Shown piece by piece: positions 1 through 64,000 of a stretch of DNA of 64,000 bases. The stretch is taken from NCBI GenBank assembly GCA_024345305.1, contig BRON01000010.1, forward strand, positions 930,001 through 994,000, read 5' to 3'. The position numbers and the translations under genes were made by a program. Within the stretch, counting starts at the first letter, position 1. Every line of letters starts with the position of its first letter. Under the pieces are notes generated by a model. That model did no database searches, was not told the origin of the DNA, and was given only the letters and a program-made list of their open reading frames with translations. The stretch comes from Mrakia gelida. Taxonomy: Eukaryota; Basidiomycota; Tremellomycetes; Cystofilobasidiales; Mrakiaceae.

Positions 1-1318
1 GACCCAGATGAATCCGTTCAGTCCGAGGATGAGGTCGACGCCGCAAGGAAGAGTGTGGAAGTGGGATTTCAGACGAGGGAGGAGAGAAGGAGGGAGAGTG
101 ATAAGGTGACCGTTCTTGAGCTGTGAAAGAAGATAAACGAGAGAAGGGATGGTCAGCGACCAAAAGACGAAGATCGAGACGCGACTCGAGCGAAAGGAGC
201 AACGGACCTTTCCGTATCTCAGCGAACGCGTATGTAACGACATGGTGCCGTCTCCCATTAACGACTGGACCTCAGCTACCAGCAGCTGCAAAGCAGAAAG
301 GGATAGGTGAAAGGAAAGAGTCAGGCGAGCTCGAGACGCAAGGGGAAAGGCACGACGCGACACTCACGTCTCCCTCCTCAAAGAACCTGAACGAAGAGAG
401 GAAAAAGGTCGAGTCAGCTCTACTTGACGAGGAGAAGACCAGTATAAGACTCAAGCTGAACTCACTGTCGCATCTGCAGCTCATCCGACTCGAGCTTCCT
501 CCTCTGCGAGACCAGACGATCTGATCAGCTTGCGGCTCGCGACCTCAGCTCTGTTGAGCTCAACGCCAGACAAGAAGGACGAACCTGAACACCACCAGGC
601 AAGTTGACCGAGCTCAACATCAACACAGCATCCTGCCTCGAGCCCGCATCGACCTTCCAACGTTTAGCAGCAACCTACAGAGAGAGGAGACGTTAAAGTT
701 GAGGTCGAAAGGTCAGCTTCGTTTCTCCTTCCCTCCCTTCTCTCCCGTTCTACCGTCCTCCTCCTCCGTTTCCCTTCTCTTTCAATAAAAGTGATGAGAT
801 ACGATGCTCACCTCTGTTATACGACCTACTACGAGATCTCCGACCTCGGGAGTGAACCTCGCTCTCAGAGGTCTCACACTGACGAGCTTGTTCACTCGCT
901 CGACCCTTCCAGTGACGGACGAGATGACCTTGTCGTCCGAGACGTACGTTCCGTGACCTCTACATCACCCGAACCGAGCGAACAGAAAAGGCAAAGTGGT
1001 CAGCTCGAGCTTGAAGAGAGCTCTCGTTGGACGAGGACGAGCTTGGAAGGTGTCGCCGAGGAGGGAGGAGGGGGAAGGGAGGAGCGAGACTGACCTCATG
1101 AAAGCTGATGAGCTCGTAATCACCATCCCTGGAGAAGTAAAATTGCTACTTCCTTCTCCCAGAGAATCCTCATCCTGCTCCACCTCGGGAACTGCCATGC
1201 CGTCGTCTGAAGTCATGTCGATGTCCGGGTGGTGTCGCATCGAAGTGGAGGAGGTCGAAGGGTCGTCGGGGAGGGAGGAGTCGTACATCGACAGCGTCGG
1301 AGTAGTGAATTTGAACAT
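1..1318 (-). CDS. RRP4: Exosome complex RNA-binding subunit Rrp4 (EXOSC2), partial at 3' end
   Basis: Rrp4 is a cap subunit of the RNA exosome and carries S1/KH RNA-binding domains for 3'-5' RNA processing and decay in nucleus and cytoplasm. I spliced at least six exons on the minus strand. Exon 1 ([15 protein letters not shown]... to SSAFMR) joins at 1098 to [20 protein letters not shown], then [20 protein letters not shown] and LVVGRITE, then [59 protein letters not shown], and finally [17 protein letters not shown] at the window edge. The MRGHGTY block, the S1-domain block and the final KH block match EXOSC2 in order and spacing. Introns carry GT donors, CTGAC-like branch sites and AG ends. 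The ATG at 1318 is the only start giving a full first exon; the 53-residue acidic N-terminus before the conserved core is typical for fungi. The last KH residues and the stop lie outside the window. Confidence 0.95.
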
Positions 1319-3128
1319 CTTAGAGCGATATTCTCTTCGAGCGATAGATAGGGAGGGGTTGGGGTAAGGATTCTGGGTGGTCGTTGAGGTGTGTAGAGGA
1401 AGGAGGAGGAGGTGAGGTCGAATCCAAAATCACGTGAGGAATTTCGAGCTTGACTTTTTCGAGCTCTCCCTCCTCCCTCCCTCCTTCCTTCTTCTCCCAA
1501 CAGCCAGCAGGTGAGAATCCATCTCACGCCATCTTTCCCACACCTTCCCTCTCACATCCCCTCCCCGTACTGACTTCTCTTTCTTTCGCTTTCGTTTCTC
1601 TCCCTCCAGCTCAAAGGCCGCAAAGCTCGCACCCCACAGGATGCTCCCTTCTTCTCGCCCGTCTCTTGTTTTGCCTGTCAGCTCTTCTCGATTCGGGCAG
1701 AGGGGATGGATCCACCTCCTCGCGAGCGGGATAAGGTCTGAGTATTATAGTGCCCCCATTCATAGAACAACCCTAGCCGGGTTCGTCTCTAATTAGCTTT
1801 CCTCCCCTCCTTCCCTCCCTCCCTTCCTCTCTCCCCTTCGCTTCTCTTCGTTGAGACGGTGTTCGCTGGAGATGGGTTTGGGTCGGGGGTTTGTTGGTGG
1901 TGGGGAAACAGAGACGTAGCAGCGCACCAGAGATTCGTCCTTCTTTACCCACTCATCTTCACGGGTGGGTGGCTCCAAGATCTCCCCCCTCCTTCTTTTC
2001 ATCTCTCGAGGTGAACGGGGGAAGAGGGAGGGAGAGCTTTGGGTAGAGATCTTGGGACTTGGAAGCGCTGCGGGGACCGTGTGTCTCTATCACCTCTTTC
2101 TTAAGAGCCCTCAGCATCTTCCTCCCCTGGGAGGAAGACGGCGTTCTGCTTTCTCTCCCTTCCTGCCAAGTTGGGAGACGAGAGGGACGTAGAGGAGAGA
2201 CGCACTTGAGTGCAATCTGCGGCTGGTCTCGTCTTCCCTTCATACGGAGATGGGATCAAACTCAATTCAGACTACTCTTGGGCTGCTGGCCTGTTCATCT
2301 TTTCTCTCTCTTTCTTTCTTCCCTCCCTCCTCCAGTTCGGATCTTGCTGGCTCGCGTTTCGTTCGAGACGCGGGTCGGTGGTCGAGCTGGTTTCTTTCGT
2401 TGTCCTTCCTTCCTTTCCTTCTCGAGCTCGAGAGTCGTCATCTGGAGCAAGGTTGTAGAGAGTTTCCCCCTCGTCCGTCGTTGTGGGTTGGTACGGTGCT
2501 GGTAGAGCTGAGGAAGGGTGTCGTGTCTCGCGGCAACGCAGGGAGGTTGAGCGAACGAGATTCGCTCCCAGAGGTGCAGAGTGGCAAGGAACGCGTCAAA
2601 ACTCTCCCTAAAGATCAAGCGGAGTATCTACACTTCCCGAAGTCGCGTAGGGAACGCTCGCGCCCGCACGAGACTCGAGAACAGCGAGAAGGCGAACGAG
2701 CGACGACGACGACGAGCTCTCGGACGATCGCCAATCTCTCTCGCGTTCTCGTTCTCTCGTACCACTCAACGAGGGCTGAGGACAGCTGGAACACAAATAC
2801 GCGTCGGGGATATCTCAAACTCGAGCATCTCCTACTGAGTGAAGAAGGAGGGAGGTGACGAAAACCAAGGGACGAAACCGGAGTCGACGCCGTCTTCCTC
2901 TCGCACCAGCTCTCCCTCGCGCTCGATTCAGAAGCGAAAATTTCGACGATCTGTTTTCTCACCCTCTCAGCGGAACATTCTTGCTCCACGAAGCTTGCCA
3001 ACCGACGTTTGAGGACGGATCTCTTCTTTTTGAGCCAATGGAACGGACGCAAAAGGAGAGAGGCCTGGCTTTTCGAACCGCTCCTCCCCTTCCTGACCCC
3101 CAACTCCTCCCTCCCCTCCTCTTTCTTT
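1319..3128. other. Region without a firm gene between RRP4 and CYT1
   Basis: This stretch separates the RRP4 start from the CYT1 start. It is rich in CT and GA tracts. A CACGTG palindrome lies at about 1430. Around 1500-1740 there is intron-like structure: a donor (gtgagaatcc) near 1510, a GTACTGAC branch near 1570, a polypyrimidine tract and an AG near 1610, followed by an open segment reading LKGRKARTPQDAPFFSPVS. That could be a small spliced gene on the plus strand, but I could not fix its start or stop. From 1800 to 3100 I see no coding stretch with the usual codon bias. Confidence 0.4.
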
Positions 3129-5604
3129 ATGTCTTTCTCGAGGATCGCAGCCCAAGCGTTCAGGGGCGTCGCCCCTCGGTCAACAGTGCCTGCTGTGAGT
3201 CATACATCCCCCTTCCTATGCCTGCGAGAAAGGAAACGGAGGAGAGGAGAGAGGGAGGCGGAGCGGTTCTCTTGCTCGCAAAAACAGCATGGTCGAGCAT
3301 CTCTTTTGCTGACCTCTCGTTCCTCCCCTTCTCCTCTCTCTCCTCAGGCCCGATTCGCTTCCACTTCTTCTGCTTCTTCCGTACGTCCTCCCTTTTAATC
3401 CGCTCTTCCTTTCGCTCGCGATCGCGTCCAGTGAGCGGTCGACTTTACCTGACCGACCTCATCTCTTTCCTCTCCTCCCTTCCCTTCGTCACCCCTCCTT
3501 TCGCCTTCTTCCTTCCCCTTCTTCTTCTCTCTACTCTAACAGGCCCCATCTCGTCTCCACCTCGCCGCTGCCTCGCTCGCCTCTGCTGGAAGCATCAGTC
3601 TCTACGTTTACTCGTACGGAATCCCTCAGGCTTTGCTTCCTGAAGCTGCCTTCGCCAACACCGTCGGAGAGGATGGTCTCCACGCTCCTGATATCCCTTT
3701 CTACCAGAAGGGTTGGCTCCACACCTTCGATCACGCTTCGTGAGTACACCCTTCTTATCTCTCTGTATCTGGAGTGGGTGGTTTAGTGGAGAGGCGGAGG
3801 AAAGGAGGAACAAGGGAGGGAGGGAAGAGTCGGAGGAGGAGAGGAAGGGAGAGGGACGACGTTTGGTTGGTCGACAGCGAGAAGGCCCTCCCAGACAGCT
3901 TCCCCGAGCTCTGCCTCGCGCGGAATGATGGGAAAGGCAGCTCTGGCAGTCTGGAGAAGCTGGAAATGGGACTCGGAGAGCTAGAGGGAGAGCTGGGAAG
4001 CAGAGAAGAAGGGGTTCACGTCCACTCACTCCCCTTCCAGCCAGCTCCCTCTCTCTTTTCCCAACTCCCTCCGACTCTCCTCGCTCCCACCCTCCCTCAC
4101 CTCCTCTCTCGCTCCGCCCACCTCACGCACCTACCTTCTCAGCACCATCTCAGCTAGAAACTGACCTCGTCCTTACCTTCTTTCGTTCCCGATCGATCCT
4201 TCAACCCAATCCAGCATTCGACGAGGATACGTCGTCTACCGAGAGGTCTGCTCCGCCTGCCACTCCCTCAACCGAATCGCCTGGCGAAACTTGGTCGGAG
4301 TCTCCCACACCGTCGATGAGGTCAAGGTACGTCTCTCTTCCTCCATTCCTTCTCGGTTGTTCGATGGTGGATACGCGGTAGAAGGGACCGAGAGGGCCGA
4401 TTTCGCCAGCTCAAACCGAGCCAACGAAGGAGCTCGACTTTGGTGTCCCTTCTCGAGGGCCCCTTGCTCTCGACCCCGTTTGTTTCTTCCTTTCTACGAA
4501 CCTCGAAGCTGACCACCTTGTTCTTCTTCTCGTACCCAGGCCTTCGCCGAGGATGTCGAGTACACCGATGGACCCAACGACGAGGGAGAGATGTTCCAAC
4601 GTCCAGGAAAGCTCGCCGACTACCTTCCTCCTCCCTACCCCAACGATGAGGCCGCCCGAGCTGGAAACGCCGGTGCTCTCCCTCCTGATCTCTCGCTCAT
4701 CGTTAAGGCTCGACACGGAGGAATCGTACGTCCTTCCCTTCTCTCTCTCTAGACCTCGCTCGCCTCCTTTGCTTCGCTGCTCATTGGTCCTGAAGAACCC
4801 GAGCTCGAGCTGACCTCCCTTCGCCTTCGTTTCTTTCCTCGTTCGCTCGCTACAGGACTACATCTTCTCGCTCTTGACCGGTTACGTTGATCCCCCTGCT
4901 GGTGTTGAGATCCGAGAGGGTGAGTCTTCTCTTCTCTTCCTTGCTCGATTGAAAGCGTCGGACCTTCGCGGTCCTTGTTCTTTCGTTCGTCTCGCTGACC
5001 TCTCCTCCCTTTCCCAGGTCTCAACTATAACCCTTACTTCCCTGGAGGAGCTCTCGGTATGGGCCGAGTCCTCTACGATGGATTGGTCGAGTACGACGAT
5101 GGTTCGTTCCCGCTTCCCTCCTCCTTTCGCTCCCTGTTCGTCGACGAATCACTCGTCCTGACCTCGCTTCTCTCTCTTCTTCGATCGAATACAGGAACCC
5201 CCGCTACCTCTTCTCAAATGGCCAAGGATGTCTCGACCTTCCTCAACTGGGCTGCCGAGCCTGAGCTTGACGAGCGACACAAGTTGGGACTTACCGTTCG
5301 CCCTCTCTCCCCTCTCCTCTCTTCCCCTCCTCGCCTCGTTCTCGTCGCTGACTCCCCGCTCCTTTCTCGTTCTTCAGTCCTGCACCATCCTCACCACCAT
5401 GTGGCTCATCTCCATCTGGGTCAAGCGATACAAGTGGGCTCCTATCAAGTCCAGGAAGATCCGTGAGTCGCTCGTCTCCTTCTCTTCCCTCCTTTCCTTT
5501 CCCCTCCCTCTCTCCCTTCGTCCTTTCCCTTCCCTTTGCTGACCCAACCCCTCTCGTTCGTCGCGACAGTGTACAATCCTCCCGCCCACACTGGACACCA
5601 CTAG
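3129..5604 (+). CDS. CYT1: Cytochrome c1, mitochondrial (complex III heme subunit)
   Basis: Cytochrome c1 carries electrons from the Rieske protein to cytochrome c in the bc1 complex of the inner mitochondrial membrane. About ten exons splice cleanly. The protein starts [18 protein letters not shown] (mitochondrial presequence), continues through [11 protein letters not shown] and an [20 protein letters not shown] segment, then the heme-attachment motif CSACH in exon 4 (from 4215). Next come [40 protein letters not shown] and [20 protein letters not shown], then [15 protein letters not shown]. The C-terminal membrane anchor is [20 protein letters not shown], ending with PPAHTGHH and TAG at 5602-5604. 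All family landmarks are present. Exons 1-3 are 3129-3194, 3348-3380 and 3543-3739. The third intron (3740-4214, 475 nt) is several times longer than the others in this gene. Confidence 0.97.
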
Positions 5605-6238
5605 ATGTTTCGAACTCCCTTCCTCTCTAAACCTTCCTCCCTTTCAATCGTTGCGTATCCTCTCCTGCCGGGGTCGCGTCCTTTCCTTGTTTCATTTCTT
5701 TTGACTTTCTTTGTTCCTCTGCGTTCTTTCCTTTTCTTCATTTCTCGGTAAAAATACGAAGATGCAAAGGGTTTTTCGTTTCTGTCTCTCGTACGCTTGG
5801 GTTTGAAAGAGAAAGGGCGGACGAGGGAAGAAAGCGAGACGAGGAGGACGACGAGCTGAGCTCGCTCCTCGGTACCGTAAGGAGAGCTCGCGGATCGTGT
5901 CTCCCTTCTGAAGATGAAAGGCGAGAGTGACGACTGGGGAGACGGGGATCAACAGGATGGCAGGAAGGTCGACTCGTGGAAAGAGGGAGGAGCGATGGAT
6001 GGATGAGTCAGGTTGAACTCGCTCGACGCGTGCGTCTGGAACGAGTTGGTCGAGCTCGTGTCTCTTCTTCGTCCCGGTCCCAGCAAGAGGAGCATTCCAG
6101 TGCAGAACCGCATGCGATGAACACAGCTTCTTTCTCTGAAGCCGAGGTCGAAAGGAATCAAAGCGCATACATCCCTCTCCTCTCTCCTCCAACTCAACCC
6201 AACGACAAAAGCAAGACACGCCCAACTCGGTCCTCGCC
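5605..6238. other. Convergent intergenic region CYT1 / F-box gene
   Basis: The region holds the 3' flanks of two converging genes. It has a T-rich stretch after the CYT1 stop and no coding segment with the local codon bias. I see no further feature in it. Confidence 0.5.
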
Positions 6239-7361
6239 TCAAACCAGAACCTCCAACCCCTTCACCTCCACAACCCCGCCCAGCTCCTCCATCCCCTCCT
6301 CCTCAACCACACCCTCCAAAGCTCTCAAATCCAACCTTCTCAACGCCGCCTTCTCAACCATCTTCCTCCCCTTCGAAGCAGGACCTCCAAACATCTTCTT
6401 CAACCAGCTCTCCAACCCATCCACGAGCACTTGGACCTCGTCGTCGTCGGTTCCTTCGAGGGGTGGGAGGACTATGAGGGTTGAGATGGACGGGAGGGAG
6501 GAGAAGAAGGGAGAGGAAGGGTGGACGAGGAAGAGGAGGGGGAGGGAGAGGGTTTGGAGGTTTGAGGAAGAGGAGGAGGAGAGCAGTTTGGCGAGGAGTT
6601 TGAGGTAGGCTGAAGAGGGGGTGGGGAGGCCTGAGTTCGTCTCTGATTCGATGGAAGCTGCTGTTTCGGAAGAGGGAGCAGCAAGAGGTTCATCGTCGTC
6701 GACGTCCATCGCGTTCGCGCCAGTCACCTTCGACTTCTTCTTCGACGCTCGAGGCTGCTTCTTCGTCTTCTTCTGAACAACCTGCTTCTTCGGCTTGTAG
6801 ATTCGAGGACTAGGCGCAACGTACTCCTTCAGAACGAGATGCTCGATGAACGGGAACCCCTTCTCCTTCTTCGACGAGTTCGAGGTCGAAACTAGGAACA
6901 ACTGCTGAACACTCGAGATCGTTCCTCCCACCCACGCCTCCCCCCCAAACTCAAGCTCAACAGTCTTCAGCCTCGCTCCCAGCCCGCCCTCAAGCGAAGC
7001 GAGATACATCAACCTGGGCAACCAAACGAGCGCGATCGAGTCGAACTGAGCGATGGTGAGCTTCAACGTCGTCGTCTGCTTCCATCCTTCCTTGGTCGAT
7101 CTCGAGTCAGAGAGGAAGGAGCGGTACTGGTGAGGATGAGAGAGGGCGACAGTTCGGTAGAGAAGGGGCAAGGAGAGGTCATTGAAGGTTTTGGAGACGA
7201 GGAGGAGGGAGGGGGGGAAGGGGGAGCCTAGGAGGTGGGAGAGGATCGAGGTGAGGAGGGAGGGAGGGAGGGAGGTGGAGAGAGGGCTTGACGACTGCTT
7301 TTGTGGTGGATGAGGCAGAGACAGAGGGATACGAAGGGCTGGAGGTGAGGGAGGTGGACAT
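6239..7361 (-). CDS. F-box-like protein, apparent frameshift near the 5' end
   Basis: F-box proteins recruit substrates to SCF ubiquitin ligases. The downstream open frame (to TGA at 6239-6241, about 330 codons) begins with a textbook fungal F-box helix: SLLTSILSHLL, then SLLLVSKTFNDLSLPLLYRT, then VALSHPHQYRSFLSD. A leucine-rich body follows, with a Lys-rich nuclear-localisation-like stretch (KKQVVQKKTKKQPRASKKKS) and an acidic DVDDDEP segment. This frame has no ATG upstream. The only sensible ATG (7359-7361, MSTSLTSSPSYPSVS) lies in another frame, and the two frames meet at an (AGGG)4 run at 7257-7272. Removing one 4-nt unit would fuse them. I see no intron with a CTGAC branch that would do the same. 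The gene may be a slippage pseudogene, a sequencing error in the repeat, or may use an unseen upstream exon. Confidence 0.72.
7257..7272. repeat. (AGGG)4 tetranucleotide run at the F-box frameshift
   Basis: Four perfect AGGG units (CCCT on the coding strand) sit exactly where the start-codon frame and the F-box frame of the flanking gene part company. A change of one unit shifts the frame, as expected for replication slippage. Confidence 0.85.
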
Positions 7362-7790
7362 GGTTTGGGCTTGGGTGGATGGGTGGGAGAGAGAAGGACG
7401 TGGTCGGAGGGAAGGAAGGAGAGGGAGGGAGGGTGAGCTCGACCAGTTTGGTGCTTTCCAAAGGGGCGCGTGACTTTGCTTTCTGGGACGCGACGAGGAC
7501 GCGACTTTTGAGAAAACTGTATTTTTTGCTCGCGAGTACCGATATGCGAACCTCATGCGAAAGACAGAATGGGAGGAGGGAGAGCGAGAGAGAGAAAGGG
7601 AGCAAAGATCTCTGGCTCGCGTTGATGCTGAACTGAGGACGCCGGACCTCTTCCCTTTCTCGCAGAATCCGACACCCAGCGGCACCTCAGAATTTCGTCA
7701 ACATATCTTTCAGCTCCTCCTCTCTCTCCCTTCAGACCTCTCTCCCCGTCTCTCCCTCTCTTCGCAAGACGTGCGACGCGACCTCTCGTT
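7362..7790. other. Intergenic region upstream of the F-box gene
   Basis: The region is purine- and pyrimidine-tract rich, with no coding bias. It holds the presumed promoter of the minus-strand F-box gene and the 3' flank of the degenerate DGSYYY copy. Confidence 0.4.
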
Positions 7791-8392
7791 TCAACCCTGG
7801 TTCAACCTGACCTGGTGTCCGCTGGGAGTGGTGTAAGTCGATCTGTTCCCATTGTCAGGGCCTAAGTTGTGGTACCTCGAGCCGTCACTGTCCGAGGAAG
7901 GAACGAAACGAGAAGAGAAGAGAGCGTCAGCACGAACGAGAGAGCAAAGTGGACGTCGCGTCGACTTTCGTCGTGAGGAGGCAAGAGATTCGCTACGTAC
8001 GAGTTGTGATAGTAGTAGCTCCCATCTCTGCACGGATGGCCGAAGCAGAAGAGAACGGGGAGGAAGGGAAGAGAAAGAAAGGTCAGATCGAGTCGAGCCA
8101 CTGAAGTTCTGCCTCGCTTGAACGCCCTCGGAAAGCCGTACAAGAAGTTCGCTTACCTGTTCGAGTAATGGTGAGCGGGTCCACCAGCATCGACTCGAGT
8201 ATCTTATCGGTTCCCCTGTGAATCGAAACAGTCGAAGTCAGCTTAGTGGTGGTGGCGAAACTGTCAACCCCTTTTGGGCCTCTCGCGATGGCTCACATAC
8301 CTGATCGTTAACTCCTCTTCCAGTGATCTCGTAATCTCGCTGGTTTCCGGATCCGGAGCTCTGAGCTTGGTTCTGATCTTGAGTGTGGACAT
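7791..8392 (-). pseudogene. Degenerate copy of the small DGSYYY protein family
   Basis: Four exons align with the intact copy at 19372-19983: 8301-8392, 8157-8215, 8001-8027 and 7791-7887. They read (in the family frame) DYEITGRGVNDQ, then a GNR-stop-DTRVDAGGPAHHYSN segment, then DGSYYYHNS, then DGSRYHNLGPDNGNRSTYTT with PSGHQVRLNQG. All splice sites look intact, but two lesions break the frame. The ATG at 8390-8392 is one base out of phase with the rest of exon 1, and a TAA at 8204-8206 stands where the copy at 18.4 kb has Trp (TGG). Oddly, the ATG-linked frame (MSTLKIRTK...) stays open through exons 1-3 and ends early in exon 4, which would give an unrelated product of about 75 residues. 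A decayed paralog is the simpler reading. The function of the family is unknown. Confidence 0.75.
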
Positions 8393-8699
8393 GGTGGTTG
8401 GGAGCGAAGTGAAAGAAGAGGACGAGGTTCGAGTTTTGTGGAATCGAGAGCAAGTCGAGAGCGTCGACGCGCTTTTGTCAGTGTCTCGGTCGGATGCAGA
8501 CGCTCTGAATAGACTTATCGGGCTCTCAAAATAGGGTTGAACGAGCAATCTGGACGAAACAGAGACCAGACGCGAAAGCGAGGTCGTTTCAGCTCTCGTT
8601 CTTCTTCGAAGGTCGTCGCTCGCGATCTCCCACTTCAGAGGCACGAACTCACCAACTAGATAAATCGACAATGGATCAACGAAGATATCTATCACTTTG
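8393..8699. other. Short intergenic region between two minus-strand genes
   Basis: This lies between the start of the degenerate DGSYYY copy and the stop of the glutaminyl cyclase gene. I see no coding or RNA feature. Confidence 0.4.
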
Positions 8700-10887
8700 T
8701 CAGAGCTCTCCACAGCTTCGCTCAACTCTCCTGCCTTCCGTCGCTGTTGGCTCGACTCCCTCCTCGACGACCCCTTCGTGCTGGTGCTGCTCTCGTCTCG
8801 TTGACGAGGGTTTGAGCTCCGATGGCTGGAGACCTAGGTACTCGGCTGTCCAGATTCGCATGATGAGATCCCAGCGTCGGATGGTGGGGAGGTGGAGAGC
8901 GGAGTGGTTGTCCTGCGAGCGGCGAGGAGAAGGGGCGAGGAGAGGAGAATTGAGCGATGAGCGAGGAAGGACGACGAAGAAAGGCAGAGAGGAAGTAGAT
9001 AGTAGGCTTACGGCGAGGGTGTGCCATACTCGAGGGAAAGGAGATGCGATCACTGAGAAGATTGAAGGAGGGACGAAGGACGCGTCGAAAGGTCAGCGAG
9101 CGAGAGCGGCACCGCGAGCTTGAGACGGAGCGGATCGCGAAGAAGGACAGAGAGACGAACGATGAAGGATTTCGACACCTCTCCGCAGGAAAGGGAGATG
9201 ATCTGAGAACGAAGGAAGATGAGAACGAAAGTCAGACGCGTCCTTCGATTCGACGAGCTCCCTTCTCCCTGACCATTTTCGTCCTTGACCCTACGTTCGC
9301 ACCACGCACGACAGAAAAGTGTTTGAGGGACTCACCATCGCTAATCCCACCCCACCCATACCCACCCTTCGTCCTCTGATGAAACCAACTCTTCCTCTCC
9401 GCCCACCCTCCATCCGTCGCCAACGCTCCCACAGCCCATCCAGCCTCTCCCAAATCCCCCAGCAGTCCCCTCTCTCCCAGACGAGCCTCCACCCCCTTCA
9501 GCTCGTCAAACATCCATCCCGTCGCGGGGTAGTAGGACTGGATCTTGGGGTCCTTGGAACCGAGGAGATCGAGGAGGACGAGCGCGTCCATGGAGGTGAG
9601 GAGGTTGGAGGAAGGGGAGTAACGACGGGGTGCGACGCTCGGCGGAGAGGGTGGGGAGACGTAGGTTTTGGCCCTGCGTGAGTGGTGGGAAAGAGGGAAG
9701 AGGGAGGAGAGGAGGATGGGCGACGCGTCGAACGAAACGGACGAGTCAGCGAGCGAGCGCGTTTGGACCACGACGGCTCGCTGAGCTGGAACTGGACTCA
9801 CCACAGCTCAGCCAGATGTCTCGACCCATAAGTACTATCCTGATCCGTCCAGTCCTTGTACGCCTCCTCCCCATCGAACAGCACGATCTGCAGCGTCGTC
9901 CTCGCCGCCTCCTCCTCGTCGAACCCATCGCTCCCAGTCTCGAGCTCCTGTCCCTTATCCTGAGCAGCGGTGACCCGAGTCTGACGCTCACGGAGGAGGG
10001 GAGTGAGAGCTGCTGCTACTGAACAGAGGATCGAGACGGGAACGGCGGAGTCGGTCGCTCCGATGAACTTCGAACGCGACCGAGGAAGGGAGGCGAAAAG
10101 GATCAGCTGAAGCTCGAGGGAAAAAGAGACGGTCGGGAGTTGAAACGTAGGGTTGAGCTTACTTGATTCTCAGGAAAGGTAGGGAAGAACTTGGAGTCGA
10201 AATGAGCTGAAAGAACGATCCGACGTGGTGCTGAAGGGTCGAAGGTGTAGATCAGGTTGGTGAACTCCTTCGTCCCGTAAGGCGTCGATCCCTTGAAGCG
10301 ATCCTGTGTCCGCCAGCCCAAGGATCCCAAAGTCAGCTTTATTCCGTCGAATAACAAGGAGGAGGAGGAGGGAGACGAGTGGAGGGGAAACGAACCGTCT
10401 CCTTCGTCCAACCGAGCTCATCAAACACCTGGCTCACTCGTTTCTGCACGTAGGTGCTAGCAAAGTACACCGACCAAAACGGAACCAAGTCAGCTTCCTC
10501 CTCGACCTCGATGCAAGGAAGTAGATATCAAGCTCACTTGTTGTCCGTCCCAGCTGAAAAAGACACCGCCAAGGGTCAGCTTGAGCTCGACCTCCCTCCC
10601 TCCCTTCCTCTTTCCCTCGCCCTCCCATCCCAGTGTCAAGGGGACTCACGAGCTCTAGGGATCAAAATATCCTTCAACAAACCACCCTCCTTCTCCCAAT
10701 CCAAAAACCCTTCCAGCTTCTCGTCCCTAGCAGCTCCGAGAGCATCGAACAGCGAGTCGCTGAGATGGCGATGATTCCTTCGATTCGGACGTTCCTCCTG
10801 CTCGCTCCCTTGTTGTTGTTCAGCGAAGACGCCTGAGCTACCTAAACTGAGAAAGAGGAGGAGAGTGGGGAAGAGGGGGAGGAGCAT
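8700..10887 (-). CDS. Glutaminyl-peptide cyclotransferase, secretory (M28-like Zn enzyme)
   Basis: Glutaminyl cyclase converts N-terminal Gln or Glu of secreted proteins to pyroglutamate. The start at 10887 gives a signal peptide (MLLPLFPTLLLFLSLGSSGV, then FAEQQ). Spliced exons then give the family blocks in order: GSTPYGTKEFTNLIYTFDPS, RRIVLSAHFDSKFF, KFIGATDSAVPVSILC (Zn-binding Asp), TLQIVLFDGEEAYKDWT (Glu pair of the active site), DSTYGSRHLAELW, LVLLDLLGSKDPKIQSYYPA, DHLPFLRRGVEILHLIASPF and PRVWHTLA (third Zn ligand His). The gene ends with LHLPTIRRWDLIMRIWTAEY and a non-conserved tail to TGA at 8700-8702. The HLI block is created by joining ...CTTCAT-C to TG-ATC across an intron with a gttcgt donor. 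The gene is divergent from RPB12, sharing a 227-bp intergenic region. A partner role in maturing secreted enzymes is plausible but inferred. Confidence 0.93.
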
Positions 10888-11114
10888 GGCCCGGTTTTGG
10901 TCGGTCTCGTTGGTGGGCGTTGGGAGTTCTCCGAGAAACCACGAACGGGAAGGAGAAGGAGGGGAGGGAAAGATTAGGGCCGGCTTCGAGGATTTGGTTT
11001 GAGCTCACCCTTCGCCCTCCTCCTTCCCTTCAACGACCAGCCCAAACCACAGCCCAACCCACTCCCCTTCTCCCTTCCCTCCCCTTCCTTTCTTTCACTT
11101 CGGATCATTTTAGG
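10888..11114. promoter_or_regulatory. Divergent promoter region, glutaminyl cyclase / RPB12
   Basis: This 227-bp stretch lies between two start codons pointing away from each other, so it must hold both promoters. It is CT-rich on the RPB12 side. I see no unambiguous TATA or CCAAT element. Confidence 0.5.
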
Positions 11115-11698
11115 ATGTCAGGCCAGAACGCCAACTACGGTCAGAACGGAGCTGGAGGAGGAGGACCTGGAGGACCAGGAGGAGGAACTCATCAAGCTGT
11201 CGCTCAACCTCAGGTGTACCTTTGTGCTGGTATGTCCAGCTGTCTCTCTCTGTTACATCCCTTCGGGTGGTGTTGGGTAGAGCCCTAGGGAGAGGTGTTT
11301 CGAAGGATGTAGGGTGTTAGGAGGACTTCGAAGCTGACCTCTCTCTCTCCTCCTTCTCCTTCCCACCTTCGTCCCTTCGTTCCCTTCGCTTTCGTTCGCG
11401 CTCAGATTGCGCCGCCGAGAACCCCATCCGAATGGGAGAGCCTATCCGATGCCGAGAGTGTGGTCACCGTGTTATGTACAAGCCTAGGACAAAGAGGAGT
11501 GCGTCCACATCCCCTCTTGACCTCGAACGTCGAACGCAGGAGAAGCTGACCGCCTCCCTTCCTTCCCTCTCTTTCCTTTCTTTTCTTGCAGTGGTGAGTC
11601 CACTTCCCCCACCTCAGTCCAGCTCTTCATCAGAGGGACACAACCGCTGACAGTTGGTTTGGTTCGTTCGTCCTCAGGTGCAATTCGAGGCGAGATAG
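11115..11698 (+). CDS. RPB12: RNA polymerases I/II/III subunit ABC10-alpha (Rpb12)
   Basis: Rpb12 is a small zinc-binding subunit shared by all three nuclear RNA polymerases. The protein has a Gly/Gln-rich head ([20 protein letters not shown]) and then the zinc ribbon [38 protein letters not shown]. The four zinc cysteines are the two in YLCADC and the two in CREC. Exon 2 ends with a single A at 11498. The invariant tail MVQFEAR, identical to the tail I recall for yeast Rpb12, is only obtained by inserting the two bases TG at 11592-11593 as a separate exon, then GTGCAATTCGAGGCGAGATAG split from it by an intron (11594-11677). Both flanking introns have donors (gtgcgt, gtgagt), CTGAC branch sites and CAG acceptors. 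Retaining the second intron would instead give a frame ending after a Ser-rich tail. The exon model is therefore 11115-11230 (approx.), 11406-11498, 11592-11593 and 11678-11698. Confidence 0.93.
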
Positions 11699-11810
11699 TT
11701 GAGCTCGACAGTTTTGAGGGAGGGAACGAGACGAGACGAGCGACTCGAGCAGTCTCTGGGTAGCTCGAGCTGGGCTGTTCTTTCTTCGGTGATGGTGGAT
11801 CTCTGTACTT

Positions 11811-12513
11811 CTAGGTCTGATTTAGATATGTCTTTACGAATACGCTCGGAGAGGGGGACCTTTCGGGGGCGAGAGACGAGGCGAGCAGAGGAGGGAGAAG
11901 GAGCATTGATCGGGTTCTCGCGTCCTTCCTGAGGCCGACGACCTCCTTGGAGCTGGACTGGAGAGCCTTGACGATGAGGTGCGCGTGGGGAAGAAGGCTG
12001 AGCCCTAGCTTGCTGATGACCGTCGGCGCTCGGAAGGCGAGGAGTGGGACGCGTCGTCGAGTTGACCTTCCTTCGTTTGAGTTTTGCTTCTTGAGCTCGA
12101 CCTTCGACTCTATAGACCCAAAACAACATCAGCAGAAGAACGATCAGCTTTCCGTCGTCCCTATCAGCCCCTTCTCGAGCCCTCAAAACTCTCGGAAGGT
12201 CGTAAAGCTCACCTCTTGACCCGTCCCAAAATTCGACGACCTCAACATTCCTCCTCCCTTCCGTCCGCTAGACTCCCTCCTCCCTTCGCTTCCCTCCTCC
12301 TCTTCAAGAGAGCTTTCCCTAAGCCTTAGTCTTACTCTCCTCCAGCCCACCAATCAACCTCTCCACCAACCCAACCTCCATATCTCCACTCCTCCTCTCC
12401 CTGAATCCGTCGAGGAAGATTGCGAGTTGCTCCTGAGTTTGCTCGACGTTGATGGGTTGAGACGAGGTAGGGAGGACTCGGAGAGGGGGCTGAAGGGAGG
12501 TGGAGTCGCTCAT
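11811..12513 (-). CDS. Hypothetical protein, uncertain two-exon model
   Basis: I do not recognise this protein. Exon 1 from the ATG at 12513 reads MSDSTSLQPPLRVLPTSSQP, INVEQTQEQLAIFLDGFRER and VGLVERLIGGLEE, then meets a gtaagact donor near 12330. After an intron of roughly 210 nt with two CTGAT branch candidates and a TATAG end, a segment with good local codon bias continues: KSKVELKKQNSNEG, RRRVPLLAFRAPTVISKLGL and HAHLIVKALQSSSKEVVGLR, to TAG at 11811-11813. If the intron is not removed, exon 1 alone would encode a 64-residue protein ending at TAG near 12319. An additional exon inside the intron (near 12285, followed by a gtgagc donor) cannot be excluded. The gene converges on RPB12. Confidence 0.5.
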
Positions 12514-12984
12514 AGTAGGGTAGAGTTGGGTTTGAGTGGGTGAAAGGGAGTGAAGGTTGAGTTTGAATGGGAGGTGATGGAGGGTTGAGAAGAAGCAGGG
12601 GGACGGTCAAACGAAACGAACGAGAAGCTGTCCGTTTGGATGATTGTGGAACCAAACGAGGGTGAGATCTACAGCCGAGTCAAGGAACGGAAGAGGGAAA
12701 CCTTAGACTCGTTGGAAAGGGTGTCTACTTCCGCTTTTTGAGACGCAGATTTTGCTGGAAAGGAAGTTGGAGAGATAAGGGAAAAAATGGGTTAATCGAG
12801 TTGACCACCCTGGCTATCCGAGCTCCCCTAGGGAGGAGATCGACTTCCTCCTCCCGTTCTTCTGCTCGCTGTTCTTTCGAGCTCCCAACGTCGACTCCGT
12901 CCCCCCTTTCCTCGTTCGTTTGTACTTCTCTCCCCGCCTTCGACCCTCTCTCTCTACCATCAACGAACGACGCCGAGGCTAGCC
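12514..12984. promoter_or_regulatory. Divergent promoter region
   Basis: This is a 471-bp region between the minus-strand hypothetical gene and the plus-strand DEAD-box-like gene. The half next to 12985 is CT-rich, as before many starts in this window. I identified no specific factor site. Confidence 0.4.
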
Positions 12985-15900
12985 ATGCCTTCTGTCGCTA
13001 TCCCTGGTCAGCCTTCTCCTCTTCGGACGACCACTCTTCAACCGTCGTCACCCCAAGCTCCTACTCCTCCCTTCGTTCACTCCGCTCCCTCCCCAACTCA
13101 ATCTCACAGATCAACCTCTTCCTCCATCTCCAATTCCTCCAAGGACGCTTCCCTAGGCTCTTACCACTCTGCTCATCAACAGCAACCTCTTCAACCTCCT
13201 CCTCCGAGTCCTCGAGGTCCAACGACTCTCTCGGGTCCTTCCTCCCATCCTCCTCCGCTCAGATCAGTAGATTCATCGAGATCCGTTCAACTCGCAGACG
13301 GAAATCAACAAGGGCTGGCTAGGGAGCAGAGCATGAGAGGTCAGGTTGGAATCATGGGAGCTCAACCGCTGCCTCTTCCTCGAGGAGGAGGAGGGGGAGG
13401 GGGAGGCACGGGTGGTGGTTGGAATGTCCCTCTTCCTTCCTCGACTCCCTCAGACGAGATATGGGGGAACCCAAAGAGACTCAGTTCGAACGGAAGCTCG
13501 AATGGGTGGGAACCGGAAGGTCACTCCGACCTAGGAAGTGGTTCAGGTGCAGGAGGAGTCGTAGCAGGAAGTGTCGAGGATGAGCTCGAGATGGCGCTCA
13601 AACGATCTCCCTTCGTCAAGGTCAGTCAGCAGCATCTCCCTCCTTCTTCCTCTTTCGTTTCCTTCTTGCTGACCTCGTTTTTGGCATTCTCGCTCTCCTC
13701 AGTCCCTTCTCAACCGACTCTCAACCACGGAATCAGCCATCCTCAACCTCACCTCTCAGCTCTCCCAGCTCTCGTCGACGGTTTCGACTCTCCTCCCTTC
13801 GTCCTCGTCTTCCCTCCTCCTCCCGGCATCCGATTCCGCTTCAACCATCACACCGTCATCCCTCTACAACCATCTCAACAATTCTTCCTCTTCAGCCAAC
13901 GTCATCACTCCCAAAGCTTTAACAACCTCGGAATTCTCACCCTCCTCAGCCATCAGTCTCCTCGCTTCCCAAGTCGTCGCGCTCTCGAGCTCGGTCACTC
14001 AGCTCCAGGCGCTCGCTGCTCGAGGAGGAGGACCAGGAAACGGAAACGGAGGAGGATCCTCTCAAGGTCCAGGACCGAACGGAACTCCTTGGGAAGTCGT
14101 ACAGAGGAACGATTACGCTTCGTCTGGAGGAGGAGGATCTCAGGCTTTCACGCCCGGAGGAGGACAGTTCGGCGGAGGAGGAGGAGGAGCGAGCTCGAAC
14201 CTCAACAACCACTCCCAGAACCAGCACAACCAACATCTTCCTCAATCCTCCCTCGGACCAGCGTTCAACCTCGTCCTTCCACCTTCCAAACCTTCCCTCT
14301 CCTCCCCTTCCTCCAATCTTCCTCCGACTCCCTCCTCCCAACCGCCCTCGAACTCCAACCCTCCTCCCTCAGCGTTCAACCTCAACCTCTCCAACCTCGC
14401 CAACCCAGGTCCTCCCTCCCCTCGAGGGAACGGAAACAAGCCTCCTCCTTTGCTCACGAGCGTGACGAGCTCGAATGGAGGGGGACTCACACTCGGAGGG
14501 CAGCAGAGGGGAGTTGGAGTGGGAGGAGGGGTGGGAGGAGGAGGCAGACCGGGGTTGAACGGAAGGAGCTACAGTACGCCTTATGGAGGTGGTGGGAACG
14601 GGCAGGAGAAGATTGGTGGAGGAGGAGTGAATGGGAATGGGAATGGGCAGCAGCAGCAGCAGCCGAGGAGACCAGGAGGGTTCTCGAGGATGGATTCGTA
14701 CAACGAGGTGAGCGTCTCGCCCTCCCTCCCTCTTCTCTTTCTCGCTTCCCTGCGCTCGGGCGTCGAACTGAATCTCCCACCTTTGGATCCCTCTGCTCCT
14801 TTCTTCGAAAATCAGCCAACAACTCCCTCCTCGGACCTCCCAACACCGGGAGGAGGAGGAGGAGGATGGCCTCAACCTCCTCCCGGTCAAGTCACCCCTG
14901 GAGGAAGCTTGGGTCTCGGGCCTGGAGCGGCTCATAACATGGTCAAGTGGGAGCAGGTGGGGTTGGTGCCGGAGTTGTTGAGAGGGGTGTTGAAATATGG
15001 GTAAGTAGTTTGGACGAGCGAGCGAGGAGGGAAAGGAGAGACGCGTTTCGTTTGAGCTGACGAGGTTGCGCGTTTGGGTTGCGGTTGGGTTTTGTGTAGG
15101 ATCGGACCTCCGAATAAGGTTCAGCAGAGAGCTTTGCCTTTCTTGTTGCGAGGTGAGTCTTCGAGCGAACGGACAAAGGGAGGGAAGGAGAGCCGAAGCT
15201 GACACGCGACCTTGTCGCTTTCGTTTGGTTCTCGTTTTTCAGGCTCGGATATCATTGCTCAGGCGTTCGTTCACCCAACAACTCCTCGCTCAACATCGTA
15301 CAGCAGGAACTGACTCTTCTTCTCCTCGTTTTCAACAGACCTCCAACTCAAGAACGGATCATCGCCTAGTGAGCTCCTCCCCTCTTTCTCCTCTCTCGCG
15401 TCTCGAACTCCAGCTGACGCTTCGTCTCGTCGTATCTGCTGTGTCTTCTCAGCGTCGTCCCAGCAATCAACATCTGTCTGTCGAACCCTCCTGTCGTCCC
15501 TTACCGAGGTCCTCAGATCGTTATCATCACGACGACGGTCGACCAGGCGACGCAAGCCTACAAGCTGTTCGACCTTCTTTCTTCTCTCGTTCTCGCTCGT
15601 TCGTTCGAGAGCTGACTCTCTCTTCCCACTCCTTGCTCTTTTGTTTCGCCCTGCAGCGTTCGAGACATCGCCACTCCTCTCGGCGTTCGATCTTCGCTCT
15701 GCGTCGGACCCACGACCGCGACGTCTGCGACGGGGACTTGGATCGACGAACAGAGGATGGTCGCTCCTTCGGTCATCATCGGAACTCCTGCGAAGATTAA
15801 CGAGCTGTTCTCGGGTGGACAGAGTGGACGAGGGCTGAGTGGAGATGGTGTGAGGTTCTTGGTCGTGAGTCTTCGCGTGTCTTGGTTTCGTCGTTCGCTC

Positions 15901-17575
15901 GCCTCGACTTCGAACTGATGTGAGTTCCTCGCTTTCCTTCTTCGCAGATCGACGAGGTAGATCAACTCATCGCTCGAAACCTTTACGAGTTCGTCGTACG
16001 TACCCACCCCCTACCTCCCTTCTTGTTTCGTTCGTTCGCGTCCCTTCTCGGCACTCACCCCCCTCCCTCGTCGTCGTCCTTCTCATCCCTCAGATCGAAG
16101 TCGTCAAACGCTTCCCTCTCCCCCGCTCCCGTTCCGGAATCTCCAACACCGGAATGATGTCCCCTTCCACCGGTCCTCCTCAAAGCCCTTACGACGCAGG
16201 AGCCAGCTCGCCTTTCAACCCAACCTCCAACACCCAGTTCCCCTCCATGTCGCGTCGCTTCCCAGCTCAGACCTCCAACCCAGCAGGAACCATCGGATCC
16301 GCTTCCCTCAACAACAACCCTCCCTCCACCCCAGGAGGATCCACCACCACCTCGTCGTCCATCGAAGGATCAGTCAACCAAGTCGATCGTCAAACCTGCC
16401 TCTTCAGCAACACCGTCCCTCAAGACGTCCTCAACTTCAGTAACGCCATCCAGGTTCGAGAACCTGTTCGGGTGCTCGTTCGACGGGAGGGAGGAGGGGC
16501 CGGTGGAGGATCGTCGTCGTCTTCTGGAGGAGGAGGAGGAGGAGGAGCAGGGACCTCCACGGATCCGACGACTCCTCAGGGAGGACCTCACAACGGAGGA
16601 GGAGGAGGAGGACTGAAGCATCTGTACCTCTACCTCGCTTTCACCTCTGGAGGAGGAGGAGCTAGGTCGACGGATGGAGCTGCTGCTGGGACGATTGGGT
16701 CTGGGAGAGGAGCCGGGAGTGTGGGTGCTGTGGGGACGCCGGGAGGAGGAGGGGAGGTGAACCAGGCGAAGGAGTGGAAGTTGGAGGCGTTGGCGGACCT
16801 GTTGGATGATGAGGCGGTCCTGCCCGGGATTGTGTTTGTTGGGAGTGAGAGTGGGATGGAGGCCGTGACGTACAAGTTGGCGAGTAGAGGGTTGGATGTT
16901 ACTGTGCTGGTGAGTTTTTGCAGCCTCGCGTCTGCTCGATTTGCTTTCGTTCGAACCTCGAGCTAACCCTCCCCTCTCGTTTTCGTTTTCGTTTCGCTTT
17001 TGGTTTGTGGATCGTGTCTGCAGCACCCCGAACTCAACTCCCAAGCTCGATTGGCGGCGGTGAACAAATTCCGAGCTCCCTCGGCGACGGGGAGAGGGAA
17101 GGTGCTCGTCGTGTTCGATCTTCACATCAAGGCGAACGAGATTGGTTACGTCAAGCTGGTCATCAACTACGATCTTCCTAGGTCCGTGGAGTTGTATGCT
17201 CAGAGGTTCGTTCGATCTCCAGTCTTTCCTTCTCGTTCCTCGTTCTCCTTTGCTCGAGCTCGCGGCGACCGAAACTAACCTCTTGTTTCGCTTCGCTTCG
17301 CTCTTCTCGCTCACGCACACAGAGTCTCCCCAGCCGTCTCAGGAGGAGGTCGTCCAGGAGTCGTCGTCAACCTCATCCAAGCCAACGGAGGGGACGTAGA
17401 GATGTTGAGGTCGTGCGAGTGTTTCTTCAAGTTCAAGTGCTCTGAGGTTCGTTGTCCCTCACCCTCGTCCCATCCCTTCCCTTCGTCGTCGTCGAACGCA
17501 ACGCTGACTCCTTTTCCTTTCCTTTCTTTCGTCGAACGCACACAGGTCCCCGTCAATCTACGAGAAGCGTTCTAA
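12985..17575 (+). CDS. DEAD-box helicase-like protein with lost ATPase motifs and long low-complexity N-terminus
   Basis: A Q-motif and two RecA-like lobes are clear. WEQVGLVPELLRGVLKYG, then IGPPNKVQQRALPFLLRGSD, match the Q-motif region of eIF4A/Dhh1-type helicases. The catalytic motifs have decayed. Motif I (normally AxxGxGKT) reads IIAQAPPTQERIIAY with no Lys; motif II is IDEVDQL; motif III is FSNTVP; motif V is FDLHIKANEIG; motif VI (HRIGRxGR) is LYAQRVSPAVSGGG. Lobe 2 landmarks remain: LPGIVFVGSESGMEAVTYKL, LDVTVLHPELNSQARLAAV, and KLVINYDLPRSVELYAQR. The first 600 or so residues are Ser/Pro/Gly/Asn/Gln-rich with no fold I recognise, and a Ser/Gly-rich insert sits inside lobe 2 (about 16140-16780). 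The protein ends VPVNLREAF. It probably acts as an RNA- or protein-binding scaffold rather than a helicase; that role is inference. Confidence 0.88.
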
Positions 17576-18406
17576 AAACCGTCGTGGTTCTCTATCTCTC
17601 TCGCTTTCGTTCGTCGTTTCTCTTTCGTTCAGGTTTGGGCCTTTTGCTTTTCCTTCTCTTCTCTCTTCCCTTCCCTCTTTGCTTTCTTCCCTTCCCCAAC
17701 CCAAGTCCCGTCCCTTCCTACACATTGTATCCACTCGCTCCATCTCCCTCCTACACATGCTGCCCTCTCTCCCTTTCCTTTCTTGTTCATTCATCTCTTG
17801 GTCCCCCCCCCCCATCCCTCTCGCTCGCTCGCATCCTTTCCTTTTTGTATCCCTCCTCGTGTACCCTTTATCCGTTCCTCTTCTCTTCTATCCTTAACGT
17901 CTCTCTCTCTCTCTCGTTGTGATCATCTAGGTACCCTATACACGTCCCCCACCTCGCTCTTCCTCCAACCTGTTCTTCTACCACGTTTTTCGTTTCGTTT
18001 TGCTTTTTGATTGAGCCTCGACTCTCTCGCGCGCTTACCTCACACTCCTTTTGGACTCGCTTATACCCCCCTCCCTTTCTCGTGGTCTTGGTCTCTCGTC
18101 TCATCTATGAAGATCTTTTGAGTCCGTTGGGGACGAGGGGAAAGAGGAGAGGAAGAGAGAAGAACTAGGAGAGACGCGTCGAGGTCGAGGTTGAAGACGC
18201 TGTTCGTTCGTTCGTTCGTCTCGACTTGGGCTCGCCCTTCCGTTTTGAGTCCGAAGCGTGCGCAGGGGAAGAGAAAAAATCTGCTCGGGCTACTAACCCT
18301 CTCCCTTCCGCACGGTGCTCGCTCCACTCTCTTCGCCGATTTCATCATGCTCCTCGCCTCGCCTTCTTCCCACCAACTCCGACCCTCTCTCTCCTCCTCC
18401 ACCACC
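17576..18406. other. T/C-rich intergenic region
   Basis: This 830-bp stretch after the helicase-like gene is dominated by CTT/CCT tracts, including a run of Cs near 17807-17815. No reading frame shows coding bias. It should contain the 3' flank of the upstream gene and the promoter of the next. Confidence 0.45.
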
Positions 18407-18983
18407 ATGCCCTCCTCCCAGCAAAGCAGCAACTACCACTCCAACTCCAACTCCCCCTCCGGCTACGCTCGAGACCATCAAGTCACCGGAAGAGGCACCA
18501 ACGAACAGGTGAGCCTCGAAGTCGACGCGAATCGAACGGAGGGAGATGGAGAGTTGACGTGTTGACGTGGCAAGTCAGCTCCTTCTCGTCACTCGAGATT
18601 GATGGTTGATTTCGTTGTGTTTGGGATGAACAGGGAAACCGATGGGATACTCGAGTCGACGCTCAGGGGCCTAGCTACCACTATTCGAACCAGTTGAGGT
18701 CGCTTTTGCGTCTTGACGAGCGAGGGACCGGCAGGAGCTGACTTTGAGCGTTTGAACGATTTCAGAGATGGAAGCTACTAATACCAGAACTCGTGAGTGA
18801 TAACTTGCCGCCTCTCAATGAGAGCGTCTTCCGAGCTTCAGCCTTGTGCTCGAACGAAGAACGAACAGACGCGCCGAGTTCGAGCCGACTCGGACTCGTT
18901 TGAGCTGACTCTCTTCCCCCCCCCCCCCCCCCCTCCCTCCCTCCCCCTACCCGGCTCCCAACGGTTGGGTCGTCAAGAAGTGA
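18407..18983 (+). pseudogene. Broken member of the small DGSYYY protein family
   Basis: Exon 1 (18407-18508) encodes MPSSQQSSNYHSNSNSPSGY and ARDHQVTGRGTNEQ. Exon 2 (18634-18698) encodes GNRWDTRVDAQGPSYHYSNQ-LR. Exon 3 (from 18766) reads DGSY then TAA (18779-18781) where the intact copy has Tyr, followed by YQNS and a gtgagt donor. The last exon of the intact copy is reduced to a remnant reading NGWVVKK with TGA at 18981-18983. It lies just after an 18-C tract and has no AG acceptor in front. As it stands the gene would give at most a 60-residue protein. The stop changes a tyrosine codon TAC to TAA. It is probably a decaying tandem duplicate of the gene at 19372; a truncated functional product is not excluded. 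Confidence 0.7.
18916..18933. repeat. Poly(C)18 tract
   Basis: This uninterrupted run of 18 cytosines, followed by CCT repeats, sits in the last intron position of the broken DGSYYY gene, close to where its acceptor site should be. It is a likely slippage and misassembly spot. Confidence 0.9.
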
Positions 18984-19371
18984 GGGTCGAGGTCGCGCGA
19001 CGTGTACGACGGCGAGGAGGGGAGGAGATTGGTTTCTGGGTCGAATAGTTCCCGAGTACGAAGATATGTTAATGCTCTTCTTTCGAACTTGACCTCGAGA
19101 GGTGCAGCTGTCGAAGATCGAGAAGGAAATGAACGCGTCGCACGATTCGACTTCTGACGCGTGAGTCCTCTTCGTCGCCGCCTCCTCGATTTTCTTGATC
19201 GCTGAAACGCTTCTGCTTACTGTGCTTGTTTTCCTCGGAGTATTTCGAGCGAAATCGGCAACTGAACCCAGTCGAATATCCCGTCAAATCTTCCCCAATC
19301 CCACCCCTCCCGCTTCCCTCGCTGTCTCACCCTCAACCATCTTCATCTCCTCCTTCCCCCATCTCTCAAGA

Positions 19372-19983
19372 ATGCCCAGCCAACAAAGCAACTCCTCGCA
19401 GAACTCCGGAAATGGAGGCTACTCCATCGACTCTCGAGGTACCAACTCTCAGGTCAGTTCCTCTTCAGAGAGGTCGAGGAGATAAGGACGAGAAGGAGCG
19501 AGAGGGAGGACGACGAGATGGTCAGATTCGCCCCCTCCCTCGTTCGATTTTCTGACTTTTTGTGTCTCGTCTCTTTTTCAGGGCAACAACTACGATACTC
19601 GAACCGACTCTGGAGGATCCGCTTACCACTACAGCAACAAGTCCGTCCTACATCTCTCAATCTCTTTCTTGTCGAGCTCACCTCGACTCGACTCTTCCTT
19701 CCCTCGTCTTCCCTCGCCATCTCCCCTTTGTTGAGACTGACTCTTTGCTCTGTTGTGTTTGGTATTTTCAGCGACGGGAGCTACTACTACTCCAACTCCG
19801 TGAGTTCTCGCTCGACTCGCCTCGATGTCGAGGAGACGCGATTCTGACGAAGATCTTCTGCTCCTCCTCCCTCTTCTGCTCCTTCGTTTGTTTCAGAACG
19901 GCTCCACGTACCACAACACGGGCCCGACCAACGGGGGATCTTCGACCTACACTACTCCCAGTGGATACCAGGTCAAGAAGTAG
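19372..19983 (+). CDS. Small Gly/Ser/Tyr/Asn-rich DGSYYY-family protein, intact copy
   Basis: Four exons splice cleanly: 19372-19452, 19582-19640, 19772-19799 and 19897-19983. The product is about 85 residues with blocks MPSQQSNSSQNSGNGGYSID, SRGTNSQGNNYDTRTDSGGS, AYHYSNNDGSYYYSNSNGST and YHNTGPTNGGSSTYTTPSGY, ending QVKK. This matches a short fungal protein type I remember as conserved but uncharacterised, with repeated YHYSN and DGSYYYSNPNGSTYYN-like motifs. There is no signal peptide or membrane helix. The composition (Gly, Ser, Asn, Tyr) suggests a disordered or stacking-prone peptide. Introns carry gtcagt, gtccgt and gtgagt donors and TTCAG ends. Two decayed paralogs lie at 18407 (same strand, adjacent) and 7791-8392 (opposite strand) with the same exon layout. 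Confidence 0.85.
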
Positions 19984-20286
19984 GGTCTCCAAAGAGAGCA
20001 GATATGTTTACGACTTCGAACGAATCGAACGAGAGGAGCGGAAAGAGGTCGTCGAGCTCGCTTCTTCCCTTCTCGTTCTGCTTCAACCGTCGTTCCCTTC
20101 AAGAAGCCAGAGACCTCATCTAGCATATCGAGCTCATCCCTCTTGTGGAAGTATAGAAATCGCGGGCCTCATGCTTTGAGTCGAAGTCAAAACAGAACGA
20201 CCATCTCCTCGCTCCCTTCGTGAAACCCTCCAAATCGCAAGGTCGCTTCGAACCACCACCATCGCCCTCCTTCTTTCTTTCAGACG
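19984..20286. other. Short intergenic region with a possible 5' intron end
   Basis: It ends in a pyrimidine tract and CAG immediately before the MYND gene's first ATG. That looks like an intron acceptor, so a 5' untranslated or short coding exon of that gene could lie in here. I could not place one. Confidence 0.35.
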
Positions 20287-21537
20287 ATGATGAACTGCGA
20301 GGAGCTCAATGGAGCTGTCAATAAGCTCATCCAAGCTAGCGACGGGACCTTCGAGACCGACGGATCGGAAGGAAGGACGCTCCAGATGGTGAGCTCGAGC
20401 TCGAGAAGGAACGGGAACGCACGAGCAACGAGTTGATCTTTTCTGCCTTCTCTCCTCCAGTTGTCGACGTTCTTGCTGGCCAGATACGAAGATCAAGAGG
20501 TCACTCTGGTCAGTAACTCGTTTTATGACCTTTCCAATCGTGAAAAGCTGACCAGCGGCTCCTCGAACAGTGCGAGTACGCTTCCCTCCACCTCCCTCAC
20601 TTCATCGAGAAGGCGTTCCTTCCCAACTTCCTCGTCAACGAGCACGGAGAAGTCTTCAAGAGAATTCTCACCCTCATCTCTACGACGGACTACTTCGCGA
20701 GATGGGTCAGGACCCAGGACGGTATCGGCTTGCTGCTCGTTATCGCAGAGCGACTGAACTCCAACTTCCCTTCTCTCCCTCTCAAGGGACTGGTGAGCTC
20801 AACATCTCTCGGAGCTCACAGACGTCATCCTCAGAGTGTAGGTCAAGCTGACTCATACGTTCGTTCTCCCTCGCCCACCTTCAGAGAACACTCTCCGACC
20901 TCACCTTCGACCTCGACCAAGCCCTCTCCCACGGTCTCGGGAACCTCTGCAACCTCCTCCTCAACGTCATCCTCAACCTACCACCCCCTCATTCCACCAC
21001 CTTTACTCCCATTCCTCTCACCCTCGCAAAACCTCTCGCATCGAAACTCAAAGCCGTCAAAGACGACCTCGACGCGTACATCACCCGTCTTCGAATCCCC
21101 ACCGGCTCTGCTTCAATCAAGACGCTCGAGTTCACGAGGATGTACGTCCACGCCGTCTACCTCTTTTCCCTAGGCTCGATGGTAGACCCTCTGAGGAAGC
21201 CGAGGCTGGAACAGGGGCAGTTGATCGCGTGGGTGTCGTGCGGAGGGAGGAACGAGAAGGGAGCGTGCAAGGGCGGAGAAGGAGACGATATGATGGCTTG
21301 CAGTCGAGTGAGTGCTTTTACCACTCGCTTATTCTACTCAAGCACGAGCTGCGTCTGACCCTTGTCTTCTCCAACAGTGCAACACCGTTCGATACTGCTC
21401 AAAAGGTTGGTCTTCTTTTGACACTCGACGCGTGTTGAGCGATACGTCCCGCTGACTCCCTTCTCTTCCCCATCTCAGCTCATCAAAAGGCGAACTGGAA
21501 GACGCACAAAAGGATCTGCTTCAAGCCAGCCTGGTAG
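20287..21537 (+). CDS. MYND-type zinc-finger protein
   Basis: Six exons (20287-20398, 20461-20508, 20571-20792, 20885-21307, 21378-21405, 21479-21537) encode a mostly alpha-helical body (MMNCEELNGAVNKLIQASDG, HLPHFIEKAFLPNFLVNEHG, RILTLISTTDYFARWV, DGIGLLLVIAERLNSNFPSL). A C-terminal MYND finger follows, with CNTVRYCSKAHQKANWKTHK and RICFKPAW as the last residues. The C-x2-C pair in MMACSRCNTVRYCS, the YCS motif and the final His/Cys ligands are present. MYND fingers bind Pro-rich peptides; proteins of this layout in fungi are often of unknown role. The start could be either of two adjacent ATGs, and an upstream exon is possible. The first MYND cysteines are split by a 28-nt exon (21378-21405). 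Confidence 0.85.
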
Positions 21538-21900
21538 TCGAGATTGGAACCGTCGGGACGAGATGCGGGATGGGAGGACACCTGGTTCGCGTCGACGTCG
21601 TTTCGAAACGATGATAGCGATCTTAGCTCGACTCTTCGTGCTTCCACTGTCAGCTAAGAGATTTCCTAGGAGCTCAGGTGTATGTTACATGTTTTTACAG
21701 CTTGCGAGTTTGTTGGCATCTGGTCGTCGATCTCGAACAAGTAGAGCTGCGTAAGGAAGAGGAAAGAAACGAAAGGGAAGAGGTCGTGAATGCAAGGATA
21801 CAGATAAGAGACTACGAGAAAAACGTCAGAGAAAAGTGAGGTCGTAAATAAGGCGTCAAAGTATGGAAGAGAGTGAATAGGGAAGGAAACGCGGGCGAGC
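21538..21900. other. Convergent intergenic region MYND gene / RMD5
   Basis: This holds the 3' flanks of two converging genes. I see no coding or RNA feature. Confidence 0.4.
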
Positions 21901-23817
21901 TCAGAAGTGAAGCTCGAGAGCCGACGCGACGGGAGTTTCCTAATTGAAAGAAGGAACGAGGAGGTCAGCTCGAGATCGAATTGGCGGAGCCAGATGATCA
22001 AGCGAGGTACTCACTACAGGACAGTAAGGACCTACGAGTCAAGCAAACGAGAGCGCCAAGTCAGTGGACGAAAAGGGAGGAAAAGCGCGAGACGAGATCG
22101 ACTCACATTTGACTGTCCGTCTGAAGAGCGAACCGAACGAGAGAGTCAATCCCCTAGAGAGGTAAGCGAGGTCAAAGAAGTGGCAGGACGTAGTACTCAC
22201 ATCCCTTTCCCGAGCTTCGCGAAACTCTCCTTTGCAACAGCGTGTCCGCAAACGAGCATCATCGGCGGGTTCGAAGGAGTCGCGAGGATCTTCGAAACAG
22301 GACAGGCGAAGATCGAGTGGTACCTCAGCGAAGGTGGAAGAGGGATTTCCATCTTCGACGAAGCCAAGCAAGCAGAACAAGTCAGTCCAACTTCGTCGAA
22401 CGGGACAGGCGACGAGACTCGACGACGCGACTTCAAACTCACCGGTAGTTCCTCGCCCATCTTCCACCCTTCCCCAACCCTCTCCTTCATCACCTTCCGT
22501 CCCTTCTCGATCCTCCCCACCGCTCCATTCGCACCCACCCCAACCGCCACACCCAGCACCTCCTTCTCCGGCCATCCAGCCCAGCTGCAGAACTCCTTCT
22601 CGAACATTGGGATCAACAGCTTCTGATGCAGCCCTTCGTCGAGGAGGTCCGCGTAGGGTGAGGAGGCGAGCTTCGTTGCTGGGAGGTAGAGGGTTGCTGT
22701 TAGGAGGCGGGAGATGGTTGAGAGGTGGTGGGGAGTGAAGGGCGGGAAGTGGGTTTGAGCGTAGAGGATGGGAGGAGGGATGCCGGAGGAGGTTCGAGTG
22801 GGTGATGGGGAGAGGAGGAGAGTGATGAAGATGGAGCGGTGGAGGTAAAAAGGGAGAGGGGAGGGTGGAGTGGTTGAGGTTGGGGAGGTGGTGAGGTGGG
22901 AGCCGTGTTGGTTGATCCATCTGGAGGACGAGAAGGAAAGGGGAGGAGGGGAGAAGCGGTCGAGTCAGCTTCGAGCAGGAGATGGTGAGCGAAACAGGGT
23001 GAGACGAGAGAGAACCAGTCTCACCGGAGAGCCGGCTGCAGATCTCCAGCTTGCATAGAGCTGAGGATGGAGTGCAGCATCTGAGCTTTGGCGATCTCCT
23101 TCTCTGGTTGATGAGTTGGAGAGGTCGAGGAGTCGGTGTTGAGGTTCCTCGACAAGGCTTCAACGGTGCTCGTTTCTCCCATGCGGACGAGAGCCGAGAT
23201 GACCGCTCGATCCAGAGCAACCGTAGCTTCGGGCGAGGTGAAGTATAGTGGGGAAGCGATGGGTATCGGGGGAGGAAGCGCCTGGACAAAGACGAGAGTT
23301 GGGGAGGAGGGAAGGGAGAGAGGGAGGAACGACGTCGTCAGCTTGAGCTCGCGATGACCGTCGACTAGGACTCTGGGTCGAACGGCTGACCTTCTCTACA
23401 GCCGTGGCCACCTTCCCTATAGCCTTATGCCAGGTCTTGATCGCCTGAAAGACAGAAGGAAGAAGAAGAGTGAGCTCGAGAGGACGTTCCTTAGCTCATC
23501 CTCGGGTCCACCCGTCTCTCCCCTTCCCTCTCGTTCGCTCTACTGACCTCATCAATCTTCTCCTTTGAGCCTCCGATCTCCTTCTCCAGCCCAGCCCATA
23601 TCGATTGTAACTCCTCCTGCGAGACTGAGGCTGAGGAGGCTTTGGTTTGAGCTTTGACGAGGGAAGCGATAAGAGAGTCCAGAGTCACGCTCAGAGGAGG
23701 AGCGGAACTCGACGACGACGAGGACGAGGTCTTGGATTTCTTGTTGGAGGAAGAAGAAGAGGAGGATGGGACAGAGAGGGATTCGAGTTTGGTGAGTTCT
23801 TTGAAGATGGGTTCCAT
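21901..23817 (-). CDS. RMD5: GID/CTLH E3 ubiquitin ligase RING subunit Rmd5 (Gid2)
   Basis: Rmd5/Gid2 is a RING-type subunit of the GID complex, which in yeast degrades gluconeogenic enzymes through Pro/N-degrons. The protein starts MEPIFKELTKLESLSVPS, followed by a Ser-rich linker and a helical part (SVSQEELQSIWAGLEKEIGG, SALVRMGETSTVEALSRNLN). A CTLH-like region follows (QMLHSILHAMQAGDLQPAL, WINQHGSHL, YADLLDEGLHQKLLIPMFEK, EFCSWAGWPEKEVLGVAV). The family's degenerate RING is clear: VEIPLPPSLRYHSIFACPVS, NPPMMLVCGHAVAKESFAKL, and after two short exons GIRTVKCPYCPV, then ETPVASALELHF and TGA. The RING tail had to be spliced from tiny exons (ACGGACAGTCAAAT and GTCCTTACTGTCCTGTA), which make the conserved CPYCP. 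The gene lies 565 bp from the divergent GH128 gene. Confidence 0.92.
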
Positions 23818-24382
23818 ATCTTGGGGGGAGGGAGAGGTGGAAGGTGGGAGCGACCCGAGTTGAGCTCGACACTGTGGCTTTCGAGAGGTCAGACGAGTCG
23901 TCTTTCATCGAGACGACCAACCATGTCGATTCTAGCAGGAATCTTCGAGGAGGCTCTTACTTGAACCCTGAGCAAACCCGCTAGAAGACTATATCAAAGC
24001 TGACAAGAAAACGGCCTCCAGGAGCTCTGGGGATCGCTCGTTGACTCGACCTCGACCTCCTCCTCCCCTCCCCTCCCCTCCTCTTCATGGTCTCTCTCGT
24101 CGCCTTCCCAGCACTCGACTCGAGCGGCCGCCCAAGTGATCTCGATCGCTCCCCAAGCTCATCAAGACCTAAAGTAGATCCCAGCTACAGCTAGAGTCAG
24201 TTCGCACCGACATTTATTCCACCTTCACCTCGTCAAGTTCCCTCTCGCATCGAACTGATCCCCTCCTCCTCTCTCTCCCCCTTCTACTTCCCTTCAGACA
24301 ACCAACAACAACGCCTCAGGATTGAGAATCGTCGCTCTTCTGTCCCACGTCTTCCAGCATCGGGAAACCTCGAGTCAACGCC
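23818..24382. promoter_or_regulatory. Divergent promoter region RMD5 / GH128 gene 1
   Basis: This 565-bp region separates two diverging genes. The half nearest 24383 has long CT tracts and a stretch of AAC repeats (near 24300) before the start codon. I see no specific regulator site. Confidence 0.4.
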
Positions 24383-26336
24383 ATGTCTACCTCTTCGACA
24401 ATCGCATCCCTCCTCCTCCTCTCCCTCTCCCTACTCTCAACAACAACCCTCGCCACGCCTCTCACCCACAACCAAGCAGCCACCTCCTCTCACCACCACT
24501 CCGCTCTCCTCTCTCACCGAGCTCACAACGGATCCGTCCACCTCCCTATCACTCCCCATCGAGGGGACACGAGATCGTGCGACGACGACAACCGACGACG
24601 AGGAGAGAACGTTGCCGTTGAAGCTGGGTCGGCTACACCTCCTACTTCCTCCGACGAGGAGAAAAAGCCCACCAAAGACGCAGAGGATACTGGGGAGAGC
24701 GAGGAGGAAGAAGAGCTGGAGAGGCGAGGCAGGGAGAAGAGGAAGCACAAGAACAAGAAGAAGGGTAGCTCGTCAGGAGGAGGGAAGGAACGAGGAGTGA
24801 CGGTTTCGAGCTCGAACCAGAACTGGAAGTGGGAAGGGAAGAAGGCTGGTCTTGCTTGGCCTAATGGAGATCAGGATGGAGCGAGTTCTTGGTGTGGAAC
24901 GAACGCTGGTTGGTGGGTCGAGATCGACTCCTTCCTTGAACGCGTCGTGGAGTCGAGCCAGGAGCCGTTTCGCTGACCTTCTTTGGGTCGTCTTGGTTGA
25001 TTCAAAAAAGGTACTACACATGGAGTCCCTGGAACACTCAGCCGCTGACGGATTGCGGGTTGGAGTTCGTTCCTATGGTGAGTTTTGGTCACGTCTCTCT
25101 TCCGTCTCGTGATCTCGATCTCGTTCGTTTGGCTGACCTTAGATTCGCTCGCCTTTGAACAGCTCTGGGGACGGAGTCAGATCTCCGACTTCCTCACTCA
25201 GCAGTGGACTTGGCCTTCGTCGACGAAACACGTCCTCTTCGTTAACGAGTGAGTTGTGTTTTCTCGTCTCGGTTCGCTGCTCGTCGCTGATCTCTTTCCC
25301 TCATCATCTTCAGGCCAAATCAAGAAGGTCAATCGGACATGAGCGTCGGAGAGGCTGTAGACATGTGGTGGAAGTACATGGAACCTCTTGCGAATCGGGG
25401 TTACAAGCTGGGACGTAAGTTCGCTTTCGTTCCGTTGTCGTCTTGCGACGAGCTCTTTGGACCCGCGCGCTGAGCACTCGAATCTTCCCGTCTGCTCCTT
25501 TCCTTCAGTCGCCGGAACTACCAGCGCTCCTAGCGGGAAGGCTTGGATCGGAGTCAGTCTCGCTTCCCCTTCGGCTCTCGAACGACGTGACCTTCGGCCG
25601 TGTCTGACTCCTTTCCCTTGCGTACGTATATTCAGGACTTCATCAACGCCTGCCAAGGCTGCTCTATCTCTTTCCTTCCACTTCACTGGTACGACGTTGA
25701 CGCCGACAACTTCCAGAACTACGTCGTGCGTCCCCTTCCTCGCTCGTTTCGCTTCTCTCACCCCGCTCTCGTTCGCTGACCTCCAATTCCTTCTCTCTCG
25801 AACCTCCCTCTTCCAGCTCGACTTCTACAACACCTTCAACCTCCCTATCTGGGTGACCGAGTGGGCTTGTCAGGTCCGTCTCTCTTCCCTCTCTTTCGTT
25901 GTCTTCTCTCGTCGTCTGTCCTCGAAGACGCGTGATCTGATCTCGCCTCCCTTTCTCTCCTCGAAACTAGAACTTCAACGGAGGAGACCAATGCACTCAC
26001 GGCTACATCTACGGAGAGTTCTTCGATAAGACCGTTGGCTGGATGAACGGACAGGATTTCATCGAGCGGCATGCTTGGTTCGGTGAGTGTCGTTTCAACT
26101 TCGACGCGAGAGAGCTTCTCGCTGACCTCGATTTGAGTCTCGGGCTTTGCAGGAGCGATGCACAACATGCAGAACGTGAACTATGACAATCAACTGATGA
26201 GCTGGGATGGACGACCGAACGATTTGGGTTGGAGATACAGTGAGTTCGAGCGAACCAACGAACGACCCCGTCGTCCTCTGTTTCTTCGTCCTCGGTGCTT
26301 GCTGACGCTCTCCCCTTCGTTACCACAGTCTCGTAG
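24383..26336 (+). CDS. Secreted GH128-type glycoside hydrolase (beta-1,3-glucanase-like), copy 1
   Basis: GH128 enzymes are secreted endo-beta-1,3-glucanases with a TIM-barrel fold. A signal peptide (MSTSSTIASLLLLSLSLLST) leads to a charged linker with an acidic run and a basic run (RREKRKHKNKKKG-like), then the catalytic core: KKAGLAWPNGDQDGASSWCG, WYYTWSPWNTQPLTDCGLEF, MLWGRSQISDFLTQQWTW, VLFVNEPNQEGQSDMSVGEA (acid/base Glu in NEP), SFLPLHWYDVDADNFQNYV, LPIWVTEWACQ (nucleophile Glu) and NFNGGDQCTHGYIYGEFF. It finishes with a three-codon last exon (26329-26336, giving Ile-Ser-stop). About nine exons, all with CTGAC-type branch sites. The basic/acidic linker replaces the Ser/Thr-rich stalk found in copies 2 and 3. 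Confidence 0.93.
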
Positions 26337-26846
26337 CTTTGATATTTCACACTATTGCACCCATTTTCAAATCTATCAGTGAGTCTTTTTCCCTCGCTCG
26401 CTCCGCTCTTTCACGACGCGTCGAGGCTGACCTTCGTTCTTCTCCTCGCTTCCCTCTCCTCGTATTCCAGTCCTTCGCCACCCATCTTCGGTTCTTATCT
26501 CCCATCATACCTTTGGTCCCCATTTGCTGCTATACCTCGCTTTGTATCTTTATGCCTCCTCGAGTCGAAGTCGTGATGTCCGTCGCTTCTTCCCGCCTCG
26601 AACGATCATCAAGATCCGATTCAAGAAAGCTCTAGCGACTAAGATGAGATCTTGATATCTTCAGCTCGACCAGCGAACGAAAGAGCATCCAGCGAATCTA
26701 CGAAGTCGAGAAGCTAAGACGGAATAAGGAGAGTGGGTGGGATCGCGCAAGCGCTGCAAAGGGGAAAGAGAGAGAACGGGAGACGGCTAGCGTCTAGGAG
26801 GAGGATACGAGGGATAGGTAGGTATGGTAGGTATGTGAGGAAGCGC
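26337..26846. other. Convergent intergenic region between GH128 copies 1 and 2
   Basis: T-rich 3' flank of copy 1 and 3' flank of copy 2. No coding bias is seen in either strand. Confidence 0.4.
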
Positions 26847-29229
26847 TCAGAGAGACAGGAACTTCCATCCGAGATCGGTGGGTTCCCCACCGATGTGCAT
26901 CAACTGATTCGCGTTGTTGACGCCCTGCATCTGTTCCATCGCTCCGAAAGGCATGATGATCTCGACCATGGGGTTGTTGTTGGCCCAGACGGCGGTTCCC
27001 TCGAAACTGGGAAGCGGGGAGAAAAGGGGAGCATCAGCTGCTCCGTCAAGGAACGGCAACGCGACGACGTCGCGAGCGAGAATCGATCGACGTACAACTC
27101 GTTTCGAACGTAGTCCCAGGAGCATTGAGGTCCACCGCTGTGGATGCGAAAGGTGCAACGAGTCAGACAGGTCTAAAGGAGACGGAGGGAGATAACGAGA
27201 GAGGACTGACCTGAAGCTGAAGAGAGAAACGGAAAGAGCAAAAGGGCGACGCGTCAGTTTCTGAATGCAGAACTCGAGCTGCAACAGACGACGACTCACC
27301 TGTGGCTGTGATAGTTACGGAGGAGATTAGTTGAGTAGATTAGCTCGTGGATATCGAGAAGAAAGACGTGTAAGAAGGCAGCACGAACCAGGCGTATTCC
27401 GTGATCGCGACGGGCCTCTTGAACGTATCGATGAAGTCGGTGACGTATGCCTGTAGAGCAGAACTATCAGGATCAGCTTAGCAAACAAGAAACTCGCGCG
27501 AGAAGACTAACCTGGAAGTCTCTAAGAACGAGAGGAGAAGCGAGAGCGAAAGAAGATCAGAACACGTCGAGGTCGAGTCTCGGTCGAATTCGTCCTCCGT
27601 GAGAGCTCTGACTCACAGGTGATCGTTACCGTACCAGTGGACGACGGTGATATCCCAAGGATCGTTCGGGCAAGCAGCTTGGAAGTCCTGCGAAAGCGAA
27701 AAAGGAGGCCGCGAACGCGTGAGTCGATCAGCGTTCGGCTTCGGCTCGTTTATCGCAAAGTCACCCCCTCCATCCCTCTCGTTGAAGTCTCGTCAAGCTG
27801 GGAGGATAACTCACCAGCAACCACTGCTTCCCCGAAGGACTGTTATCCGGAGCCATCGAAAGAAGCCGAATCCCAGGGACGACGTCTCGAAGTTTCGCGA
27901 AATGTTCCTTCCAGATCCCACAGCTCGTCCAAGGGTCAACGTTGGCTTGTCCTCCGTTGTTGGCTTCGTTGAAGAAGGCCGCTTTGGTGACGCCGGCGTC
28001 TTTGAAGGTGTGGATGTTGCTGGAAGAACAAGGGTCGAAGGAAGTCATCAGCGACGCGTCGAGGTTCGTCGAACGAAGGCTTGTGTAGAGGAAAGGGACT
28101 TACGACTCCCATTCTCCGATACTGAGAGAGGAACAAGCAAGTGGGATATCAGCTGCGAGGCTTCGAGATGATGCTCCACGAGAAACAGCGGAGAGGGAAA
28201 GCGGACTCACTGCCCAGGTCCTGCGATTCGAGGGTCGAAAGCGAACGAAGACGATCAGCTTCGCGTAGGTGAGGGAGGCAGATATGAAACCCACGTACCC
28301 CAGAGCATAGGAATGAAGTCGACGTTGTTGAAGTAGTTCGGAACCCAAGACTGAGTGTTGAGCAGAGAAGAAAAGACGGTTAGCGAGCTTGTCGGACGAA
28401 CGTCGACTCGTCGCTGGCTCTCCTGTTTCTCGAGGTCGAGGGTCTACGTTGACGACTCACCGACCAGGTGATGACACTGACGAGAAAGCGTAGAAGATCA
28501 TCGTCAGCAAGCGTGTCTAACTTGAGGTGACCCGAGGAAGAACGGACACGTCGTCCTCCCTCGAGAGAAATCGTCTCGCGCGACTCGACGCGCTCGACGA
28601 AGCTGCTCACCTCGCACCAGGAGCCTGCGACTCCCACAGCCCAGGCTGATCAGACTGTCCATTCGGCCAGGCGAGTCCGAACTTCCCCTTCCTGTTCGAA
28701 GGAGGAGGAGGAGCGGGAGGAGTAGTCGTCTGTCAAGAGAAAACAAAACGAAACAAGACGCGCCGAGGACTGGTCAGCTTGGCGAGTTTCTTCGTTCTGT
28801 GGGGAAGAGAGTCTTGCTTACAGGGGGAGGAGGAGGAGCAGGAGGAGCAGCAGTAACGACGGGAGGAGGAGCTTGAGTCGAGACGGGAGGTTCGATCCAA
28901 GCTGACGTGGTGATGACCTGAGGCTGAGTTTGAGAGGGAGCTGGGACGAGGGAGACTCCTGGAGGAGGTCGAGCTTTGCATCTTCGAGGGAGACCGGCTC
29001 GTTTCTGGACGACGACGATGGGGCTCCTGTCCGAGTCGAGGATTTGAGCGGAAGCGGCAGCGGCAGCCCGTCGACTAGCGACGGAGGAGTGTCGACGGTG
29101 AAGCCTCAATCCTCGCGAGACGACGTCGTTGGCGAGGGCTGAGGTTGGGGTGAAGACGAGAGCGAAGATGAGGGCGAAGAGGAGAGGAAGGAGGGTGAAG
29201 AGTCGAGGGAGGGAGAATGAAGCTGGCAT
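26847..29229 (-). CDS. Secreted GH128-type glycoside hydrolase, copy 2, with micro-exons
   Basis: The start at 29229 gives a hydrophobic signal (LFTLLPLLFALIFALVFTPT, SALA), then a basic stretch, a Pro/Ala-rich stalk (APPAPPPPP) and the GH128 core: FGLAWPNGQSDQPGLWESQ, SVITWSSWVPNYFNNVDFIP, MLWG, AAFFNEANNGGQANVDPW (catalytic Glu; NEPN is NEAN here), LLSMAPDNSPSGKQWLL, ITVVHWYGNDH and RPVAITEYAC (second Glu). It ends ANQLMHIGGEPTDLGWKF-LSL and TGA. The segment after EYAC (HSFSGGPQCSWDYVRNEF) exists only if two separate 6-nt exons, CCACAG (27300-27305) and CTTCAG (27211-27216), are kept. Both are flanked by full introns. A 10-nt exon (28211-28220) follows MLWG. About fifteen exons in all. Copies 1 and 3 have equivalent residues without these tiny exons (except the 10-nt one, shared with copy 3). 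Confidence 0.9.
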
Positions 29230-30153
29230 TCTTGAGGAAGGGGGGGGAAGGTCAAAGGGAAGGGGAGGGGAAGGCGCGGGGAGCGAGGGACGGAGGAGGA
29301 GGACGAGGGTTTTGAAGTTGCGAAGCTCGAAGGAGAGTGAGGTCCGATGGGACTGGTGGGGAGGGGGAAGGGAAGGGAAGGGGAATGGGAAGGAAAGGAA
29401 AGGAGAGGAGAAGGGGGGGAGGGGAGGGGGATGTGGTCGTCGAAGGGTCAAAAGGAATGTTGTTCTCGCTCGAGCCAAGGAAGACGAGGTGTTTGACGCC
29501 GCGCGAGGCACCAGGAGACGGACGAGATTGATTTCTCCCTCTTGCTCCCAAGGATATGGTTATGTACTGCGAGAGGAGAGGAGAGCTTGGTGGTGCTGGA
29601 GTGAGAGAGAAGGCGGGTCAGGTCAACGAGTTGGGAGAGAGAAGACGACGACGCTCGAATCGACGTGACTGACCTTTCGCGCGACCCCCTCGTCCGTCTT
29701 CCTCTCTTTCCCACGAAACGAAACGAGAACGAAGTTTGAAGCCATCTAGACCTCTGCGAAAGATAAGAAAAATGCGAAAAAGCATAAGACACAGAACCAA
29801 AAAGGAAAAGTAAAGAGAGAGGAAGAGCACGAGTTCGTCGACCGCCAGGATCGCTCCCAGCGGATCGAGCGAACGACCGACGCCAGAAGAAGGAGAAAAC
29901 CGAGGAGAAAAAAAGAGAGAGAGAGAGAGGCAGACGCTGCTACAGAACCGTCGAGGTGTGAAGGGAACGTTTGGAGGGGGGTATCAAAGTGAGTTGAGAG
30001 AGGAGAGACGGAGCCTTTTTGATGCGAGCAAGGAGAAAAAAAGAGAGGGTGCGGATTCCAAAAGGGTAAGAGGAGGAGAACCAAGAAAGAAACGAGCGAG
30101 TCTGAGTCCTAAAGGAGCGACTGAGAAGGGAAGGCGAGGTTAAGCTGAAGCGT
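29230..30153. other. Intergenic region between GH128 copies 2 and 3
   Basis: This 924-bp stretch is the promoter side of copy 2 and the 3' flank of copy 3. It has long GGGAAGG-type purine tracts near 29230-29440. No coding bias is seen. Confidence 0.45.
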
Positions 30154-32632
30154 TTAGTAGGAGGATCCGTACTTGGCTCCGTAGGAGGAGACTCCTCCGG
30201 CACCTGCGAAGAGAGAACGAAGGACGAAAGCGAGGAGTCAGCGATGAGGTCGACAAGAAGGGTAGGCTGCGAGGAGGTGAAGAAGGTAGACTCACCAGAG
30301 AAGAGCTGGTTAGCGGAGTTGACTCCTTGCTGTAAGACGGAAGGGAGTCAAAGGGACACGAGTCAGCCGTCGTCACGAGTCATCTCGAGTTTCATCGTCT
30401 CTCCAAGAACGCACCATGTCCTGCATAGCTCCGAAGGCGGAGTATCGAGCGACCTCAGATCGACCGTTCATCCAAGCGGTGGTTCCCTCGAAGCTGAAGA
30501 GGAAGAACGAAGAGTAAAGCGGGTCAGATCGAACGTCGATGCTTTGTTTCGCCTCCTTGAGCGGCGAGGATACTCACAACTCGTTTTGAACGTAGTTCCA
30601 GTCGCACTGAGCTCCTCCGTTGAAGTTCTGGCAAGCATACCTGAGCAGAGAGAAAGGTTGAAGAGGAGAGAAGAAGGGTCAGCGACGAAATCGGCGTCGA
30701 GGTTCCGAGACGCGTGTTCGAACTCACTCAGTAACCCAAAGAGGTCGGTTGAAGGTGGTGGCGAAGTCGAGGACGTAGGCCTGGAAAGCCTCGTAGGTGA
30801 CGTCGTACCAATGCAAGGTAATGAACTGTAGAGAAGAAGAGGGAAGTCAGAGGACGTCGAGCAACCAACGAAGCGAGGAGCTGAGCGACTCACGTCGGCG
30901 TGGTTCTGGGGGCACTGGGACTCGAAGTCGAGGAGCCACTGCTTTCCAGAGGGAGCTCCATCGGGAGAAGCGGATCCGAGCTAGAAAGAGGTTCGACGCA
31001 GCAGCGGGAGGAGGCGTCAGTTGTGAGACTCGACGTTCGAGCCGACGACGAGACGAGGATCGCTCACCTGAATTCCGGGAACCTTGTATCGGAGCTGCTC
31101 GAACTGCTCAGTCCAAAGCTGGCATCCAGAGGAAGCGGGCATGTTGGCCTGTCCACCACCGTTGGGCCTGAGAAGCGAGAAGAAGGGGAGGGAGGAGCTG
31201 TCAGTCTCGGTTCCGCGACACCCGCGGCGTGGTGAAGGATAAGGAGAGATAACGAACTCGTTGGCGAAGAGAGCGTGAGTCACTCCGAGGCCAGCGTAGC
31301 TGTCGATGTTGCTGGACCAGTCTCCGACCCTGAGAAGGGGAGAGCGAAGGAAGGAAGGACGAGGAAGTTAGAACGACGACGTCGAAAACGCGACGCTGGC
31401 GAAATCGAACGAGAACTCACTGCTTCCATCCTGAAAAGAGAAGAAGCAGATGCTTGGGTCAGCGAGGGAGAAACAGAGAGAGAGAAGGGATGTGCTGCTT
31501 ACCCCAAAGCATGGGAACGAACTCGAGACCGCTGAAGGAGTCGACGGGCCAAGGCTGAAATGAAAGGGAAACGTCGGTCGGTCAACTCGTTCTCAGATCC
31601 TCGCAGAGCTAGAAAAGAGGCCTCGAGTCGTCGATAATACTCACAGACCAGGTGTAGTACCTGCGAGAGAAACGAAGAACAAGGTCGTCAGCGGTCGTTC
31701 AGGGGTAGAAACGTTCGTTCGCCCGTCCAGTCTCGACGACTCACCAAGAGTTTCCCATCGTCGACTTCCAGAGGTCGGGCTGGTCGCTGTTGCCGTTAGG
31801 CCAGGCGAGTCCAGCCTTCCTGCAGGATCCAGAGTTGGTGTTGGTAGCAGGAGCGGCAGCGGCGGCGGCGGTGGTGACGACGGCAGCAGCAGCGTAGGTG
31901 GTAGTCTGAAAGGAACGAAAAACAAGAAGGAAGAGAGAGCAAGGAAAGTCGTTGTCAGTTTCAATCGCTCGAGCTCGAATCAAAACACGTCCCAGTCTGT
32001 TCGGAAAGACCTTCACGATGCAGAGGATATGAAGATCTGCATCGAGAGAGGGGGTAGACGTGACGCCCAGGAGAGGTAGGAGGGGAGGAGGGGAGGGGCG
32101 AGAAGGGTCGAGCCCATCAAAGGGGCTTTCGAGGGAAGAACAAGGGCGGGGGAAGAAAGGGGATTGAAGGATGGGAAGAGACGAAAAAACTCACAGGAGC
32201 GACCCACTCGGCGGTGGTGGTAGTAGGAGCGACCCACTCTGCAGTAGAGGTGGTAGGAGCGACCCAAGCCTGGGTGGTAGGGGCGACGTATTCCGAGGTC
32301 GAGACGACGACGACGGAGGACGAAGGAGCGGCCCAGGCGGAGGAGCTGGCCTCCTGGCTTACAGCAGCAGCGACGACGGTAGGGTTTCGGACCTTGCACT
32401 GAGTTCCATCTGACCTCTTTCCTCGAACGGCGATCCTCTTCTGCTCGTGAGCCCTGGGGACGTCGAACTCTCCAGCAGCTCGTCGAGCAGCGAACGAAGC
32501 GTGCCTTCGAGCAGATCGAGAGTGACCAGAGGCAGCCTCAACAGAGGTGGGAGCGAGGGAGAGAGTGAGGAGGAGGGTGAGGAGGACGGGGGAGAGAGTG
32601 AGGAGGTAGGCGATGTTGGTAGAAGGGGACAT
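30154..32632 (-). CDS. Secreted GH128-type glycoside hydrolase, copy 3, with Ala/Thr repeat stalk
   Basis: The signal peptide ([20 protein letters not shown]) is followed by a basic propeptide-like part (RSARRHASFAARRAAGEF), a stalk with tandem repeats of WVAPTT-type units (AEWVAPTTTTAEWVAP), a run of alanines and then the GH128 core: RKAGLAWPNGNSDQPDLWKS, YYTWS, PWPVDSFSGLEFVPMLWG, VGDWSSNIDSYAGLGVTHAL, FANEPNGGGQANMPASSG, ASPDGAPSGKQWLLDFESQC, FITLHWYDVTYEAFQAYVLD, RPLWVTEYACQNFNGGAQCD and WNYVQNEFEGTTAWMNGRSE. The last exon gives GAGGVSSYGAKYGSSY and TAA at 30154. Both catalytic Glu (NEP, TEY) are kept. A 10-nt exon GATGGAAGCA (31421-31430) and a 16-nt exon for YYTWS are needed. The gene is a close paralog of copy 2, same strand, 0.9 kb away. 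Confidence 0.93.
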
Positions 32633-34046
32633 GCTGGGATGGATGGGGGTTGGAAGAGAAGGAGGAGGAAGGGAAGGGGGAGGGGGAGGGCGCGTGCGAC
32701 TTTGAGGTTGATTGAACGAGTGTGAGGGTTTCTTCTTTTCTGAGTGAAGGAAGATAAAAGTGGGGGGGTCTTGAGGCGAGGGAAGGGGAAGAGAGAGAGA
32801 GGACGAGGCTCTGGGAAGAGGGAGGGGGGAGGGAAGGAGGGAGTTGAGGGTTAGAGGGGAAGGAGCAGGAAAAGAAGGGGAGGGAGGGAACAGAGAGGCA
32901 CGCCCTTGGCCCTGCCTCGCTGAGCGATCGATTCTCTCCCTTTCAGACAAAGGGATCCAGAGACAACAACAAGGGGAAGTCGAGCGAGAAAGGGAAGTTT
33001 TCCATCCGAGAGGCGTTCGTTCTCTTCTAGGGCCTAGAATGTATACCAGTAGCAGCTTCGAACGCTTGCTTCTCTCATTAGAAAGGACGATAATGAAAGG
33101 ACCCCAGAACGGAGGGGTGATCACCTTTTTCGGCTTCCGGAGGACGTGACTTGATTTTTTCGCGCGACGACCAAGCCCTCTTGGGGCCGACGCGCTAGAT
33201 TCTCGAACAACAGACGCGTCACACAGGTCAACAACAACGTCCTTTCCTCTGCGAAACAAACAAAAAACAGAGAGGAAGGAGGACGCGTCTCTTTGTCTGG
33301 AAGGCAGCCGAGAGAGGCAGAGGTGACAACGACTTCTCCCTCCTGCTTTTTCGAGTCGTTTGAGGGTATTCTCGGTGGACGACGAACCTTTTCAAAGACA
33401 TTTTTGCGAAGCTGGCTGTCACTGCTCCCTTATACAACTTCGAAATCCGCTTGTTTCTTCGAGTCCCAAAACGCTCCTCTCTGGCTGCCATCTCTCGAAA
33501 CGCGTCGTCGTCGACGTCGAGCTTCGTCTCTTCTGCTCTTCTCCCCTCTTCTATGCACCTCTCACGACTTTTTCGCAGCCGCCATCCTGATCCGTTTCCT
33601 CTTTCTTCACTCATCCTCGAAATGAAAATGAGGTGAAGTGAGAGAAAGGAACGCGTCAACGATCGCGAGCTGTCGCGTCGTCCAGCCATCTCCTCGCTCG
33701 ACGACTCATTAAGGCTCCATGTCCCATCGATCCAAACGTGAAACCGACTCGGCATACGGAGGCTCTTAGGCTGGGACGAGACGCCAGGGAAGCGAGGGAG
33801 AAAGCGAGAAAACGAGGAGAACGAAACGAAAACGACGACGCGTCTCGTCGCTCGCTCGCTCTCGCCTCTCTCTTCCCGCCACCGGAAACGGAGAACCAAA
33901 GCAATAAGTCCATGAGATGTATGCGAATATGCAATGCTAAATAATAAAGTAAAGAGGGCAAACGAGCAGAGCAAACCAAAACAAACCGAACCGAACGAAA
34001 CCCACCAACCAAAACGAATGTGCGAGCGTCCTACCCAACGCGTCTT
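32633..34046. other. 1.4-kb region without a recognised gene
   Basis: It lies between the start of GH128 copy 3 and the stop of the kelch-like gene, so it should hold the copy 3 promoter. GGAAGGGGGAGGG tracts lie at 32640-32890. Open stretches on either strand lack the C/G third-position bias of neighbouring genes. I see no RNA gene. Confidence 0.45.
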
Positions 34047-36220
34047 TTAAAGCAACCACCAACCCCCCACCGCGACCATACCCAACAAAACACCCGCTCC
34101 TCCAGCCATCCTCTTCTCCGCTCCTCCCGTGCTCGTCGCAGCGGTGGACGAAGCAGAAGCAGCCGCCCCCGTCGCCGACGCCGAAGCACTTCCACCACTC
34201 GCCTTCGCACTGGCACTCGCACTCGCCCCAGCCCCAGCAGTCGAGCTCGCCCCCCCACTAGCCACCGCACTCCCGCTTGCACTCGCACCACTCCCACCCG
34301 CCAGGGTATACCCAATCTTCGTCCACGTCGCTCCACTCGTCACAGCGTACCCACCCACCTCCGACGAGCTAGCAAACACAGGGAGGTAGTACAACTCCCC
34401 GTTTGAGGTGAGCTGAACGAGGTCCGTCGAGGAGGCGGTGTAGGTTGCGGCGGTATCCTGCTGGGACGGGGCAGGGAGGGTTTGGGTTGAGTTGATGAAG
34501 GAGGAGATTCCGGTAGGGGCGCCGTCGGTGGAGCCGGCGGTGGAGGGGGAGGTCCAGTGAGTTACGATGAAGGCTGGGAAGAAAACGAAAGAAAGAAGAG
34601 GGAGAGGGGGTTAGGGTTAGGGAGGGAGGGAGGGAGGGAGGGAGAGAGGAGATGGACGACGAACTGTTGGTGAAAGCATCGTCGACGAAGGCGAATTGGA
34701 GTTGAGCCTGCGATTGCAAAATCGAGAGGAAGGACAGGCGTCAGTGAGGGTTTGAGAGAAACGAAGAAAGACGAGGAGAAAGCTCGCTCGCTCGACGATT
34801 TCGAAACGAGAGGGAGAGAGGGAGACGACGCGACTCACATCCCCACTGGCCAAAAAGAACGAAGTCGCCTGTCCGTGAGACGAAGGGAAAGCGGTTCCAC
34901 TGCTGAGAGTAGGGAAAGCTTGAGCTTCAGCTTGCCAGTCGGCGTCTGGCACCACACCCAAAAACCCAAGGAGAGGTCAGTTTCGAGAACGCGATCATCG
35001 TTCGAACGAAGGGACGGGAAGAGAGGGCGGTGGGGTTTGGTACGAACAGTGAATCACAAAGATCTCAGCCGATCCAGCGGCGATTCCGGGAGCTCCGATG
35101 TACATGATGTGGTTGGAGGCGAGAGCCATGGTTGGGTTGTAGGACTGAGGCGACGACGACGAAAGAAGAAGGAAGGGAGGGAGACGTGAGCTCGAGCTCG
35201 TCGACCTTCGCGTCCCTTCTTCCCCTTTCCCATCTCCACTCCCTAACTCCTCCCTCCCACCCTCTCAACCCACCACTCGTTCCAGAACACTCACAGTACT
35301 AGTAAACGGCGCCGTATTAACTCCCTCCCACGCCAACGTGCCACTAACGCTCTGGTCGGTGACCGTACTGAAGTCCAACTGACTCAAGGCGGTTCCTCCA
35401 GCGAGGGTGAAGAAGGTGTTGGTATCGTGATCCAAGATCGAGCCCGTAGAAGCGACGGTGAGATCTGGAGCTGAGGATGTTGATTGGGTTGACCAGGATG
35501 AGGAGGCGAAGGAGTAGATGTAGACGTCCGAGGGAGAGGAGGAGGAGGCGCCGAGGATGTAGAGGGCGTTGAGGGATTGGGAGAGGTAGCAGGTGAGGGA
35601 GGCGCCGGTGTAGGGACTGAGGGGGGAGGGTGGGAGGAGGGAGGAGGGAAGGGTGAGCAAGGGAGTGTGTGAACTTCAAGAATAGAGATCGTCTTCAAGA
35701 GGAGGAAGGACGAAGGGAGGGACGACGAGTCGAGTCGTTGCGGATATCGCAGCTCGTCCTCCCATTTCTTTTCTCCCTCCTTCCTCCCAGATCCCAGAAA
35801 AGAAACCAGCCAAGCCCAAGCCCAACCCAAGATAGAAAGCTCAACTCACGGTCGTCCAGTAGAAGTCAAAGTCGTAGCAGTAGGAGCTGTCGATCCAACG
35901 AACGAACAAAAGGTCAGCTCGAGAATAGACCTCTCCCTCCCTTCCTTCCCCCCCTCTCTTAGACTCACCAGCCCAAGTACTCTGCGCTCCAAGTTTCACA
36001 TCCCCTGAAGATCCTCCAAAGACGTAGAGATCAAAGTTGGCGTCGCTAGCAACCCAACCAACGAGTCAGCGTCGAGCGAACCAAACCGAGGAGGCGCGCG
36101 CCTCCCTTCCCTTCCTTGAACGAGAACAAGCTCGACTCACAAGATAGCACACGAGCTGGCAGCCTTCACTGAAGAGGCTGAGGCTACGAGAGTGGAGAGG
36201 GCGAGGAGGGGGAGGAGCAT
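34047..36220 (-). CDS. Secreted kelch/galactose-oxidase-like protein with probable GPI anchor
   Basis: The start at 36220 gives a signal peptide (MLLPLLALSTLVASASSVKA). Exons then encode beta-propeller-like strands: DANFDLYVFGGSSGDVKLGA, LTCYLSQSLNALYILGASSS, PSDVYIYSFASSSWSTQSTS, TVASTGSILDHDTNTFFTLA and SYNPTMALASNHIMYIGAPG. A long Ala/Ser/Gly-rich stalk (GASASGSAVASGGASSTAGA and onward) ends in a hydrophobic tail MAGGAGVLLGMVAVGGWWLL just after EKR. That is the pattern of a GPI-anchored wall protein. Kelch repeats of this kind occur in fungal surface proteins of unknown role; I see no Tyr-Cys cofactor motif to claim galactose oxidase activity. About nine exons. It sits in the same secreted-protein block as the GH128 genes. 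Confidence 0.82.
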
Positions 36221-38139
36221 CGCGGGAAGGGAGGGAACGAAGGGTGGGACGAAGGGGGAAGGTCGTTGGAGGGAAGGGAGCGAGAGATTCGAGATCGAGC
36301 GTTGACTTTTGAGAGGGCGAGGGGAGGGGACGTGTTTTTCGCTCGGTCTATTTTCGTAGAGTTTGGGAGTCTTTCAAAACTATGAGAGGATCGTGGGAGA
36401 GGAGGAGCATGCATATTTTGGTGCGAAAGGAAGGAAACGAGAAGGAAAGGAAAGAGGAGGGAAGAAGGTCGCGACGAGACGACTCGTTTGATAGCAGCTC
36501 TGTCTCGTCGTCACCGAGGCCTTTCTCGTTGAAGAGAGGGACGTCGCTGACGGCAAGCAGAGAACCGACAAACGAGAAGCCTGGACGTCCCCCTGAGTCG
36601 GAAGAGGAGCGGAAGGGAAAGAAACCGAGCGACAAGAAACGAGCGACGACGTCGCCGCGCTCGCTGCTTCACGGCAGCACAACCAGTACCACGACACGAT
36701 CAAGACCAGGTGAAGCACGAAACGAAATGAAAACAAGAGTCAGCAAATTCGTCTCTCCTTCTCAAAGCAGTCAAGAACGTGGGGGTCGAGCGAGGGGATT
36801 CAGCCAAACGATGAATCATCAAGCACCCACTCCACTCCTCAATTTGTACACAGAGGAGCTTCCCAACACTGAAGGGGTAGAGCAGATGATGTTTATGTCC
36901 GCCCATCGGAATGTTTTCATCAAGTTGAGAGAGAGGGAAGGGAGGAGGGAGAGTAGAGGAGGAGAGGGGAGGAGAGGGCTCACCTGAGATCAAGATGAAG
37001 ACGACCGTTCGAGAGCGATGAAGGAAGGGTTTTCCCAACCTCGTCGGGAGGTTCCTGGCGATGCTGCTTGGCGAGAGAGACCGAGAAGGGAGAGGGAGAT
37101 CTGTGTTTCCAAGCGAGAGGAAGAACGAAGGGAGGGGAGAAGGAAGAGGTCAGCACAACCGTCTCTGTTTCTCTTCTCGTCGTTTCGACGTCAAAATCGT
37201 CGAGCAGAACTGCCCGGGGGGTTGCAGGATGGAGGTGTGTATGAGGGTGTGTCAGACAAGGCTGAAAGTATATCCACAGCGAATGGCTTCGAGACCGAAG
37301 TCTCTCTGCCTTTCTGGTTAACTAGATAGTATGATTCTTTAATTTCGCTTCTTCATTCGAGTGTGGGAGGGGTGGGGGACCTCTACTGAGGTGCTGGAGG
37401 TGGTAGAAGGAAAGAGGGAGGAAGGGAACGAACCTGGAAGAGAGGCGGCTGAAAGCTCGAGAAGGAGGAGCGTTCAGAAGAGGTCAACGAGCGAGCATCT
37501 GGGAGAAGAAGAAAGGTGAGACTGAGTCAATAACCTGCTCATCAAGGTGGAGGAGGTGTATGTATACGAGAAGGTCGAGCGATGTAAGGATGTAGGGGAT
37601 GGGGATCAGCTCATGTGTGTGAAGGCTCCCACGACGACCCCCTCGAGGCGAGCGTTTTTTTTTTCGCTCTCTCCCTCTCGTCCTTCTTGCGAAGGAGAGG
37701 GAAGAGGAGGGGTCGTTAAAGAATTTCTGTTTAAGGTTGTCGTCCTTTGAAGGAGAAGGTACGAGATGGGGAGGAGAGAGAGAGACAGAGGAGAGGGAGG
37801 GATGGACGCACAGGGAGGGAGATGGACGTTGGGAGAAGCAAAAAGTTGGAGAGCGAGAGAGGAGGAGGAGGGGATGGTCGTCGAGGAGTGGGCGAGAAGA
37901 CGTTTTCAGAGGAAAAACTAGCAAGATTTGGGTGCGAATGAGTAGGAGAGACCAAGAGCTAAATCGAGAGGTTTTTCATGGTGCGAAAAAGTGACGATTC
38001 TCGTGGTCGCGAAGGCGTTGATCGGAGGCTCCGCGATTAGGGCGAGGTTGAGTCTCGGAGGTGTTGCTTGGGTTCGTTCCTCTCGCCACCTTCCATCCCG
38101 CTTCTCCCTTCTCTGTAGTAGATCTATACGAGCTCAAAG
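36221..38139. other. 1.9-kb gene-poor region upstream of the BTB gene
   Basis: This is the longest stretch in the window without a gene I recognise. Open stretches occur on both strands but have no family motif and poor codon bias. There is a T9-10 run near 37650 and purine tracts at 37760-37880. It may hold a long 5' leader or non-coding transcript of the BTB gene, or a fast-evolving gene I cannot see. Confidence 0.4.
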
Positions 38140-41100
38140 ATGAGCTACACACCCAACACGTCCTGTGAGTCTCGAAATCCTTATCTTATCTGTCTGTCTC
38201 CATCCCTCGCCAGACGAACCGACGGGCTGACCCGTCCCTCCCCCACCTTCCCTCGTTCCCTCTCTCTCTTGCTTCGTTCTCTCTCCAGCTCGTCTCCGAG
38301 ACCACACCCTCTCCGCCTCTCGAGGGTCTTCCTCTCCCCTCTCCTTGCATCAACAGCAGCAGGCTTCTTCGTTCCGACCTTCGTCTTCTGTGTCGTCCTC
38401 GTTGGGCAGAGGCTCAGTCTTAGGAGGTGGGACTCAAGGCCCAGAGGAGACGACGAAACAGAGCAACATCATCGTGAGTCTTGTTCCCTATATGTATACA
38501 GAAAGGAGGAGAGCTGGACTCAGCGTTTTGGAGAGCAGCTCGAAGCAGGGGAAGGGAGGAGGAGAGGAAGGACGGCCGAGCTAGCTCATGTTGACCTCGT
38601 CCTCGCGTCTCTTCTCTCGCAGGTATTCGAATGGGTCGTCGAAGACCTCAAAGATCTCAACGTAGCCATCCAAGCCTACATACCCGAAGATCCCGAACAC
38701 CCTTCTCACAACCACGAGATCCTCCAACCTGGTCCCTGCATCGGAAACGGATCCTTCAAGCTCGACGTCGTCTTTGAACCCCTCGACGATCCTTCCTCCA
38801 TCCCTACTTCTTCCAGCACACCGACCATGCAGGATTTCGCGACCTCGTTGGCTCAGACGCTCGATCTCGGAGATGATGAGGGGAACGAGGGTGGGGAAGG
38901 GAGTGGGAGGGCTGAGAGGGAGCAGACGTTGTGTGTTTATCTCGGGACGTTGAGTGGTGAGAGTAGGAGTCATTGGGAGTTCCCTGCTGTGAGTCCGTCT
39001 CTCCTTATTCATTCCTTTCTTCTTCGAAAGCATCAGCTGAACCTACTGCTCGCGTTTCAACTAGTCCATCATGGTCGGAATCAAGAGGTGAGCTCGAAGT
39101 CTCGTCCGTTCGCCCGCTCCTTCGTCCGCGTGTCGACCGACCCTTCTCGTTTCCTCTCTCGTTCTTCAGCCTCGACCAACCCATCGGATCTCGCCACGCT
39201 CCCGTCAAGTGGCTCTACAACGTATGGGAAGAAGACTGGACCTTCCAACCTGATGCTTCGTTCTGGCGTTCGTCCCCTTTCCTCTCTCTCCCCTCCTCTC
39301 TCCCTCCCTTTCCCTCGTCCTCCCACGCTCTCTCGTCCATCCAGCTTCGTTCTCTCTCACAAGCTAACGTTCCTTCGTTTCGTTCGTCGTACAACGCAGG
39401 CGGCCAGCTACCCACCCTCTCCAGCCTCCTCTCTCATCCCTCCGTCGAAGAGCAAGACGCCTTCGTCCTCGTCCTCCAGATCCACACACCCTTCGGAGGA
39501 GAGTCCCTCGTCCTTCCCGAACTTCCTAGAGAAGCGTGGGTACCTCGAACCCTCTTGACGGCGATGGACAACTCGTTGGATAACGAGAAGACTGGGGATG
39601 TTAAGGTGAGCGACATTTGACGCGTCGTTCCTCGTTCGTCGCTTGGCTCTCCTTTCCCTGACTCCATCTCCCTTCTCGTCCTTCGCAGTTCATAACCCGA
39701 GAACGCTACGACCCTTCCCTCTCCCTCTCCTCCTCCACCACCGCCGCCGGAAACAGCAACACCCCCACCTCAGCCTCCTCGACCTCCACCTCCGTCAACT
39801 CAGGCATCTCGCCCTCGAACCCTCACCCAAACATGGTCTCTCGCAAGCGAGTCGTTTGGGCGCACAGCGATGTGCTCAAGGCTAGAAGCGAGTACTTCGA
39901 GACGATGCTTTCGGGAGCGTTCGCGGAGGGGTCTGGAACTGGAGGGGGTACGAGAGGGAGAGGAGAGGCAGGGAGACAGGTTCATGAGGTCAATTTGGAG
40001 GGGACGGATTTCACGACTGTTTATTGGTTGCTGAAGGTGAGTGCTTTCGGAGATGGGTAGGTAGGGAGAGCGAGTGGTATGGGGGGGATGGGTGGGAGGG
40101 ACGTGGGTGGTGATCGGGAGGGAAGACGACTCGAGACGCGTCGGTGTCGTCCTGGCTTCGCTGAACTCTTCGTCTTCTTCTTTCTCGTTCGTTTCTTCCT
40201 CTCACAGTACCTCTACACCAACAGTCTCGAGTTCGAGTAAGGACACGATCTCCCTCTTTCCTCCTCACGCGTGGTTCCATTCGATCCTGACGCGACGCTC
40301 TCTCGTCTCGCTTCGTTCTCGTCAGCACCGTCGAAGACGTCCGAACCATCTACCAACTCGCCAACGTCAAGAACTCTCCCCGACACACCGGCTCCCAAGA
40401 ATGGGAGTGGCAATCCGTCTGGTCTCATCCAACTCGAACGCCTAGCGGAGGAGAAGACGACCTCGATCTCGATTGTCGAACCGTCGCCAGCGTCTCGTCG
40501 AGCGCTGGGAGTTTCGAGGCTGGACGAGGATCAGCGAGAGCCGGAGGACCTATCAAGCGAGGAAGTTCGGTCTCGACCCGAGGAGGAGGAGGAGGAAGCG
40601 CATTGGGTCTGCTCGGAGGAAGTCCTCCTCTGGGAGTTGGAGCGGGAGGAAGGTTGCCGTCGCTCGTTGGAGGAGGAGTCGAGGGTGGCAAGCGACCTCT
40701 CGTCGGAGGAGGAGCAAGCTTGTCCGCCTCATCTCTCGGTCGTCAACAACAGCAACAAGCCAACCTCCCTTACTCCCATCGACCTCGAGGAGGATCCATG
40801 TTCTCGACTCCCTCCTCGCCAGCCAAACCCTCCTTCATCCCCATCCCTTCGTCCTCTCGAACTCCTCTCGGAACCACTCCCGGAACTCGTCAACACGCTC
40901 ACTCCCACGCCCACCCAACTCCCTCCTCCACCTCCTCCAGCACCACAACCAGCCACACTCGAGGTCCTCTCTCCCCTCCCTCCCCTCTCAACCACCGTCC
41001 CTCAGCACACCACCTCTCCTCCTCCGCCTCCCCCTTCCTCAACCCCTCCCTCCCCCTCTCCGACCCTCACTCCCACCCCACCCCTCCACCCCCACCAGCC

Positions 41101-41406
41101 TCAGCCCTAGCAATCTACCACATCGCCTCTCGGTACCAACTCTCCTCCCTCGCCTCCCTCGCGCGTCAGCACATCCTCTCCCGACTCAACCTCTCCAACG
41201 CTATGCCCTTCCTTCTCGCCTCGTCCATGTACGACGAGCTTCATTCAGAGATCGAGGATTGGGTGGTGGACCATTTTGGCGAAGTGAGAGGGACGGAGGA
41301 GTTTGGGAGCTGTTTCGGGGAGGTTAGTAGTGGGGTTTGGGGAGAGGATGGAGGGAGGGTGCTTTTGAGTTTGTGTGGGAGGTTGGAGAGTCCTGTGAGG
41401 AGGTAG
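38140..41406 (+). CDS. BTB/POZ domain protein with MATH-like N-terminal region
   Basis: BTB proteins dimerise and often serve as Cullin-3 adaptors. Spliced exons give an N-terminal Ser/Gln-rich part, then a MATH-like beta region (VFEWVVEDLKDLNVAIQAYI, CIGNGSFKLDVVFEPLDDP, REQTLCVYLGTLSGESRSHW, SRHAPVKWLYNVWEEDWTFQ), a segment AFVLVLQIHTPFGGESLVLP, and the BTB core (RKRVVWAHSDVLKARSEYFE, TMLSGAF, VHEVNLEGTDFTTVYWLLK, YLYTNSLEF, VEDVRTIYQLANVKNSP). The core is interrupted by a 200-residue Ser/Pro/Gly-rich insert (about 40480-41090) before the last helices (ALAIYHIASRYQLSSLASLA, RQHILSRLNLSNAMPFLLAS, MYDELHSEIEDWVVDHFGEV). The stop is TAG at 41404-41406. The MATH call rests on position and a beta-strand-like pattern only. 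Such BTB proteins with long disordered inserts are common in basidiomycetes. Confidence 0.85.
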
Positions 41407-41837
41407 AGGGCGAACGAGTGAGGGGGGGGGGGGGGGGAAGGGAGGACGACGAAACGCGTCGAGGTTCATTCGCTTTTTTCTTTTGTAACAGTACTTTCTC
41501 TCTTTCTTCTTCACGTTCGTTCGTTTCGTTGTTTGTTGTTTCTTCCTTTCCGTCTCTCTCTCCCTCTCACTCTTTACGTGCCTTCCCCTTCTCTAGCCCT
41601 TCCCACGATCGCTTATATCACGACCTTCTCGCTCTGATACGATTTACCCGACGCTTCTCTTCGTTCGTTCGTTCGTTCGACCGCGAGCAAGACTCGAGGA
41701 CGGCCGCGATGTTTTTACAGGGGTGATTGTATCCATCGTGCTAGACTAGATCCGAAAAGAAAGCAACAGAGACGAGCTAAACTAAAGACGAAGGGCAACA
41801 GTCGAGAGATTCGGACGTCGGTCGACGCGTCGTCCTC
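41407..41837. other. Convergent intergenic region with a G16 tract and GTTC repeats
   Basis: It contains an uninterrupted run of 16 Gs (41422-41437) just after the BTB stop and a run of GTTC units near 41662-41680. No coding sequence is seen. Confidence 0.6.
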
Positions 41838-44466
41838 CTACTTCTCCTCCTTGACCTGCGCAAAACGAGCAAGGGGAACGGGCACAGATCGAGGTCAGCG
41901 TCGACGATCTCTAGGAAGACGAGGTTGGGTGTCAAGGCGAAGACGAGAAAACGAAGCTGACCTCAGGCTCTTGAGGAACGGCGGCTTCCAAGGTCACGGC
42001 CTGAATTGATTGAAACGGAACGGGAAAGGGTGGACAAGGTCAGTTTGATCGAAGGAGAAGCCGAATCGAGAATATTACGAGGATGAAGGGGAGAGAAGAG
42101 CGTACAGCAGCAACGAGAGGCTCCTCAGCGGCGGAGGTGGTGGACGATTGCTGGACGACAGGTGCTCGCCTCTTTGGGTTCTGAGTCCTCGGGGCGTTCG
42201 ACTGGGTAAGAAGCCAAAAAGCGACAGTGAGCATCGGAGCTGAGAGAGGGGAAGAACGAGAGAAAGGAAAAGAGCAAAGAGAAGAGGAAGCGCGAGGAGA
42301 AAAGCGACTCACGTTGGCTCGGGGCGAGGGCTTGAAATCAGGTCGAGGTTGGAGATCCGCGAGGTCGACCGTGTCCTGGCTGAGGAGGTCGTCTCGAAGA
42401 CAGGCCTGGAAGAGCAAGGGAGCCTGCTCCTCGGTAGTCTTGAAATTGGCGACCAGGTTCTGCGAGAGGGAGCGGGAAAAGGGAAGAGAGAGAGAGAAGA
42501 AAGCCAGAGTGTGCGACGAGTCAGAACGTGGGCGAAGAAGGGAAGCGACTCAGAAGTTAAGAGGAGAAGAAAGGAGAAGAGAGGGGAGAAACGGGGCGAC
42601 TCACGACGTCCGGGTTCAGAGGATCAACCACGACCATCGTGTCCTCTGCGAACTGAGGAAGCTGTTCCCTCGGGATGAGACCTCGAACGGAGACTCCATG
42701 AGTGGCCCACGAGAACGTCGAGGCCGGTACTCCTCCTCCGTACCAGTGGAAGAAACCAGCGACGAGCTCTCCCAGCGGCGGGGCGGGCAGGCTCCTCCAT
42801 TTCCTGACGAACTCGACCTCCTGCTGCTCGTTCATCCATCCGGCCTTTCCGAGAACTCTGGGAGAGACTCCGATGGGGAGGAAGGTAGTCTCCACCGTCT
42901 TCGTCGTCTGCACGCCGTTGTAGTTCGAGGTTTGGAGGAGGGACATGCGAGGGACGCCGAACGCGCGAAGGAGCGAGGGACGTTGAAGGACGGGGAGGAG
43001 AGCGGGGCTGGGGAGGGATTGGAGGTAGGAGATGCAGAGGATCGTTCGGAGTTCCTCCCGTTCGACGAGGTCCGAGAGTCTGGAGGGAAGAGAACGCGTC
43101 GAGGAAGATGAGAATCAACGAGAGCGAGGTTTCTGAACGAAGGAATGTACTCACTTGGGCATGCGGATTCCGGAGATGGATTTGATGAGAGGAACGAGAA
43201 CACCGGGAGAGAGTGACGTGTATGAAGCGTACAGAGCGTTCTTGGTCATGGCGTTTCGGTTGGCGTAGCTGAGTGAACCAAAGACGCGAGGACGCGAGGA
43301 CGCGAAGAATCGAGATCAGCGACGGCCGAACACTGGACGTGGAGAGAGAGAAAAGGATGATGGACGAACGAAAGAGTGATGAGGATCGCAGGGTTTCCCT
43401 TGAGAGATGAGAAAACAACTGGGAGATGAGGAGGAGGGCGAACGTGAGCTTGAGAGCTGAAGGAAGGGAAAGGGAAGTAGGGACAGACGCGGGACTCACG
43501 GTTCTCGCCCTCGACGAGTGCATGAATGCCGACATTCTTGAGAGGCTCAATGAGTGTCCTGAGAACTTCCTGTCTTCCCTCGAGGGTCTTGGGAGCAGGA
43601 TTGGAGGCTCCTGACTGAGAAAAGGGAAGGAAAGGGGAGAGAAGTCGGATGAGCGTCGTTGGCTCTCTGGAACGGGGATTTCAAAGGAGAAGGGAGAGAA
43701 TACGAACGACCAGACCGAGAGAAGTGAAGGAATCGTTGACGTCCGTCTCTTGCGCGACGGATCCGAGAACGACGAGAGTGTCGTGTGGGTGCAGGACCGT
43801 GGAAGCAGCCTGCTGGATGCTGGCGACGAGACCTTGACGAGCTCGATGGACTGTGTCCATGGTTCCGACCCGTCTGAGGAGTACTTGTCGATGATGCTAT
43901 GGGTTTTGAAGTGAGAGGGAGTGAGGGTTGGTTAGCGTACGGGATTGAAGGGGATCCAGTGCCAAAAAAAGGGGGAAGGGAGGGAGAAGGGGAGGCGACG
44001 AGCGAGAGAAGGGATGGCGAAGAGGAGGAGGAGGTGCGAAAGGACGAACGAAGTCCTTGGTGTTTCGGGCGTCGTGTTTGAGCTGCTCGTGAACGTGCCT
44101 GGCCTTGTCGAAAGCGGCGTTCCAGCTGAATGCTTCCTTGTAGGGAAGCAGTCGAACGATGGCAGGGAGGGGTCGTCGTCCTCCAGCAGGACGGCTGCTA
44201 GCCCTGGATTCCTCGGACGAAGTCGAAGAGGGAGTGGCAGGGGAAGTTTCGTCCGGGGGAGTATCCGCAGCTTTGGAGTTGACTTCAGACGAGGAAGGGA
44301 CCGTAGTAAGAGTAGCGTCCGAGGTTGAAGAGGCCGGGGAAGGGGAGGAGGAGTTCCATCGCTGTTGGCGGAGGGAGGTGATGGACGTCGTAGGGGAGCG
44401 AAGGGACACCTGAGTCAGGGAGAGTCCGGGGATGGAGCGACTTGCTCGAGAGAAGGAGCGAAGCAT
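41838..44466 (-). CDS. Mitochondrial poly(A)-polymerase-like protein (PAP-associated domain), apparently inactive
   Basis: The N-terminus (MLRSFSRASRSIPGLSLTQV, then RQQRWNSSSP) looks like a mitochondrial presequence. The spliced body resembles non-canonical poly(A) polymerases: PHDTLVVLGSVAQETDVND (GS motif of the nucleotidyltransferase), HYANRNAMTKNALYASYTSL, SPGVLVPLIKSISGIRMPKL, REELRTILCISYLQSLPSPA and LLPVLQ. A PAP-associated domain follows (LGELVAGFFHWYGGG, THGVSVRGLIPREQLPQF, MVVVDPLNPDVVNLVANFKT). The expected D-x-D after the GS motif reads S-L-G (NDSFTSLGL), and the third Asp position falls in an ISHYAN segment with no Asp, so catalysis looks lost. The C-terminus ends AVTLEAAVPQEPEVKEEK. 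The join before HYANRN uses a weak gttgtt donor. The family call rests on the overall pattern; the exact family is uncertain. Confidence 0.7.
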
Positions 44467-44810
44467 GGTAAGGGAAGGATTTGGAGGGAAGGGGGGAAGG
44501 AGAGAGATGTGGGAAGAAGGAGAGGAAGGAAGGAAGGAAGAGCTCACACCTCCGCTCTTCCTTTCACGGTCCTCCTTTGCTTTTTTATTTCTACTCGTCT
44601 CGCGAAAAGCAACAGAGTACATAGACAGCTCGAGGGATACTTCAACAAGGGCTGGTTCTCAAAGGCAAGGTAAGCTGAGCTAGAAAGTTTTGACGAGAAA
44701 AGCTCATTCCTTCGGTGTGCTCTTTCCTTCGCTTCGCGCGACGCTTCGTCCTTTCTGCTATGCTCGTGCCTCACATAACATACATGAAAACTCTAGTAGT
44801 AGTATAACGA
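44467..44810. other. Intergenic region between PAP-like gene and TIF6
   Basis: Promoter side of the PAP-like gene and 3' flank of TIF6. I see no additional feature. Confidence 0.4.
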
Positions 44811-46222
44811 TTAAGCGTAGTTGTCGATCAACGAATCCCTCATCTCCGAGATGATGGCCGTCGACGACTGTCCTTGCAGCTCTGAGGGAAAGGGAGACGA
44901 AGAAAAGTTCGCGACGGATCAGTCTCCAGCTTCGTTCGTTCTGCCGAGAAGATCGAGCTCGCTCGGGTTGGGACCAGGAAGAGGAGGAAAGATGTGACTC
45001 ACTGAAGGTGGCCTCGATGACGGAGATCTCAGTGGCGGTGGTGTCGATTCCAGTGAAAGCGCACCAATCGTTAACGACGAGTCCAGCTCCAAGAACGTCC
45101 GAACCACGGTTGACGGTTCCGGCCTTTGAGACGGTGGAACGATATAGAGGAAGAGTCAGCTTCGTCGTTTCGAATCGCCAAGAAAGCGCGACCGATCCTC
45201 GAAGGAGACGCGTCTCTCGAAGTCGAGGTCGAGGTCGCGCGAGCTCAACCAAGACCAAACCGAGACGAAAGACTCACCACCAGAGGGACCTGCAACAGAC
45301 TACTCAGCTCCTCCTGCTCACTCCTCGTCGTCTTGGGGTGGACCAACCCTCCCTGGTTGCTCAAAGCACAGTAGCTTCCGACGAGAACGTTGGAGGCGAC
45401 GGTCTGCCTGAAGACCTCGACCTTGAGGACGTCGGCGATGATCTCCTCGGTCTCTCGGTCGATATCAGGGTGAACGAGAGCCACGTAGTCGTTGCAGGCG
45501 ATGACGTTTCCAAGGGCGGAGAGACGCTCCTCGACTCGCTGGATGGCGACGGAAGGAGGGAGGGAGTTTCGGAGGTGCTGGAGCTCTTGATCGGTGGTGG
45601 AGTTGGGGAGGAGGAGACCGTGTCGGTTTCCTGGGGGAGGAGGAGGAAGGAGAGGATGGCGAGGGGTTAGCGAAGAGATATACAGAGAGAGAGAGAAAGA
45701 AAAGAGAGAGAGGAGCGAGATGGAGAGAAGAGACCTAAAACTCACCAGCACAGAGTCGACCAATGATCCTGGTTCCTCCGATGGTGGTGTTTACTATAGG
45801 GATGACATCCTGAAGCTCAGCCTCGAAGTGGGAGTAGAAGTTGACGGATCCTCCGACGGCGGTGAGGCAGTAGCTGTTGGTGAGCTTAGAGAACACTCCG
45901 ACTGGAGGGAAGAGAAGGGGCAGGAGAGGTCAGCTCTTTTGAGCTCGAGAAGCTTCCCCTTTGGACTGAAGGTGGAAGGGGCTGGAGACGTACTCTCGGA
46001 GCTGTAAGATGAAGGAGGAAGGGAAAGAGAGGATGAAGAGAAGGTTAGCTCGAAACTCGAAGTATAGATCGGAGGGAGGGAAGGGAGGGAGGAAGGAGAG
46101 GAGAGCTCAAGCTGAGCGAGCAACCCTCGACTTTCTCGATCCGAACGAGAGCTCAACGCCTTTCGCCTTAATCAAGAGGAAGGTGGAACGTACCTGTTCT
46201 CGAACTGAAGTCTGGTGGCCAT
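44811..46222 (-). CDS. TIF6: Eukaryotic translation initiation factor 6 (anti-association factor, 60S biogenesis)
   Basis: eIF6/Tif6 binds the 60S subunit, is needed for its assembly and blocks premature joining to 40S. Exons give [200 protein letters not shown] and the tail [14 protein letters not shown]. That is full length and collinear with the family. The N-terminus needs an 8-nt exon CTCCGAGA at 45994-46001 between exon 1 (46194-46222) and the exon starting at 45901; it encodes most of Ser-Ser-Glu and keeps the phase. Confidence 0.97.
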
Positions 46223-46800
46223 GCTGTAGAAGAGCTCTTGAAGGTGGTGGTGGTGGAGTGCGGGGGTTCTGAGGGAAACAAAGGCAAGGCAAAGGAAGGA
46301 AAGAGAGAAGGTCAGCACCGATCCCTCTTCTTCCGAGTCCTCCTCTCCCAGAGCTCCCCAGGCTTCAAATTAAGCTCGACTCTTTTCACAGGGAGGCGAA
46401 GGTGTATGTAGAGAGTCCGAACTCACTGGTAGGGTGGTTTAGGGGAAAGGGAAAGGGAGGGAGGGGGTCGAAGTTGGTTGTTCAGCTCGTTCGCCCTCCT
46501 CCTTCGAAGTTCTTACTCTCGAAGCCGCAGTTGGGAGTCAGGAGCCGAGGATGACTCTTTCGGTACTGCTCTCTCTCTTTCTTGTTTCGAGGGCAAGACC
46601 TGACTCGACGAGAAGAGGTGCTTCGAACTCCTGGTCCTTGCAGTGCTTTTCGGATCCGGAAGTTTCTCGCGAAGAGGGGCAAAGATCGAAGCTGAGTCCA
46701 TCGTCACATTGCGAGAGTCCGCGTCGTCGCGACCTGCCCTCTCCCCCGCCTCTCCCTCCTTGAGAACTAGTTTGTACGGCGATGCTGAGAGTAACTAAAA
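46223..46800. other. Intergenic region TIF6 / cupredoxin gene
   Basis: This 578-bp region contains the TIF6 promoter and the 3' flank of the next minus-strand gene. No coding bias is seen. Confidence 0.4.
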
Positions 46801-47831
46801 TCAAACGAACAGAGCAATGAACCCAGCCATCCCCAAAACCATCGCGACGTCTCGTCCGCCGAAGAAGACCATTCGCGACGCGTCCGAAGTTGATCCGGTC
46901 GTGGCAGCAGCAGCTCCAGCAGTAGTGACAACAGACGTCTGAGCCGCATTTGTAGAGGCGGGACCGGCGGTGCTGATGGACTTCCCTTCGGCCTGAGGCG
47001 AGAAGAGCAATCGAAGTCGACGGCGAGTCAGCGTCGAAGAGAAGAGCGAGAGATCAATTCCTCGCCTGTGCAAGAGAGAGCGAGCGAGCGATAGACGCGA
47101 GTAACAAACCAGAGCTATGAAGTTATCGATCGACTGAGCTGAGCCGGGAGGTCCAGGGTTGATGGCGAAGACCTGGTGAGGGGTAAGAAAGGGATCAGCT
47201 CGACGCGTCCGATCAGTTTTCGACAGCGAGAGAGACCTCACCATTCCGGATTGACAGTGACCGGGAGTAGCGCAGTGGAACTGTAAAAGAAGAAAGGAGA
47301 GCCTCGAACTCAGCAGAGTTCACGAAGAGGGAGGAGAAGGAGGAAGGTTGACGCACCCACTGAGATCCCGAGCTCGCGACGGTGAACGAGACGGTTCCTC
47401 CTCCTGGAGCCTGGAGGTTGGTGACGTTCGAGGCGGTGGAGATGACGCAAGGCTCGTTGAAGGATTGAGAGGAGGAGACGGTGTGAGGGACTGCAGATGG
47501 GAAGACGAAGTCGCTGAGAAGAAACAAACGATGATGACGGGAGATCAGGACGCGTCGAAAGTGAGACTCGAGCGAGAAGGAACGTACATCGTATCACCAG
47601 CTGAAGCGTTGACTGAGTTGGGGGAGTAGGTGAATCCATCTTGACCGACTTGGACAGTGAAGCTCTGAGGAAGGAGGAGGAGGCAAGCGATGGGTCAGTC
47701 GAGAGAGTCAGCTCAGCTCAGAGGGAGAGCGAGATGACGTCGAAACTCACAGCTCGAGCTTTGAGGGGTCCAGCAGCAGCGAGGAGAGACCCGAAGGAGG
47801 CAAGAGTGAGGAAGAGGATGTTCAAGAGCAT
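46801..47831 (-). CDS. Extracellular cupredoxin-like protein with probable GPI anchor
   Basis: The signal peptide (MLLNILFLTLASFGSLLAAA) is followed by a plastocyanin-like domain: SFTVQVGQDGFTYSPNSVNA, SAGDTIDFVFPSAVPHTVSS, EPCVISTASNVTNLQAPGG, TVSFTVASSGSQW, then FHCATPGHCQSGMVFAINP. All four type-1 copper ligand positions are present: His in VPHTV, and Cys, His and Met in the C-x4-H-x4-M unit (CATPGHCQSGM). A Thr/Ala-rich stalk (TTAGAAAATTGSTSDASR) and a hydrophobic tail (VAMVLGMAGFIALFV) suggest GPI anchoring. Such fungal cupredoxins are wall or plasma-membrane proteins of largely unknown role, possibly in copper binding or oxidative defence. The gene has five or six exons, and the stop is TGA at 46801-46803. 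Confidence 0.9.
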
Positions 47832-48659
47832 CTTGGATGAGTTGAAGGAGAGGAAGAGGAGATGATGGGAGATGGAGGGAAAAGAGCTCGTTTCGACTCA
47901 GCCTCCTTTTTGTCCTCCGAGCACCCGCCCAAAACAACAACGGATTCGGCAGAAAGAGTGGGTGACAAACTCAAAGTTTCTTGTTTCCAAGATCGGAAGG
48001 TTTTCGTCGTACACAGCCTCCCGGCGTTAGGAAAAGGAACCAAAACGAAGACGAAGTCAAGGCGTCGGGAGTCCTTTCTGCTGGTGCGGCGCTTCTAAAG
48101 TCGAAGCCCGAGTGTATTTGAGTCTTTGTAGTCGGGTTCAGTAGAAGATCCGATGTGCGAGTCGGTCGGAGGGTGAAGCATGAGAGAGCGCGGATGCAAG
48201 TCGACGCGTCTTCGTCTCGACCTTCAGCTCGAGAACCGCGGTTCGTGAATCTTCGCTAGCTCGTTCGCTCCTTCTTCGAGTATGGAAGGCAGACATGACT
48301 TCCTGAGAGCTTGACCTGGGCGAACGAGGAAGAGAGGGAACGACGAAGAAGAAAGTCGGCGAGCCGACGGCACAGCGGCGTCGACGGTCAAGTCGGCCAT
48401 CTTTTCTTCGCGTGTCTCGTCCAAATTTACCCGACGTGTGCACGGAATCAAAGCTCGAGACTAGAAGAGAAGGCTCAAAGGGGAAGGGCGAGAAGGAGGG
48501 ATCAATAGGGAGGGCAGAACTGGAGGGAAGGAAGCAAAAACGCGTCGAAGCGGAACGTACAGCGCGAAAGGTGACGAACCTGGACTGCTCTGTCAGAGCT
48601 GTCGAGCGAGAGCGAAGGCAGATCCGAAAGCTTCATGACCATTCGACAGATATATACCC
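47832..48659. other. Intergenic region upstream of the cupredoxin gene
   Basis: This 828-bp stretch is the cupredoxin promoter side and the 3' flank of the next minus-strand gene. A short open stretch near 48400-48670 has no recognisable motif. Nothing further is supported. Confidence 0.4.
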
Positions 48660-49881
48660 CTATCGGTAACTCCAAACTCGGTGAATCATCAAGAGCGAGG
48701 GTTGGTTCTCGTTTCGGTTCGACTTCGTCGCGTCGCCTTCGTCTTCAGTCGTCGTCTTCTCTCCTTCCTCGTTCGATCCCACTTCCGCCCTCCTCCTCAA
48801 CGCCAGTCTCACAGGATCGGTGCTCCTATCTCGGGCCTTCTTAAGCCTGAGAACCTTGAAGAACTTGTTGAATCGCGTCGTGTCTTGGGAGGAGGGAGGT
48901 CGGATGGGTTGGACGGAACTGATGGAGGTGGGGTCGGGCCATTCGTCGGACGATAGGATGGAGGACCTGTGAGGAGAGGTGTGGGTCTCTTTGAGGTAGG
49001 CGGGTGGAAGGACCGAAGACAGAAGGAGTCGAAGTCGCGATGGAAGTGCAACGATGGAGGGACGGATGGGGCGACTAGGAACGTGACTGAAGCTCGAGGG
49101 GGTGTAGGCGAGATCTAAGCCGAAGAGCTCAGTTACTACGTCCATCTAGTAGAAGATAATCTGAGTCAGCATCTGGCGGGCGCCGCCCGGAAGACCTCGA
49201 GGGAAGGAGCGAGGAGAGAAGACGCGAGTCAAACGGGAGACTCACCTTCTGATTCATTGGGCCGTCCGAGTCCCAGAAGTCACATCTCTTCTCGTCCGAC
49301 GAATTACAATCGTGACCGAGAGCGTCCCCATGGCCCCAGTGAGGGAAAGGATCGTCGGAGCAGCAGCTACTCCAATACGAGCAGTCGGTTCCGCACTCGT
49401 GTCGTTCCTCTCCTGCGTTCTCCCTCTCGATGGAACAGCAGCACCTTCCCAAGTGCGCGATGAGAGCAGCTCTCTGATCCAAGTAGAGGGTTCCGAAGAG
49501 CTCTTCGAGCATCATGTCGGTGATCTCGAGAGGGAGGGAGGCGACGAAAGCTCGAGGGAGGGAAGAGGACGAGGGGGAGTTGAGCTCGAATCGAAGGGTG
49601 TTGGTTTGGATTCGAAGGGAAAGGAGAGCGAAGAAGATCTCGGCGTGGTGGTAAGGCTGGTAGCAGTTGGTAGCTGTAGAAAGGTCGAAGGATCAGCCAT
49701 GTCGAGATCGAAGAAGGGAGAGGGTGAACGTCTCTACGAACAGAGAAGGAGATCGAGCGAGTCGACTGGACGAGAGGATGAACGAGCGAGTCAGCTCTTC
49801 GTGAAGTCCTGCCGACGAGAGGGCTTCATGAGACTGACCTTCCACACCCCAGACGAAGTACACATCAGAGTCAAGAGTCAT
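48660..49881 (-). CDS. Cys-rich F-box-like protein of unknown function
   Basis: Three exons join: MTLDSDVYFVWGVE (49881 down), then ATNCYQPYHHAEIFFALLSL and RAFVASLPLEITDMMLEELF, then GTLYLDQRAALIAHLGRCCC. A Cys/Asp/His-rich block follows (SIERENAGEERHECGTDCSY, WSSCCSDDPFPHWGHGDALG, HDCNSSDEKRCDFWDSDGPM). After an intron ending CTACTAG comes MDVVTELFGLDLAYTPSSFS and a basic/acidic tail to TAG at 48660-48662. The ASLPLEITDMMLEEL stretch resembles the first helix of an F-box. The CCC...C...CC spacing could bind metal but matches no finger I know. The gene is divergent from NBP35 over 133 bp. The family is unknown; the start ATG is chosen because it gives a clean first intron with a gtcagt donor. 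Confidence 0.68.
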
Positions 49882-50014
49882 CGCGAGAAAATCTTCCGAG
49901 ATCGACGCTCGACGTTTGTGGGAAGGAACGAAGGTCGGACGAGCGTCCGAGCCTTCGAAACGGCGGCTGACTGATTCGAGCTCACCTTTCCTTCCTTCGT
50001 TTGAGCACTCAACC
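49882..50014. promoter_or_regulatory. Short divergent promoter, F-box-like gene / NBP35
   Basis: Only 133 bp separate the two start codons, so both genes must be driven from this interval or from within each other's 5' end. No TATA element is visible. Confidence 0.5.
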
Positions 50015-51529
50015 ATGACTGAAGCAGCTATCGAGGTACCAGTTCTAGACGTACCAGTAGACGCTCCAGAGCACTGTCCTGTAAGCTCGTCCTTCCTCGC
50101 TTCTCTACACCTCCCAGCTTCGCTCGTTCTCTCTCTGTCTCTCACTTGAAGCTGACCTCGCTCCCTCCACCTCTCGTTCCTTCCTCGTCTTGCAGGGAAC
50201 AGAATCCGAGCTCGCTGGAAAATCTTCAGCCTGTGACGGATGCCCTAATCAAGCAACCTGCGCCTCGAGCGAGCCGAAGCTACCGGATCCTGATCTTCCC
50301 ATCATTCGGGAGAGGATGAAGGGAGTCAAGAAGAAGATACTCGTCTTGAGTGGGAAGGGAGGAGTCGGGAAGAGCACCTTCAGCTCGGGATTGGGTTGGG
50401 CTCTCAGTGCGGATGAGGAAGTTCAGGTCAGTCTCGAGGCATGCTCTTCTGCTTTCTGTAGAGTTAGGGAGTCAGGGAGGGGGAGGCAGAGAGGGGAGGG
50501 AAGGAGAGACGTCGAGGTCGCACTCACTCTCGCTCGCTCCCTCCCTCCGAGTTCGAACTCTCTTTCTTCGCGTCTCGTCCCATCCTATATCCCTCCCATA
50601 ACTTCCTGAGAAGCTGACTCTGTCACCCGTGCTGCTCATCTCCCTCAGACCGGTCTCCTCGACATCGACATCTGCGGACCCTCCCTCCCTCACCTCCTCG
50701 GTCTAACCAAAGAAACCCTCCACACCTCCTCCTCCGGCTGGTCCCCCATCTACGTTACCCCCAACCTCTCCTGCATCTCCATCGGTTTCCTCCTCCCCTC
50801 CACCTCCTCAGCCATCATCTGGAGAGGTCCAAAGAAGAATCAACTCATCAAGCAGTTCCTCAAAGACGTCGACTGGGGAGACTCCCTCGACTACCTCGTC
50901 GTCGATACCCCTCCTGGAACGTCAGACGAACACCTCTCGGTTGTGCAGTACCTCAAGGAAGGAGGGATTGATGGAGCCGTTCTGGTGACGACGCCTCAGG
51001 AGGTTAGTTTGCAGGATGTGAGGAAGGAGTTGGATTTCTGTAGGAAGGTGGGGGTGAAGGTGCTGGGAGTGGTGGAGAACATGAGTGGGTTTGTGTGTCC
51101 GAGTTGTAATGGGAAGTCGGATGTTTTCTTCCCTTCGACGGGAGGAGCGAAGGCTTTGGCTGAAGAGGGTGAGTGAACTGTCTCTCTTGCTTGTCGTGGT
51201 TGTTCGTCGAGGTCGAAGGTTGCGGGAGCGACGCGTCGATTGACGAAGCTGACCTTTCCCTCTTCCCTCTTCGTGCTTTTCGCAGCTGGGATCACCTTCC
51301 TCGGAGCCATTCCTCTCGATCCTCGGATAGGGAAATCCTGCGACTTTGGAGTTTCGTTCCTCGAGGAGTACCCTAACAGCCCAGCAACGAAGGCGTACGT
51401 TGAGATCGTCGACAGTCAGTCCTCCCTCCCTCCCTCCCTGCCTTCCCTTCCTTTCGAACTCGACACTGACTTTTCTCAACTCTTCTCTTCTTACCAGAGA
51501 TCCGCGAAGCACTCGGTCCTATTGATTAG
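50015..51529 (+). CDS. NBP35: Cytosolic Fe-S cluster assembly factor Nbp35
   Basis: Nbp35 is a P-loop NTPase scaffold that, with Cfd1, builds 4Fe-4S clusters for cytosolic and nuclear proteins. Five exons (50015-50080, 50196-50425, 50649-51171, 51287-51413, 51497-51529, approximate) give the N-terminal ferredoxin-like motif C-x13-C-x2-C-x5-C (HCP ... [13 protein letters not shown]). They also give the deviant Walker [101 protein letters not shown] with the bridging C-x2-C, and a tail [20 protein letters not shown] to IREALGPID. All functional cysteines and the GKGGVGK loop are present, and the protein is full length. Confidence 0.97.
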
Positions 51530-51856
51530 TCATCCCTCTCTCGTCCCTCGAGTCTCTCGCGTCGTCCCTTTCTTCGCTTTCGAGCGAGTTCGCACTTTCG
51601 TTTTCCTCGCTCGTTCTCCCCACATATGTTTCTTCTCCGTTCACTCTCCCTGGATCAGATCTATTTGCTTCATCAGGTCATTACTATATAAAAGATGCGA
51701 GGTGGGTTGAGTGTAGCAGATGCAGAGAGCGAGAGAAGCACAGAAAAACAGCAAGACGAGAAAGATGCAAAAAGACGGACGCGCCCTCTAAAGAGTCTAT
51801 GTGAGGTCTGGAGGCGAGTCTACAGTAAAGAAACGAACGCTGGTTCGTCTGAGGGT
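51530..51856. other. Convergent intergenic region NBP35 / multi-RRM gene
   Basis: Short 3' flanks of two converging genes, with a TATATAAAA stretch near 51690. No gene is seen. Confidence 0.4.
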
Positions 51857-54800
51857 CTATTCTAGCCCTTGAAAGGGGGTTTGGAGGCCGAAATGCGAGG
51901 TTGGTGGGGGTTGAGGTGGAGACGCGGAGCGAGGAAGGGCTTTGGGTGAGGAGAAGGAGGAGTTGTCGATGTTGACGGGTTCAGTCGACCACAGGCGAGA
52001 TTTAGGATCTTCGATGTATCTGCAAGGACGTAAGACATGAACGGTCAGCTGGGCGAGAGGGTAGAGACAAGAGGAGACGAGAGCAGGAGAAGGGGGACGA
52101 ACGACTCGGCTGCTTCGATGGCCAGTTGAGCTTGTTGGCCCTCGTTGTAGTCCGTGATGACGAGATCCGTCTGCAGACCATCAGAGGGAGCGAGAAGAGT
52201 CAGTTGCACGAACGAGGAATCGAGGGCCGAAGCAAGAAGAGAGAAAGAACGCACCACTCCCGAAGCTCCCAGTCCCGACAAGCCCAACATCTTCTCCCTC
52301 TGATCCGGCTTCACTAGGACCGAGATCTCGGCGAGACCGTTATCCTGAACCTTCTCTCGACGGAAGACCTCGCATTCGACTCCTCCACTAGCGAAGAAGG
52401 CGGTCAAGGCGTCGCGTGAGATGTCGAGAGGTACGTTCGAGACCTACAGAAACGAGAGCAAACAGAGTCAGTTTGAGATCCGAGGTAGCCGAAGGAGAGA
52501 GCTGAGAGAGACGACGCACGCTGAGGAGAAGTCTAGGGATGTGTTCCTGGGAGAACCAGAAAGAAACGCGAACGAGAAGTCAGTATCGACGCAGGCCAGA
52601 GGCGAACGGAGGAGGGAGAAGGAGGAAGTTCGACCGACCTTCCAATCCAGCGGTGTCAATCTGACGGGAGGAGCTACCGGAGGCGCGGAAGGAGGTGAGA
52701 AGGGAGAGGAGGAGGCGGTTGAGGGTGGAGATGAGGCGGTCGGCGAGGCGAAGGATGAGGGAGCGGGTTTCGGAGACGACCTGAATCAGGCGAAGAAGAA
52801 GGAAAAAAGGACGATGAGCTCTCTGGGAAGAAATGGAAATAGAATGCCGAAGGGAAACAGCAGCGTCAACGACGAACCTCTTCTTCTTCTCCGACTTCCG
52901 AAGAATCGCAGCAGCTTCGTTCAACGCCGGTGTAGGGTGCCGTAAGTAGTCATTGACGATGAGGGGGAGCTGTGAAAGAAAGATAAAAAGCCGGAAAGAT
53001 GAATCAGCGACGCAAACGGAACGCTCGACGCGACGAGCGAGCAAAGCTCACCTCTCCGACGGCTCCCTTCCCAGACAAGAACAGCATCCTCTCCCTATCC
53101 TCCAACGAGACCATCATCGACACCTGAGAAATTCCATTTCGGACAGCCTCCCGACGGATGGCCTTGCACTGAACTCCAGCGCTGGCGAAGAAGGCTTCGA
53201 GGTCGGAGAAGTCGACTTCGACGGGGACGTTGCCGACCTGAGGGAAGGTGGAAGGAACGAAGAGGTGGAAAAATCAGTACGGCGACGATGCGTTTGAGAA
53301 AAGAAGAAGAGAGAAGGGTAACGAACCAAGACGATGACTTCAGGTAGGTAGTTCTGTGAAGAGAAGACGCGAAGACGACGGCGAGCGAAGCAGCCGGCGT
53401 CAGTACGAGCTCTCCCTCTCGCCCTCTACATCCGACTCAGTTCTAGACTCACCTCGTATGGCAGCCTCGGTCTCGTTGTGTAGACCTTCCCAAACTCTTG
53501 ACTCGAGTTGTTCAACGCGAGCAACCTGTTCGCCTCCTCCGCCGTCTCGCACCGAACGCAGACGCTGGGATCCGAGTCGCTCGAACGTTGACTCCTAATC
53601 GCCTCGTAGGATATTCCGATGGCGAGGAGAGATGAGTAGAGGGCGCCGAAGGGGACTGGACGTCCAAGATGGGTGTGGGAACGGAACTCGACCTGCGCAA
53701 GAGGAAGGGGAGAGGTGAGATTGGAGGACGGACGACGCGTTCGAGGCTTGGGGAAGTCGGGCGAGGAGGACGTACGAGGGTGTCCAGAGGCGACGATGCC
53801 GAAGAAGATTTGTCTGAAAACTTCGATCTCCAAGGCTGGAAAGAAAGAGAGACAGAAGGAGAGAGAGAAGTCAGCTTCGCTCGTCCGTCTCGTCTTCGCG
53901 ATCGATGAGTATTCTGCACTCACCACGTCGAGGGTCCCAGGTGCTATCGAACGCTCTTCCTCCTCAGCCAGTCGAATGTCAAGGCCCTTCTATAGAACCA
54001 AAAACAAGCCAATCAGGTCAGCAATCGCGTCTCGTTCCTCCATCGCGTCGTCTTCAAGTCAAAACGCGTCGCTTCCGAACTCACCAGTCCAGCTGCCTCC
54101 TTCTTCGCCTGCCAAATCCACTCATCCTCCGGCGAAACAGCAATTCCAACCACGGTCTCCTGCTCCTGACCCTTCACTGGCGGCAACGCCGACGATGCTG
54201 GAACGACCTCGATCCGAAGCGGACGAGGGAGGCCGAGCGAGGAGACGAGTGGGTCGACGTCCGAGAGCTGCAAGGGAGCGAGACCTGGTGCCGAACGTTG
54301 AAGAGTGAACTGTGAAGACGTGAAGGAGAGAATAGGAGCGGGTGTTAGTCAGACGGATGACACTCGACGAGAACGGACGGCTCGAGATGTCGCGAGGAAG
54401 AGAACGAAGGGACGAGAACGCACCCAGACGCAAGCCAGCTGGACCGGGGACGTCTTGGAGGGAACGAAGTCGGGTGGTGGCTGAAGAGTGACGGGAGGGA
54501 CGACTGCTCGGGTTGGGAGGGAGATGAAAGATGGCGGAGGAAGGGTTGGATTCCGAGGAGTTGCAGAGGGAGCGGTTGAGGACAAAGATGGTTTGAGGAA
54601 ACTGGGGAGTCCGAGCGGGGCTCTATTCAATCTGCGTTCGTTCACGATGGGCCGTGGGGGTGATGATGGTTGACGAGTAAAGGAAGGATCGGTAAAAGGG
54701 TTCGAGGTCGAACGCGGTAGCGGAGGAGGAGTTTGGAAGGAGGGCGGATCGCTGGAATCGGAAGTGAGTGAAAGAGATGAAAGGAGTTGAGGTTGAGAGG

Positions 54801-55715
54801 GTGGTGGTGACGTCGAGGAGGAAGAGACGAAGGGGTTGAGTATCGATGGGAGGGAAGAGGGACGATGGGTCGGCGACGTGGAGGAAGAGACGAAGGGGTT
54901 GAGTATCGATGGGAGTGAAGAGGGACGATGGGTGGGCGACGGACGACTCGAACGAAGAGGTGTAGGTGTTGGAGATGGACGAGGCGATGTGGAGGAGGAA
55001 GCGATGACGGAGGGAGTGGGGATGGAAGAGGCCTGAGTGATGTTCGACACAGAAATGACCAAAGACGCGTCAGTCCAACGCGACAAAGACGCGCGACAGG
55101 CTTCAAACGACTCACCGACGAAGAAGACCCCACAGATGAACGTCGTCGACGGATAGCATCCTTCTCAGACCCGTTGAGCCTCATCGGTGCTACCACGAAT
55201 CGCTCCTACGAGAACAAAAACCGAAGCGCGACACCGAAAACGAAGGTCAGTTCACCAGCTTCCTCGCTCGCTCCTTCTCCTCTCTCAATCGAAGGGACCG
55301 TCCCCTCCTACAGCTTGAGAAACAAACTCACCCCCTGCATCTCCATCCCGTTAAGACCCAACCACGCCATCTCCTCCTTCTTGTCCACCCAAACCACCAA
55401 ACCCTTCTTCTCGTCAAACTCAAACTGACCCTCCGTCCCAGCTGCCAAGCCAAGCATGGACAGTGCGTCTTGGATCGCGTCCAGTCTGAAAGGTGAATGA
55501 CTGAGCCTTCTATCGGGACGACCGTCTGGTATGGTGATGGAGCAAGGAAGGTGGCAGATTTGGATTTTAGTCCGTTCGGAGGCGGCGCGTTCGATGGGTT
55601 TGGGGATAGGGAGAGGAGGGTGAGAAGGTGTTGGAGACCGTATGGATTTGAGTGTTGGAGGCTGCACGGATCGATGGGGTTCAGACGGAGGGTTGGGAGG
55701 AGGAGGGGAGGGCAT
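51857..55715 (-). CDS. Multi-RRM-like RNA-binding protein
   Basis: More than ten exons link repeated RRM-like units. The first is near the N-terminus: TKIQICHLPCSITIPDGRPD, LDAIQDALSMLGLAAGTEGQ, KKGLVVWVDKKEEMAWLGLN. A Ser/Pro-rich linker (54500-55040) contains a 63-bp direct repeat. Later come IEVFRQIFFGIVASGHP, LLAIGISYEAIRSQRSSDSD and CVRCETAEEANRLLALNNSS. Two closely similar units follow: VGNVPVEVDFSDLEAFFASA, GVQCKAIRREAVRNGISQVS, MMVSLEDRERMLFLSGKGAV; and VSNVPLDISRDALTAFFASG, GVECEVFRREKVQDNGLAEI, SVLVKPDQREKMLGLSGLGA. The last exon reads YIEDPKSRLWSTEPVNIDNS and ends GLE-TAG at 51857-51859. Canonical aromatic RNP1 residues are weak, so binding specificity cannot be told. The join before IEVFRQ is ambiguous. 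The start lies 56 bp from the stop of the next minus-strand gene. Confidence 0.75.
54818..54943. repeat. 63-bp tandem direct repeat, two copies, in the RRM protein linker
   Basis: Two adjacent 63-bp units differ at only a few bases. They encode two copies of a 21-residue unit, SPTHRPSSLPSILNPFVSSS-like, in frame in the minus-strand gene. Confidence 0.85.
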
Positions 55716-55771
55716 GGGAGGTGGTGAGTTGAAGGGCTGGCGCGACGGAGAAACGAGGAATGAAGCGGGCG

Positions 55772-57143
55772 TCAGGTTTGGACTCTCGAGGTAGCTGTAG
55801 AGAGATGACGCGTGTTAGGTGATACACCGAGAAGATGCTGACCTGGAGACTCGAGCGGAGAAGTGAGGGGAGTGTCGAAGAGGTCGGAGATGGTGTGAAG
55901 AATCGAGGAGAAGCGGACGCGGAGGTCGACGACTGCCCTCCGACGGTCGAGGAGGCCAGGGTGTTTTGCCACCTCGAAGGTGGTGAAGAGGAAGGTATGG
56001 AGGTGGAGGGACGGGATTCTGAGGTCTTCGAGAGAGGTTTTGATGAGGAGGAAGCGCTCGATTTGAGGGAGGGAGGAGGATGGGAGGGTGAGCTCGGGGC
56101 GAGGGAGAGGTATCCGAGAGAACTTGTTGAAAGTGAAGAGGAAGAGTTCGAGGCCAGCGTCCGAGGTGTCGAAGACTGATAAGTATGCGTAGAGGACGAA
56201 AGGCGGTAGGAGATGGGGCGGAGGAGAGAGGGAGGGTTGAGAAGAGGAAGGACGGGAAATGAGCTTTCTCGACTTTGGTTGCTTCTCGAGCTCCGTTTTT
56301 TCTTCCACCCAGGCCCTTGAGCCAAACCAAAGCCGGACTCACAGTCTTCCACTCCTCTCCCATCACCGAATCACCAGCAGTCGCTTCCGAACCAGCTACA
56401 CTAAGGCGAGGAGCTCCCTCCCTCCGCCCGTCCTCGTTCGTCCGAGCTGAAGAAGGAGGAGCGTCGGTGTTCGAGTCGACCGTAGGATCCAACGGTGAGC
56501 TTGATTCCAGGTTGTTGGGTACCGTTGGATGCGGGCTTGAAGTCTGATTCAGAGGGCATAAAGAAAAGTTGCGGAAAAGAGAAGGAAGGACGGTTGGTGA
56601 GCACGAGAGGACGGATGGGAAGACGAAGGAAGAAAAGTGAGGTCGCTTTCTATCCGTACGAGCCGACGTCGAGATCAAACGGAAAAGAACAAAACTCACC
56701 TCGATGGAGGGTTGAGAATCTGAACTCGATTCCGAAGGTTGTACTGGAGCTCCGGAAGGTGGGTCCAGTTGATGATTGGCCGACGAGGACGAGCCGGAGG
56801 AGAGGGAGGATGGGAAGGTCGAAGGTGAAGAAGGGAGTCTGTTCGAGTCCTCTGCTGTTGCCGAGGCAGATTCCCCTAAACGAGTCGAGTCCCCAGCATC
56901 GAGCGAGCTCGAACCGGGTCGTTGGTGGGTTGTTGGAGGCGGTGGAGGTGAGGAAAGATCGACAGGATTGAGGAAGGAGGAGGACGAAGGAGGAGAGTCC
57001 GATTTTGAGAGGGAGGACTCGACGAGGAAGCCAGCCTCGGAAGACTGAGCTCGTCGAGGATCGAAAAAGGGTCCGGTTGGGATGTACCTCTGTCTTATCG
57101 ACCTGGACAGAGGAGAAGCTAGGGATCGCAACCGAAGGGCCAT
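55772..57143 (-). CDS. Unknown protein with a probable mitochondrial presequence
   Basis: I do not recognise the family. The start at 57143 gives MALRLRSLASPLSRSIRQRY, IPTGPFFDPRRAQSSEAGFL, an Arg-rich, acid-free start typical of mitochondrial import. A long Ser/Pro-rich part follows. After an intron near 56290 a folded-looking helical segment appears: LLPPFVLYAYLSVFDTSDAG, LELFLFTFNKFSRIPLPRPE, QIERFLLIKTSLEDLRIPSL, HLHTFLFTTFEVAKHPGLLD, RRRAVVDLRVRFSSILHTIS and DLFDTPLTSPLES. The end is TSRVQT-TGA at 55772-55774 after a 48-nt intron with a CTAAC branch. The acceptor of the intron near 56290 is uncertain (several AG choices in a row). It lies directly upstream of the RRM gene on the same strand. 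Confidence 0.6.
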
Positions 57144-57613
57144 GCTCGTTGGAAGGCAGCCGCAACAAAGGACAGGATCACCTTCCGACTTGTCGAGCTC
57201 GCGCACTTTCGAAAAACTCGTTCCCTTGGAGACCGCTTTCAAGAACCCGTGAAGGTTTTCCTTGCGAGACACTGGAGCTGGAGCTGAAAGAAGCATCAGA
57301 TGGGTATCAAAAGGGCCGAAGGAAGTTATGCGAGATGGGGGCCGAAAGTAGAGAAGACATGAAGGAAAAAGGGAGACGAGCGAATCGCGACGACGCGCCC
57401 AACGTCCCCTCCGACGAATCAAACGAACGAAGAACAAAGCAAAACAGCAACGAAAGCGAAGAGTGCCGAAGATCGAAAAACGTGAGAGTGTGTCTCGACC
57501 GTAGCAAAAACACTAGAAGTACAACAAAAAAGAACGAAAACAGCCTCGACTCAACTCAACTCAACTCCCCTCCCCTCCCCTCCCTCCTCCCTTCTCCCTC
57601 CTCCCTGCTCCGT
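57144..57613. other. Intergenic region between two minus-strand genes
   Basis: A-rich in the middle (AACAAAAAAG near 57520) and CT-rich near the stop of the Pro-rich gene, with a CTCAACTCAACTCAACTCC repeat. No coding bias is seen. Confidence 0.4.
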
Positions 57614-59864
57614 TCAAATCCCACTCAACACCCCCCCATCCTTAGGCAACACTCCCGCATCCAAGCAAAGCCTCAAGATCCTTCCCAGGAAAGTCGAAGG
57701 GTCCGTCTCGGCGTGAACGTTGAGGAAGTTCTCCTGGTCTCGAGGGCAGATCACGTATCCCCCAGGGAGGGTGTAAGGAAGTCCGACGTCGATGCAGGCG
57801 TGGGCGTTGGGTTGACTGCGAGGACGAACGGAAGCGAGGCGAGAGGAGAAGAGGAGAGGGGAGGAGAGAGAAGGAGGGAGAGAAGAGTCAGGGTTGAAAG
57901 GAGCGAGCGAGGGAAAGAGCGACGATGCCGACTCACGCCTCAAGTTCCGCATGAGCATCAATGGGGGAGAGGACCGATTTGGGGCAGGGGATGACTCCGA
58001 AAGGGCAGATTCCGAGAGGGGAGAGAACAGTGGGCTCGGGGACCTACAGCACGAACGCGAAACCACCCAAAAACAAGTCAGCGAGACGCGTCGAACCTCA
58101 ACTCGACTCAACTCAGCTCGAACGAAACGAAACGAAACACTCACATTGAGGACAGGAAGATGAAGAGGTTCAAACGTTCCATCCAAGTTCAAAAGAGGCA
58201 GATCCCCAAGTCCTCCACCGTTCCCACCATCGAGAGGAGGAGGCAATCCCGCGTTGTTCTTCTGAGGAGTAGGGAAGTGTCCACCGTCGTCGTCGGGGTT
58301 GCTCTCAGCGGGAGGAGGAGTCTGCTCATCGGCGGGAGGGGGAGGAGCGTCGTTCTGCTGAGCTGGAGGAGGAGTGTTGGATCCATCGGCGGGAGCGGGA
58401 GTGTCTTCGGTAGCGGGAGGAGGAGGCGAGTCGGCAGGAGGAGCGTCGGCGGGAGGAGGAGCAGCGTCGGATCCTTCGTCCTTTGAGTCGCTGGTGTCGG
58501 CGGGAGGAGGAGGAGGAGGAGCTTCCTCAGCGGGAGGAGGAGTGTTGTCGGCGTTGGCGTTTCCATCGTCGGCGGGAGCAGGAGCGACAGCGTCGTCGGC
58601 GGGAGGAGGAGGAGCGTCGTTGTTGTTGTCCTCAGGAGCGGGCTCGGGAGCGTTGTTCTGCTGAGCGGGAGGAGGAGGAGGAGGGTTGTTGGATCCGTCG
58701 GAGGGAGCGGGGGTGTCCTCGGCGGCGGGAGTAGGAGGAGATCCAGAGTCTTCGGCGGGAGGAGGAGACGCGTTGTTCTTCTGAGGAGTGAGGTGGAAGG
58801 GATCGTCGAGGGGAGGAGGGAGACCAGAACCTCCAGCGGGATCCTGGAAGAGAAGAAGAAAAGAGAGGTCGAAGTTCAATCAAAGGCTCGAGGAAGAGAG
58901 GAAGAGAAGGGGAGGAGGAGGGAGAAAGAACGAACGTGAGGGTTGAGGTTGGCGGTCAATCCGTCGACGGGGGTGATGGAGAGCGAGGGAGCTCCTCCAG
59001 GAGTGTAGACTATACAACGAGTCGAAAAGGAGGACGAGGTTAGCTGTAAGGCTCGCCGATGATGAGAAACAGAAGAGAGAACGAAGAGAAAACGAACCAT
59101 TGACGACCGTTCCATCCCCATCCCCTCCGACTCCCGGAACAGCGATGTTCTTGAGAGGGTTCCCTCCGAAGACCTTTCCGAGATCAGGCAATCCAGGAAC
59201 TCCACCATCGGGAAGTCCAGGCATTCCAGGAAGGCCAGGAGCTCCACCGAGAGGTCCATCTCCGAGCTTGATGTTGCCGACTGAAGCAAAGAAGAAGAGG
59301 AAAACGAGACGCGACGAAGGTCAGCGAGGGAAGACGAGGAACGAAGAAGGGATGGACGAACTGTTGTCGAGGTTGACGTTGAAAAGAGCGGCGTTGGCGT
59401 TGGGGGTTCCGTCGGCGTTGGTGCATTCGGCACAGTCGGGGGAGAAGATCTGCGAACGAGCGAGCGAGGGAGCGACGGAAGTCAGCGAGATAGTTTCGAC
59501 TACGAGCGACGACGAAAGAAGATGAGGACCTACATCGAGGTTACCGAAGTTCTCTCCAGTAACAGCGAGAGGTCCTCCAGTAGGAGCAGTGTCGGCGACG
59601 ACCTAGCGGACGGAAGAAAACAACGAGACAAGATCAGCTTCGTTTCGTTCTGGACCAACCTCCCTCCCTCCGGCCAACAACAACACGAAGAAGACTCACC
59701 GAAGGTCCTTCCTGATCGGGAGGGCAAGGAGGCTCCGATCCAACCTTAGCGTTTCCTGTTCCCTCGGTGAACAATCCAACGAGGTCTCGTTCTCCCAGAA
59801 CAGGGACGGCTCGAGCTGAACCGAGGGTGACGAGGGTGAGAGCGAAGAGAGGAGTGAGATGCAT
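57614..59864 (-). CDS. Secreted Pro/Ala/Asn-rich repeat protein
   Basis: The start at 59864 gives a signal peptide (MHLTPLFALTLVTLGSARAV, PVLGERD). Spliced exons carry small Cys motifs (EPPCPPDQEG; IFSPDCAECTNADGTPNA) and a Gly/Pro region of collagen-like look (GGAPGLPGMPGLPDGGVPGL). Then comes one long exon with imperfect repeats of PPPAD / PPAEDTPAPSDGSN / PPPAQQNNAP type, bounded on both sides by HxTPQKNNA-like units (FHLTPQKNNASPPPAEDS and HFPTPQKNNAGLPPPLDG). The C-terminal part has ICPFGVIPCPKS, AHACIDVGLPYTLPGGYVIC and LGRILRLCLDAGVLPKDGGV with several cysteines. No enzyme motif. It looks like a wall or matrix protein. The repeat block (58240-58800) is GC-rich with GGAGGAGGAG on the plus strand. 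Confidence 0.82.
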
Positions 59865-60543
59865 CGCCTAGAAGTAAACGACGGTTGCTGAGGTATCGAA
59901 GGAGTGTGTGTGTATGTGTTGACCGAGCTGAAGTGGAGCTGAAGGAGAAGAGAAGGGAGGGGGAGGAGGGTTATCGGCGGGAGGATGTGGTTGAGAGAGA
60001 GAAGAAGGAGGGAGGGACGAAATCGAGTTGGCTTGTTTTGGGTCGTTGTTTGCTGCTTTTAGAATTACTCTTGGAGAGGACTAGGCGGGTTCGGTTTGGA
60101 TGAATCGAGATTAATCGTCAGTTGCGTAGCGAAGGGAGGGGGAGGCGCGTCGGAGGGAGGCGAGAAGGAGGATCAAAACATTCCCTCGGAGAGTCGAGAG
60201 AGAGCCGATAAGCCTTCCGTCCCTGTTCCAGGACGGACCTGGCGATGATATGCTGAGATCGGAAAGGAGAGCGACGTCAGAGGTCGATAAAGGGATGGGA
60301 ACGTGAGGGAGAAGAGATAAGAAGGAGCTCACCTTTCGTGTTACTCGCGACGACGCGCTCGCCCCTTTCGGCAGGTTCTGAGAGGCACTCTCGCGTCCCT
60401 CTCAATCCCATCTCTCGTCGAGGACAGTTGGTTTCGTCAAAAGAGATCAATCGAAATCGTAACACACCAGCAGAACCACATCTCCCTCCTCTCCTCTCTT
60501 CCTCTTCTTCCGCACACGCCACGCCCGTCCCACCTCATTCCGA
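59865..60543. other. Intergenic region upstream of the Pro-rich protein gene
   Basis: This 679-bp stretch holds the promoter side of the Pro-rich gene and the 3' flank of the membrane-protein gene. A GTGTGTGTATGTG stretch lies near 59905. No gene is seen. Confidence 0.4.
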
Positions 60544-62340
60544 TCAAGCAGGAGCAGCACCGTTGGCAGGAGGAGCGCTCGTGTGGTGGTGACCAGCTCC
60601 TCCAGCGATAGCGAGCCTCTCCTCGTCCTCGGTTCGAGCGACGATGGCGTCCTCCTCGAGACGAATTCGACCGTCGCGGGTCTTGATTCGGTGGAGAGCG
60701 AGGGCTGAGAGGTAGACGAGAGGCTGGAAGATGAGGTAAGGAAATATCAGACAGAGGTCTCATCGTTATGCGAAGGAGGGGGAAGCTGGAGAAGACTCAC
60801 GTAGAGAGCGAGGAAAACGATGATCGTCGCGACGACGGTGGTTGGTTTTGGGCGCTTGAGGAGGAGGGCGACGAGGAGGTAGACAGCCGAGATAGCCCAG
60901 ACTGCGAAAATGGATATATCAAGGGCGATCAGCTCAGCTGCTCGTTCGAGCAAGAGATAGGTGCAGCTGAGAAGCCGAGAGCTGCACGACACGCGTCGTC
61001 GTCCACTCACCGAGGTCTCGCTTGAAGAACACGACCAAGAGACCAACGAAGTTCACAACCGCAATGGAAGCACAAGCCTGGAGAGCGTACTTCGCGTACC
61101 GGCTTTGAGGAGAAAGGTAGCAAGGGTCAGCTCGAAACGAATCGGACGCGTCAAGAGATCGAAGGCGAAGAAGACTCACGCCTCGTCTCGAGCCTCCCAT
61201 CCAAGGACGATGAATCCGTTATCGATGATGTCCACGGACCAGATGACGACGAGCATAAGACGCATTGGCACGCTGTGAGACGAACGCGAACGAGCGGTCA
61301 GCGAGGAAGGGCGGGAAAGGTCGAGGAATTGAGACAACGAACTGGATGAAGATCCAGTCGAGAGGCTTGTGAGGGTGAGCGTGCCAGTGGAGAGTGAGGT
61401 AGATGGAGGCCCTGTAGAAGCGACGAAGGAGAGAGGTGAGCCAGGCGAGGGAAGCGAAGCAGAAGATCGGAGGCGGCGATGGAAGGACGAACAGGTTAAG
61501 GACGTTGAGGAGGAGAAGGACCTCAGCAACGAGGAACGACCAGCTGAACTGCATGGTGAAGAAGACGGCCCATCCGGCCACTACGAGCAAAAACAGCACA
61601 AGTTTGAGTCAGCTCCATCGAGAGGGAAGCGAGAAGGAAGGAGGAAGCAAGATCTCGACGCTTCATCTCGTTCGCTCCAGTCTTGTCATCTGGCTTTGGA
61701 CTCACTCAACCAGTTCGCGATGGAAAACCTGATCCCGATTCCTCGGATGAGCGTATCCTTAGTCTCCTCAGAGCGAGCCATGATGAGGATCAAGCAGAGT
61801 CCAATCTGAAGTGCATAGACGACGAGCTGGAAACCGAGGAGGAAGATCGCAGGTCAGCTCTTAATCTCCTCCCTCCCGTGTCGAACAGATACCCGCTGGT
61901 CTCGTCGTAGAGCACCATGAGTGCTCGCACTCGTCCAGCCAGACTCGAGTAGAGCGAGCGAGGTCGAAACAACAGGGCTGAAGGGAGGGAGAGGAAGGAA
62001 GGAGATGAACCAACTCACCCAGTACCCTCCAATGAACAAGCTCAACGGTGTGACCAAAGTAGGATGACTTCTTGATATATCCGCTGGAGGACAACCAGGA
62101 CAGGCAACAGGAGGTTCAAGCTCAATCCGATCGCTCCACTCTTTGAACTGTCCCAAACCACCAAGGAGAAGAGGGGATGAGAGAAGTGAACGAACCTAGG
62201 GAGGGTTTGATGAACAGAGAACAAACGAGGTTGGCTCCAATCGAAACGAGGAGGGAGAGAGGAGAGACGATCTGCAGTCGGACGAGAGCGAAGGTGGATC
62301 GAAGCTCCGCTTGAGTTTGGGGGAGGTCGTAGGAGGACAT
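60544..62340 (-). CDS. Polytopic membrane protein, possibly the fungal DUF1774 family
   Basis: Spliced exons give about eight hydrophobic segments: ALVRLQIVSPLSLLVSIGAN with LVCSLFIKP, TLVTPLSLFIGGYW, VVYALQIGLCLILIMARSEE, GWAVFFTMQFSWSFLVAEVL, LLLNVLNLFVLPSPPPIFCF, MRLMLVVIWSVDIIDNGFIV, ASIAVVNFVGLLVVFFKRDL, AISAVYLLVALLLKRPKPTT and VVATIIVFLALY. The cytoplasmic-looking tail is RIKTRDGRIRLEEDAIVART, then a short His/Ala/Gly-rich end (GGAGHHHTSAPPANG). The size and the WHAHP segment in the middle loop resemble fungal proteins annotated DUF1774; I hold that only as a likely match. The start at 62340 is preceded by CTGCAG, so an upstream untranslated exon (donor near 62448) is likely. The transport role, if any, is unknown. 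Confidence 0.72.
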
Positions 62341-62904
62341 CTGCAGAGAGGAGGGGAGGGAAGGAAGGAGGGGGGTGATGAGCTTGGGGGGGATTCGTTT
62401 TGGACTCGAGGAGAGCTGATGTGGGTAGGGAGGGAGGGACGAGGTGCTCACGTCGAAGGATGGGAGAGAAAGCTAGGAGTGGAGGTGTGAAACAACCCAA
62501 AAGGAGGGGAGCTGTGGATGGAGGAAAGGGACGGGTGAAGGAGGAGGGTCGGAAGCAGGCCTGAGATTGGAGGGCTGCTGCGATCGAAGTGACATCACCG
62601 AGGGAGTTTTTTCTCGTCCTCTTCCGAAGGTCTCTTTCGACGCGTCGGGTTTCAAGGGTAAGGTTCGCGAAGAACACCGTCGAAGTCGCCGCGAGAAATC
62701 TACAGAACGAGACCGCGTCGCGTCCGCTCTCCTCGACTGCTTACCTCCAACCATGCCTCCCAGCTGGCTCTCGGTCGTCTCGAGACACAGGAATTCTCCC
62801 AGCCCACTCCTCTCGATCTCGATTAATTCATCAAAGAAATCCCGGTAAAAAAGCTAAGCTCGTCTCGTCTCGTCCTCGTCTCCCAAACACCTCCTCAACC
62901 CAAG
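62341..62904. other. Intergenic region between membrane-protein gene and MAK16
   Basis: It probably includes a 5' untranslated exon and intron of the membrane-protein gene (donor gtgagcacc near 62448, acceptor at 62341). No independent gene is seen. Confidence 0.45.
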
Positions 62905-64000
62905 CTACCAATTGCTAAGCATATCCTTAGTCATCGGCTCCGTCTCCATCTCCTGCTCGTACTCGATCTCCACCCTAGGTCCAGCACCACCCTTCTTGGC
63001 CTTCTTCGGAGGAGCAGCCGCCGACTTCTTCGACGGGGGAGGCGCGACGGCCTTTCGCTTTCCTTTGGGATCCGAGGGCTGTGGAGGCTCGTCTGCTGCT
63101 GATCCTTCCTCGGCGTCGTCGTCCTCCTCGGATCCTTCCTCGGACTCGGAACCGTACTGTGAAGACGAAAGGCGAAGCGGGAGGAGGTCAGTAAAGGAAG
63201 GGAGGGAGGCCGGAGGGAGGGAGCGACGCGTGGGACGATACGCGAAACCAAACGCAAAGACAAAGAAACTCACCTCCTCTCCCTCCTCCCCACTCCAATC
63301 CTCCAAATCACTCATCTCCTCCTCAAGATCACTATCATCCTCCACAAACTCCCTCGTCCCCCCCTCCTCATCATCCTCATCCCACTCCTCTCCTTCCATC
63401 TCCTCCTCGTCCTCCTCCCCACTATCCTCCTCCTCCAACTCCTCCATCCCAACCTCGTCGCCCAGCCTCTCTCGCTCCAACACAGCTCGCCAGACATCTT
63501 CGTTGACGTTGAGAGGGGCGTCTCCGTAGGCTTTGGACTTGAGTCGAGCGAGAAGTTCGGTTTCGATGGAACGTTCGAGTTTGGCGGCGGAGAGGGCTTT
63601 GACCTCTCGAGCTCGGTCTCGGCGGTCGAGCTTCTTTTTGATTCCGACGAGGGTGGGTCTGAGAGGTGGGAGGGGTAGAGAGGGAAGAGGTGGAAGAAGG
63701 ACGCGAGAAGTCAGCGACGAGGCACGACGCGAAGGGTTCGAACGAATGGAGAGGGAGGCAAAGAGCTCGTTTTGAGACTCGAGCTCGACGAAAAAGAGAG
63801 AGAAGGGGAGTAGAACCTACTGTTGAGTAGTAGCCATCTTTCTCATCTTGATCAGGTACTGAGTGATCTTGGTGACCCTCTGTTTGCACTTGTGGATCGT
63901 GAAGTTCGGCCAGTAAATGAGCTCGGCCTCGATCTGTAGTAGTACAAAACGTACACAAGAATCCCAACGCGTTGATGTCAGTTCTAGCTCCGTGAGAAGA
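62905..64000 (-). CDS. MAK16: 60S ribosome biogenesis factor Mak16, partial at 5' end
   Basis: Mak16 is a nucleolar factor required for 60S subunit assembly. The visible exons read [78 protein letters not shown] and [20 protein letters not shown], which match the Mak16 middle part. They are followed by the expected acidic tail ([67 protein letters not shown]) and a basic end ([20 protein letters not shown]), to NW-TAG at 62905-62907. The leftmost bases of this exon set (63940-64000) are an intron with a CTGAC branch and a CTACAG end. The conserved N-terminal part (FCRNEYNVTG region) therefore lies beyond the window. Confidence 0.95.

Follow-up and report, generated by a model that had tools for sequence, protein, structure and literature searches.

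The window, by which we mean the whole stretch of 64,000 nucleotides analysed here (positions 930,001 to 994,000 of contig BRON01000010.1), comes from Mrakia gelida, a member of the Tremellomycetes and of the order Cystofilobasidiales, whose assembly GCA_024345305.1 comprises 25 contigs and 34.9 Mb (PMC12749792). The gene at 11115-11698 on the plus strand is RPB12 (RPABC4). Its product carries the Zn_ribbon_RPAB4 domain (PF03604, 62.6 bits against a cut-off of 24) and matches 13 PDB sequences, 11 of which align with it through the last residue; its best homologue, among the 120 matches listed of 283, comes from Mrakia frigida (88% identity). A family search of the whole genome (34,857,517 bases in 25 contigs) returned this gene as the single match, and no intronless spare copy was found by that search in the 34.86 Mb. 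The subunit is common to RNA polymerases I, II and III. In yeast it is essential, as the original prediction had assumed, it makes contact with Rpb2 and Rpb3, and altering the charge of its C-terminal domain impairs growth or is lethal (PMC2680338, citing earlier work). The predicted structure of the gene is the following.

11115..11229, plus strand: RPB12 coding exon 1, from the ATG to the first base of an Asp codon (translation; gene finder)
11230..11405, plus strand: predicted intron 1, GTATGT...GCTCAG, 176 nt, with CTGAC at 11334-11338 (translation; gene finder)
11406..11498, plus strand: RPB12 coding exon 2, which runs from the zinc ribbon through KR and closes with the A of the Met codon (translation; PDB and Pfam matches)
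11499..11591, plus strand: predicted intron 2, GTGCGT...TTGCAG, 93 nt, with a branch-like CTGAC at 11546-11550 (gene finder; splice-site scores)
11592..11593, plus strand: predicted 2-nt exon TG, bases 2 and 3 of the Met codon (translation; structure enumeration; gene finder; shuffles)
11594..11677, plus strand: predicted intron 3, GTGAGT...CCTCAG, 84 nt, with a branch-like CTGAC at 11647-11651 (gene finder; splice-site scores)
11678..11698, plus strand: last exon GTGCAATTCGAGGCGAGATAG, VQFEAR and the TAG stop (translation; tail conserved in PDB and listed homologues)

Spliced together, the four exons (11115-11229, 11406-11498, 11592-11593 and 11678-11698) encode an undamaged protein of 76 amino acids ending in KRMVQFEAR, and removal of intron 1 joins YLCA to DCAAEN, colinear with the homologues. 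The original prediction, which had ended exon 2 in AAG AGG A at 11498, put TG at 11592-11593 and drawn the introns at 11499-11591 and 11594-11677, was exact in these coordinates. The donors GTGCGT and GTGAGT, the CTGAC branch sites and the CAG acceptors that it had described are present as well, in both introns, so that TG is flanked by two introns that are each complete in donor, branch and acceptor.

The argument for such an unusual exon is first of all one of reading frame. Exon 2 is colinear with the homologues up to KR and then leaves a single A at 11498 (...AAG AGG A); the last exon begins right behind a CAG, and the one codon between the two is short of its last two letters. According to the original prediction, MVQFEAR can be produced only if TG is spliced in alone between two introns. 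We enumerated every way of reaching the stop from exon 2 through one or two introns, each at least 25 nt long. When the introns are GT-AG, just one structure in 3,925 gives KR, zero to three residues, VQFEAR and a stop, and it is the structure with the 2-nt exon; a tail of the conserved R-T-K-R-M/L-V-x-F-x-A-R type is thus obtained with TG and in no other of these 3,925. If GT or GC donors are allowed, ten of 16,835 structures restore the VQFEAR tail and a single one has Met, again that with the 2-nt exon; the nine others place Ser, Lys, Arg-Glu, Ser-Leu-Thr or Ser-Ala-Pro before VQFEAR, and each includes at least one GC donor. Skipping of TG changes the frame, as predicted, and yields a tail KRSAIRGEIV... 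(18 residues not written out here); keeping intron 3 alters the tail (21 residues not written out here), also as claimed, and keeping intron 2 makes it 31 residues longer. The junction strings are AGGA-TG-GTGCAA, ACAAAGAGGATGGTGCAATTC and ACAAAGAGGATGGTGCAATTCGAGG for the 2-nt exon form, and AGGA joined to GTGCAATTC, together with ACAAAGAGGAGTGCAATTCGAGG, for the form that skips TG.

The second part of the argument is protein conservation, where every count is based on the 120 homologues listed among 283 matches. Of these 120, 115 have a tail that is complete and normally spaced, and Met stands before VQFEAR in 114 of the 115; the one exception is the Mrakia frigida protein P0001, with Ser. 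The remaining five (P0002, P0067, P0088, P0098 and P0107) have tails that are cut or changed. PDB chain 3h0g_L, which we take to be from S. pombe, contains KRMVQFEAR without any difference, and the statement that this motif is identical in yeast can be kept for that protein; it does not extend to S. cerevisiae, whose Rpb12 has Leu at the Met position. Two proteins from related fungi, P0001 and P0002 (from Phaffia, ending KRMVTR), are odd at or beside the Met codon, as seen at the protein level only. Two further homologues have database tails that resemble introns translated as if they were exons, at the places of intron 2 and intron 3, respectively: Crassisporium P0067 reads KRSKSFIPREREQTHLTSMTVVQFEAR, which, turned back into codons, is compatible with retention of a 54-nt intron (A|GTAAGT...ACAG|TGGTG) in the intron 2 place; the environmental sequence P0107, with a core similar to that of the smut-fungus proteins P0054 and P0056, reads KRMVSATTC..., a tail that fits an intron right after the ATG, which is the intron 3 place.

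We also used a gene finder of our own writing, which scores codon usage, donor, acceptor, branch and length, makes no use of protein homology, accepts exons of any length and has no model for a codon divided among three exons. It was trained on 264 kb of DNA, the window plus the 200 kb before it; an initial codon-usage model based on long open frames was discarded after it had shifted towards purine-rich shadow frames. The training set with RPB12 excluded contains 78 genes and 685 introns (on average 8.8 per gene, with a median length of 91 nt), and the finder so trained predicts the held-out gene from the correct ATG to the correct stop, with introns at 11230-11405, 11499-11591 and 11594-11677. 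This training began from parameters learned with RPB12 included, and one seed acceptor had been typed by hand from RPB12; a clean retraining with neutral seeds and with RPB12 out from the first round gave the same structure (77 genes, 661 introns), and a clean retraining that admitted GC donors gave the 2-nt exon again (77 genes, 675 introns, 14 GC donors). One other GC-admitting retraining called no plus-strand gene at the RPB12 locus; with the held-out parameters fixed and GC donors allowed, the 2-nt structure was returned and the missing call was not repeated.

Introns 2 and 3 are of normal length (93 and 84 nt against the median of 91). Among the 685 introns their donors stand at percentiles 36.1 and 90.9, and their acceptors plus branch sites at 99.4 and 47.0, respectively. 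The clean retraining (661 introns) gives 35.1 and 90.8 for the donors and 99.4 and 49.5 for acceptor plus branch, and the percentiles are almost unchanged if only genes scoring at least 60, or at least 100, are used. The sites that touch TG, namely the acceptor plus branch of intron 2 and the donor of intron 3, are therefore the strong ones. Intron 2 has a donor, GGA|GTGCGT, that is weaker than average, and its strength is doubtful because the hexamer GTGCGT is not over-represented (48 seen, 44.3 expected), whereas GTGAGT and GCTGAC strongly are.

Nine structures were scored against one another, namely the 2-nt exon, retention of both introns, and structures in which one or two introns end at 11539, 11591, 11617, 11622 or 11677. 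The eight competitors are 8.0 to 29.1 nats worse than the 2-nt exon, with deficits of 8.0 for retention of intron 3, 12.1 for retention of intron 2, 18.4 for skipping and 29.1 for a single GC-AG intron. We shuffled the central part of 11499-11677 20,000 times with its dinucleotide composition preserved, leaving the outer donor and the final 40 nt in place; AG-NN-GT was present in 4,152 of the shuffles, and none of the 20,000 matched the score of the real pair of sites. The AG-TG-GT with its two flanking introns is more than chance. None of the 50 roomy AG-NN-GT sites within the 685 training introns is as good, which is a weak control, as the finder would split such introns.

Taken together, these observations lead us to think, with a probability of roughly 92%, that the Met codon before VQFEAR is assembled from the A of exon 2 and the TG of a 2-nt exon. 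We infer the splicing of TG from the sequence anatomy, frame logic, site strengths and protein conservation shown here; the argument from frame and conservation carries most of the weight, and the gene finder is supporting evidence.

The alternative that survives best, although we think it very unlikely, is one that the original prediction had missed when it rightly described the skipped and intron-3-retaining forms. A single GC-AG intron at 11501-11677 would join AGT (Ser) to GTG and produce KRSVQFEAR (junction strings ACAAAGAGGAGTGTGCAATTC and ACAAAGAGGAGTGTGCAATTCGAGG), so keeping the frame and VQFEAR with one intron. This is the exact tail of Mrakia frigida P0001, and the predicted splice sites of Mrakia psychrophila are described as GT-AG or GC-AG (PMC5100859). 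However, the GC donor of a member of this class should match U1 strongly and this one does not: AGT|GCGTCC scores -7.4, below all 691 donors of a GC-admitting training set, 12 GC donors included. The structure lies 29 nats below that with TG, and Ser is found in none of the 114 other complete tails among the homologues listed. Moreover, the Ser of P0001 may itself be an annotation artefact. A one-intron alignment of a true cDNA with TG can be placed in three ways, whose ends are GT-TC, TG-CA or GC-AG; only the GC-AG placement has accepted ends, and it reads AGT for Ser, so that the Mrakia frigida tail would be the expected result of annotating the same 2-nt exon wrongly.

One could also suppose that the main transcript skips TG or retains an intron, giving a different protein tail, or unspliced forms that act as an off switch. 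Intron retention is reported as the commonest alternative splicing event in Mrakia psychrophila (PMC5100859), the form that retains intron 3 is the closest scored alternative at 8.0 nats, and the KRMVTR of Phaffia P0002 could be an intron read as coding. Skipping or retention would nevertheless destroy the conserved tail of a gene that has one family match in the genome and is essential in yeast (PMC2680338), and both sites touching TG are stronger than most; we give this possibility slightly less credit than the GC-AG intron; minor retained forms are compatible with the 2-nt exon as the main one. As for an assembly error or a pseudogene, in which a missing or extra base would make a plain one-intron gene seem to need a 2-nt exon, the evidence does come from one genome only, but we hardly believe it, since the exons give an undamaged protein from the sole family match in the genome, an indel would not produce, at the right place and with 2 nt between them, an acceptor plus branch at the 99th percentile and a donor at the 91st, and this codon is odd in the related Mrakia frigida protein as well.

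If the 2-nt exon is real, introns 2 and 3 would be complete GT-AG introns of ordinary size, each recognised alone by intron definition. Joint binding of U1 to the donor of intron 3 and of 3' splice-site factors to the acceptor of intron 2 seems implausible at an exon of 2 nt. As the sites flanking TG could hardly be bound simultaneously, general splicing knowledge suggests that the introns are removed one after the other, and it is in this sense that we infer an ordered removal. On the sequence either order would work, with intron 2 removed first to give ATG|GTGAGT, or intron 3 first to give CAG|TGGTGC; once intron 2 is out, the donor becomes ATG|GTGAGT and its score rises from 7.47 to 7.82. 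Skipping would be disfavoured because it needs an intron of 179 nt, longer than about 92% of those here (8.2% of the 685 introns reach this length), and results in a frameshift.

The literature holds several precedents of this size. A 1-nt exon in Fusarium CYP621A is reported with 18 RNA reads in two species and in 20 orthologues (24 genes in the discussion of that paper, PMC12940212). Like the RPB12 exon, it is a fungal exon of 1-2 nt between complete introns, revealed by a conserved motif that could not be assembled otherwise; unlike it, it is 1 nt long, lies in a seldom expressed P450 and is backed by RNA, whereas the RPB12 exon has 2 nt, lies in an essential polymerase subunit and is known here from sequence. 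Exons of 1 nt in plant APC11 (PMC4674806) and VPS55 (PMC8831610) are described as experimentally proven and kept across many land plants, and Arabidopsis spliced an APC11 exon engineered to 2 nt (TT), whereas rice misspliced it (PMC4674806). These share with RPB12 an ultra-short exon in a conserved gene; they differ in being plant exons with experimental proof, where ours is a fungal exon deduced from the genome. PMC12940212 cites exons of 2-5 nt in Arabidopsis, Drosophila and human, which are in the same size class as the TG of RPB12 and come from a plant and animals, none being fungal. The view of the original prediction that such exons are at the limit of what splicing can handle was thus overstated: 2 nt is not the lower limit, constitutive 1-nt exons being documented (PMC12940212, PMC4674806, PMC8831610). 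Among the open-access papers listed on microexons, 1- or 2-nt exons, fungal or basidiomycete microexons and RPB12, we found no earlier report of a 2-nt exon in RPB12.

Stwintrons (PMC5639578) also pack two introns together in a fungal gene and are removed successively, but there a splice element of one intron is broken up by the other, and no sequence between the two is retained. We considered and rejected this arrangement, with an internal intron inside a splice element of an external one, for RPB12: removal of the whole of 11499-11677 results in a frameshift, and TG must stay.

How could two introns come to lie so close? The Cystofilobasidiales are reported to have the highest intron numbers among the fungi compared, 7.65 per gene, with 8.2 in Mrakia blollopis (PMC5103461), and close intron neighbours are to be expected with such numbers. 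Intron 2 would most likely be the older one, intron 3 having been gained 2 nt away. The places of intron 2 and of intron 3 may each be used singly elsewhere; when both are used together, 2 nt are left between them. The first 16 nt of the two introns (11499-11514 and 11594-11609) agree at 14 positions, and positions 7-16 agree at nine of ten, a match reached by 155 of 234,270 intron pairs and by none of 607 adjacent pairs. Part of one intron may have been copied from the other, although the match over the first 16 nt was noticed after the fact. We rejected a duplication of the whole intron, as introns 2 and 3 are overall no more alike than other introns (score 44; as many as 238 of 350 other introns align as well or better to intron 2, and 102 of 350 to intron 3).

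Tentatively, and with more doubt than conviction, we suggest that the 2-nt exon may be old and present throughout the Cystofilobasidiales. A second intron, part of it possibly a copy of the first, would have joined an ancestral intron in the Met codon at a distance of 2 nt downstream; all three RNA polymerases (I, II and III) would then depend on a strictly ordered removal of these introns, and ultra-short exons would be a regular by-product of near-saturating intron gain.

If our main reading is true, a fungus has a 2-nt exon in an essential RNA polymerase subunit that is shared between polymerases, and the strong sites on both sides of TG suggest selection for strength. This TG would then be a test case in two respects: how spliceosomes treat neighbouring sites that are unable to be occupied together, and whether ultra-short exons arise from the dense gain of introns in Cystofilobasidiales. 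A further suggestion is that annotations err predictably, the Ser of Mrakia frigida being exactly where a forced one-intron alignment puts a Ser.

The gene finder over-calls small exons. With RPB12 held out, it called 607 internal exons, ten of which are of 10 nt or less (1, 6, 6, 8, 9, 9, 9, 10, 10 and 10 nt), and the called 1-nt exon sits where two unrelated genes look fused. In the cytochrome c1 gene (3129-5604, plus strand, ten called introns), a called exon of 27 nt adds nine residues relative to the best PDB match and is probably false. The Glyco_hydro_cc gene (26847-29229, minus strand) was called with two successive 6-nt exons at 27300-27305 and 27211-27216 inside the motif ACHSFSGG; dropping the five residues at these exons costs 4.4 of 135.4 bits, which makes them weakly supported. 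The eIF6 gene, called at 44811-46701 on the minus strand, has an 8-nt exon at 45994-46001 (CTCCGAGA) in a conserved N-terminal motif; from its Met, the model aligns with residues 1-244 of 245 of PDB eIF6 across this exon, with one single-residue gap. The called 5' end of eIF6 beyond the Met is doubtful, an earlier model having begun at 46222. A pair of similar genes, one across the window start (to 1318, minus strand) and one upstream on the contig, share the same called 9-nt exon ACCCTCACG between two introns. Finally, the window contains a nuclear RNase P RNA at 1697-2286 on the plus strand (44.2 bits), a long copy of 590 nt.
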